This document shows positions 1 to 64,000 of a stretch of DNA of 64,000 bases, in pieces. The first letter of the stretch is position 1, and every line of letters starts with the position of its first letter. Below the pieces are notes generated by a model. That model saw nothing but the letters and a program-made list of their open reading frames with translations, ran no database searches and was not told where the DNA came from. Source of the DNA: Adineta ricciae. Taxonomy: Eukaryota > Rotifera > Eurotatoria > Adinetida > Adinetidae. The stretch spans positions 620,001 to 684,000 of the forward strand of contig CAJNOJ010000024.1 of NCBI GenBank assembly GCA_905250025.1. The letters run 5' to 3'. A program made the position numbers and the translations under genes.

Positions 1-1260
1 TTTTCCTATGCATACAAATGTTTCATTTGTCGCCTTCTATCAAGTAGATATTGGTATCACGCGAAGAATCTTTTGTGTTTGTTAATCAACTATAAATATG
101 CCGCTCATAATGAATATCACCGTCAACAACATTATTTACACGGCGAAAACTTTCAAAGGCAACATTCTATCAGAAAATCTTCGTCATTAAGAACACCTGT
201 AGATTTAACTGGATTTTCTCATAGATAGATTTCTACCATGTCATACTGCTCGTTCTTCATTTTCCTCCATTCTTGTAAAGCGACTTGTAAGCAGTTTTTT
301 TTTTCATCGCTTTCTTCTCTTTCTCTATCATCCTCTCGCGCTTTTCTTTTATAAACTTAAGAGTGAGCTTTATTCTAGCTAATCTAACAGAAGATTAATT
401 GTCAGTCAATTTCTTCGGCACTATTCACTGTTCGAATCTTGCATTAAAAGCAGCCAAAAGTGAAAGAGAAAGATGTTAACCTATTGTTTGTAAGGCACGC
501 AAAAATTTCATTTCTCGTCTGTGTTCTCATTGACTTTTCTTCTGTCGACGGGTTAAGATCTATCTCTCTATTGTTCTTCTTCGCTTTTTCTTCACATAGA
601 TTGTTTTTCCAACAGCAAGGAATTTCTCCATTCCGCCTTTCAATAAAAACAATTTATGTCACTATAATTTGTCTGAAAGAACATAATGAATTCGACCGTA
701 TTTTGACCCCCTAATACAAAGCAGCAGTTTTCACGTCCTGGTGCCCGTTCAAAAACGTTTCTTAAATTGTTTTCGCACACACACATTAGTCAAACCTAAA
801 CATTAAGTACAAAATATGTCTTTTCTTCCAATCCAAATGAAACATTTCATTTCTCTTTTTCAGATATGACAAACGACACCATTTTATAATAGACTCTTGT
901 CACGAATAACTAACTTTCTTTTACAATGTTGTCAATTATGATTGATCAAAAGTAAATTGTGCATGTTAAAGAGAAAACTTCGAAGTTGACATTTATTGAT
1001 GCTGTTATCGTTAAATACAACAGCACAGTCTTCTTGATTCGAATTCTAATCGACGATTTTTTCATTGAACATTAGTAATCGTATTTGTAGATATTCAAGT
1101 ACTTTTTCTTCCTGTCGTACACAAGTTAAATGGAGCACGAATTCATGTTTTCATAGAAACTAAATCCTTTGTTCTTCTCTGATAACACACTGTTAAAAAG
1201 AGAAAAGGAACACCGCGTTTTCTTCTCTAAAACAATCGTCGTTCACACAATTTAACATCG
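1..1260. other. Upstream non-coding region of the GPCR gene
   Basis: No recognisable coding sequence. The stretch is AT-rich with frequent stops in all frames and pyrimidine runs. A short open frame at 460-714 has no real ATG and resembles nothing known. It probably holds the promoter and 5' UTR of the GPCR that starts at 1261. I see no TATA box or binding site I would defend. Confidence 0.5.
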
Positions 1261-2388
1261 ATGATGAATGCTACGACTTCTACTCCAACACAATCGACTG
1301 CATCGATTGATTACACTGAACTAGGAAATCGAATCGGCACAGTTATCTATTCAATTATCTATAGTTTAGGCTTTACTGGAAATGTGTTTGCTCTTCTGAC
1401 GTTCTCTAGTCATCGCATGCGACAAATATCCAGTAGTATCTTTCTTCTGATTCTTTCGATTAGTGATTCAATAGCGCTTATTGCATCGTTATGGTTCTTC
1501 TTGGCCGACGCCTTCTCCATTCAATTACAAAATTATTCGGCACTTGCTTGTCGTTTTCGAACGTTTTTCGGGTATGTTTTCATGGATCTTTCGTCGTGGT
1601 GCATTGCCGGCTTGGCAATAGACCGATTTTTACGAACGGAAATACCTCTGCGCGCGAAACTTCTGTGTACACCGCGAAATGCTCTAATTGCGGTACTTAT
1701 TTTCTTTTTTCTCCTGTGCGGTATCAATGGACATTATTTTTCGGCTGGCATCGGACAAGAACGAGGCGGTAATCGAACGATGGCTCACTGTTTGGAAAAT
1801 CGCGATGAGTATCCGAATTATTACTTTTTCTACAAAGTCATTTGGCCAAAAATCGATATGATCGTGTTTTGTTTTCTTCCTGGGTGCATTATGATCTTTT
1901 GCAACATTCGAATTGTTTGTATTCTTCGACGACAACGTCACCATTTCGAAAGTCTTCGAAGTGCAAGCGTGCCAACGAAAATCACGAATATTCAACAAAC
2001 ATTACATGGAAGCATCTCGTTGAGAAAAAGTCCATCGCATCGGAAAGCATTCGAACGACAAATGTCATTAATGATGTCTTCATGCGTTCTTGTCTTTCTA
2101 TGTACAACTGTGCCCGTCACTGTTTATTTGATTTTTCTTGAACAAATCAACCGCGATCAGCAGAATCCTGTTCCAGATACTCGTCTCTATGTATTTATAT
2201 TTCGCATGCTTCGTGCGCTCATGTACATTCATTTCGGCTGTAATTTTTATCTCTATTGTCTAACAAGTCGAATCTTTCGCGGTGAATTCATACGAGTGAT
2301 TACATGTCGACGAATCATTCTCAATAAAAGCCATGATCTGGCGACAAGTTTTGCTGCTAATAGGAGTATCGATGCATCAAATTTGTAG
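1261..2388 (+). CDS. Rhodopsin-like seven-transmembrane receptor (orphan GPCR)
   Basis: Single-exon 375-aa protein starting at ATG ATG, with a possible N-glycosylation site at Asn3. Seven hydrophobic segments can be placed at about residues 25-48, 58-82, 98-123, 140-160, 193-220, 262-290 and 310-333. TM1 carries GN, TM2 has LSISDS (the conserved Asp), and TM3 ends in DRF instead of DRY. TM7 has NFYLY in the NPxxY position, followed by a basic amphipathic helix 8. Cysteines before TM3 (ALAC) and in the second extracellular loop (MAHC) can form the usual disulfide. These are class A features, close in style to the large orphan or peptide-receptor expansions of rotifers, but the ligand cannot be named. 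The lack of introns fits a retro-expanded or lineage-specific receptor family. A poly(A) signal AATAAA lies at 2458-2463. Confidence 0.9.
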   Translation: MMNATTSTPTQSTASIDYTELGNRIGTVIYSIIYSLGFTGNVFALLTFSSHRMRQISSSIFLLILSISDSIALIASLWFFLADAFSIQLQNYSALACRFRTFFGYVFMDLSSWCIAGLAIDRFLRTEIPLRAKLLCTPRNALIAVLIFFFLLCGINGHYFSAGIGQERGGNRTMAHCLENRDEYPNYYFFYKVIWPKIDMIVFCFLPGCIMIFCNIRIVCILRRQRHHFESLRSASVPTKITNIQQTLHGSISLRKSPSHRKAFERQMSLMMSSCVLVFLCTTVPVTVYLIFLEQINRDQQNPVPDTRLYVFIFRMLRALMYIHFGCNFYLYCLTSRIFRGEFIRVITCRRIILNKSHDLATSFAANRSIDASNL

Positions 2389-3050
2389 GACGCAAGTCAA
2401 ACGAACTGGTTATATTGTTAGGCATTCGAATCACTCTGTTATATGTTGTTTATTTCAAATAAATGAATATCTTTTTTTTGCCAATTTACACTTTGCAGAA
2501 AATTTGAGATTTCTCCGGCGTATTAACATGCATTTGTCGCACTTCACACTTAGAAAATATATTAACTATTGACATTCGTCAGAGATATTTTCATTAGTTT
2601 AAACCCACGTATTCCCATCAAGTTATATTTAGTTGAATGATGAATAAAATATCTTCGAGAAGTAAAACAAGCTTGTCAAATAAATGAGCCTTACCATAAT
2701 GACAGATCATCGAGTCGAAGAAAGTATCACACAGGTTTAAACAAAAGAATATTTCCTTTTTTCCGCTACTTTAAAGTAAAATACATGAATATTACATTGA
2801 ATGAAATGCTTTCATTCAAGAGCGAAGATACTCAATCAACATGTCGATAGTTCTTCTTTTCTTTTCATTCAAAGGGAATTTAAATTATTCAAATCTCAAT
2901 CAATGATTCATATTCCAGAAGATCTTCCATCAAGTTCTGGAATATGATCGTACGCATGTACGATCAAGATAATGAATTCACGTTCTATGGAACTCGTCTC
3001 AGTAGGCTGATAAATAACACATTTATATTTCCCGCCTATAATCAACTGTA
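2389..3050. other. Intergenic region with GPCR poly(A) signal
   Basis: It contains AATAAA at 2458-2463, about 70 bases after the receptor stop codon. It also contains a short inverted sequence near 2917-2947 (ccagaagatcttcc / gttctggaatatgatcg). No coding sequence was recognised. Confidence 0.5.
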
Positions 3051-3524
3051 ATGTCATCTAAACGAGGTTATTTAGTTCATTTTGCACGGATATTCTTCGC
3101 TAGTTTATTACTTCTTGCGTGTTCATCATTGACGCATGTCTGGAACGCATATCAGCCATTGCACCTCGCCTTTCAGATACAGCAATGTCAATTAGGTTTA
3201 TCGAATCGAAAAGATCTGTCCGCGAATATTTGGCCATGGTTAACAAGTTTTCAACTAAGCAAAATTTTGCCAACATTTTCATTTCTCTCAACGTCGAGCT
3301 CATCGAAATGTCTATCTCATAGTGAACTGACTTATCCACTGAATGTTCATCAGTATATTGAATGGGTTCGTTCGGTGATAGCTGTGTATCTTGTGTATCA
3401 TCTAGTATGTTTGTTCCTTTTTCATGCACAAATGAAGCGATTGGAAGAGAAACAACGGTATTATGGCCGTCGTTATCGACAAGAGGAAAAAGTCCGATGT
3501 TCAAAACGTTTATTGAAAACATAA
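3051..3524 (+). CDS. Small putative membrane protein, unknown function
   Basis: Single-exon 157-aa frame with a genuine ATG. Residues about 8-28 are strongly hydrophobic (FARIFFASLLLLACSS), fitting a signal peptide or anchor. A second hydrophobic helix lies near residues 108-130 (SVIAVYLVYHLVCLFLF). It is followed by a very basic, charged tail (KRLEEKQRYYGRRYRQEEK). This suggests a two-pass or signal-plus-anchor membrane protein with a positively charged tail. I recognise no family. It is convergent with SPCS2, ending 52 bases from that gene's stop. It could also be one exon of a longer gene. Confidence 0.5.
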   Translation: MSSKRGYLVHFARIFFASLLLLACSSLTHVWNAYQPLHLAFQIQQCQLGLSNRKDLSANIWPWLTSFQLSKILPTFSFLSTSSSSKCLSHSELTYPLNVHQYIEWVRSVIAVYLVYHLVCLFLFHAQMKRLEEKQRYYGRRYRQEEKVRCSKRLLKT

Positions 3525-3576
3525 AACAAAGACTAACATTGTTTTAGTCATTTTTTTTCTCTTTTCATCATTTGAT

Positions 3577-4463
3577 TTATTTCGCTTTTCGCGCGTTCAA
3601 TCGTGCTTCGTCATACATTTTTCGTATGTCAGCGGTAAAACGATCATAACACAGAACACCATTCTCATCGAAATAATTTCCAATCGATTTTTTTAGTGAT
3701 TTTGTCGTCTTATCTGTCCCATCATTGTAGTCCAAAGTTAACTGATATTTATCATCATATCTAAATGAAATTGGATTTTGTCGAGAGATGTAAACAACGA
3801 GTTTCTGACGTACTTTTTCAATTTCGATGAAACCGTACAGCGAGAGACAGGATCAACACCAGCGCGATCGACTAAATTCGTTTCCATTAAGTTCGAAGCA
3901 TCAAAAAGCAATACAGAAACTATTTACCGAGTTTACCAGTGTAGAATTTACCGTGCTCGATGAATTGCATGTAGAATGTCAGAATGCCCATTAAAATAAA
4001 GTAGCTAAAGAATATGATGTTCAGTATATGATCCATGGGTTTTCAACAATGATGAAGATACGCGCTGGTGTTTGCCTACTTACGCTATGACGCAAAGAAT
4101 GAGTATTGCACGTGATTTGGGAAATGGATTTAACCAATCGTAAATCAAAGCATAGCCCGAAAATAGACACGCAATAAACGAGATATAGAGACGGCCATCC
4201 ATTAATTTGTAGTCTTCAGAGAAATTCAATGTCTCTTTGAAATACTAATCATATCAAGATGAATATGGTACTACTTGAACATTTGCATGTTTCTTACTTT
4301 CTTGCAAGCGTCGTCAAGTGCATTTTTAACTGCGTTCGTTTCCCATTTATTAACTTTGATGGGCTTGTCAGCTGTCGTAACCCCTGCTGCCTGGAAGAAG
4401 AGTGAAAGAAGAGAACTGTGGTTAAGAAGTTACGAAGAGACGCGATCTTACAGTATCGCTCAT
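3577..4463 (-). CDS. SPCS2: Signal peptidase complex subunit 2
   Basis: Non-catalytic subunit of the ER signal peptidase complex. Exon 1 encodes only MSDT (4452-4463). A 61-nt intron (4391-4451) follows. Exon 2 then reads KVNKWETNAVKNALDDACKK, the hallmark SPC25 start. The next segment, YKLMDGRLYISFIACLF, opens the first of two transmembrane helices, and a second follows after an NPFP loop. The last intron is 3761-3813. Splicing it gives SSKLKKYDDKYQLTL, and the C-terminus is GNYFDENGVLCYDRF ending RKAK, as in animal SPCS2. Its ATG lies 142 bases downstream of the PCNA stop on the same strand, and a splice acceptor with no donor in the gap sits 10 bases before the ATG. It is therefore a candidate second cistron of a PCNA-SPCS2 operon. 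Confidence 0.9.
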
Positions 4464-4605
4464 TGTAATTAATCTAGAAATATGAAAGAAATAGATGATT
4501 CTTGATGATTTTGATAAGAAAAGAAAAATATCCGATCTGTTTATTATTCTACAGGAAAATAATCTCTATCTGACATAGTTATATTAAATGTATTTGTTCA
4601 TTCGT
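4464..4605 (-). promoter_or_regulatory. PCNA-SPCS2 intercistronic region: poly(A) signal and orphan 3' splice site
   Basis: Read on the minus strand, the 142-base gap holds AATAAA at 4540-4545. A pyrimidine-rich acceptor (tttctttcatatttctag) follows, with its AG at 4474-4475, 10 bases before the SPCS2 ATG. No upstream donor is needed for SPCS2. The arrangement fits cleavage of PCNA mRNA plus trans-splicing of SPCS2, or a very short independent 5' UTR intron. Confidence 0.55.
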
Positions 4606-5658
<1,053 letters not shown>

Positions 5659-6076
5659 AATTAATATTCAAATTATCTGAGATATGTGGCTGTAATATCG
5701 ATAGATTATCGATGAAAATGTCGATTTATTTCTTTGTATCTTTGTATGTGTGCTGTGTCTTATTGTGAATCGGTTTGACGCGACAGACCAATCAAATATA
5801 TGCACCTATTCTCAAGTACTAGAGGCCGTAAGTTTCTATTCCACCAAAACCTGGCTTTGTTTTCTCATATTAAAAAAAAATTACGGTTTTTACAATTCGA
5901 AAAAATGTAATCAGTTCTTTGTTCTTGTCGAAGTTCGAATATTACTAAATCGACGTGTGAGCGCTGATGATGGTAGACATTGTTGGGCAGTCACATTGAA
6001 TCGCACACTGCGCTTTTTCACTGTTCTTGCGAACTGAAAAGATAAAACGCATCTACAGAAACATATTTTCTAAATC
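5659..6076. other. Gap upstream of PCNA
   Basis: A 418-base spacer on the minus strand between the stop of the 6.1-7.2 kb gene and the PCNA ATG. It is AT-rich. The plus-strand frame at 5750-6037 does not look like a protein. It probably carries the upstream gene's 3' end and the PCNA 5' region. Confidence 0.4.
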
Positions 6077-7208
6077 TCAACGACGAACATTATCTACGAG
6101 AAATTGATTCGCTTCAGTGATAACGTTTCGATTTGCCGGATATAGATTTACTCGAATATCAGTTAACGGTGGTACTGGCCGATTTTCTGATTGAATAGCT
6201 CGGTGTGACACGTATTTAGAAAGCAATTGTAGATAATAAAATGAAAGACAAAATTTCTTTCCAATATCGTAGATAAATGGAAATAGCAATGTTGAAGTGC
6301 CCGCTTTCATACCATTTTTTGTCGTTAAATGTACTAATCTATGAAAATCTGCGTGTAGAAAATCAAGAACTAAGAGTAATTTACTTGGTATTGATGAGTA
6401 GCGTATGCAGGGCTAGATGGATGTTTCGTGTGATTATGTAGACTTGTTCTTCATCCATTTCGAGACGTTGGAGTTTACCGGATTGGTGTAGGGAGACTTT
6501 GGAAGGCGAAGGTTTTTCTTGCTTCTTAAAAGTTTTAATTTGAGTATTTTGAGAGTCACTTTCAGATTGATATCCAGGTAATCGTTGGTTGTTATTCTTC
6601 GATTTGTACCTAAGAAATCGGCAAGAAGTCAGAAAAAGAAGTTATCCCTGAGCACAAATTACCTGGCTTGACGTTTAGTGGCAGTATTACACGTCGTATT
6701 TGCTTGTCCGTCGGTATTTCCATCGAACGTTGCTGCCATTTCCAGATCATCAAGATGACACTGAAGCTTGCCAACACTCGATTCAAGTAGTGGAACTGTT
6801 TGGAATATCAAATGAGGATAATGCTGAATGATATGCGCAATGTGGCGAACTTCATGTTTGAATCTATTCTCATCGAGAAAATGAAATCGAAATTTTCTCC
6901 AAAAATCTAATTTACCGGTACATTATCTTTCGTAATTCTTTGTGCAGTTCAACAACATCAGGTTCAACCGAGAGATGATGTCGAGTCGCACACATGTATG
7001 GTGCACGAATTTTTAGCATCTCATCATCTTCATTCAACTGACTACGAAGACGTAGTCCATTGATAGCTGTGAGAAATCGATAGACATAAAGAATGTTGAT
7101 AACCAAACGAATGATTCGAGAAGAAAATTGAACGATATCAGTAAGAAAATTCAGAGATACGCGAGGATTTTGTTTCGGTGCACAACCTTCGAAAGATTGG
7201 TGAATCAT
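6077..7208 (-). CDS. Conserved-looking protein of unknown function
   Basis: Four exons can be joined in frame. The first is 7208 to about 6914 (start MIHQSFEGCAPKQNP). The second, an exon with FKHEVRHIAHIIQHYPHLIF, starts at AG near 6864. The third is lysine-rich and polar (KSKNNNQRLPGYQSESD, then LEMDEEQVYIITRNIHLAL). The last (KNGMKAGTSTLLFPFIYDIG) ends FLVDNVRR at 6077. The protein is about 310 aa, mostly helical, with no signal peptide, convincing membrane segment or catalytic motif. I do not recognise the family. It lies between a DHHC transferase and PCNA, all on the minus strand. Good splice signals and strong codon structure across four exons make it a real gene. Confidence 0.7.
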
Positions 7209-7403
7209 TTTTTTTTAAAGTCTCTTGCAAATTAAAGAAAAGATTGAGAAAAACAAGTCAGCGCTCTTTTAGATTTCTTCGATAAATTTTGATAAAAACT
7301 CTGACAACGGAATGATTCATCTATCACTGTTCATAATGCATCTGACTGTTAATTCACCTCGTCGGACGGATAGAACAATGAATAACGGCCACGATTTTCT
7401 TGA

Positions 7404-8665
7404 CTAATGTTCATCATGTACTTGAGATATGGCTCGAAGAACGTACGCTTCTTGATGTGAACCTCGACATGCTTGCAAACGACGAGGAGAGTCTCTCTAC
7501 GAGCATAAATAAAAAAAAAAGGAGGACGATTAGTTTTGAGTAATATCAAATATACATGATTTTCTTCGGCAACATATACAGGAGACGTATGTCCTTGATT
7601 CGTTGTACCGTTTTGTTGGTTACTTGATCCATGCCGATGTTTCTTTCGCTGAAAAAAAAATGAAGATATTGTCATGAACAAGGATGGAAGGACAAACTTT
7701 TTCATGATTCGTTTCCGATTGTTTCACTGTCGATTCATTCGGTTGAGCTAGGTTTAGTTGATTGAACTGATTGATCGTTTGATCAACTGTTCGTTTCATT
7801 CGATGTTGAACAACGTAATCGTAGGTTGATAATCCATGATAGGCTAATATCATCAAAGTTAGTAAACTAAGAAAAAGATCTTGTACACTTACACAAATAT
7901 ACATGAAATGCCAGAAGATACAAAGCTAATCCACAAATAACAAGCGTGAAGAATGCAAGAATAGCTGTGATTACTTGAAATGCAACTAGTGATGACGGTA
8001 TCATTAAGATTGCATATCGATCTAAAAATCGAGTTTAAGTGTGAGGTTTTCTGGTTCCGAAGATGAAATCTACCTGTGTTATAGAATGGTTTTAACTGGA
8101 GCGATGATGTTGTAGAAAATGATCCAATAAACTGAAGCAGACTATTGAGAAACATAAACAATGTACCCAAAACGGTCAAACATAACATTGAAAAGAATAG
8201 TCGATAGTTTTTTCCACCCACACAGGTATTTAACCATATACAGTGATGATCAAATGAATAAACACATTTATTACACGATGAACAATGCTTGGCTCGTTCA
8301 CTAACATGTACAGAACAAACATGACAGTACAGTTGAGTAATGACATGCGGATGCTGACGACGATCGAAATCGATTCTTGGTCCTTGACTTTTAAGAATAA
8401 CTTGTTCATCAGCTGGATCAATACAAGATATAATAATAAAAACAATTGAAAATGGAAGAACAACAAACGAAGAAAGAACAATATTTAGCCATTGCCATGG
8501 ATGCGTTGGTACATTCACACATAATGTTAAATAGTTCATTAAGATTAGAAATGGAATGACTATCAGAGAGAGTATTTGAAGATAATGAAAGGGTAGTGAA
8601 AAGGCATTTCGACGACGTCGGGCCACGTGGGACGGATTATTCGAACCAGAGCTGATAATCGCCAT
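7404..8665 (-). CDS. DHHC-type palmitoyltransferase (ZDHHC1/11-like)
   Basis: Membrane S-acyltransferase that palmitoylates protein cysteines, usually at ER or Golgi. Two N-terminal transmembrane helices lie at residues about 25-47 and 57-80. The cysteine-rich domain ([20 protein letters not shown], then [20 protein letters not shown]) contains the catalytic DHHC. Two further membrane helices follow, split by a 52-nt intron. The next intron (49 nt, with an internal ttactaac branch-like sequence) brings FHVYL next to [15 protein letters not shown], the family's TTxE region. The tail is hydrophilic ([16 protein letters not shown]). The last intron has an obvious pyrimidine tract, which puts the stop at 7404. 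If it were retained the frame would end at 7349. Start ATG is at 8665 ([10 protein letters not shown]). The closest human type by motif is ZDHHC1/11. Confidence 0.88.
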
Positions 8666-9034
8666 CCATAAATAATCAGACTAACGAAAACAAAGGTTTC
8701 GCTGGTACTTAATGCATGTTCATTCGGAATGAGTGAGCATAGAGCATTTGATCAGAACAAATTACTGTCTATAATTCTTTTTTATTGCCCTTCTCTCTTT
8801 TCCTATGTTACCAAGATTGTCGTCAATGGTGATACAGAGAGTCTCAATTAGATGTCGCATATGTACAATGAGAAGATGAGGTGTGTACGGCGAAATCTAA
8901 CTATCACCATGAGCTCGTTTATATTTTCTGTCGAAATTTCGTACGAAAAAATATTCGAACATTAACTCATCAAATGAGATACATGCAAAATGTACTAAAC
9001 AGACGTGACTAGAAGGAGTGAGTTTATTTAGCGA
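8666..9034. other. Spacer between BCKDK-like kinase and DHHC gene
   Basis: 369 bases between two minus-strand genes. It is AT-rich with no coding sequence recognised and probably holds the 3' UTR of the kinase and the promoter or 5' UTR of the DHHC gene. Confidence 0.4.
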
Positions 9035-10378
9035 TTAAATCTTGATACGTTCAGAATTGGTATGAATGAAACCGAGACGAAGGTAAGTATCAATACCGAT
9101 ACGTGATACTTGTCGAAGAGTTAACGATCCGCCGAAAAACTTCGAATAGAGGCGGCAAACAGGAAGACCGAATCCATAGCCATACATTTGTTTCGATCTA
9201 GAATAGAAAGATGAGTCGAGCTTGAACCACCAACCTTCTATAACAACTTACGATTGAGTCATACGTTCTTGAAAATCGGCTAAGATATCGATATGTTTTT
9301 CCTCTTTCTCTTCGTTGGGAACATCACCTACGGGAAAGAATCAGATAAGAACATGCCGATGTCATTCGTCACCTTTCTTACCACTAAACATATATGTGAA
9401 TAGTTGATCATCACTTGCGTCAATTCCACCTCCTTGATCTTTAACTGCGATGATAAAATTTTCATCAACAGGATTCGATGCGATCTCGATTGTACACAGT
9501 GGTGTATCACGATGTTTTTCAAAGTATTGCTTGACATGTTGAATGTTACCCAATGAACATTTCGTGTGCTCGACAATTGCACGCATCGAATTTTTCAACA
9601 ATTCACGTAGGATATATTCCACAATACTGGGGAAATAGGGAATGGATTCCTGCATAGAATTTTCTACTTGAATATGCGGCACAACTGTATAGGTTTCAAA
9701 ACATAATGAAGAAACATCCTTGATACATTGTTGAACTGCTTTCGCAGGTGAGAAATTCATACAGATAGATCCACGCCATTCGGGCTGTGTTTGTTGTTTA
9801 TGTAATTCCATATAATGTTCAGCAAGTAAACGCATGGCCAAGCGTATATGAAGAACATTATCAAGAAATTCCTTCATGGTTTCATAATTTTTGAAATATT
9901 TCTGTGCTTCACTACAGCCTGTTGATAATAATCCGATCACATCGTTGTTTTGTACAATAAATCGGCCGATTAATTCTTGGAATTTTTCTTCGTCTTTCGA
10001 TGTTTTAATTTGACGAAATTGTGCGAGACTTTCAAAAAGTTTCAGATAGCGTTCATGCAAAGCTAATAATGTTGGATTAACGCCAGGAAGGAATGGAATC
10101 GCTTGAAAATGGGACAAACAATGTGCGAGACGAACTAATAATTGATCATGAAGATCTCGTGCGGTTTGAATCATATCAATCGGTGTTGACTGTTCAGGTG
10201 AACAAGCATCGATCATACGATTCGGGTAACAGTATGGAATAGGTCGTTGAGAGTATTCGATTAGTTCATCGTGAGATGAAAATTTCGCTAATTGCTTAAC
10301 TATACTGGAGAGACAGGCCGTGTTTGGAATTGAATTCGATGATCGAACTGTTGATGATAAGTAACGATAGACAGACAT
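9035..10378 (-). CDS. Mitochondrial alpha-ketoacid dehydrogenase kinase (BCKDK/PDK family)
   Basis: Phosphorylates and inactivates a mitochondrial alpha-ketoacid dehydrogenase E1 subunit. The start is MSVYRYLSSTVRSSNSIP, a basic, serine-rich mitochondrial presequence; the open frame extends further upstream only through a non-ATG codon. The helical four-helix domain includes LLVRLAHCLSHFQAIPFLPG and NPTLLALHERYL, which is closest to branched-chain kinase. The GHKL ATP fold follows: N-box ELLKNSMRAIVEH, G1 box VKDQGGGI, and G2 box GYGFGLP in the last exon. The end is YLRLGFIHTNSERIKI. Some positions (LFTYMFS) look more like PDK, so the substrate (BCKDH or PDH) is not settled. It is downstream of MCM4 on the same strand (304-base gap). 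Confidence 0.88.
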
Positions 10379-10682
10379 TGTAAGTACATAAAGAAAGGAT
10401 AGGAAGTGACAATCGATTACATTGATTTGGGAAGACGCGCTTGGAGAAACAGAATAGTCAATATTCCTATTTGTTAGACGAACAAGCATTAGATCGACCG
10501 AATCCAAAAGTTTTACAAGTAGATGGCGTTAGTACATTACAGAATATTTTTGATATAGAATTAAGTATATATTTATTTATTCAATCTAATCGTAAGAGTA
10601 CAACAAAAAGAAAAAATAGATTTGTCCGCTGTGGAAAGTAATTGCAATCCGTATATAGATAAGGATAATAAGTGAAATTGAT
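10379..10682. other. Spacer between MCM4 and the BCKDK-like kinase
   Basis: 304 bases downstream of the MCM4 stop on the minus strand. It contains no convincing AATAAA plus acceptor pair like the tighter gaps, and no coding sequence beyond the non-ATG extension of the kinase frame. Confidence 0.35.
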
Positions 10683-14023
<3,341 letters not shown>

Positions 14024-14096
14024 CTAGAAAAGTGAACATATCTTTTTTACAAATTATCTGGTGATTTTATGCATAGAAGGAAAGAAATTATTTTAT
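14024..14096 (-). promoter_or_regulatory. Intercistronic gap with poly(A) signal and acceptor abutting the MCM4 ATG
   Basis: Only 73 bases separate the upstream stop codon from MCM4. On the minus strand AATAAA (14092-14097) overlaps the last stop codon's first base. The gap ends gttcacttttctag with the AG (14024-14025) immediately followed by the MCM4 ATG. There is no room for an ordinary promoter. This looks like an SL trans-splice site placing the leader directly on the start codon. Confidence 0.6.
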
Positions 14097-14900
14097 TTAA
14101 ATAATATTCGTTTCAAGTTTTCGTGTTATTGTTACAAGATGTTCGTGCATGGAATTGGTTTGTTCATGGATAGCATCAAGTTTCTCTTGTAAATTTATAT
14201 TTGTATTTCCCAGAGATAAACGTGACGCATTAATTAACCGTACAAGTTGTTTCAATACACAAACGAATTCTTCATGTAAACGATGATCCAAATGGATTGC
14301 ATTATTGGCATGATTATGATTCGATGGATTATTTAATGAACGAATCAACATGTTTAACTTTAGCATATCGCTTGACGAATCATTCAATGGTTTAATTATT
14401 TTTTGTTGAATGATTATAAAACGTTCGACGATGAATTGAATATTTTTCAAAAGATTATTTATATTATGCATTCGTCGATCTGAACTTGTATCCATATGAA
14501 TCAATAAACGAATGATATCATCGAGATATTCATTGACACGTTTGCATAATTGTATTGTCGATTGAGAATTATTATGGTATGAACACGACTGTGTTAAAGC
14601 ACAAGGTATTAATGGCGGAGTTGATTTACTTGTTTCAGTTGCATAAGGAATGTTTAATGACGTCGACGGACAATAGGAAAGTAGCAGTTCACCGTTTAAC
14701 ATTGGATGATTTGTTTGGGATTCAAAACATGTAGTTGTGTTATTATTATTCATTGTGGATAGATTCATTCCGTGGATCATTGAAATATCTGGAGCAATCG
14801 CTGGATTACATGATGGAACTGATGGGCCAGTTTTCGAATAAAGATCAAATGGACACATATCGAGAAAGAAATCCAGAGGAATTAAAGATGATTTCGACAT
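14097..14900 (-). CDS. Helical protein of unknown function upstream of MCM4
   Basis: Single-exon 267-aa frame from the first in-frame ATG (MSKSSLIPLDFFLDMCPFDL). The open frame extends upstream only from a TTG codon. The first half is polar, Asn/Ser/Thr-rich and probably disordered. From about residue 115 on it is a series of amphipathic helices (VNEYLDDIIRLLIHMDTSSD; NNLLKNIQFIVERFIIIQQK; LHEEFVCVLKQLVRLINASR). It ends in a coiled-coil-like NINLQEKLDAIHEQTNSMHE. I recognise no family. Its stop is 73 bases from the MCM4 ATG on the same strand, so it probably shares MCM4's promoter as first cistron. Confidence 0.65.
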   Translation of the reverse strand: MSKSSLIPLDFFLDMCPFDLYSKTGPSVPSCNPAIAPDISMIHGMNLSTMNNNNTTTCFESQTNHPMLNGELLLSYCPSTSLNIPYATETSKSTPPLIPCALTQSCSYHNNSQSTIQLCKRVNEYLDDIIRLLIHMDTSSDRRMHNINNLLKNIQFIVERFIIIQQKIIKPLNDSSSDMLKLNMLIRSLNNPSNHNHANNAIHLDHRLHEEFVCVLKQLVRLINASRLSLGNTNINLQEKLDAIHEQTNSMHEHLVTITRKLETNII

Positions 14901-16856
14901 GATGGTTTGAATGAATGGAGAACAGAATGTGCATGTAAAAGTCGACTGAATTGAACAAATAAGTAATGTTTTAGAAAGACCGCGGAACAAAGGACACAGA
15001 CGACATTGGTTATTGTCAACAGATATCCGAAAAGATGTACAGTAGGTTCTCGATGAATTTTTTCCGAGCGAATTTTTCAAATAATCTAATCAATATATAC
15101 AGATTGCCGAGAAAGAGGTCGCTCATCTACTCGAACATGTATCAAATATAGTCCAAATAAAGGAAAAGATGTATGATAGCATGATAGCACATTGGTTTTC
15201 ACTTTGATTCGTGTGCGCACTTCTTCATAGCATTCATCATCTCAGAAATGAAGAAAATTTATCAAGAGTAGAACGTTCGATAAGACTTTAATTTAGGTTC
15301 TTGGCAAACACAAAAAGTCATGAAGAGAGCGTTCTTATCTCGGAAGACAAAATTTCCGTCTGGCTGGAAATGCATTAATTTAAAATGATGTTTTTCTTAT
15401 TATTTTGGATATTCGACTGAAGATCATCACGGTTTCATCCCGTTCAAATGAAGCTTTCGATTTTGAATAGAAAAATGCTCTTCAAGGTCAATCAGGCGAA
15501 ATGCATTGACTGCTTTTACTCAACTGAACGACCATCAAGATTCATTAGTTCGTTGAAATGTTTGTTTGCCTACTCTCTGATCGCTTTCAAGTGAAACAAT
15601 TGTTTTCAACTACTGTTCATACATTTCAATGTCAAAAGGCAAAGAACAGGAATAATTGGAAGATTTCGTACTGATTAACAAATTTATTATCGAAAAAGCA
15701 AACAAATGTTTTTGTTGACATTCAAATCGAGTCAATAATTGAGAATGTCCGATGATGAACAATGTAGAAAAGGACTTCCTCTTTTTTTAATTTGAACATT
15801 TTCTTACGAATAATCATCGATTTCGTGAAATTTTCAGGAGACAGAATATGATAAAAATTTGAACCAAGCAATTATTACAGATAATAGATTATTCAATAAA
15901 TACACCAAAAAAGCGGACTTTCCGCGGCGAATATTTTTGGTAGAACAGGGAAATTATGAACTTTTTTAAAATGAAGAAGAAACTTATAGCTAAAAATTGC
16001 AAGAGACACATTTTTAAATAACTTTCGTTCATGTGCTATACTTATTTTAATTTCAAAACTGCGAAAAATGTTTCTAGCGCTACATTCATTTATCCCAAAA
16101 AATGGTGATATTTTCTAAAAAACCTGTCCCTACAATCTCTAGAGCAGTTTTCTCTTTTGAATGGGAAACACGATCAGCAACATTGTCGAGCAAACTGTAT
16201 CATGTTTTGCGTAGATGCTGATTGCATACTATGCATAAAAGAAAAGAGCGTAAAAAACACCAAATTTTCTTTATATTTCCGGAAATAAAAATTAACACGA
16301 CTTTCGAAACTAAAATTACGTTAAAGTTCTACTGTGTCGTCATCCGCTTAAGAATTGCCTATATTCAATGCAAGGTCAAATTTTTGCAAGTGCCCTTACA
16401 GTCATCCCAGCAATCTGACAGCAAAATTATTGACGACTAAACAACTTTCCAATATTATTAATATAAACAGGACCGCATTACATCAACATAAGCACAAAGA
16501 AAAATGACTGAAAACACAACCTGTTTCCACTAATGCTTCTAATAAACGCACCAAACCTGGACCAAACAAGCTTTGTTCATATCATATTCATAAATATTCT
16601 GAAGGAAGACACTAAAGACTACCAAAATACGTAGTTTTACAAAAAACGATTTTTTGACGACGGTATACTCTTTCATTCTATTTAAAGGAAAATATTCCTG
16701 GAGTAATTTGGATCATCTAAGGCGACGTACAATACATATATATACCTAACGTTTAAACCCATTGTATTTTATATTGCAGTCTAAACCCACGGCAGTATTC
16801 GTTTAGTTCATATTTATTTTTTCATAGAATCCTTATAAAAAAGCAAGGAACAACGT
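14901..16856. other. Long gene-free stretch
   Basis: Nearly 2 kb without a recognisable gene, the longest in the window. It is AT-rich with dense stops in all frames. The plus-strand frame at 16222-16440 has an ATG but low-complexity, non-protein-like composition. The left part should contain the promoter of the MCM4-linked gene, and the right end the 3' UTR of the first ACSF2-like copy. No repeat unit or RNA fold was evident by eye. Confidence 0.45.
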
Positions 16857-18759
16857 TTATTTTTTTGACTTCGTTTCCTTTAACTCAGCAACCATCGCTT
16901 CCGATAGCTTGAACTTTTGTACTTTGCCCGTCGGTGTCATTATGAATTTATCTACAAATCGAATGTGTTTCGGAATCTTGAAGAATGCAAGTTTGTCCGT
17001 CAGAAATTTAGTAATATCATTGACTGTGCATGCCGGTGCATTTGGTTTCAGTTTGATCCATGTACACACTTCTTCACCGTATCGCTCGTCAGGAATCGAA
17101 AAGACTTGTGCTTCGGCAACACTTGGATGTTCGATAAGAGTGTTTTCAATTTCTACGGGATAGATATTGATACCGCCACGAATGATCATTTCCTTACGTC
17201 GTGTAACATAATAGAGATAACCGTCTTCATCCATTTTAGCTTCGTCACCAGTTCGAAGCCATCCAGAAGGAGTGAGTGCTTCTTTTGTTTTTTCGGGGTC
17301 ATTGTAATAGCCCATCATGATCGGGTAGCCGCGTGCCCAAATTTCGCCCTGTTCACCGATGGGTACAGCATTGCCATTTTCATCGGCTACTTTGACTTCT
17401 AACCGTTGCATACATCGTCCCAATGATCCCTGACGTCGTTTTGGATCACTATCACCGGCCCACATGCCACTCGTCAATATGGCACAATTTTCTGTCAATC
17501 CATAACCTTGGGCTATCCGTTTAACTGGTATTTCTTTCTCTAACTGTGATAAGAAACTAGAGTGCATTGGACTGGCACCAATTGCACTGAATTCCAACGA
17601 GCTTAAATCGTATTTGCTCTTGTCAGGATGTGTTAAAATATCGCGAAAGATAATCGGTGCACCGATAAGAGCTGTACATTTTTCTTTGTGAATACTTTCC
17701 ATCGTCGAAACAGTGTCAGGTAAAATCGCCGGGAAAATTACTTTTGCTTTGGCTACAGCTACATTTAGTACACCGACGATTTCCGAAAACATGTGAAACA
17801 TCGGAATAGGAACACAGAGACGTGTGAAGAATTGGCCAAGGTGCTCCCATTGAGCATGCACTAGATTGAGCATGCCAAAGTTACTTAATGTTGCAGCTTT
17901 CGGCTGACCGGTTGTACCCGATGTGTAAAATATGGCTGCCGCCGAATCAGGATTCACTGTTGCTTGCCGTTCTTCCAGCGTCTTGTGTGATAGTTTACTT
18001 CCGCGCTTCACCAAGTCATCATACGAATGAGTTCCACCGCTCTTCGATCCACTATCTATCAGTATCACGTGTTTCAAAGTTGGAAGCGCTTTCGACGACA
18101 GCTCACGAGATGTTGAGTGACTATCCAGTTCAGGAACCACCTTTCGAAACAGATCTAACGATGGAATCACTTTCACCGAGGGTGGTAAAATCAACCCTTT
18201 GCATCCCACCTTGTTGATGCAATACTCGAGTTCGCGACCAACATAAGCAGGATTGATGTTCACCTACAACCATTCTTCTCAGAAATCGATGGATCAACAC
18301 AGTGTCGGCTCACTTTGATGAGACCTAGCTTCGATGCAGCATAGGTCATTGCCACATTCTGTGAGGTGTTCGGTAGCCACACCGCAAACCGATCATTCTT
18401 TTCGAATCCGAGTTCGAGAAGAGATGCAGCTAGACCGTCGACTTCTTCTTTGAACGACTTGAAAGTATATCGTTTTTGTTCGCCTAGATGATATATGAAA
18501 CTGACTAGTGGCGGTTGTGGAAGAATAACTTACTAGAAAAGACATAGCACTCATGATCTGGATATTTGGCAGCAGTCTCGTCAAAGTTCTGACTGATGGT
18601 TTTGTAGACGAATGGAAGTGATGAGGAATGATGAAAATAGCTGGAGGTTAGTTTGGCGGGTGGCACAGCAGAAGAGGAAGCTTGTCGAAGTTTGAGGTGA
18701 AGAATGATCCATGATGCTTGTTGATGAGTTAGAAAACGTTTGGTGTTTGCGATAAACAT
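16857..18759 (-). CDS. Acyl-CoA synthetase, ACSF2-like (tandem copy 1)
   Basis: ATP-dependent medium-chain acyl-CoA ligase of the ACSF2 type, probably mitochondrial. Three exons: 18534-18759, 18314-18483 and 16857-18263, giving 600 aa. The N-terminus MFIANTKRFLTHQQASWIIL is a basic amphipathic presequence. The P-loop is YTSGTTGQPKAATLS, and the A5 motif is GYGLTENCA. GWLRTGDEAKMDEDGYLYY carries the adenylate-binding Asp. The C-domain lysine lies in TPTGKVQKFKL. VNINPAYVGRELEYCINKVG at the exon 2/3 junction is diagnostic for ACSF2. A near-identical neighbour lies 2,538 bases to the right (offset measured at exon 3). Differences between the copies are clustered in the middle of exon 3 (17480-17940). 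Confidence 0.93.
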
Positions 18760-19394
18760 GATTTGAGCTTAGGAGTATTCAAAGTCCAAAGATACACGTG
18801 CACCACGTTTGTAGACGTGTAGTAAGACGCAAGAGAATGAAAAATGTTTTCTTATCGTTCGTTCTTGCTGGTATAGTTAGTATGTGCGTGAAAGAATCTA
18901 AATATAGTTAAGAAAGGAAGAGAAACGCAAAGAGGTAAAAATGTTGGTAAATATTGGAAGGTATGGATGGGTTATGTCAATCTAGATATCGTAGTGTGTG
19001 AGCAGATTTATACTGTTTTGTGGGACTTGGATTATGAAACACTGCAAGATGATTTGTTCTATTGTGACAACAATTATTTTTGTCTGCCAAACAACAGATT
19101 ACTGTATAACCATTCTGGTTTGTTCATAGCTTGCAGAAGAACGCTACATATAGTTAATACACACCAATATATCTGGAAGAACGGACTGTGAGACCTTATA
19201 GATACTATATTTAAACTTCCTGAACGAAGTCATAGGATGAGACCGGAAGGTTAACGCGCTCGAGCAAAGTACATCAATCACCTTTATCAATTTCCACAAA
19301 AACATACTATTCTGGAAGTTCTCCACCAATGAATGTAGAAAACTGTGCTAAATCAATAAAATCCTCTACACAAAAATCATCGGAAGAAGAGTGT
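18760..19394. other. Spacer between the two ACSF2-like copies
   Basis: It should contain the copy 1 promoter (next to 18759) and the copy 2 3' UTR (next to 19395). A plus-strand frame at 18967-19191 starts with ATG but has no homology I recognise and opposes both flanking genes, so it is not called. Confidence 0.4.
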
Positions 19395-21295
19395 TTATTT
19401 TTTCGACTTCGCTTCTTTTAACTCAGCAACCATCGCTTCCGATAACTTGAACTTTTGTACTTTGCCCGTCGGTGTCATTATGAATTTATCTACAAATCGA
19501 ATGTGTTTCGGAATCTTGAAGAATGCAAGTTTGTCCGTCAGAAATTTAGTAATATCATTGACTGTGCATGAGGGTGCATTTGGTTTCAGTTTGATCCATG
19601 TACACACTTCTTCACCGTATCGCTCGTCAGGAATCGAAAAGACTTGTGCTTCGGCAACACTTGGATGTTCGATAAGAGTGTTTTCAATTTCTACGGGATA
19701 GATATTGATACCGCCACGAATGATCATTTCCTTTTGACGACCTACGTAATACAGGTAGCCGTCTTCATCCATTTTAGCTTCGTCACCAGTTCGAAGCCAT
19801 CCAGAAGGAGTGAGTGCTTCTTTTGTTTTTTCGGGGTCATTGTAATAGCCCATCATGATCGGGTAGCCGCGTGCCCAAATTTCGCCCTGTTCACCGATGG
19901 GTACAGGATTGCCATTTTCATCGGCTACTTTGACTTCTAACCGTTGCATACATCGTCCCAATGATCCCTGACGTCGTTTTGGATCACTATCACCGGCCCA
20001 CATGCCACTCGTCAATAGGGCTGAGTTTTCTGTCATACCATAACCTTGAGATGCACGTCCAATTGGTATTTCTTTTTCCAGTTGTGTTAAGAAGTCTACA
20101 TGCATCGGACTTGCTCCAAGAGCACCAAAAGTTAACGAACTGAGATCGTACTTTTTCCTGTCGGGATGCATTAATATGTCGCGAAAGATAATCGGTGCAC
20201 CGATAAGAGCTGTGCATTTCTCACTATGAATAGCTTGCATTGTGGTGACTGTGTCAGGTAAAATCGCCGGGAAAATTACTGTTGCTTTGGCTACAGCTAC
20301 ATTCAGTACGCCGACCACCTCTGCAAATATATGAAACATCGGAATAGGAACACAGAGTCGAGTAAAATATTGGCCCAGAAGTTCCCATTGAGCATGTACC
20401 AAATTGAGTATGCCGTAATTCGTAAGTGTCGCCGCTTTCGGTTGTCCGGTTGTGCCCGATGTGTAAAATATTGCTACCGCCGAATCAGGATTCACTGATG
20501 TTTGCCGTTCTTCCAGTTTCTTGTGTGATAGTTTACTTCCGCGCTTCACCAAGTCATCATACGAATGAGTTCCGCCGCTCTTCGATCCACTATCTGTCAG
20601 TATCACGTGTTTCAACGTCGGAAGCGCTTTCGACGACAGCTCACGAGATGTCGAATGACTATCCAGTTCAGGAACCACCTTTCGAAACAGATCCAACGAT
20701 GGAATCACTTTCACCGAGGGTGGTAAAATCAAGCCTTTGCATCCCACCTTGTTAATGCAATACTCGAGTTCGCGACCAACATAAGCAGGATTGATGTTCA
20801 CCTACAACCATTCTTCTCAGAAATCGATGGGTAAATACAGTATCGACTCACTTTGATGAGGCCTAGCTTCGATGCAGCATAGGTCATTGCCACATTCTGT
20901 GAGGCGTTCGGTAGCCACACCGCAAACCGATCATTCTTTTCGAATCCGAGTTCGAGAAGAGATGCAGCTAGACCATCGACTTCTTCTTTGAACGACTTGA
21001 AAGTATATCGTTTTTGTTCGCCTAGATGATATGAGACTGACTAGTGGAGGTTGTGATAGGATGACTTACTAGAAAAGACATAGCACTCATGATCTGGATA
21101 TTTGGCAGCAGTCTCGTCAAAGTTCTGACTGATGGTTTTGTAGACGAATGGAAGTGATGAGGAATGATGAAAATAGCTGGAGGTTAGTTTGGCGGGTGGC
21201 ACAGCAGAAGAGGAAGCTTGTCGAAGTTTGAGGTGAAGAACGATCCATGATGCTTGTTGATGAGTTAGAAAACGTTTGGTGTTCGCGATAAACAT
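19395..21295 (-). CDS. Acyl-CoA synthetase, ACSF2-like (tandem copy 2)
   Basis: Same three-exon structure as copy 1, with the same N-terminal presequence (MFIANTKRFLTHQQASWIVL). The chosen ATG is at 21295; an upstream in-frame codon would add MISKN. Motifs are intact: YTSGTTGQPKAATLT, GYGMTENSALLTSG, GWLRTGDEAKMDEDGYLYY, PTGKVQKFKL. Substitutions relative to copy 1 concentrate in the acyl-binding central region. For example, HIFAEVVGVLNVAVAKATVI replaces HMFSEIVGVLNVAVAKAKVI, and FGALGASPMHVDFLTQLEKE replaces FSAIGASPMHSSFLSQLEKE. A change in chain-length preference is possible but not shown. Sequence upstream of the ATG differs from copy 1, so expression may differ. Confidence 0.93.
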
Positions 21296-21664
21296 ATTTT
21301 TTGAAATCAAAATGTAATGTCAGTATACAAGTAGAGAAGGCACGTTATCAAATGTAAAGCATTTTTCCTCATTCGTTGGTTTTGTTTTTAATATTTGTGC
21401 GGAGAACGGCGAAATCGAAAACACCCAACAGAGAGAACGAGAAAGAACTGATGAAATTTTACACGGAGGAAGTCACATGTTTTCGATAGATTATTTTTAT
21501 AGGTGTTATCATTCGACGTCACACCCTACTATAGTACGAGAAGTTCGCGATTTGATATAAATGAAAGTTCGGTCTTGGAACAGTATTTATTAGAGAGAAT
21601 ACGACGTATAATAATAATATACAATTGCAAGATGAAAGAAAGTAGAGAATAAAGTTCGGTAATA
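21296..21664. other. Spacer: ACSF2 copy 2 promoter side and AMPD 3' end
   Basis: About 370 bases between two minus-strand genes. It is AT-rich and no coding sequence was recognised. Confidence 0.4.
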
Positions 21665-24600
21665 TTACTCATTGATTTTATCGAGATTGGAATTTTTATT
21701 GTCGGCTGATTGATGATTCCCATTAACTAAAAATAAAAACTGATGAGTTGAAATTCAAGACGAATCAATCTCTTACGAATATCCTCTTGGTTTGAAGATG
21801 ATGCTGATGGTTCCTTGTTTGATGTCTGATTCGCGAATCGTTGTTGTTCTTTTCTCTGAAAGTACAGTTTCCACAGAGGTTGCGCTACCTATTATCTTGA
21901 ATAAACAATACCTCTTGTCGACTCTTATATGCAAGAGCGATCAAACGCAGTTCTTCACGCCATGCTTCAAAGCGATAAGCAATGCGAATCGCTGGTACAT
22001 TCGTGCGACGAATATCATTCCCCGCAACTCCTGGCTCCAGATAATCTGGCCCAAGCCAATACATTTTCACCTAGAAACGATCGCGTATAAAGTCGACATA
22101 TCAGATCAGTTTTTTTTTCATTTACTTCATGAGAAAATCCACTCATTAGTACGGAATTACGTGCTAATTCACACATATCAACAGCTGACAATTTCCATAC
22201 TTGAGCAGCAATAGAATATTCTTCCATCAACGGTTCCTAAGAGAAACGGGTTGAGTTCATTCTCAATACTATTCACAGCTCAAACTTTAGTGAAATGAAA
22301 TTGCATTGGATCATCTGTAGATAACGATACACACAGGCCGCGTTCGAAATATTCTAACATTGGATTACGATTGTAGTTAATAAATAACGAATTATTACTC
22401 AATGGTGACATAGCAATACCAATTTGACATAGATAAAACAAATATTGTAAAACAGGCGACTAGAACATCAATAGACATGAACTTATCTAACATCAATCAT
22501 ACCTATACAGACTTTGCGCAGGAGCAAGCCGTGAGCGATATTGTCTGCAACCATATATGCTGTGACGAGATGTGTTACAGCACCTGCTTCACCACAATGT
22601 GGACGAAATTGAAATGTATTCAAGCCTCGCGTTCTAAAAAGAAAGAGTTGAAAAGCTAATTCGAACAGAGGAGAAAACTACCTTCGTAGTTGATTCAACG
22701 TCATAATATTTGCATACATATAAAACTAAAATACACGCTGATCATGTACACAACAAATGTTTTTCATTGTTCATCTTACTAGATAGTAAACATAAGGTGG
22801 ATTATCGTTCGTGTTCCACTCATCTGGATGTGGCATATCTGGGGTGAGAATCGGTCGTTCAGGTTTGGTTTCATCGTCAACTGAATCAAAACCGGTTAGA
22901 TGATGCATAAAACGAAATAGTTCGGGATGGGATTGAGGATCAATTGTCGCGTCGAACAATGGTTTGAAGAGATTGGTTAGAAATTCTTGAAAATTTTTTA
23001 TAATACCATTTGAACGATAAACATTACTAAGGAGAGATACTCTTGAATTTGAAATCAAACAAATTCAACATACTAAAGACGAGGAATTTGAACCATCCAA
23101 TTGACATTAGCTGAATACATCGTATTAACTATCGCCCATTTCGCTAACTTATCCCATTCATCCATACTTTTACCATAGATTGATAGCCGAGGTTCGGCAT
23201 GTTGATATTTACTATCTTCTAGATCAGCTATGACTTCCTACAAGCGAAGATTCAACTAAAGCATTTGATTGTTTTCAAATAAAATCTACTTTTAATAGAT
23301 CAGCAAAGAAAACACCATCGATGTAATTATCAGTTTTCAGAAAGATTTCCCTATGTCGAAGAGAAGTCAAATAGGATATTATTCAATCAATTCTATACAC
23401 TACCGTAAGATACTCTGACCGAGTGGATTGTATTTCGCGTTGAAACGATCAAAGCGTTGAAATGTATTTCGATCCTGCGAAAAAAAAAATATTCTACACT
23501 TTTCTCATCAACATTCGAATTACTTACTGCGTGTACACCGAGCATATCGACACTTAGATCGTAAGCTGTGATATGCAATTCATCGAAAACTTCTTTCAAT
23601 GTCATCAATCGTCCATCTTTTGTTTTATGCACATACATATCGCTGGATGTTCGCAGTTTTTTCTTCATGAACCGTAATAAATGCTTCTGATTCATTGATG
23701 ATGCGGCATGAATATGTGCGTCGACTTTGCGGACGTTATAGAAGTCACGATGTGGGGTTGCTTTGATTGCTGCCCATTCTTTAACTTCATTGAGTAAGCA
23801 GTGCAGCTCGAATTTAGATTTTAGATATTGTAGACGACGATAGCAGAATGATTTCAACGGCCCATCGGTAATCATTGCCGATAAAAGTGTGTAATCATCA
23901 ATAAATTGATCACGATCGATAATCGGATACTCAGCTGATACCCATTCCTTCTCATCATTCAAGATGTAAGCTGATGGAATACCTTTGTCCACTTTCACAC
24001 ACATATCCACTGGCGGAAGTAACGGAAGGTTGAACGCATCCTTACGTTTGATCACAGGCGGATGGAATGGATGAGGTTCGTCTAGCAAAGCAAAGATATA
24101 GATAATCATTTCGATACGGATAACAAAATAGATGTTAGGCTAATGCTAGATGAAAAAGCAAAATACCAGAATCTTCTTCGTTAGTTTTATCAATTGTTAT
24201 TTGTCGTGAGATCGTATGTGAAGATGCAGATTCATTATGCTTTTGGTGTAACTCTTGGCTAAAAGTAACAGCATTCACTCTTTGTAGAAGGCCTAAATGA
24301 AAAGAAGGTTTCACGGCAAGCACACGCACACACACGCAAACAAGTATAAGTTCAAAAGAGATACAGATAAGAAGCAAAACAAATGCATCAAACGAAGATC
24401 AAGCAGTCATACAAACCAAAAGTAGGATGGAAACCAACGCTGGATGGACGGCGTGATTGCTCTTCGGATTGCAATGTTCGTGTCAAAAATTGTGCGACGA
24501 CAGTTGGATAAGATTGTAAACTGAAGATCATATATCTACGAGAAAGTAAGCGAAAGTGATTGAAAAACTATTTGACGCGAGTTTCAAACTATACTTTTCT

Positions 24601-25362
24601 CGTATAAGTAAAGCACGAAGTAATGGAGCTACCGATTCGTCTAAATCTTCAATATGACACATATCATGGAAGTCTCCCGTAATTCGAATTCGTTGAAATA
24701 TTTGAGACATATGCGGGCGGTCAAGAGACCCTGGACTTAACCCAAATGAGTGTTGTTGAAAATATTTAAACAAGTTATCTGTTTGATCAGAACTTGTTAC
24801 TGGCTGAAATAAACCTTCAGCGTTTGATGGTACATTATCGTTATGCGCTTGATCGGTATTCTCATCTTGCGATGCCCTACAAAATTTCAGATCGGATATG
24901 ATGCAAAAACTTATTCGTTTCTAACAAACCGATTTTGTACAGCACGCTGAATTTCATCTTGCAATGAACTAGCCATTTCAAGCGGCATGTCGCCTTCGAA
25001 CATTTCCATCGCTAGTGGACCGCCAAAGCGTATATGACGCCGTTTTTTCAGTTCATCAGAAACTTCGTTCAGTGATGGAATAGCTTCAGGATGAATAACA
25101 TACGTTGGATAGTCAGGCTTTTTGTTCACTAAAATAGCCAATCGAATCGCTGAGAAGATCGCAATCAATCCAATTTACTTATAACGGATCGTTGTTCTTG
25201 GAGTTGCTGAGACGATTCACCAGAAGTACTGGACAGTTGAGTTTGAAGCACATTGCGTGCATCGACAGTTGTCTGTCGATTCCATTCCTGATTCGAGACC
25301 GGTGCTGGTCGATGGCCAGCTGTAATTTCGTCATTCGGATCATTTGAATCCGTACTTGTCAT
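21665..25362 (-). CDS. AMP deaminase (AMPD2-like)
   Basis: Zinc hydrolase converting AMP to IMP and ammonia in the purine nucleotide cycle. It is a many-exon gene (about 13) with introns around 50 nt. The N-terminus is divergent and disordered ([20 protein letters not shown]), as in other AMPDs. The catalytic domain begins with [20 protein letters not shown], then [20 protein letters not shown], where HIH binds zinc, then [14 protein letters not shown] and [17 protein letters not shown]. Later exons give [13 protein letters not shown] and [23 protein letters not shown] carries the catalytic Asp-Asp, followed by [20 protein letters not shown] and [17 protein letters not shown]. The last exon encodes a polar tail ending NLDKINE. 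The blocks fit AMPD2 best; the isoform is inferred. Confidence 0.94.
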
Positions 25363-26064
25363 TGTAATATCAGAAAACGGTACAATTGAGCGTCACCTGA
25401 CTAATAAATCTGGAAAATACAAAGCGTAATAAAACAATATACACTAAATACGTACAAGGACACGTTGAGTAGGATGAAATATATAAAAGGAAAGAGAGAG
25501 AAAAAAAAAGAACGTTTAGCCGATAGTAACAAAGAAGCAATATACGCATATACATGAAGCCGTACTTCACGAGGTATATTTTTCTGTCATGTGCATTCGC
25601 GGAAAAAAAACTAATCGATTCAACAGAAATACAACTGTAATTTGCTCATTTTTTGTATTTTTTTTAATCGATGCCGTTTTCTTCCTTTCTTTTTAACAAA
25701 ATGAGTGCAAACAAAGTCACAATGCGAGATATGAGTCATAGAGACTTTTTCTGTTGCTTGCTTGCTTCCGACCAGCAGTTGTTGCTATCAATTTTTAACG
25801 GAATACATGATCGTACGTTAGTTCCAGTTGCAAGATGTTTTATGTTTATTTGCATCTTAGAAATTCGATGAAAAAGCACAAAACACTCACCTAAGGACGG
25901 ATCCATAGGAAAAAAGAAGATGCGATAGGAGCATAGAAGAAATAAAAACGAAAATTTAGACGACCTCTACTGACATTTACATAAAGATTGATTTTTTTTT
26001 TCTCTCTTACAATTAAACATATGGTTCAAGGACAAAAAGGAAAGTTCGATATTTTCACTCGGCG
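25363..26064. other. Spacer between ALAS and AMPD genes
   Basis: 702 bases. The right end follows the ALAS stop and the left end should be the AMPD promoter and 5' UTR. A plus-strand frame at 25671-25871 opposes both genes and is not protein-like. Nothing else was recognised. Confidence 0.4.
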
Positions 26065-28176
26065 TTAATTGTGATGTCGCGCAATGCCAGATTGCTGTTC
26101 GACGTCTTTTAAACTAAGACCAACATCTTTCCAAACCTGTGTCAATGCTTCGACTAATTGATCAATCATTTCACTGGTATGATACGGTGTCGCGGCAATA
26201 CGTAAACGTTCAGTTCCACGTTCAACAGTCGGATAATTAATCGATTGAATGTAGATTGAGTGTCGATCGAGCAAATGGTTGCACAGAAGTGTAGCAAGTG
26301 CAGCGTTTCCCACCTGAAATTCGAAGTAGATTTCGAAAAGAAAAGGATTGAGAAGTTCATTGTCATACGTGAATTGGAATGATGTGGCTGGGCGACATCA
26401 TGACTGGAAGACCAGCATCGATTAATTTCGATCGTAATTCACGAACATTTTCTTGTTGCTTACGTCGAAGTGTGCGACCTTCGTCACTCATAGAAATCTA
26501 GACGAAACTCATGTCAATGAATGTTTCCGCTCATCCATTCGTACCTTAATTGCAGCTAAAGCGCTAGCTAAAACTGTAGGCGGCATTGATGTTGTGAAAA
26601 TGAAACCTGAACCATAACTGCGAATGAAATCGGTCATTTTCGCACTGCCAGCTATATAACCGCCAATGCTCCCAAATGCTTTACCTACAAAACGAGTTTC
26701 CCCGTGAAGTTTTTCCTTCGATAAAAATCATTTACTCACCAAGTGTACCAGAGATAATATCCATTTTATGAAGCAGATGATCACGCTCACCAATGCCTGC
26801 GCCATTATGACCATATAAACCAACAGCGTGTACTTCATCAATGAATGTAATGGAACCATATGCACGAGCAACATCTAGCATGGCTTCCAAATTACAAATT
26901 GAACCTAAATCACATCACATCATTTATTGATCCCTACGACAGTCCATGCAACAATACCATCCATTGAGTGAACTGTTTCGAAGGCGACAATCTTTGGTAT
27001 ATGTCGCGGAATTTTTTTCAATAATTCTTCCAAATGTTCGACATCGTTATGTCGAAAAATATGCTTTGGCACTTGACTATTCCGTATACCTTGAATCATC
27101 GATGCATGATTTCCGCTATCCGACAGGATGTGACAGTTCGGTAAACCTTTTGCTAATGTATACAGCGTCGTATCATTAGCCACATAGCAAGAAGTAAATA
27201 ACAGAGCGGATTCCTTTTGATGGAGACGAGCTAACTGTTGTTCGAGTTTTTCGTGCAATGGACTCGTTCCCGATATATTCCGAGTGCCACCGGAACCAGA
27301 ACCATGTGCAGTGACTGCATTACTAAAAAGAAACATAATAAAAATTGGAAACTAATTTGAGAGTACTGTTTCCTATTGACGCTCGAAGAAGTTTCTCACA
27401 TGATAGAACATTTCAGAAAATACTTACATGACAGCTTCCTTCAGTTCGGGATGCTGACTTAAACCTAAGTAATCGTTGCTGCACCATACTGTCATCGTAC
27501 GAGAATCGTGGTCTTCATCAAGATGCTTCTTCTCTTCAGCTTGTGGAAATAAGCCACTTCTTCGTTGAACGCGCTTGAAAATTCGATAGGAATCATCACG
27601 CTTTTTCGCTTCGATCTTCTCGTCGAAGAATGTATTGTATTCAAACAAATTCTTGTAATCTATCATTGGTCGGATTGGTTTTCCTGTAAGAAAATCTTGT
27701 AAAACAACATCGACTAGCAGAAAATAGTACCTAGTTTGCCGTTCACTTCAATTATATCTTGATCCATATCTACTCGACGAAGAGCAATGGGTGTTGTCTT
27801 CAAAAACGGACATGAAAGATCCGTACATTCGGTAGAGATGATAACTTTGAGAAAGAAAAGAACAGTTGATATTTAAGGAAAACCACTTTCTACACATACT
27901 TTCATTGTAAGAATTCAATGCTGTTGGTAATTTGATTTTCGATATTCGTTTTCGTTCAGCAATTTTCTCATGAGCGGCTTTGATCTCGTCGAAGCTCGGA
28001 GGAGGCGATGAAACTTTCATCGATGTTGCCGTATTCGTCGTTGCTGTCGACATTTGTCGTGCCAATTGTCCAAAAATTGGACACGAAGCAGCACCTGTAT
28101 TGAGGATATACGGTGCTGACGCTCGAACTTGTTGTAAGGTCAATTGAGCCAAGTACGGACATTTGTAAACTGACAT
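26065..28176 (-). CDS. ALAS: 5-aminolevulinate synthase (heme pathway entry enzyme)
   Basis: PLP enzyme of the mitochondrial matrix condensing glycine with succinyl-CoA. The presequence region carries two Cys-Pro heme-regulatory motifs (KCPYL at residue 6, SCPIFG at residue 32). A third (SCPFL, about residue 103) lies near the mature N-terminus, mirroring vertebrate ALAS1. The core shows [31 protein letters not shown], and [20 protein letters not shown]. It also has [34 protein letters not shown], and [12 protein letters not shown] (Asp binding the PLP nitrogen). [17 protein letters not shown] has the Schiff-base lysine, and [17 protein letters not shown] follows. The C-terminus has [20 protein letters not shown]. 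No catalytic motif appears to be missing. Confidence 0.97.
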
Positions 28177-29077
28177 TGCTTCTGTATCAAAAGATATGCT
28201 GGTCTAAAAATATTCACCTGTGTTCTCTTTTTTTTTTGATGAAAATATCTTGTGACATCAAGCAGAATTAGTAAGAAATGATTAGACACTTTTTCTGCTT
28301 TTGTCTTGTTTGCGTGATGGAAGCAATTTTTTTCTATTTTCTCTTCTTTTCGCACTTACCTGCGTTTCCTCTTACACAGTAGATCATCAAATGTTCAGAA
28401 GAAAATAAATCAGCCGATGAAATAGCTTTCCGAGGATTTCAACATGAAAACTTCCATTGCCAATTCCCTTGCAAAGAACCCACTAGAAAAAGTAACCGAG
28501 TAAAAATCATACGAATCAAGATTTTGGCTCAGATCTGATAATCTTATCTGACTAGCAAACAAATGTCGATTTGATCACTATTTATAAGCTGAAAGAGTGA
28601 TATGGAGTGCGAAAATAGACCTATTCGACCGACATGTGGGGAATTTTGAAAAACTACAGTCGGATATAGAACAGGTACAAAGGTTTTATTTATAAAACTG
28701 GCTGCATATAGATCAGTATGCAAAGAAAAATCCCAAACAAATAAACCAGATGTATTTACAGATGCTCTTCAACATGCAACGCAAATATGCTATTGCATAT
28801 TCAAATCTTATCTTTTATGTAAATTAACATTACTCAGAAAATGATAATTGAAAGCGAGCGAATGACTCAAATGAAATTCTGTCAATTTTCGTCTTTCTCA
28901 ACCGCAAAATCATCATCAATAATTAACGAATAAAAATCAATGCATAAACCTTCCCGAAATAAATGTCTTCGAACAGATGGTGCTCGTTGTTGGAATGAAT
29001 CTGACTGGTCGAATTTGTCTAATTATTTACTTTCACCCACATTCTCTGTCATTCATTCGTAAGTCAATCACTTGAAT
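28177..29077. promoter_or_regulatory. Divergent intergenic region, ALAS (minus) and twinfilin (plus)
   Basis: The only spacer between these two head-to-head genes. It includes the ALAS 5' UTR intron at 28204-28359, leaving roughly 700 bases for both promoters. No TATA box or known motif is clear enough to name. A shared bidirectional promoter is possible but not shown. Confidence 0.5.
28204..28359 (-). other. Probable 5' UTR intron of ALAS
   Basis: On the minus strand a donor cag|gtaagt at 28359 and an acceptor atttttag ending at 28204 bracket a 156-base intron. It ends 27 bases before the ALAS ATG, so the gene likely has a separate non-coding first exon. Confidence 0.6.
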
Positions 29078-30615
29078 ATGTCTCATCAATCGGGTATTAC
29101 TGGTACGGATAATTAATGAAAAAAAAATCTTTTTTTATTGTCTTCTTCTTCTTTTTTTAGCGACTGATCAACTGCGCGATAAATTTGCTGATATGAAAGA
29201 TGGGCATACGCGAGTTGTTGTCGTTGTCATCGAGAATGGTTTGATCGCTTGATTGAGCTTAAATCTTCCATAAAAAAAACATATTTTTTTATCATAGAAA
29301 AACTTGTCGCAAAAGAAGAACATAATGCCGTTCGGTCATTCAACGAAGGTAACATTTTAACGTGCAAAAATGGTGAAATTTTCGTTTGGTTTTCTCAGAT
29401 TTTGACAAAATGGTCCCACCGTTAGTTCACCACAAACATCCTGCCTACTTCTTTATCCGATTAGACACAATTAGCGAATTGAGTGGGCATAATTGGTTAC
29501 TAATCACTTATATTCCAGACGATGCAACAGTAAAGAAATTTTCTTGTGGTAAATCTTAACTTTTTTGTTGAAAACATTAGGTACGCGAACGGATGTTATA
29601 TGCATCAACAGTTGCAACATTAAAACGAGAATTTGGCTTAACTTACATTACCCAAGAATTTCGAGCGTCATCAAAAGTAAATTCTATTTGAAAAGAGTTC
29701 AATCGGTTCGAATTTTCTACTTACTAGAATGAAATGACTAGTCATTCATTTCAACAGCACGTACGTACTCAAGATGCACCACCTCCACGAACAATGCGTG
29801 AGGAAGAAATGCTTGAAATTCAACAACGCGAAGTAAATTCTTCTTTATTTCATTCTTGGGAATAATCATGTACGTTTTATTTAGGCTTCTGCAGATATTA
29901 GTGTTGATACTCGTCATCCCACCTTACAAGGTTTAACATTTCCCTTCGATGAAAATGTTATTGAAGCAATACATTTGTTTAAAAAGCACCAAGTTGATTA
30001 TATTCAACTAGTAGGCATTTCATTTCTGATTAAACTTCAGCACAAACGAAGAGTTCATTTAGGAAATCGATGATGACGCAGAACGCATTCTGTTATCTCA
30101 TTCCGAATCTCATGCGACACCGGAGCATATTCGAAAATGCCTGCCAGACCAACAGGGAAGATATCATGTATACAGATTTAAACATGACTACAACAATCAA
30201 CCTATCGACTCAATGTGTAAAATTGCTCAAGAAACAAGTTTCTCATAATAGCTAATGTCTTCCTATGTGATTTTAGTCTTTCTGTATTCTGTTCCTGGAC
30301 ATGGTTCAAAAATCAAACAACGAATGCTGTACGCTAGTTGCAAAGAAAGTGTCATAGAAAATCTTGAAAAGAAGTACGGAATCAGTTTTGAGAAGAAAGT
30401 AAGTGTTTGTTTAGTCACATGTTATTCAACCGTATTTTCTTTTCATTCAGTTGGAAATTTGCGATCCAGCGGATTTGACAACGGACTATCTGATGCAACA
30501 ACTCCATCCTGAAATTGCTGCAAACGCGGCTAAATCATCGTTTGCTAAACCGAAAGCACCAGGTTCGCGCGGCCCTCGTAGATTGTTGAAAACGACCGAT
30601 GAATCCAATGATTAA
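29078..30615 (+). CDS. TWF: Twinfilin, actin-depolymerising ADF-H protein
   Basis: Cytoplasmic actin-monomer binding and barbed-end capping regulator with two ADF-homology domains. The start MSHQSGI is the family signature. Domain 1 includes the acidic DFDKMVPPLV and HPAYFFIRLDTISELSGHNW, then LLITYIPDDATVRERMLYAS, TVATLKREFG. The linker ends DTRHPTLQGLTFPFDE. Domain 2 has YIQLEIDDDAERILL, RYHVYRFKHDY, and FFLYSVPGHGSKIKQRMLYA. The C-terminal tail FAKPKAPGSRGPRRLL matches the capping-protein and phosphoinositide binding tail of animal twinfilins. About nine short introns. The stop is at 30613-30615. Confidence 0.95.
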
Positions 30616-32315
30616 ACTGATTGTCTCTCTCATTGTGTTCTTTTTTTTTGTAATATTCTGGTCTTGATAGTTTTCCTCGGACATATTCAATATACACATT
30701 TACAATAAAATTTCTTCATCGACTTCTTTTCCTGTTCTGCGAACGAATCAGCCAGACTTTGTCAACATTCTTTGTGTTCCAAGTAATAAAAGATGACGAG
30801 TGAATCTAATCGAATCTTTGAAGGCTTATTTGGCATGACGGCGAATTCTTTCCTAATCAAATATGAATACATGTACTCGCCGAGTGATCCGACAGGAAAC
30901 GTTGAAAAAAAAACTAATTGAATTACGGAAGAAAGTACAGAATTGTTTGATGCGTTTCAATGTTCAATTGATTTGACCTTGGCCAACCATGTCATTCAAA
31001 CAAACTTCTGATGAACTATTATTGGATCTGCTCTCGAAACAAGAAAAGACAATCGTCGGTTTTCTTCTTCTTCTTCTTCTTCTGACCTTGTTGCTAATTG
31101 ATCATTCACTATTTGATTTGCAATATTTTAAAAGCACACATAGACATATGTATTAATATATTCTTTTCTGTAATTATAAAATCATACGTGATCGATCATT
31201 TTGATATTCTAGTCAGTGACTAATTTCGTACTTGGATATTTAACAAAGAAGGTAAGCGAGACTGTGGATGAATGATGTGCAGAAAAGGACTCATCGTGTC
31301 TTATCAACGATGATAATAAATGTTTATCGAACTTCTGAAGTATCTCACTTGAGAAATACATACTACCTCATCAATTCTGTCTACAGCCTAATTTGATTAT
31401 CTGTTAAATAGTTCAAGCGATTAATAAGTTGTTCACGACATGCGAAGCATCACGTATGAGTTTGGTTAACTGTCGAGTGAAGAGATGTCGACAAGTCAAA
31501 ATTGAGAAGTAGCATTTGATAATAGATATTACATAAGAGAAGCTAGACAAGAAGCCGAAGTCTTTGCTGTACTTTTTCTCTTGCCGTTACTTAACAAACA
31601 CGATTGATTTTGTAAATGAAATATACAGTTATATGACTTGTTACTTTCAATTTCAACTAAGTAATCCGTTTATTGACGTCTAGTTTTCGTTCGAACCACG
31701 TACGAGAGCGAGCGAAGCACATGTATTCAACCGTAAAAAATGTTCAGTTACGACACTTACGATAATGTATGATTTTTATCATTTTTGACGAGATCGACTT
31801 CTATTAAATATAAGCCCTGAGTTTACTTCAATGAGATACGCTTGCATATTTCTATTTTCTCCTTTGTCTTCGCATTCATTCATCATAGACGTATAGGATA
31901 CATTAATTACATCAGACGCAAAAGCTGAAGTGCAAATCAGTACACATGTGGGTAAATGTACTGAAGGATTTTTTCTACATTTATCTGTTGCTGATGAGCC
32001 CATCTTTTTTTTTAATATATTCATTTGACAGTGTTCATTAGGGTTTTTTTTTCGAGACCAATTTGTGAACATAGGAGTTACTTTTTCTCCTTTTCTATTG
32101 CGATGATTAGACCGGAAAGAAATGCGTGTGCGGTTGCGACAAAGAAGAACGCTGAGAAAAAAAAAAGAAAAAAATTGTGCTCGACAAGAGAGAAAGTTCA
32201 CCAAACTAGTGCTTGATCATTCCTTTTTCTCGTTCTAGCCCCAGTCAGGACATAAACGGAGACACGAGACATAGACAGTGTGTATGCGTGTGTGCGTATG
32301 AGTGTCTTATGAACA
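30616..32315. other. Gene-free region between twinfilin and NUAK-like kinase
   Basis: 1.7 kb. It contains an AATAAA at about 30705-30710 (twinfilin poly(A)) and a CTT microsatellite near 31063-31084. The minus-strand frame at 31779-32204 lies on poly-T/A tracts and is not protein-like. The right part is presumably the promoter of kinase exon 1a. Confidence 0.45.
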
Positions 32316-32605
32316 ATGTTGTCTCCAGCATCATCATCACGGCCTCCACGCAATCCACCAGCGATCGCAGATTCTCAATATGATATGACGACAGGTTATT
32401 CATCTTCATCTTATACAAGATGGCCTCGAGCACTTGCTAAAACTCCGAACATTGGTCGAGGAAGTCACTCGATATCAGCTCGCCGCAATCAATATCAAAA
32501 CGAACCATTCTCAGATATTTTACATAGCCAACATCCTCAATCAGGAGGTCTTACTTACGCAACAGTTCACCATCCACGACGTTCATTATTAAGTAATCTT
32601 CTGCC
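32316..32605 (+). other. Kinase alternative first exon 1a
   Basis: ATG start, 96 codons plus two bases, then donor gtaagt at 32606. It encodes a Ser/Arg/Pro-rich N-terminus ([20 protein letters not shown]). The phase-2 end joins the exon at 35109 as Pro-Ile-Ser-Asn in the kinase frame. The intron would be 2.5 kb, very long for this window. Confidence 0.65.
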
Positions 32606-35600
32606 GTAAGTAAACTTCTCATTTGCATTCCTAATAGACAATCTAATCTTCACATATGAAATGAGTTTTTTCCCACATGAGACAACATTTTGCTCCTTCA
32701 TACAAATAGATTCCAATCAGATGACCTCTGTACGATATCGGTATCTGTAGGAAAAAAAAAGAGATCATCAATTCTAACCGAAATATTGACATTCTCAATG
32801 TGACATCAGGAGATAAACATCGAAACGAGTTAATTATATCACTGGCAAAAAAAAACCATAGATAATGTAATCTGAATTTTTGTTTAATTTAGATAAAAAA
32901 AAAACTTATCTTTTTATTGATGTCCTTCATCTCGTAAGACTCGCGTCTTATTTTTCTGCGAGTCATTACCGTTATATCATCCTCTGTTTCTTTTTTTTTC
33001 TTTCTCTCCCTCTCCGCCGTCTTTTTCTACCGTCATATTGATAAGGTCATTGCCGGTAGCAAACCAAATACAACATATCAGTGTTCTTGACGACATTTGA
33101 ATCCAACAATCAATTGTTTATTTTTTCCTCTCGCTCTCGATCGATATTTGCGAGATGAGATCGATCAGGTATGATATGAAATCAATGCTTAATGGACCAA
33201 ACATTGTCCAGCATCAGAAAAGGAAAAAGAGACGAGAAAAAAGGAGAAGAAAATTCGCCTATGAAATATTGTTTCACCTGTAATAATCAATCTACTTTTC
33301 ACTTGTCGATTCTTTTTTCTCTTCGCTTCTTTTTTTCCTTTCCAGTCAATCATGAAACTATCTTTGTGTGCATCAATGTATTAAATACAGAGTCTTGTCT
33401 CCTTTTTTTTCTCCCGTACATTTATTCTACCTTCTTTTCCTTTGAAGCGTGAGGTACAATTGAAAAAGAAGAAATATTACGTCTGGTTTGTTTCGTTTGT
33501 TTGCATTCGATCTTATTTATCACCTGCTGTTTCTCTCATATCGTCATTTTGTACCTCAACGGAGTTAAACTTCGAAGGCTCTTTTTGCGCTTCACTCGCG
33601 TGAAAATAATATATCGCTCAGACGCTTGTTATCGCTCTTCATTATTCCATGCAAACGACTGTTTGATACACCCATACGTGTCCCTTTTTCTCGAACATAC
33701 TTCTTCGAATCTCGCATTCACGAATTCGTCTAAGATCAAACAATGGCATTTGGACAAATTTCATACCAAGCATCAACGAAACGTCAGAGACAACGATATC
33801 CCGAACAACATCGTTCGCGTTCATACGATGATTTACTAGCCGAGTAAGATATCTCGCAAACTTGCACGGTTTTTTCGTATATGCTTTCAACTAGAAATTT
33901 TCTTTCTTATTTGACGAGCGTGTAATATAGTGCGTAATTAAAAATGTGAAATGATTTGAGACCATCTACCGTTCAGTGTTTTTTTTACTTGTGTGCATGT
34001 AGACATAAATATATTATTGAGAATTAGAAACGAAATTTATTCATTTGTTCGATGGATTAGTTGAGAAAGGAAAAAAGAGAGAAAAATAATTAGAAACTGA
34101 CAATAAGGAGAACAAAGATGACATTTACAATGGTTACACTTGAGAGGTCATTGTATACATATATGGAGCGAATAAGAATAGAAATTCTCTATTTTGATTG
34201 TCTTTCTCCTTCACATTTTACTTGCGGTTTCACATTTGGAGGCAAGAAGAAAAAAAAGAGTGGAGAAAAGACATTGTCGTCGACGTGCTGCCTCGTCAAG
34301 TATCATTTCATCTGTTCGCTTGCGTTCGTATTTGCTAAGGCGAGTGTACATACATGAAAAAAAAAGAAATTCGAAAAGAAAAATACTAAATGAAAAGAAC
34401 GAAAGAAAGAAAAGAAAGAAGACGATGAAATGTTATTTTCTGTTGTTGATATATAAAATCATCATCTGGCCAGTTCATTTCTTCTTCTCTTCTTTTCATC
34501 GTCATTCTCTCGCATACTTGTGCTTACTATTGCTTCAAAGATACTTCGTACCGATTACATAGACAACGGCGATGACGACAGAAGCAAAAGTTGTACAGAC
34601 ACACGTTCACATTGAATAACTCTCTCCTATCGTTTCTCTTTGACTATCTTCCTCCTTCTTCTTCATACAAAAGACCATATACGCATCGGTATAGTTCATC
34701 TTACACTTTCGAGTATACTGAGTTATTATATAAGAAAAGAAGATTAGACAATGATTGCTGTGCAAAGTTCTGACATTGATTCAATTGGTTTTTCTGATTA
34801 TTACACTCAAACATTAGGACATAGCAGGTAAAACAAAGCGAAACAGACGAAAACTACATAGAAAAACGACATATTTTATATTGTTCAGTTATTCATCATA
34901 AGCAAAGATATAATTATTTTTTCCCATTGTGTACATAACGTACACATGTATTAAAAATCTAATTTCATCATACGCTTAATTAGAAAAAGGCTTGTCATAT
35001 GCTTATATAATTGAAGGTTTCATTAATCATAGAGTATGAACAGAATGAGAGAGTTGAACGTTGAGATCCATTCACAATATTGATTTCCTATTGATCTTCT
35101 ATTCGAAGGATATCCAATGGTGGTCCACCTGGGAGTGTACGGCAGCGTATGCGGCCAACGAATTGGTCTAGTTTAGGCAGCCTGAATAGTTTTGGTGAGT
35201 CAACCACCACTCCGCCATCGTCACAAGAACATACAGGTAGTAGCGGAAGCAATACAAATGGCAGTGGACAACAACGAGAAACACTACACAGCCGATTTGA
35301 CTTCAAGCAAACATTGGGTAAAGGTACATACGGTAAAGTGAAATTAGCGTTAGACAAACGAAAGAATGAACAAGTTGCAATAAAAACAATCAAAAAGTCT
35401 CGTATTGAAAATCCACACGATCTAGCCAGAATTCGACGTGAGATTGACTTTATGACAAGTCTCAATCATCCGTATATTATTCGAATAAAAGAAGGTAAGA
35501 AGACGACGGCGTCGCTCCGTTTTGTTTGCTTTGAAAAGAATGTCTTTTATTAGTTTATGAAAGTCGAGAAAAGATTATCCTTGTCATGGAATATGCGAGC

Positions 35601-38158
35601 GGTGGTGAATTATATGATTATCTCAATCGGATGAAACGCATACCAGAATCTCAAGCACGTGCGATTTTCCGACAAATTGTTTCAGCTGTTCATTTTCTAC
35701 ATAAAGTATAGCCAGCCGAGTAGAAGATTTTCCAAGGTCGTTAACTTCGCTTTCTTTTAGAATAATATTGTTCACAGAGATCTCAAATTAGAAAATATTC
35801 TAATTGATCATAATGGTGATATCAAAGTAAATAGAAAGAAAAACAGATCTATTTTGTGTAATGATCATATATAATCGTCTCGGTTTTCTTCTAGTTAGCA
35901 GATTTTGGTCTGAGTAACAATTGGTCACCACGTCGATTACTGTACGTTAGAAAAACTCTTCTTTTACGGATGTATGTGATCTTCTAGTTCTAAATAGGCA
36001 TACCTTCTGTGGATCTCCTTTGTACGCATCGCCCGAAATCGTTTCCGGTATTCCATACTACGGACCTGAAGTACGACGATTTCTTTTCACTTTCGCTTGA
36101 TAAAATCATGTGATCATTGACAGGTTGATTGCTGGTCATTGGGTGTATTGCTCTATACCCTTGTCTATGGTTCAATGCCATTTCAAGGTGGTGATTACAA
36201 TCGACTTGTACGGAATATAACATCAGGTGAATTCATTCAACCTCGTGAACAATCAGGTAATTAGATTTTTTTCTGTATTTCTATGAAATAGATATTAATC
36301 AATGAGCAAATACACACATATATATATATATATTTATATATAGAGAGAGAGCGATATGTGTGTACACATAGAAATATTGTCCTCTATCAGTCAGTATTCG
36401 AATCGATGTAGATCGATTCGGATAGTGTCAGATGTCAAAAGAGAATCGATTGATCCCTTCTCCACTTTTCGTATCATATTATTTCTTTAACAAATCGAAA
36501 ACGAAATCTATAGGCGCACTCGGTCTTATCCGTAAATGTTTAACGGTACTACCATCAAAACGTTTCACTGTTGATGATGTTGCCGCGCATTGGTGGGTTA
36601 ATCTTGGTTATAAATATCCACCCGTGCATTATTATTTGACGCCAGCAATGAAAAAAACTGGTCTCTTCATTCCATCCCATCTGCCCGCATTAACGTACAA
36701 TGAATCGAATGGCAACGCAGTAGACTCGAATTCGAAAACAGTATCATCATCAACACCTGGTTTCTCTCACCAATCAGTTCACAATGGTGACACGACAGAT
36801 AATTCAACGAAATGTCGACCATTAACGAATGGTTATCACTCAGTTCCTCGAACACATCGATTAAATAGCAATAGCGAACGAACTTCCAATTCAAGCCGAC
36901 GGACATCTAAAGAAAGACATCATGATACGACATCATCTAAATATCCTCCACGTATTTAATGATTGCTCTCGAAAGAAAAAGAATCTCAAATCATATTTTT
37001 GTTTTTTTTTCATTGTGTTTCTTTCTCTGTCTTTCATTTACTTCTTTGCCACATCTGAGACTAATCCATTCCTCTGCTTGAGCATGCGCGACTATAAACT
37101 GAAAACCCTTATTTGGTGACGGATTGCTATTTTTTAACATTTTTTTTCTATTTTATTTCATTAATATCTTAGGTGCATTTTCACTTATCCAATATTGCTT
37201 GAAACCAGACGCTAATACACGTGCTACAACAAAAGATATTCTTCGTCACGATTGGTTAGCTCACGGACCTGTTCTTTCAATTCGTTTGAGTACGACAACA
37301 ACATCCGCATCACAATCTATTCCCGACCAACCGAAAACCACCGATTACGACAAGATACGTTTACGACCCAAATCAACAATAGAAAAGTCCTTGTCACCAA
37401 CAAATTCCCTCGTTGAACTTGAACTACATACAAGTTCATTCTTTGATACAGCTCGATTACGTGATAAAACATCCGTAAACAAAGATCAACAACGACGTAA
37501 TCGAGTGTCAGCAATACCTATACCTACACGTTATCTTTCATCAAATAACAACAAAACAATTTCTTCCTCATTAACTCGTCCTGTCCAACGTCGACCAGTT
37601 AGTCTAACACTTGATGATCAACATTCCACAGATGATACATCGACCATACATTCGATTACTAGTCGACGTTCTCGACAAGTTGGATCTCCGACAACGACAA
37701 CATCAGGAACTACCGATCAATTTCAGCCACAACAATACTCTATACCTGCTCCATCAGATACATCACGTTATCGCTTCTCGACCGAATTAGATTCAGCATT
37801 AAATGATTTAAAAGCCACGGCAGGAATTTATAAATATGCTCCACCCAAGAAATCTGTTGCACCGAGTGTATTTACAACATCGACGATTAAATTTGCACCT
37901 GCACCTCTTCGACGAATGAATCCATTAAAAGATCAAGAAGATTCGTCTTCGCCTAGTACAGCACAGCTATTAAATACTCTAACCTCTAATTCGTCTTGTC
38001 ATGTTGACGATAGTATTAATCATGCTACTTCTACTACTAACAATAATAATCGACATTCATTTTTAACTTCATTTGAATTGCCAACCAAATATAATCCAGA
38101 TAAAAATCATTTGCTCGATGATAACAATAATTTCGTTTCATTAAAAGTATATGATTAG
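32316..38158 (+). CDS. NUAK-family Ser/Thr kinase with alternative first and last exons
   Basis: AMPK-related kinase, predicted to be activated by LKB1. The shared catalytic exons are 35109-35494, 35554-35705, 35761-35826, 35895-35941, 35998-36070 and 36124-36256, and all junction phases agree. Motifs: glycine loop [21 protein letters not shown] (ATP lysine), hinge [35 protein letters not shown]. The T-loop is [17 protein letters not shown] (the LKB1-site Thr), then [20 protein letters not shown]. These match NUAK1/2. Three upstream ATG exons each end in phase 2 and fit the acceptor at 35109. After 36256 (phase 1) either of two terminal exons completes the C-lobe. Tails are disordered and Ser/Thr-rich. 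Isoform usage is inferred from sequence only. Confidence 0.88.
33743..33843 (+). other. Kinase alternative first exon 1b
   Basis: ATG in good context (acaATGG), 33 codons plus two bases, then gtaaga. It encodes a basic, Gln/Arg-rich leader ([20 protein letters not shown], ending SYDDLLAE). Phase 2, so it splices in frame to 35109. No upstream acceptor would put it in frame behind exon 1a, which supports its use as a first exon. Confidence 0.55.
34751..34827 (+). other. Kinase alternative first exon 1c
   Basis: ATG, 25 codons plus two bases ([20 protein letters not shown], then TLGHS), donor gtaaaa. Phase 2 and joins 35109 as Arg-Ile-Ser-Asn. It is nearest the kinase body, with a 281-base intron. 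Confidence 0.55.
36257..36513 (+). repeat. Intronic TA microsatellite and GA run
   Basis: The intron before exon A is 257 nt, long for this gene. It contains an alternating ta/tata tract at about 36316-36344 followed by gagagagag, and an imperfect palindrome near 36398-36420 (cgaatcgatgtagatcgattcg). Such a structure could affect exon A choice, but that is speculation. Confidence 0.5.
36514..36959 (+). other. Kinase alternative terminal exon A (NUAK-like C-lobe end)
   Basis: Acceptor tctatag at 36513; phase 1 entry reads [20 protein letters not shown], then [14 protein letters not shown], the canonical NUAK ending of the kinase fold. A tail of about 100 residues rich in Ser, Thr and Asn follows, with a stop at 36957-36959. 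No AATAAA lies between this stop and exon B, so transcripts may run on and use the exon B 3' end. Confidence 0.7.
37173..38158 (+). other. Kinase alternative terminal exon B (second C-lobe end)
   Basis: Acceptor atatcttag at 37172, same phase 1. It reads [20 protein letters not shown], then [14 protein letters not shown], which is homologous to and collinear with the start of exon A. A disordered tail of about 290 residues follows, ending VSLKVYD. A protein carrying both exons would have the C-lobe end twice and would stop inside exon A, so the two must be mutually exclusive. AATAAA occurs at 38885-38890. Confidence 0.7.
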
Positions 38159-39641
38159 TAAGAAGAAATCTTTCGTTTGTTTGTTTGTGTTTTTTTTTCT
38201 TCATTTTCTCACTTTTCTGTGATATTTTCGTTTCTTTCCTCATCATTATCTTTCTTTCGCTTCATAAAAGACAACAACAGTAGTAGATGTTCGTACAATT
38301 CTTTGGCTCCTCTCCATTTTTTTTTATGTACATCTAATTATATTACGCGTCTTATCATTGATCTCTTCTTCCTTTGTTCTTTTTTCTGTTTATTTCAATA
38401 ACAGTTTTCGTGTGCTCATTCTTTTTCTCTCATTCAGATTGTACAAAGAAAAAAAGAAACGATATATATTGCTGCTATAAAAATATTTATTTCTGTGTGC
38501 GTGTATGTTCAAAGGTTGACTTTCGTTCCCTTTCTTCTTCTTCTTCTTTCTTTTTGTCTCCTTTTGTATAGTGTGAGAGTGAGAGTGAAGGCGTAAACCT
38601 TGAAGAAAACATAATAGAACAATTGTGTCATTTTGTGCCTTCTTTTTTTTTCATTTGAATACTTTAATTTTACATTGATAACAAGGTTAAGTTTATTATT
38701 GTAAAAGAGAACAATTTTCAAGGAGATTTATTCGAATAATCCATTAAAGTCATCAACGATATGTCGAATTATGAAAGTGCAGGAATCAAACGTATGCCGT
38801 GCCATCGTGCACTTTACTTAAACTTATCGCAAAGATATGCAACGAACTAATCTTCTTCTTGGTGGTTTTTTTTCTTCTGTTGACAATAAAGATCGTGTGT
38901 GACATAAGAGATCGCAATTGATTTTCACTTTTCATTTCTTGTCGATGAACAACAAATATAGACACGCGTAAGACAGTAGAAGGTCAAGAATTTGACAGAA
39001 GAAGAAAAAAAAACAGGACAATGGTTGATGACAACAACATCAAATTAAGTCTAGAGGTCGCTGGTGTTTCTCTAGAGAATCGACTAAAAACTGTTTCCGT
39101 AAAAAAAAATACAGATACACAGAGAAAAATGAGATCCAGTACGTATATGTATATCAATGCTCAGATTGATTTCGTCTATGTACATTGTTTTCTTGGAAAG
39201 AAGAACGTGACGTTATATACAGATGAGAAGGAGAGGTTTGTTTCAAACAAGAAAATCACTGCATCCGACGTCGAAAAACAAAACAGAAAACGTATAACAA
39301 CACCGAGCAAGTTGAGAATACAACAATATGTACGTACGAATGAGAAAGAGGAACACAATGTAGGAATATACAAAATAATCGAAGATTTTTTAATGTTTTG
39401 TCGACATGTTTAGCAAAAGTAAACCCATCAACAGCAACTGACAATTGGATATATTGTAACGAAGAAAAGAGAGAGAAAAAACAAACGTGAACACAATATG
39501 CGTCTTTTTTTCCTAGTCTATTTATACATATACATAGATAGGTGGAGATCTTTTGTTTTCGCTTTTTTTATTTTAACAGAATGCATTCTATTCTTTATTT
39601 GTTATTTATATCAATAAATAGATTATTGAAATAGAAATTAA
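38159..39641. other. Convergent 3' region between NUAK-like kinase and GTF3C2-like gene
   Basis: About 1.5 kb of T-rich sequence, probably the long kinase 3' UTR (AATAAA at 38885-38890). It also contains the minus-strand gene's 3' end. A plus-strand frame at 39021-39413 begins with ATG but is lysine-rich low complexity and is not called. Confidence 0.45.
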
Positions 39642-42600
39642 TCACAAAACTTGCATACGTTGAAGACGTTGAGTTAATTTTTCCGACAGTGTTGAATCTG
39701 ATGTGGATAAACGAAATAAAAGAAAGAGACCGACTTTATCAGCGGAAGCGATCCAACCATGAGTGCCTGGATTAGGATTAAAGCGAATCTAGAATACAAA
39801 AAACAGATATGTCACTATAAACATCTGGAAAAAGATCATTCGTCGTTTACTTTGCGATATGTATGCACTTTGTGAGTTTCATCATTTTGAGTATCTACAT
39901 TACTACTTGCGTATTCCTGAAATAGAAACAAGTGTTCGAATGATTTAGAATGCTCCAGGAACGAGAACACGAATATGTCGATGGGAGTAAGAATGTACAA
40001 TGCTATTCAGATGATAAGACACAGATTAGTGAGATTAGAATAGCTCGTACGCATTTCTGGAATATCAACACAAACTTTTCGTTTGTATTGAATTCTCGTG
40101 ACACATTGGTTTCTTATCACATACAACTTTCGAAAAACAAAAACGAATTTTTGCACTCAAGATAATTACCGTTCTTTCAATAGCAATCTGCACACAATAT
40201 TGACCAGTGGGACTTTGGTTGTATTCTACAATCGAAGAGAGAATGATTCAAATAGATATTAGTCGATATATTTACGTTGCATAGAAGGATCTCCAGGCTG
40301 GCCAGTACCAGGACCAGTTAAATACGTGGATAATTTCGCTACGCACTAGAAACGAACAAATATGTCGTTGTTTTCAACAAGGATTCGTTTGTCTTACAGC
40401 ACTGGGTCGAAATTTCGGATTACTTTGAGGCCATGTTGTTGGATCTCCACGTGAAATCCACACCGTACCTGAACAAAATTTTGATTCTAGATTACAAAAT
40501 CTGAAACAGTCGTATCTTTACCATCGAGATCAGCATAGGCAACTGAATCGATCCATTCGGAGTAATCCAAACTAACAATTTGCCATGCTGATAACATGGA
40601 TGTTGGCATATGATTAGGAATATTCTGACCCGGTAATAAAATCGAATGCGTCGGCACCGAAAGTAATTCATTTTGATTACTAAAATCAAGTTCAGTCAAT
40701 TTTCTTCGAATCTTAATATGCTTCCACTTACTTGGCATGTGCACAGCCAGCATATAGTGTATCGTGAAATATTGATGATGCAAATTCGCTTGCATTCGAC
40801 CAATGACGATAGCAGAAAATATTCTCATCTCGAGTTGTCCATACTCTATGAAAATAGAAAAGCAAAGTTGAAATTAGTCGCTTTCAAGAAATGTTGCATG
40901 ACATACGTCCAGGATTGTTTGTTTTTCAAACTAATTGCAATTAAATGTTCCGAATTTCTTAAGAATTTCACATCTTGTATATGAGTATCTTCTATGAAGA
41001 ATCTTCTCACAGGATAAATCAATGAGCAATTGGTTGTCTAAAACAGAGATTCGTCGTTGTTTTCATTGTAAAATGAAAATGTAACGTTTTACTTGTTCAA
41101 CTAAGGATTTCGAATTTAGTTCCCACATGAGAACAATTCCATTTTCATATCCGGCACATAACTTATTCGGATTTTCATGACACCAATCTAACGCTGTACA
41201 TGAACCATATTCGGCACAACCAATACTACCGTCTTTGCGACGATTCAATGGTGGAACTAGTTGAGCTCCACTACTGATGGTACATAGATTTCTCGATGCA
41301 CCATGAGGAACACCGAATATCAAGACAATTCCTTGACTCGTACCGATTGCTAGATAACTTAAACATGGATCATTCACAGCTGGCCGATCGGGTAACCATT
41401 TCAGACATGTCACTTGACCGAAATCAGCAGCGACAGTTACGTGTAGATTAGGCACGTGCAGACTTTGTCTTAGCCGGCCACAATTAAGTATTAAAAGTAA
41501 AGTTGAACCAGGCGGAGAACGACGATCAGCATTAGCATAATTTCCGTGTAATTGATTGTTCGCATCATAGGACCATTGTTCAAGTGCGAGAGCGACATAT
41601 TGACTACCGATAACATCGACACCACGTGGTAGCCATTCAATACAACGAATAGGACGGCCAACGTTGAGGACAATAACATGCGAAGCAGCAAAACTATCCA
41701 ACGGATTGAGAAATCGATCGCAGGAGAGCATCTTCAATTAGAGAAACACAGAAAAGATTTAAAAATCGCGAATCTGTGTGTGACCTACTCGAACACGTAA
41801 ACAACTAGCACCATTACTTAAGCAAGCAGCTGACTCATTTTCAGGTATGAGTTGTCCGATGATAGTCGATGGTGCTGAAAATGGTATACGACCATTAGGT
41901 GGAAATTTGTATCTACCAAAAGCAGCACGAAAGGCTCGATCATTGATGCGACAAGGATCCTCTACAATTGCGTATAGAAAAACACATTCAATCTACATGT
42001 TTGCTTATGTTACCTGGACATATATCATGTGAATCATCATGATAAAGTTCTAGATGATCGCATACACTGCTCACCGATGAAAATGGAATGCCACAAAATT
42101 TACAAATTGCCATAACTAAAAGAAGAGATTTTGTTTCAAGACAGAAGCAAAGACGGTGAAATCGTTTTACCAGGTCCTAGTGGACAATCCGTTTTCAAAT
42201 GTTCTTTTAATTTTTTCAATGCTGTAAACTGTGTTTTTCCTCGACATCGATGACATTGAACAGCACCTTCCGTACGTAAGCGTGTATTGATTTCTTGTTC
42301 CTGTTCAGGCAACAAAGAATCAGTAGCGAATTCAATATGCTAGACAAACAAGAAGCAATTCCAAATCGATTCCGATCCGAGACAATGATCTGTCTACCTC
42401 TCTCATTCTTGAACGAGCAAGTTCAGCCAATTCACTACTGATATCCACACCACGTGGCGCTGATATAGCAGTATTTTTGTTTGGATCATTCTAAAGATGA
42501 CAATAGGTGAACAATCTTGCAATTTTATGATCATTGATATTCTCATTGAATTGACATTTACCATGTCATAAAACATCTCATTGACATTCAAACGTAGAAA

Positions 42601-43992
42601 ATATTTACTTTTATCATTTGATCGTGAAGAACAACTGGACTAGTCATTGTCGGAGTTAATGTTGCACCTGCTGGATTGATTAACGGGTGTTTGACATAGT
42701 TGCCGAGGGGTGTTGCTGGCCCTTCAGACGATTTCGTTTTCGGGGGTCGACCACGTTTGCGCTAGAAGTATTCTGTGAGAACAGATTTGGTTCGTTAGAT
42801 TCGAACATACCTTAGGATCATTATCATTCTGATCAGATTTGATAATTGGTAATGACATATGTTGATTTAACATTATTGGTGGAATATTGTACGTGTCGAG
42901 CGCTCGGGGTGAAACGCCTGACGCCATCGTTATCATTTGATTCATCATTTGGGGTGCTGGTGGTGTTAAATCGTTGGAATTCTTCTTTTTCTTCTTCTTT
43001 TTTGAGTTCGGTGTTCCACCGGATGCTGTAGCGGCAGGCTTGCGTGAAACGTCAATTTTATCTACGTTTACAGCGCTACCTTCTTCTGTACCCTTGAAAA
43101 TAAAAAAAGAATAGAGTCACTCGTCATTCGTTTTCTTTCGTCGAAGCAAAACTTACATGTCGAGCTAAATGTGTCCGCAACGAACTTCGATCAGCTAATT
43201 CACTTCCACACATAAGACAACGAAAAAATGCTTTCGGATAAGGAGATTTCGTGCATGAATTGTATAAATGATAACGTATGCCTTCTTTCGAAGCAAAATC
43301 AACTGTACAAAATGGACAAACGAAACGTCCTTCACGAAATGTTGCTTGTCGTATGACATTAAAATGCGGCAGATCAGGATATGAGAAAAGTCCAGACTGG
43401 TGTCGTATATGAGACCATGCTTGTGGAATAGGAATCAATGCTAACATATCACGATGAATTTCAGCTATATCATGTTGTGTCTTCACCGTTGTTTGTGATT
43501 CATCTTTCTGCTGTAGCTGTTGTTGTTGTTGCGTTTGTTGAGGTTGAGATTGATCAATATCCACTGATGTTAGCTGAGGATCTGTATCCATTGGAACAGA
43601 AGACGAAGAAGGTACAGTAACAAGAGGTAATTGAGATGGTTGATCATCTGGAATATCTTCATCGAGTGCTTGATCATGAGCAGTAACTTGTTGTTCATCG
43701 TGGACTTGTTCATCAGTTGGAAGAGCACCGACTGATTCATCATTCGGATTAGTATCTACAGTTGCGCCACCACCTGTAGCAATTAAATGCATTAAACCAC
43801 TGGAATCGATTGCATTTTGTTGTGGATGATCATCAGTAGCCCTGAAAAATACGATGATTTTCTTTGTGTTCTTTCAAAATGTATGATTTACCATGGCCAT
43901 TCGTTTGCAGTTGGCTCTTGTTGGTTCGATGATGACTGTTGTACATCACCAATTGAAGACATATGATTTGAAGGCGAATCTGGATCAGCCAT
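39642..43992 (-). CDS. TFIIIC subunit 2-like WD40 protein with zinc fingers and AT-hook
   Basis: Likely a subunit of TFIIIC, which recruits RNA polymerase III to tRNA-type promoters. It starts MADPDSPSNHMSSIGDVQQS. A long acidic, Gln-rich region is followed by two C2H2-like fingers (FVCPFCTVDF...; FFRCLMCGSELADRSSLRTH) and an AT-hook (KRGRPPK). A further Cys-rich segment follows near 42070-42300. The C-terminal half is a WD40 propeller: VGRPIRCIEWLPRGVDVIGS, FGQVTCLKWLPDRPAVND, YLAIGTSQGIVLIFGVPHG, GSCTALDWCHENPNKLCAGY. The end is FNPNPGTHGWIASADKVGLF and LTQRLQRMQVL. The propeller and its end resemble GTF3C2. The N-terminal fingers are unusual for that family, so the assignment is by WD region only. 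Confidence 0.72.
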
Positions 43993-44891
43993 TGATTTTG
44001 GTCACCGATTTTTTTACAGCATTTGTCTTTGATCAAATTCCTAATAAATAATGACATAGTGAATCATCAAGTCGACAATAAAACGATATTAATTGATGTG
44101 TTCAATAGATTAGGACAACGTGTCTTCACTCTCTTCTTCTTTTTCTTTCTTTTCTTTTTCTTTCTCTCTTTTTCTTCGCACACGACTTTTCCGAAAATCC
44201 AGAACAGAAGAGCGAGATACACATACACACACGCAGAAAGAGAAAGAGAAGAAAAAGACTCGTTTTTTCGCTCCTGCTTTTTCCTCTCGTCGTTTGGTTT
44301 GTCTGTTCGTCTTTTTCACTCTCGCACAGATGTTAAATATCTCTTTCCTGCCTCATTGGTAACTGTCATCATTACTATTAACCCATACTTCGTCGTTCTT
44401 CCTTGGGAAGGTAGCTGAGAGAAGGATTGAAAATATGATGGAAAAGAATCAATACAATCGAATACGAAAAAAAACGATATCTACTATTCAACAGTGAAAA
44501 TCAGCGAACAAACCGACGAAAGATATAGAAGAAGAAAAAAAGCATGAAGAAAGGGAAGAAGAGAGGCGCGTAAGAGTAAAAGGTTATTGTTTTGCCATTT
44601 ACGTTGACATTGATACTCTTCATCAGAAATGACAAAAAATTTTCGAAGAAAAAAACTTCTTTTTTCTTAATGAAATAAACGAATTCTTGCCGAATGTAAA
44701 AAATTCCATTTAAAATGCATTACTTTAGTGCATAAGTGTGTTGCATTCTTGTTGGTTCACGTCGAGCCAATCAGATATCGGAGATGAGTTGCTAGCTCTA
44801 GCCATCTTATTATTGAAAGTCATGATAATAAGAGATCGGAAATACCACATATAAACTTAATTCGATTGTTTACATTTCTTTTTCAGACGAT
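43993..44891. other. Divergent spacer, GTF3C2-like (minus) and BTB-Kelch (plus)
   Basis: About 900 bases upstream of both genes. It has a strong pyrimidine tract at 44125-44180 and a GA-rich block near 44230-44255. No coding sequence was recognised. A splice acceptor (ctttttcag, AG at 44885-44886) ends 5 bases before the Kelch ATG. Confidence 0.45.
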
Positions 44892-46665
44892 ATGCGTGTA
44901 CCATACGCATCATCTTCTTCTCAAACCGACCTTGTTCATCAAAACTTATGTGAATATCTCGATTCTGGCACGTATTGTGATTTAACTTTGATAGTTGGCT
45001 CTGAAAGGTTTCCATGCCATCGGATAATCCTTGCCAGTTCATCCCCGTACTTTCAAGCGCTTCTTACTCACATGTTCAAGGAAAACGGTCTCAGTTCGAT
45101 CGAACTACATGGTATTGAATCGCAAACATTCGCAATTCTCCTTCGTTATATATACAGTGGTAAAATCGAGCTCGATGACAAGAATGTTCAAGATTTATTC
45201 ATTGCCAGCGATATGTTTCAATTGAATGAAGTTGTTCAATTTTGTTGTCATTACTTATCAATAAGTTTAAATGAACAGAATGTCATTGATGTGTGGAAAT
45301 TAGCGAATGAATTAGAATGCCTATCTTTGAAAGCGGATGCTGAACAATATCTAATAACACATTTTCGTAATTTACTTAAACTTGATCTGATAAAATCAAT
45401 ACCGCGTGATTTGCTAATCACAGCCATTTCAAATGATAATCTCATCGTTGATAGCGAACAACAAGTCTTCGAGGCAATCTTAATCTGGTATTGTAATAAT
45501 CTGGATCAGCCTGTCGAACAACTACTTGATAACGTTAGATTTGAACTTATATCAAAAGAACATCAAAATATCATTCTACAACAAATTGAAATTGTATGTA
45601 CTTGAACCTAGGAATTCTTTCAATCATCTGTCTTTTTAGAAAAACCCATCGACAATACACCGCATCGAGCAGAGTATCCATCAACGTGAACGTTCATTGT
45701 GTAACACTTCCACTCGACGTGGTGCAAAGCAAACATGTTATATATTCGGTGGTTATGGTTTGTCTACCGACGATACAAATGCACATCTTTTGACATCATC
45801 CTATCGTTGTCAACTGCATACCAGTGATAGTCCAATATCGTATACAATCGAAATCGAACAAGTTCATGGCGATGAAATGCGCTATCCGCGAATGCATCAT
45901 CAAGCTGTTGCACTCGGTAGTTTAATTTATGTTGTTGGCGGTGAAGACGGTGATAATATTTTCAATTCAGTGGAAATTTTTGATCCATTGTCAAAAGTCA
46001 ATAGTAAACAGTGGACTCAAACAAGTTCCATGATGACTCCACGTTGCAATTTCGGTCTAGTCGCTTTAGATTCAAACACATTGTATGCCTTAGGTGGCCA
46101 TATTGGTGCTGACATCACATCGTCAATCGAACGATTCAATTGTAAAACTGACGAATGGATTCTATTACCGTATCGATTACAATCACCATGTTACGGATTT
46201 GCTTGTGTGCATTTAAATGGTTCGATCATCTGTATAGGTGGTTTTTGTGTATTTAATTTACCTGTGAAAACAACTGAAATTTTCAATACGACTACTGGTC
46301 AGAGTTATTTATGTACCGATATGTTTGAAGCGCGTGGATTTTGTTCGGCATGTCTTGACGAAGAAAGCGGGAGAATCTTTGTTTTCGGTGGTGCAGATGC
46401 TAATGGAAATGCTTTACGCTCTGCTGAAGTTTATAATACTTCCGGTTGCCGATGGTTTCCTTTGCCGCCAATGATATTCAACCGTATTAGTCCATGTGTA
46501 TATCGTGTCGGATATTTGATCATTGTTTTTGGTGGACGAACAAGTCTCGACCGACATTCCGAAATTCTTCGAACAGCTGAAATTTTCCATATCGAGAAAA
46601 ATATTTGGATAAGAATCAATGATGTTCCACTTCAAGTGTACGGAGCAGCAGCGATTCTTCGTTAA
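44892..46665 (+). CDS. BTB-Kelch protein (KLHL family), Cullin-3 adaptor
   Basis: Predicted substrate adaptor of a CUL3 E3 ubiquitin ligase. Two exons (44892-45593, 45640-46665) give 575 aa. The BTB domain, about residues 18-125, begins LCEYLDSGTYCDLTLIVGSE and includes CHRIILASSSPYFQALLTHM and LLRYIYSGKIELDDKNVQDL. BACK follows (LSISLNEQNVIDVWKLANEL; FEAILIWYCNNLDQPVEQLL). The second exon holds about five to six kelch blades with GG motifs: YIFGGYG, IYVVGGEDG, LYALGGHIG, ICIGGFC, IFVFGGADANGNALRSAEVY, IIVFGGRTSLDRHSE. The substrate cannot be predicted. The ATG lies 5 bases after a 3' splice site, so a short 5' UTR exon or a trans-spliced leader is likely. Confidence 0.93.
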
Positions 46666-47337
46666 ACTTATTGTTAATTTGTTTTTAAATGTGCCTATTT
46701 TTTATTAGTATTTAAATATTCTATTTTTGCAGCCGAAATAAAGAGAAAGCATCGATCCTTTGTTTTGAGAACGTGCGGTCTCAATAATTTCTTGCTCTAC
46801 ATAATGAAGGAGGGAAGAGAAAAGAATGCTAACTATTATTATTGGATACTTAGGAACTAAAAAATCTGGAACACTCAAAGCGAGAAATTGTCAAATGAAG
46901 GAGAACATTCTTGTTTCTGTGCGTACATTCGCGTGTCGTGTCGAATGGAAAAAAGAACAGAACAGAACAGAACAGAATAGAATAGAAAGAAGAACGTATA
47001 TTTTGTTTCGACTTCGCACGGCGTGGGAGCCGAGAGCAGTTTTTATCGTGTCACGCCGTAGCAAATCGTTGCAAAAGAAGCTATGACGCACACATCGCTT
47101 CTCTCGTACTGCGTTTGTGCGTTCTTATCACAAGAAAACAGGGCAATGTACCCGACCGCAAACAGCCGTTATTATATATATAGCTGGATGTGATATGTAG
47201 CCCAAGCTGGTTTTTAGTCATCGAGGATGAAATAATCTCTTGAATGATTAGAACGCTGTCCTACTTATTCATACGTTTGATTTCTTTCTTATAATGATAT
47301 GTAGATCAATCACACGCAAAAACGGAGCAATCAATTG
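46666..47337. other. Spacer with ACAGA microsatellite
   Basis: It contains aataaa at about 46737-46742 (Kelch poly(A)). A short tandem run of aacag/aatag units lies around 46957-46990. Pyrimidine-rich DNA with a tatatatata stretch (47172-47181) may be near the promoter of the next gene. No ORF was recognised. Confidence 0.45.
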
Positions 47338-48269
47338 ATGGATATGTGTCCTGTTAATGAGAAAATGACCAATGGTGTATCTAAGCCAAATTCAATGGAT
47401 CCAACGACATGCTCAATATTACTAGTGAGCCGATTTAAAACACGATCGTCATCACCACCGCCGCCAACCTCGCTTTCTGTATATGACTCCAGTGATGAAT
47501 TGGATGAATGTAATTCTCTTACTGAAGTTCAACGCGTAACGAATAAGAAATCACCAACGAGCCCATCAAAATCGATTATTCTTCCTGGCCCTGAACTTAA
47601 AAAGTCACAATCGGTAAAACTCACAAATATATCGCTCGCCGATTCAAGTCCAAAAAAAGCTGTTCGTTTTGCCGACGATTTCGGTTTAGCTCTAGATCAG
47701 ATTCGATTGATTAAAACCGATGAATTACCACGTGTTCCCAGTGGAGCCTTCAAAGATTTACAAATTTATGACTACGAAAATTCATTTAATTCCGAACGAT
47801 CCAAAGTAATCAGCTATATGCAACCACAATTTGAAAACCCGATTCATGCTATTGATTTTCACAATCGTCTTTCACAGCAGAAGATTCTTCTGGAACAAGC
47901 GAGTAAGTCGGTCAAAATTCGTTCTCATCTAATAATTCAATTATAGATGCTATTGATAATCGAATCTATGGCACTGTAAAACTGATTTCTTATGGTTTAC
48001 ATAAACGTGTGAAAATTCGTTTAACAGCCGACAATTGGTTGTCTTCGAAGGAGTACGATGCTTCTTATATATCAAATTCTTACGATAGCACCTATGATCG
48101 ATTCTCATTCACAGTCGACATCGAACGGCAGCGAATATGTGCTGGGAACAACATTCAATTTTGTCTTTGTTATGAACCATTCGGCGGTTCACAATATTGG
48201 GATAACAATTACCAACAGAACTATCGATTTGACTGTTTGTCAAGAATAATACCCGATTTTACTAGTTAG
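47338..48269 (+). CDS. PP1 glycogen-targeting regulatory subunit (PPP1R3 family)
   Basis: Scaffold that brings protein phosphatase 1 to glycogen and promotes glycogen synthesis. Two exons (47338-47902, 47947-48269). Residues near 105 contain the PP1-binding RVxF motif (KKAVRFADDFGLALDQI), the diagnostic PPP1R3 block. The C-terminal half is a CBM21 domain: FHNRLSQQKILLEQA, IYGTVKLISYGLHKRVKIRL, TADNWLSSKEYDA, RFSFTVDI, NIQFCLCYEPFGGSQYWDNN. The end QYWDNNYQQNYRF is the expected WDNN-xNY glycogen-binding motif. The N-terminal third is Ser/Pro-rich and probably phosphorylated. It is convergent with DNAAF5, 225 bases apart. Which vertebrate paralogue (R3B-E) is closest is not clear. Confidence 0.93.
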
Positions 48270-48494
48270 ATGAATGCAATCGAATGATCTGCGTTACTTT
48301 TCTAATCATGTGATTCTTTTCAATGATAGTATTTAGACCCTCTTGTTATTTTTGCTTTCCCCTTGTACAAATTCTTGTTTTCTTTAGATTTTTGAATATA
48401 ATCTGTAGACTAGACAAGTTTCTGTTCCTATTTTGTTCAGTATATTAAATATACAACAAGGAAAACAAAAAAGAACACAAGAGTTATCAATGAT

Positions 48495-51390
48495 TTAGTT
48501 GGATTGTTCAATTCGTTCGATAAGTGTGTCACACAATTTTTGATTACGATGCTTATGTTTGACATTTCGAATTTCGGTAATAAAACTTTCCGGTGCGCCT
48601 TGCAACTCTGTCGCGAATCGAACAATCGTATCTGAAAATATGAAAGTCATTGTTAGACATCAATTCGCTCGATCATTCATTTACCGAAAACGGCATTTTG
48701 TACTTGAGTATTTTGATCATCCATATGTATTAACAACACTTTCGCAATATCTTCCAAATGCGAACGGTAAAGTTCAGCATTAAAATCTCCATGGAACGCG
48801 TGAACATATGCATTCAATGTTGAACATACAGCAAGTCGAATATCATCATTGACATCATCTAAACGTTTGAGTAAGTCTGGATATGCTTTGTGCAATCGAT
48901 CGTTATCAATCGTTCGAATAGCATCGTCATTGGAAAATAGTGCTTGAAGAACGTAACAGCTGTTCATTCGAGTTAAACGATCGTCATCATCTAACATGCC
49001 CAAAACGGAAACAAAAATATCATTTGTCGATGATGAACACTATCGATTGAAAAAAGAGAAGTTTGCTTCAAAACGGTATGAACGTTTTCTTACCTGTTGA
49101 AAACTGAATGATTTCGCTTGGAACAATGACCACAGAGTAGCGATCGCTGTTGCTCGAATAGCACCAGCCGTCCGACCTGCTTTCCACTGCATATTCGGCA
49201 AAATACATTCGTTGATCAGCATCGTCAAGTACGGTGTTATTTCCGTATTCACATCCGGCTCATCGATGAATTGAAGTAAGCTAGCAATTATCAGTAGACA
49301 TTGATTGCGGACTTCAGGGTCACGCTCAGGATTCATTACTGTACGTAGTATGTCAACAATATCTTTCAGAAAATGTCGATTCGATGCACCTGAAATTCGT
49401 ATTTCTTTGTACTTATCGATTCGAGCGCGGTTTTGTTTCTTACCTGCTTGCATGATGAATGTTTCGAATATGAAACGTTCACGCGTGCTTCTTAACCAAT
49501 CATTGGACGTCTGTTTCAAATCGTCGAATAACTCGTGAGCATATTTTTCATAGAGATCGTGGACAGAACTGCTTCCGAATGTCTTCGACGCCAAAACATC
49601 TAATGTTTGTTTGCACTACACGAAAGAAAGACAGCGGAATATGAAATCACATGGGCGATGCTCAATAATATACTTGTTGCCTAAGTTCATCATTTTCAAC
49701 AATCGACAAAAGACTTAGGATGCATTTGAATATGCGGTATGCGTACGGTTCCAGTTGTTGTTGACATTTATCAACGAGAAGTTGACAGATTTTCAGAAGT
49801 TCACTTTGAACAGTTACTTGAAAATTATCTGTATATTCGGACTTGAGAATCATTGCTAATAGTTGATCTAGGATCGTTTGCGATTCGATAAGTTCTTCGC
49901 AAGTAACGCCTGTTAGAAGAGGAGCAATTAATCGAAGTAGACCTAAACTTGATGTTTGTTCAAAGTGTGGCCGAATTAGGTTAAACCAAGTTTTTATTGG
50001 TACGAAGTATCCGATGTAAATCAATGCTTGGTTCACCTGTTCACGAACAATCGTTTCATCATCAACGATCGCTTTCGAACAAACTTGAAGTGTATCTTCT
50101 AAGTGTTGAGTAATCGTTTCTTCCGCTTGCCAAACAAGAATTGCAAGTAATTGGGAAGCTTTTATCCGTCCTGAAACAACCCAATCAGTTAGATCATTAC
50201 GAATAGCAGGAAGAATTCGTATCAAATTCCGTTTAACCAATTCTCGGCAACCAAGATTCGGTCGTGTCACTAAAACAACATCAGAAATCGATATGATCGA
50301 CAGCATAGATTCTGCTATTCACTTACAATTCGGTGGATATTTTGTCGGCGAACGTGGAAAGTTGATTTGATCTTTCAAATCCTCTTCATTCTCTTTTTCG
50401 TATTTCAAACCTAAACCATATTCCTGTATAAATCATTTCAATTACTAACCTTTTCTGGTCAACTTACCAATATCCCACCAGAGTGAATCAGCTGCTTCGC
50501 GAATTTCTTCGATTTCATCGGTATAACCGGTTAGAAGAAGTGGTAACATCATATGAAAATATGAATATCGATCACGTAATTCGAGCATCCAAATACCGAT
50601 CACATTGATGACAGCGAGACGTACAGTACTTGTATGATCGAAGAATCTCTGCGCTAATGGCGAGACACTCTCTTCAACAGATTTATTATTGCCGTATCGA
50701 ACAACGTTTCCTTTTAATGAAAGACAAAACAATGAATTTCATATTTAGGAATGATCAACACTTACCTAATGCATTGATTGCTTCGACGCGTACCTTTGCA
50801 TGTTGGTGTTTCATTGTTTCAACGATCGGTTTAACGAGACTCTCCGACATGAGATGAAACCTTTCACGACATTTTTCCGCAAGTTTCGATGTTAATTCGC
50901 AGCTAAGTTTTCGTACTTCGGGATACGGATCAATGATCGTTCGTTTCAATATTGTAACCCATTCGTTCAAATACAATGCTAATTTGCTGCTATTTGGATA
51001 AATACGACAGAGTTCGAAGAGAATTGAGACAGATTTCAAACGAATTTCTTCCGATGGTTCGATAATATCATTCATACCCAGTCGTTGTACCAATGCTGGC
51101 ATGATGGAAGCTAACACTTTATCGATATTTGTTTCTTCGGTGCAATATTTCGTGATATACATAGAAATGTATGTTAATGCAAGATCACGATTCTTTTCAG
51201 CTGGATCAGAAAGGATTTTCAACATAGATTCCATAATGTTCGTCGGAGGATGCAAATGATCATCGGTTTCAGTCGTTGATAGTGTGGATTTAAGGTCATT
51301 GCATAAACTTTGAAGGGCTTTCTGTCGAGTAATTTTGTTCGGATCAGAAAGAAGAACAATATTTCGATTCATTTCGCTTTCAGTCAACAT
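48495..51390 (-). CDS. DNAAF5: Dynein axonemal assembly factor 5 (HEAT-repeat protein)
   Basis: Cytoplasmic HEAT-repeat factor needed to preassemble ciliary outer and inner dynein arms. Start ATG at 51390 (MLTESEMNRNIVLLSDPNKI); the upstream open frame has only a GTG. HEAT repeats run through the whole protein. Family-specific segments include IIDPYPEVRKLSCELTSKLA, FHLMSESLVKPIVETMKHQH, and AKVRVEAINALG. Further on are SVSPLAQRFFDHTSTVRLAV, LRDRYSYFHMMLPLLLTGYT, LGCRELVKRNLIRILPAIRN, DLTDWVVSGRIKASQLLAIL, ILPNMQWKAGRTAGAIRATA, and YPDLLKRLDDVNDDIRLAVC. The C-terminus ends DTLIERIEQSN. This order matches vertebrate HEATR2/DNAAF5 closely. Presence of an axonemal factor supports a ciliated animal source. 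Confidence 0.93.
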
Positions 51391-51842
51391 TTTGAAACGA
51401 AATTTATCTCTCTCAGATTTAGCGTTCGATGAAAGTGAGTTTAAGCGTTGAAAAATCCAGATATAACCATGACTTTCATTCACAACTGTTTCTTTTTACT
51501 TGTCGTCATGAAAACATTCTCAACCGCATGATAAATAGATGTCGCCTTATGACAGTTTCAAGAACAAAAGTGCAATGCTTCGGAATATGTTATGAACAAA
51601 TATTTCAGCACGGTTGTGAGCTGTCGACATCTATTTAATCAGTTTTTAAATGATTCTGTGCTACTCTCCATCGTTATTTCATATCGAAAGTAGCGTTGAA
51701 TATATCACTTATACCTTGCTTGGCTTAAATCATCATCCACACAAGATCAATCATATCAAGTAAATTAAGTCACTTTTTCACTTCATTTATTTATTTGGAA
51801 ATTTCCCAACATTCCCGTACAGTAATCAGTCGACTAAACTAA
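51391..51842. other. Divergent spacer, DNAAF5 (minus) and zinc-finger gene (plus)
   Basis: About 450 bases that must hold both promoters. Small frames here start from non-ATG codons and are not called. Confidence 0.4.
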
Positions 51843-53452
51843 ATGTATCCATGTCCCAAAATCTTGAGATCTATATCAAGTCGTTCGCCTACCAGGTATC
51901 ATTTTGCTAAACGTATAATTACTAACTAACTGCTCATTAACTAATTATACACTCGTGATAGAGAATTGAATGTTGCTTCAAATCAATCGCGACTTATTTC
52001 ACTGCGTCGTTTAACGATACCTATCTACCCGAATCCACAATCACTTAAAAAACCATTTTCATTGATATTGAATAACACTCTTTTTGATACTTGGTAAACA
52101 AGTCTACACGTGTGATTATAAATTTCTTTTCTTTTTACTCTATTTGATTAGCACGACTCCGGAAGAGCATGAAATGCATGAGTTTATTCCATATACCGGT
52201 AGCGAAGACGATGTAAACACGGTGCAGTTGTCTGAAATGTATATGCCAGATCATACAATTATCAATCAAAAAGTAGATGAAGAAAAGCATGCTTTTTCAT
52301 CAATTGAATATCCATGTTTTTTCTTATTTTTATTAGCCATTATCTGCAACGACATCATTTCCACATCGACATAATCTTTCCATGCATCGAACGTTGACAC
52401 ATTTGAAAAATAAGATCAAACCTCATCGAGCAGTGAAAAAAACTGATGACTATGAGAAAAATCATGGTTTTCTTGTAGTTGAAGACATTGATTCGGATCT
52501 AGTCTTACTTTCTGACGATAGTTTTGATCAACAAGCAACGCAACATGCTCAACCGTGTGTGCAAGTTAATGATCTCAAATTTGATTCTAATCAAATCCAA
52601 TGTGATGCGGCGTTCGCAGGTCTATGTAATCTATCATCATTCGCTGTGTCACAATCAATGCTAGGTGCAGCAAGAATACTGGACGGTAATTGTCAAAATC
52701 TATCGCTTCTCTAAATCTCATCTGTTGTTGTTCAAGATGATACTGATGGGTTCGACTGGCAAGCAACGCGGGCTTCCGATGAGTGTACTGCACCCGAAGC
52801 TGATCTATTAAACTTGTCCAATGTACAGTTATCTGAAGCGATAGTAACTTCACCATCTTCGACCAATTCGTCACACCATCAATATTCCGATGTTGATCGT
52901 TCGTTACTCAGCGATACTGAATATGGTAGATCGTAACTGTCCGAAATTACTTGAAAAATGTTTGTCTTTAGTTGAAGCGCAACGATTGGATTTAGAACGA
53001 CTCACAATGCTTGAAGTTCGATTAGTTCAAACACGACGAGACTTAGAGACAGATTTAGAGGTGAATAGAGATACGCGAACAATAGATGCTATGTCTTCCA
53101 TTGTTAGACTGATTTAGAATTTAACGACTTATTCAACCAAGCATTCCAAACTAATTTAAATCTTAAAAAGGAACTTCAAGAATTGAAACGTAAATTTGTC
53201 AATGCGATAAATAGCTCCTTGAAAATTCACATCATCCTTTTTTTTTCAGAGGATTACGATCATATCTATTCAACATGGTCTTGTAAACAGTGCTCGTGTG
53301 ATAATGAACCGTATCACATAACCCAATTGGATGTATGCTCGACTTGTGAAAGTCCGAGTCCGTTGAAAGAAGGTAGAAATAATCGTGATTTACAAAAGAT
53401 ATTTGCACGCCAAGATCTTTCCTTCGTTATTTTAGCACGACTAACGAAATGA
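51843..53452 (+). CDS. Zinc-finger / coiled-coil protein, unknown function
   Basis: Eight exons join in frame. They begin with MYPCPKILRSISSRSPT (51843-51895), then an exon from about 51954, then CTTPEEHEMHEFIPYTGSED. The next is PLSATTSFPHRHNLSMHRTL, after an intron spliced at NQK|PLS. Next come an acidic region (NHGFLVVEDIDSDLVLLSDD) and a Ser-rich exon. A coiled coil (LDLERLTMLEVRLVQTRRDL; FNDLFNQAFQTNLNLKKELQ) leads to a C-terminal Cys4 finger beginning STWSCKQC and ending CSTCESPSP. The W-x-C-x2-C...C-x2-C pattern resembles a RanBP2/NZF finger, but the central spacing is longer than usual. Coiled coil plus terminal NZF recalls TAB2/3-type ubiquitin readers; this is only an analogy. The ARHGAP1 ATG lies 148 bases beyond its stop. 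Confidence 0.68.
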
Positions 53453-53600
53453 ATATACAGAATCTTCATGTCTCGTGCTCGGAATAAGTTTTTGTGAACC
53501 TGCGCATGAACTCTCTGTTTTAATATTTTTCAATATTTTTTCAAAAAATACATGTAATAACTACTTGTTTTAAATGGATATATTGTCATTTTAGATAATC
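53453..53600 (+). promoter_or_regulatory. Short intercistronic gap with orphan 3' splice site before ARHGAP1
   Basis: The gap is 148 bases between stop and next ATG on the same strand. It ends tattgtcattttag (AG at 53593-53594) six bases before the ATG. No canonical AATAAA was seen. It is compatible with a trans-splice acceptor for ARHGAP1. Confidence 0.45.
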
Positions 53601-56004
53601 ATGTCATCTGCGACGAACGATACGACAAATCAAAACAGTGACAAATTACCAGTACAAGAATCAATCGATTCTCCTCATATAGGTGAGATCATATGACACT
53701 AATGTTCTATTGTAACAAGCTCATTCTTCGTTTCATACAGAAAATCGAACATTTTGGAATGATCCGGCAGGCAATCGGATTAGTTTCGAAGATGCGCCGC
53801 AACTCGAGTACGACGAACACGACATCAATCTAATTGCTGATCGAGGTAACGAATCAAAATCGATGACAGTAGATACATTCCGTCTGTATGTAAAGAAGTT
53901 GATGATTATGGAATAGAGTACGGTAAGACTCAGCTGTTGGATTAACTAAACTAAAATCTTATTCGAGTGCTTTGATGATATTTACTTTTTGCAATGGTGA
54001 TGGTGTATAGTATATAACGCTTTTCTGCTACTAATCGTCATGTTTTTTCACCTGATGAGACGAAAACGATGAATTCATGTTTAGATCCATCTTCCATTAC
54101 CGTTGATGAGTCATCAAGAAGTCACAGGGCGTTGAAAGGACATATCACATCTGATGGAATTATCGATGACGATTTTGAGAAGGAGTTAGGATACCAAGCA
54201 GAAGTTAGCTGCAAACTTTTTAAATTCGAATGTATACATGATTTATCTGTTGTAGGTCGTTCACGACACTGAAGATCCAGATTATAGTTTAATCAAGAAA
54301 ATTGCTGAATATGGTATCGTTGAATTGTGTGGTGAAGATAGATTTGGTCGAAAAACGATTATCTGTTCGGCGTGTCGTTTACCACATGAAAATGTTATTC
54401 GAAACAGTGAATTTCAAACAGTAGACAAATTCTATGATTGTTTACTGAAGTAATTTGTCTGGCTACATCGAACATATTGTTGTCCAAACGTTTCTCTTCG
54501 ATAGATACATACTGAAGACATTTGATCAATATGCGGATATGGACTACGTGATTATCTACTTTCATTATGGCCTACATTCACATAATCGCCCGTCGTATAC
54601 TTGGTTATTGAAAGCTTATATGAATATAGATCGAAAGTATGATTCTAGCACGATGTTACATTGATGAGAAAGGTGCATCACTGTGATTTAGATACAAGAA
54701 GAATCTGAAAGCATTGTATGTTGTTCATCCCACGACTTGGATTAAATTTCTTTGGCCATTTCTTCGTTCGATCATCAGGTAGACTATGTAATACATTCAT
54801 TCTCTTTCCTAAAAGTAAAATCTTCGTTTTCTAGTGTAAAATTTTCCAGTAAATTGATTTATATTAAACGAATTGGTCAATTAACGGAATATGTACATTT
54901 GGAGAATATTAAAATTCCAAGTGAAGTCAAGTCGTAAGCTTAAATACTGATAGACAAAACGGTTTTTCGAACGAAATGATTTGTCGTAGTATTGATCCAC
55001 TCGTTCCAATACCAATTCCACCACAAGAGACGAAACCAACGACGAAATTCAACGTTTCACTTCAATTGTAATTAAGCTAAGGAAAAGTTTCATAGTCACG
55101 CTTATCTCTTTCCCTGTAGCATTCTCGGCCACGAACAAGGTGAAACCATTCCACTTGTTGTCCGACAAACAGTTGATTTTGTCAAAAATTATGGTATCAA
55201 AGCATTATGTCAAAGAAAGCCAAATAAACCTTTCCCTTCTCCTCATAGGACTCAATGAACCTGGAGTATTCCGTCGCGCGGCTCCTGTAACCTTAATTAA
55301 ACAAATTCAAGAACGATACAATGAGGGTAATTGTTACTCAAACGTCTCTTTTCTACATTAATTGATTGCTTCTAGGACAACCGGTCGCGTTTCAACAGTA
55401 CGGTGATGTTCATCTGGCAGCATGTGTCTTGAAAACATTCCTACGCAACTTAACAGAACCTCTGCTTACCTACAAGTTGTATCCTGAACTTATTGGTCTT
55501 TCAGGTAGTGAGTATTTTGATTAACAGCACTTATCTCTTGTGTGCAAATATCCTTATTTGGCCAAATCTTCTCCTGCTTATCACGCGGTATACGTTTGAC
55601 TTTTTTTTGTTGCACTTGTGATTCCTGAAATAGTATTACTGATGATCTAAACATAAAATCTTCTGTGTCTATTCTAGCATTGAAAAGACAACACCAAATC
55701 GCTGTTATTCAAGATTTGATTATTCAAAAACTACCACAACAAAACTATAATGTTCTAAAATATTTGATCGAGTTTCTCAATTTAGTAAGGTTTCCGATGC
55801 GAAGAAATCCTGATGTCATTTTTATTCTAGGTTTCGATCTACTCGGATACGAATCTGATGACTACAACGAACCTTTCGATTGTTTTTGGACCGAATCTCG
55901 CATGGTCTGATGATATGCAAATGAATACATTGGCAAATATCTCATCAATTAATGCCGTTACCGAAACATTAATTGCTCATTACACTGAACTTTTCCTCAA
56001 ATAA
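53601..56004 (+). CDS. ARHGAP1: ARHGAP1-type Rho GTPase-activating protein (Sec14/BCH plus RhoGAP)
   Basis: Stimulates GTP hydrolysis by Cdc42/Rho GTPases; the Sec14-like domain binds lipid or partner. Many short exons. The acidic N-terminus ([26 protein letters not shown]) leads to the CRAL-TRIO/BCH domain. That domain reads [94 protein letters not shown], and [10 protein letters not shown]. The RhoGAP domain follows: [20 protein letters not shown], then the arginine finger in [20 protein letters not shown]. After it come [55 protein letters not shown] and [15 protein letters not shown]. The stop is at 56002-56004. Domain order and motifs match ARHGAP1/ARHGAP8; ARHGAP1 is the closer. Confidence 0.9.
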
Positions 56005-56169
56005 CCGAGCCATGTTAGAACAGACTGTTTTCTTATCTTTTTCTCAATTCTCAATATATTTTTGATCTTGCCTTTCAAATCAATAAATAAACATTTCGAT
56101 TCATTATTCGTACTTAGTAATTGACATCGTTTCAATTTAGATCGATAACTTCTTATTCGAATATGAGCG
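56005..56169 (+). promoter_or_regulatory. ARHGAP1-exonuclease intercistronic gap: poly(A) signal and orphan 3' splice site
   Basis: The gap is 165 bases. AATAAA lies at 56082-56087, followed 53 bases later by the acceptor catcgtttcaatttag (AG 56139-56140). The acceptor is 29 bases before the next ATG. This repeats the poly(A)-plus-acceptor pattern of the PCNA-SPCS2 and pre-MCM4 gaps. Confidence 0.55.
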
Positions 56170-58010
56170 ATGAATGCAGATGAGATTCGTTTTTTATCAT
56201 ATTATTTAATTCCAACTGATTGGAAGATTCATCTGATTGATCGAAAAACGAATGAAGCTCAACTTGAAGTATAGCATGCATACACAGAAGCAACTGCTCT
56301 TTGCATAAAACTCTCTATTTTCGCATTTCGTTTAGCAAATCCAACAGATTATTGAAAATGCTCAACTATTCGCTTTTGACACAGGTGAGACGATCAAATA
56401 TTCGAACGATCTACCAAGTTGTCACTGTCATTTAGAAACAATGCCAAGTTTCTATCATCCCAATTTTCGATCGAACTACACACGACACTCAACACCATAT
56501 CAATGTCAATCAAATTCCTGTGGTAAGTTACAGAAATTAGTGAATTTCATTCAGACAAGATATGTTTTAGTAAGTAAACCATCTCTTCTTCAAGTTGCTG
56601 TTCGTAGTCGAAATCCAAGTATAAAAAATGTTCTCCTGTTCGATCTTCAAGAAGTATTCGTCCGCTCAAATATGCATTTTCGTGAATGTTCAACTAGTCG
56701 TATCATCCATCATTTAATTCAATTGATATTCAATCATCCGTACGCATTTAAACTTTCTCAATCAATTTTCAATGATCTAGCGCATTTAAAATGTTCCTAT
56801 GTGGAACATTGTTTTCATCAACCGAAACTTCTTCACGTCATTGAATTATCTGATCTTTACCGGAAAGTATTTCCTCAAGAAAAAGAACAGCAAATCTATA
56901 GTTTACAACGCATGACCGCAATGACATTACACTGTCAACTAGACAAAAGACAACAATGTGCAAATTGGTCGAAGCGACCGCTCGGACAAGCACTGAAAGA
57001 TTATGCGGCCATCGATGTAATCGTCATGATTGATATCTATGATCGATTAAAAGTGAGAATTCTACAGAATTTATCTGATGATGGTGATAATAATCATGGA
57101 TCGATATGGTCTGTTAATTGATTCAGTTTTGAATATGTTCAACAATTGACTTCATTTTCTTAGGAACGATTTTCAATTATCTATCGAAAGTTCAATTGAT
57201 TTAAACGCAATAAATCTTTATCCATGTATATGTGGTGAACAGTTTATCACCACCAAATCCAGAAAGAAACATGCGCGAACATGTCCTCTCGAACAACAAC
57301 ATCTCGAACAAGAAGCCAATATGGTATCTGAAAAAAATGCGTCTACGACTAAAAAACCGGAGAATATATCGAAAGCAGATCGATCAACTTTACCTGAACT
57401 TGATTTCGATGCACCTCCACCACGTGGCCGTGGTTACCTTCCGCCAGCCTTGAAACGTGTTCATCAGTCAATGAATCAGATATCGTTCTACGATCAAGTT
57501 CGATGCTCATCATCGTTCGATGACTTCCAACGTATCAGTGAAAATCGTCCACCGAACGCACAATTCTTTCTGGAAGATGATGATACTGAAGTTGCTCAGG
57601 CTTTCGGCCTTCAAACTGCAAAGGACTCTTTCAAACGTAGACCTATCAATTTATCAACTCGTATCCAACCAATCACATCTTCAGTGCCTGTGTCAAAATC
57701 AAATCTTAAAGTAGCGGCTTACCCACCGAAAACTACTTCTAGTACTTGTAAAGAAAATCGACTACATGTAATCATCGGCGTATCTAATCCCTTTTTTCTT
57801 TGTTTAGTCTCATCCACTTTTGGACGAACCTGTGTTAATGAAGATGATTTGCTCGATCGTTTGCAGGATGATTTTGATAGTCAACCTGACTTTCATTGTC
57901 ATTTATTCGGTTTGGGTGGCCGCGGTCGACCATTATTATCGACATATCAATCTCCACCTGACCCATCGATCCATTCACTGGAACGTTCCACTCAATTTTG
58001 TGATAACTGA
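56170..58010 (+). CDS. DEDD-family 3'-5' exonuclease (EXD/MUT-7-like) with C-terminal extension
   Basis: Predicted 3'-5' RNA or DNA exonuclease. Exon 1 starts MNADEIRFLSYYLIPTDWKI. Removing a 51-nt intron (56385-56435) joins FAFDT to ETMPSFYHPNF. That join forms the Exo I D-x-E motif, which the unspliced frame breaks (FDTGET). Later are VLLFDLQEVF and NHPYAFKLSQSIFNDLAHLK (Exo II region). Exo III is WSKRPLGQALKDYAAIDVIV, with the YxxxD-type YAAID. A further intron (57112-57163) leads to a Cys/His cluster (YPCICGEQF...KHARTC) and a long disordered, Pro/Ser-rich tail containing PPPRGRGYLPPALKRVHQ. The very end is uncertain: a 39-40-nt stretch at 57769-57808 could be a tiny intron, but reading through it gives the more protein-like end at 58010. 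Confidence 0.78.
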
Positions 58011-58462
58011 AGTCAATTGAATTATTTTATATATTATTTTCTCGCTTTCCTTTTTGTTTGTTTGTTGTGAGATGAAAAGTGAATTACACAACGTGTATAG
58101 TTTCATTTTGGATTTCTCTGTCATTGCTGTTGATTATCTTCGATAAAATACCTCGAATATGAACATTGATCTTTTCGAACAAACGAAAGTTAAAAAACGC
58201 GTTGTTCTGCCGATTTCTTTCTTTCTTCTCTATTCTATTTTTGACACTGACAAGACTTCATCAAGCATTGCCCAAAGAAAAGAAGTGTTATGAAAGGATG
58301 ACAAGTATGTTATTGTTTAACTGTTAAATGCATTTTTATAAGAAGAGGGAAAAGGACGAACACATTGTATTAATAAAAAAACATAGTTACAAAGAAAAAT
58401 CATTCGTTTTCTTTTCTGTTCCATCATTCTTTTTCACTCATCCTTTGATTAAAGTCGAAAGT
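58011..58462. other. Spacer containing the first copy of a duplicated 5' block
   Basis: 58272-58336 closely matches 59756-59816 (shared core aaagaaaag...acaagtatgttattgttta). This places it in the upstream part of the tandem duplication described for the two following genes. It probably contains promoter or 5' UTR sequence. Confidence 0.55.
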
Positions 58463-59128
58463 ATGTATCAAAGAGGTCAACATGGCGACTATGGAAATTA
58501 TCCGTACATACCACCGCCGGATCCGATGACATCATTAAATCCTATGACCTCAGTCGGTTCTATGTCAAATTCAAGGACAAATTTCCAATATCAATCACCA
58601 GTATTACAACAAATGCAGCAGCAACTATCAGTACCACAGCCACTGCCACAGCCACGCATAACTTCGAGTTATTATGCAACCACATCGCTTATTCCAACGT
58701 ATACTTCCGAATGTTTTCAACGTTTCTATCAGCCAACGACAACATTGAACGATTTAGCTGATCCCGGCTGGGTATTTGATGATGTAGCACCACCTATCAA
58801 TTACCAGAACAATATCACTGCTGTCACAGAAGGATATGCACCAGCAAATCCAGTAAGACGATCGACAGTGAGCGAAACACGTTTGGCAACTGCAAGTTCC
58901 ATGCGTGAGCAATTATTAACAGATATTCTTCGTGATATGGGCGACATCAACGAAGAAATCAGTTCCATGGAAGGTCAATTAAATAAATCTCGTCAAAGAC
59001 CATTCGGTTTTACACCGATGATCGACAGAGATCCACCTGATCCAGACGCCGAATTGGAGCCAACACAATATCTGTCCGAACCAATTGTATTTCCCAAACC
59101 TATGGAGAATGGCTCGACTTGGAGTTAG
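58463..59128 (+). CDS. Short disordered protein, paralogue of the next gene
   Basis: 221-aa frame from the ATG aligned with the paralogue's start (MYQRGQHGDYGNYPYIPPPD). The open frame extends upstream to an ATG at 58328 through low-complexity Phe/Lys sequence that I take as 5' UTR. It is rich in Pro, Gln, Ser and Tyr, with repeated PQPLPQPR-like runs. The block GYAPANPVRRSTVSETRLAT, then ASSMREQLLTDILRDMGDIN, matches GYIPPNPLQRSSVSDSRLAT and ANAMRERLLTDIQDNIMEIE in the next gene. It stops after about 220 aa, so it equals only the N-terminal part of the larger paralogue. No known domain. Confidence 0.7.
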   Translation: MYQRGQHGDYGNYPYIPPPDPMTSLNPMTSVGSMSNSRTNFQYQSPVLQQMQQQLSVPQPLPQPRITSSYYATTSLIPTYTSECFQRFYQPTTTLNDLADPGWVFDDVAPPINYQNNITAVTEGYAPANPVRRSTVSETRLATASSMREQLLTDILRDMGDINEEISSMEGQLNKSRQRPFGFTPMIDRDPPDPDAELEPTQYLSEPIVFPKPMENGSTWS

Positions 59129-59366
59129 AATTCGAATGTGTATCTACTATTCATAATGACTGAACGGATATCTCTTAAAATAAAAAGAAAAAAAAAAAGA
59201 AAAGTCACCCGTTTGAAGTTCTCTTTGTCGCGAGCTCTTGTTGATTTCATGGACAAATCCTCAATACACTTTAATTTCAACTCGACAAGTCGTTGTGTAC
59301 AATGAACGGTCTATTCTCAATTGTCTTGTTGAGTATTTAAGAATAAACAATCTTGAAATTCATCTT

Positions 59367-59747
59367 ATGATTACACCAAAACGATGCTTTACAATAGTGT
59401 CTCACACTTCGAAGGACATGTCATACTCATTCAGTTCGTTGCATCCTGAACAATGCGATCCTGCTAGTCATAAGATACACCCTTTTCAAGGATACAAAGA
59501 GTATTTACTTGTAAACATCGAATTCTGTGCACTTGAAAAAATATGTCGAAGTGCTTTATTTTTCGATCATCGGATGAAAAATTCCTCTAAATATTCAAAC
59601 TTTAGAATGTTTTCTATTCGCACACCAAATGTGCTATGTCTGTACACACCAAGTCAACCTACTGATGCCTTAGAACGCATCATACGATGTAAAGTTCGAT
59701 TCTCTTTGTCTTTTACATCGTTAAAATCCTGCATATGCATTAGCTAA
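59367..59747 (+). CDS. Doubtful 126-aa ORF between the two paralogues
   Basis: Open frame from ATG at 59367; the same frame is open back to 59238 without an ATG. The sequence (MITPKRCFTIVSHTSKDMSY; HPEQCDPASHKIHPFQGYKE) has reasonable amino-acid mix but matches no family I know. It could be an exon, a relic of the duplicated gene's missing part, or chance. Confidence 0.25.
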   Translation: MITPKRCFTIVSHTSKDMSYSFSSLHPEQCDPASHKIHPFQGYKEYLLVNIEFCALEKICRSALFFDHRMKNSSKYSNFRMFSIRTPNVLCLYTPSQPTDALERIIRCKVRFSLSFTSLKSCICIS

Positions 59748-59958
59748 AAAACAATCGAAAGAAAAGTGCCGTAAAAGGACGATAAGTATGTCATTGTTTA
59801 GTTATTAAATGTATTTCAGTGAACGAAAAAGAACAAAAAAAGAGAAAAATGAAGACATACATTTAACATATACAAACATAGTTAAAAACAGAATCAATCA
59901 TTTTTTCTCTTTCTTTTCAGTTTAAACATCAATTCGAAATAAAAAAAAAGAAGAAACG

Positions 59959-62900
59959 ATGCATCGAAAGAGTATTAGTACTGACTATAGAAACTATCCC
60001 TATGTACCGCCAATTTATACGCTACCTTCGCGACCATCTCGTCAAAACTACGATCCGATACAACATACAGAACAAGTACTCTATTCTCATTCGACATTGA
60101 ATTCAGCCGATGCTCAACGCCAAATTCAACCTTTGCCAGCGATTCCTGACGCATCCGATCCGTTGACAGTTTTCGATGATCGACAACCACGTGCACGTCT
60201 TCGATCAAATACGAGCTCACTTTCGTCAGGATATATTCCACCGAACCCTTTACAACGTTCATCCGTAAGTGATTCACGTCTTGCAACGGCCAATGCTATG
60301 CGTGAACGATTATTAACCGACATTCAAGATAATATCATGGAAATCGAACGAGAACTTTCGACATTGGAAGTACGACCAACAATCGCGAATTACATTCCAC
60401 CACATCATTCGGCCATGAGTCAGAAAAGTGTACAACAGAAACGTGGTCATCTTCACATTTGTAAAAATTGCCAGACAAGTATTGACGAACGATCCGATTC
60501 ATCGATTGAAGAGGAAGAAGAATCTGAGAAACGCCGTAAATCTAAGAAAAAAGTCTATCAAGTTATTCCGAAGACAGCCAGTCCACCGGGAAAAACGTTA
60601 AAACGTTCGACAACGAAACTAATTGAGCCGCAGGCCTACATTGGTCAATACCATTACGGAGCTGAGATTGGCGAAAGTGAAATAACAGGCGATGTACCGG
60701 AAAATGTGACATTCGAATCTATAATCGAACAGATTCCTGAGTTCAAATACGAAGCATTATCAACCGAACAATTTCTTCGTACCCAACCACCTTTACCGTT
60801 GAATCGTGCATTGATCTTTGCTGTAATGTATGGTGATAAAGAGAACGTGGGCGATAACGAATCTGCCGATGACTTTCGTCGAAAGAAACCAACGACAATG
60901 AAAGCTGAAGAATTGCTCGTTGCTCCTCTGTCGGATATCGAATCTACAGATAAAATAATTACACAAAACTTTGAAGCGTTAATTAAAACTGCACCTGAAC
61001 CACCAAACATTGGCGAACCGCCGGATCCATCCGAGCTAAATGAGGATGAAATCATGCGAACTATGTTTTCCAAACCGCTGAAACACAATCGTCTTTCCAC
61101 AAGAACTTCAGAATCATTGTCAGGTGCACCAGCAGGCCATAAAAGTTCGGATAAGAATGGTCCGAGTGGTAAAGGTTACTTTTTTAGTGATTTTGGAAAC
61201 GAAGGTGATGTTGAAGGCGAAGAAGATCTCATTTCTCTTGATCTCAGTAATTTCGCAGTACCAGTCTCGTCCGAAATGGTATCCGATGAAAACGCACTAG
61301 GGCGGCCGTTTGCAACATCTTTACCGAATCCCCATGGTAAACAACAAGTTATCCAAAACGAACACGATAAAGATGCCGAAAATAAGAAGCACGGCGCAGA
61401 CAATACAGATAATCTGAACAATTCCTCTACACAGCAAATGCTATCAAATTCAGCAACTGATATATCTAAAGGGCAATCAACCAAGCCGAATGAATATGGA
61501 CTCAATAATCGACGTGCATCACGAAAAATGTCGACTGTGAACACAACGGCACCGTTACCTAAATCGACGAAATCATCGTTTCATTTCGATTCATCATTAA
61601 TTGCATTAGAACATAAAGAACTAACTAAACCACCTGCCAATCCGCCTGAAAAACGACCCGTTTCAGGTAGTAAGCAATCTCGTTTGGTTCGACAACGATC
61701 ATCTTCTCTTCGGCAAGATTCCAAAATTCCGCAACCGAGTACTGTCGCTCGTCAACAATCTATTATTTCTCCGGAAACAAATACTAGGCAAGGAAAACCT
61801 GGAGCACGGCGTACTTCAGTACTTCCTGTTCCGCTCAATCAACCTGAACGTCCTAAAGATCGAATTTCAACATCAAGAAGTACGACGCCCGAAAGAAGAA
61901 ATTCCATTCCTGTGCTCGATCAAAATGTACTCTTTTCGTTACTGGATATGGTCGACTTAGATGAGCCATCCGTAATCATCGAAATAGATTCTAAGCCAAA
62001 TGAAGAATCGTCGCATGATACACTTAGAGATCAAACTTTGTCAATGAACGAAGAAGAGGATGCCCGTTGGAAAGCAATCTCATCAGTCGTTATTCAATCG
62101 GATCATTCCTTACACGAAGATTTGTATTTGCCTGATCTATTTGATACAAACATCGTATCTACAGAAGATAAAGATACATACCAAGGATCGACAACTTCGG
62201 TTTCGACTGCCAATCAATTAAATTACAAATATCAAACGTCACATCTGCATGTATGTCATGTTTTTTCTTGTTTGTGAATAAAATCATTCTGATCAAACAT
62301 TTCATGATGTTGTAGACGGATGATTTGACACCGATGGAGAATCGTCAATCATTAGAACAACAATTTTGTGTTGTATTTTGCAATAATACCTCTCATCTAC
62401 CAGTGAACCAAATACCCAACTGGAGCGATCGTCTGAGTACTTTCACTACCGACAAAGTTCGCTTGAATATCCATTTGTTGCTCATATGTACAGAAACTTT
62501 CATTTCTAGAAGTTACTTTCTGATAAGTACGCATTTTTGAGACAAAATGTCAACTTATCCGATACTTCGGACTATCTAACTGATAAACTAGAAAAGAGTA
62601 CAGGCACACAAGCCTTATCCGAGCAAGTATCATCCGTAAGAATGACTATGCTCAAATGAAAATCATTGTGCAAAACTATTTTTTCAGATGTTACTTGGTC
62701 AACGAAAAAGTTCACTTCATGACAAAAGTCAATCATACTCATTCGATCAATCGAATTCCCAAGTAAAGCGCTATTCAGTAACTTGCTTGTTGTGATCAAT
62801 ATTAAAACATTTCAGATTTGTTATACCAACCCGAAATGGCATAGCGTATCAAATCTATCGAAAACTACTTCAGGCCAGCAGACAAATACGCTACATGATC

Positions 62901-64000
62901 TTTCAGACATCAATTCACGTCAAGAGGATTGTGAGGTATATCAAAGAAATATTTTTTCATTCGTCTGTATGTTTTCAATGCAACTGAAGATGCCTCATCC
63001 AACAGCTCGTCGATATACTGAACCTGATGTGCGCCGTGCTTTTCCTTCAAATGAAAATCTTCGAAGAAAATTGACATCTTCATCCGAACTCGATCGTCGA
63101 CAAAGAACCGAAGATAAATCATGTTCATCTGTATGGGATAAATTTGCTCCTACATCTCATAAATGATGATATTTAACTTTAGGAACAATATGATGGCTTC
63201 GAATCGAACACACTGACGGATATAACACTGAGTGATTATTCGACAATCTTCTTAACACAAAATTCGAAATTAAACGAAGAAAATTTTAATGACAAATATT
63301 CCGCTGAGGTAAGATGACGGTTGCTATGTAGAATAAATGATTCTCTTCTTCTTTCATTTTACACCTGTTACTTTTCGCTTTAATCAACAACAATAAAGTA
63401 AAATGAAGGACTTGAAAAGAAGAGAAAAGAGTGCGAGTATATTTATATGGTGTGAACATTGAGGGAAAGAGAAGAAGAGAAAATTCTGACAAGTAAAAAG
63501 TGAGCTCTTGAATACATAAAAGTGTGATGCGAATAAAGACGTACATTTCATTGTTGTTGACGACTTCAACTTCTTTTTTTTTCTTTCTTTGTAATTTTTA
63601 AACATCGATTGTCTCTTTTCCTTCCATGCGATGTTTACACGACGATAAGAACGAAAAGAAAAGAAATCATCTTCTTCGTCGGCAAAACTTCAATTGACAA
63701 ATAGTCGATTTTCTTTCTTTGTATTTTCGTATACAAGTGATTATGTCAAAATCGATAAACTATACATTTCTTTATGGTTATAATTGTTTAGAAACTTTGT
63801 TTCTCTTTTCCCATTCGCATTAATAATAATAAAAAAGTTTGCGAGAGTGTTAGAAAAATGCACTCTGATCTTCATCTTTCAAATGTTCCATTATCTCAGT
63901 TTCGTCGTGTGAATGTAGGTTATGCATTGTTTACGTATGATTGATTTTATGCTTTTTTTTTCTTTGCTCAGACACCGCCGAATCGACCGAAATGGAATTC
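59959..64000 (+). CDS. Large disordered protein, unknown function (partial, runs off window)
   Basis: First exon starts MHRKSISTDYRNYPYVPPIY and is open for about 760 codons, to a donor at about 62251. It shares its N-terminal 110 residues with the preceding gene. A Cys pair (HLHICKNCQTS), a poly-Glu run and Lys/Arg-rich stretches follow. The rest is low-complexity Ser/Pro/Asn sequence with many possible phosphorylation sites (RRTSVLPVPL; STTPERRNSIPVL). Six or more further short exons can be joined (TDDLTPMENRQSLEQQ; KLLSDKYAFLRQNVNLSDTS; MLLGQRKSSLHDKSQSYSFD; ICYTNPKWHSVSNLSKTTSG; MPHPTARRYTEPDVRRAFPS; EQYDGFESNTLTDITLSDYS). The last of these ends at a donor at 63309. A possible next exon begins at 63972 (TPPNRPKWN). 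I recognise no domain. An acceptor (tctttcttttcag, 59920) precedes the ATG. Confidence 0.75.

Follow-up and report, generated by a model that had tools for sequence, protein, structure and literature searches.

Two alternative terminal exons that each complete the kinase domain in a putative NUAK-like kinase gene of the bdelloid rotifer Adineta ricciae

The stretch of DNA analysed here (the window) comprises 64,000 nt of the Adineta ricciae genome (contig C24:620001–684000), and genome searches covered the 130.5-Mb assembly of 1033 contigs. At positions 34751–38158 lies a NUAK-like kinase gene of nine exons, modelled from splice signals. Its features are given in window coordinates, with the evidence for each in brackets; the C18 copy is a second copy of the gene on contig C18, described further on.

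34751..34827, + strand: exon 1, the first coding exon, from the ATG (length and phase the same in the C18 copy)
35109..35494, + strand: exon 2, start of the kinase domain (C18 copy; Pfam profile)
35554..35705, + strand: exon 3, kinase (C18 copy)
35761..35826, + strand: exon 4, catalytic loop HRDLKLEN (C18 copy)
35895..35941, + strand: exon 5, DFG region (C18 copy)
35998..36070, + strand: exon 6, activation loop (C18 copy)
36124..36256, + strand: exon 7, the last shared exon, ending in phase 1 at a single donor, CAG|gtaatt (C18 copy)
36257..36513, + strand: intron 7, with a proximal acceptor that has a poor pyrimidine tract (acceptor scores)
36514..36959, + strand: alternative terminal exon A, with NUAK-like last helices (HWWVNLGYK), a short tail and a stop (C18 copy; Pfam; genome search)
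37060..37122, + strand: block between A and B, partly conserved with C18 (30-column identity scan; hexamers)
37173..38158, + strand: alternative terminal exon B, with diverged last helices (RHDWLAHG), a long tail, a stop and a strong acceptor (C18 copy; Pfam; genome search)

The shared part of the gene, up to position 36256, holds 311 complete codons and one base, giving a phase 1 junction. Exon A, preceded by ...TATAG, adds 148 codons including the junction Gly and then a stop (36957–36959), and exon B, preceded by ...CTTAG, adds 328 codons, likewise counting the junction Gly, and then a stop (38156–38158), for predicted isoforms of 459 (A) and 639 (B) residues. The initial annotation had described a shared exon ending in phase 1 at 36256 and an AG ahead of both A and B, and on re-reading these exon coordinates proved exact; both exons also read as it had proposed, entering in the same phase, beginning Ser-Gly-Ala-x-x-Leu-Ile and ending in their own stops. 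The unrelated tails, which it had put at about 100 and 290 residues, count 112 (A) and 292 (B) residues beyond the first 36.

A complete Ser/Thr kinase domain is present, the Pfam Pkinase match running to the profile end in both isoforms. The shared part alone scored 239.3 bits with a match ending at profile position 210/263; joined to exon A it scored 252.6 bits and joined to exon B 255.0 bits, in each case reaching 263/263, which bears out the earlier proposal that the two exons encode alternative versions of the last helices of one kinase domain. Taken by itself, exon A gave no Pfam match at E≤1, whatever the family, and exon B matched only Pkinase, over the last 26 profile positions (E 0.17), so the evidence for domain completion lies in the joined reading. 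When aligned to solved kinases, the last helices of isoform A matched MARK and those of isoform B matched MARK and SIK3, and an Arg near the domain end aligned with MARK in both isoforms and with SIK3 in B. These matches indicate that A and B supply the same piece of the kinase fold in two versions, and one enzyme carrying both makes no sense.

The best solved relatives of both isoforms were MARK, SIK3 and Snf1/AMPK (best 60 of 2765 solved-structure matches), and no NUAK chain was found among these best 60. The window copy stood at 60 % (isoform A) and 58 % (isoform B) against an approximate sequence of human NUAK1, and at 47–48 % against MARK4 and 46 % against SIK3. The activation loop of exon 6 is one that we take to be LKB1-type. 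In vertebrate NUAK1, the tail carries GILK motifs for PP1 and docks a phosphatase; the GILK string was absent from all isoforms of both gene copies (4/4), although we did not take it as defining for NUAK. It is plausible that the kinase belongs to NUAK, and the similarity provides a strong lead, short of proof, as the assignment draws on characteristic motifs and on an approximate NUAK1 sequence.

Window ORFs from 10686 to 56001 (~45 kb) match contig C18:152463–194620, inverted but collinear, with many coding stretches in both copies (the comparison spanned 49.5 kb of that contig). This collinearity over ~45 kb marks the pair as an ohnologous block, i.e. a large-scale duplicate. The gene on C18 repeats the nine-exon structure of the window copy with unchanged phases, A again preceding B and both intact, and its terminal ORFs are open over 180 (A) and 419 (B) residues. 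Between the copies, dS was 1.04–1.32 by segment, and omega for the shared kinase part was 0.02. A dS of 1.0–1.3 for the collinear copies fits the KS of A. ricciae ohnologs, given as 1.27±0.146 alongside 0.61–0.70 for three other bdelloids (PMC5916493, excerpt), the methods differing. Conservation was assessed in this one genome; decay of one of the two exons in relatives, which the initial annotation had raised as a sign against its reading, was looked for within the genome, and both exons are intact in the ohnolog.

Several features of the assembly were seen in the course of these comparisons. A near-allele on contig C472 covers the first 209 bases of exon A, where it differs at two silent positions, and the last 202 bases of exon B, where two differences each alter a residue; at C472:63197 (position 4698 of locus L009) a single N connects the middle of exon A to the exon B tail in one open frame. 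A true A–B fusion allele was rejected, as the join is a single N that we read as an assembly gap; such a join could make an automatic gene caller predict a false fusion protein. Upstream of the gene in the C18 copy (position 7168 of locus L010), a single N also stands between near-identical stretches of ~130 bases (judged by eye), probably a scaffolding artefact. TGTGGG, a telomere repeat of bdelloids, forms arrays in six contigs. In C261 the array is near a contig end; in the other five it is internal, as at C298:111255–111332 (locus L071) and C164:113357–113422 (locus L068), where it may be an interstitial telomeric repeat or mark a scaffold join. The 23-base rotifer leader, as given in an excerpt of PMC3795323, had no exact match (0) in the genome.

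To score the splice sites, an acceptor matrix was made from the 12 constitutive acceptors of the two copies, a small sample with a leave-one-out range of −1.3 to 11.1. Acceptor A scored −6.8 in the window (0.35 pyrimidine) and −0.7 in C18 (0.53 pyrimidine), the latter within the constitutive range, where the weakest acceptors scored −1.3, −0.9 and −0.7; acceptor B scored 5.9 in the window and 8.0 in C18, so acceptor A falls below acceptor B in both copies. The donor at 36256/36257 would have two partners to pick from, the nearby acceptor of A, which is weak, and the more distant one of B, which is strong. Splicing to B would be the default, and A would be produced when factors assist its acceptor. 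The acceptor scores fit such a model, in which A is the regulated choice. The geometry is that of alternative terminal exons, or of a single long terminal exon with two acceptors in competition. The exons had initially been called mutually exclusive; exclusivity is indeed built in, because A has a stop and no downstream coding exon, but the term in its strict sense, referring to two internal cassettes, is not the geometry found here. A splice out of A into B may also occur, as there may be usable donors inside A, the best of them in C18: from the start of A to B, the two best donor-like sites of the window scored 5.7 and 5.6 and those of C18 scored 8.5 and 7.0, the 8.5 site falling inside the coding part of A; constitutive donors scored from 4.9 up.

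Neither AATAAA nor ATTAAA is present between the stop of A and exon B in either copy, which makes the 3′ end of A uncertain and means that A may share the distal 3′ end. Isoform A transcripts would be cleaved at a weak poly(A) signal ahead of B, or else would run on to a distal site shared with B, which would place the exon B sequence in the 3′ UTR of A. The block at 37060–37122 shares with C18 the strings ACTAATC, GCATG, TATAAA (CATAAA in C18), TTATTTGGTGACGG and TTAT(T)xGGTGA. STAR/QKI and RBFOX proteins recognise ACUAAY and GCAUG, and the TATAAA/CATAAA hexamer with its GU-rich follower presumably resembles a weak poly(A) site; it is possible, on these motifs, that the block is a splice enhancer or a polyadenylation site. 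Within 36960–37172, the best 30 columns held 23 identities with C18 (30 shuffles: mean 17.8, max 21), and the corresponding best values were 24 in the 300 bases upstream of the gene (shuffles max 22) and 28 in the 600 bases after B (shuffles max 22); beside these gene flanks, the block between A and B is unexceptional. Intron identities with C18 (0.43–0.61) lie near the shuffled means (0.45–0.49), so the introns have largely diverged. After exon B, the stretch 38471–38499 exceeds every intron in its conservation with C18 and holds GCTGCTAT(A/G)AAAATATTTATTT(C/A)TGTGTG, possibly representing a poly(A) region or UTR element.

Comparison of the ohnologs gave 30/36 identical residues in the kinase part of A and 28/36 in that of B, and tail identities of 40/112 aligned residues (A) and 157/290 (B). 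The pN/pS of the kinase parts was 0.22 for A (bootstrap 0.08–0.43) and 0.19 for B (0.07–0.39); in the tails it was 0.50 for B (0.41–0.61) and 0.75 for A (0.60–0.98), with 17/1000 bootstraps of the A tail at or above 1. These ratios indicate purifying selection on the kinase parts of both exons and on the tails, clearly in B and weakly in A, and the A tail is the weakest link. In a simulation of neutral drift by substitutions alone to a distance of 1.15, the ORF of A stayed open in 14/20000 runs and that of B in 0/20000. Both exons are very likely functional. The exon B tail also holds a 20-residue stretch that is identical between the ohnologs (37394–37453), a candidate docking or regulatory motif.

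The initial annotation regarded A and B as a tandem exon duplication, and they have the properties expected of tandem duplicated alternative exons, i.e. two adjacent homologous exons of the same phase, interchangeable by sequence, with conservation of both in relatives seen in the ohnolog. A query consisting of the kinase part of the C18 exon B, with four shared-exon residues in front, returned five matches in the genome at E≤10, namely the two B exons and three A exons (E 0.02–0.03), and no other kinase at that threshold; kinases are plentiful in this genome (at least 137 kinase-family matches, with 122 of 1312 candidates scored). This direction of the search upholds the duplication, but the reverse was less clean: a query with exon A gave seven matches, of which the three A copies were followed by the C18 exon B at 21.6 bits and, close behind, by three other loci at 20.0, 19.9 and 18.3 bits, and the window's exon B was not among the seven. 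Over a 31-residue block, A and B share 11–16 positions and differ in 15–20. It might be argued from this divergence that exon B did not arise by duplication of A but came by capture from another kinase gene through exon shuffling, and the best solved-structure matches of the C18 B segment do include CaMKII and AMPK, while the window's B shares 11 positions with the window's A and equally 11 with the approximate NUAK1 sequence. However, C18 A and B share 16/31 positions, vs 6–9/31 for either B with MARK4 or SIK3, and all the matches of the B query (5/5, E≤10) were B and A exons, and we regard capture as quite unlikely. Compared with the approximate NUAK1 sequence, A agrees at 17/31 positions and the two B exons at 11 and 13/31. 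These comparisons are best read as an old tandem duplication in which B, derived from A, would have diverged faster; A looks canonical for NUAK.

Both exons need not be in use, and the weak acceptor and weakly constrained tail of A are what would be expected if B were the only working end, in which case splicing to the near acceptor would give a minor or unproductive product, and the kinase-like start of A would be a weakly constrained relic. We consider this improbable, as the kinase part of A is constrained like that of B (pN/pS 0.22 vs 0.19), A is nearer than B to the approximate NUAK1 sequence (17/31 vs 11–13/31) and the ohnolog retains an open frame for A, an outcome that drift gave in 14/20000 runs. 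The converse, that A alone is a working end and B either a relic or an independent feature further downstream, could appeal to the more NUAK-like character of A, as judged against the approximate NUAK1 sequence, but has to contend with the strong acceptor of B, a 328-codon frame intact in the window, a frame intact in C18 and a B tail with a pN/pS of 0.50, making it very improbable.

We consider it likely that one NUAK-like gene makes two full-length kinases through a choice between anciently tandem-duplicated terminal exons. The gene would probably make two differently regulated kinases, for which we infer splicing, use and function. Isoform A, with its short tail, would be a kinase of the conventional NUAK type. 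Isoform B would be an active enzyme whose last helices are altered and whose long, conserved tail would dock onto different partners. Should both isoforms be produced, the gene offers a natural experiment on communication between core and tail in an AMPK-related kinase. A stronger form of this reading, which we offer tentatively, is that the locus is a switch older than the genome duplication of the bdelloid ancestor, in which two NUAK-type kinases differ by exchange of the last helices and the whole tail and the choice is regulated (e.g. by desiccation or stage) by conserved RNA elements between the exons; were such a regulated switch true, the last helices of an AMPK-related kinase would be an exchangeable module matching the catalytic core to its tails. 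As both ohnologs keep both exons at high dS, the copies did not split A and B between them, and the locus is well suited to the question of why exon duplicates are retained where gene duplicates could take over their role.

C. elegans UNC-82 is a NUAK kinase, and it and Drosophila NUAK (CG43143) are invertebrate NUAKs, as the kinase described here plausibly is. No comparable exon pair was found in excerpts of PMC7176095, and the pair was undescribed in the excerpts retrieved by a literature search on NUAK, kinase-domain exon swaps and bdelloid splicing (including PMC12220480) that took in few subscription journals. Elsewhere, mutually exclusive exons within the catalytic domain are reported for mouse Mapk14 (CSBP1/2) and apparently for Mapk9 and Mapk10 (PMC1431701, excerpt), and alternative exons within the kinase domain for FYN (PMC9741552, excerpt). 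As in Mapk14 and FYN, going by these excerpts, the alternative exons of the A. ricciae gene would swap part of a kinase catalytic domain; unlike those of Mapk14, Mapk9, Mapk10 and FYN, they are terminal and replace the whole tail too, and they cover the end of the kinase domain, whereas those of FYN cover its start. The acceptors would compete at the terminal exon as in VEGF-A, where alternative 3′ splice sites of the last exon lead to distinct families of isoforms (PMC5852594, excerpt), although a duplicated domain segment of the kind seen here is not described for VEGF-A in that excerpt. Among human tandem duplicated exon substitutions, 77/236 are C-terminal, including the 3′ exons of tropomyosin (PMC9741552, excerpt), and as in that class, duplicated terminal exons here would yield alternative homologous C-termini; unlike the tropomyosin class as there described, the homologous part ends the catalytic domain of an enzyme and the tails are unrelated. 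The kind of exon swap is known, and this well-conserved instance of it seems to be new.
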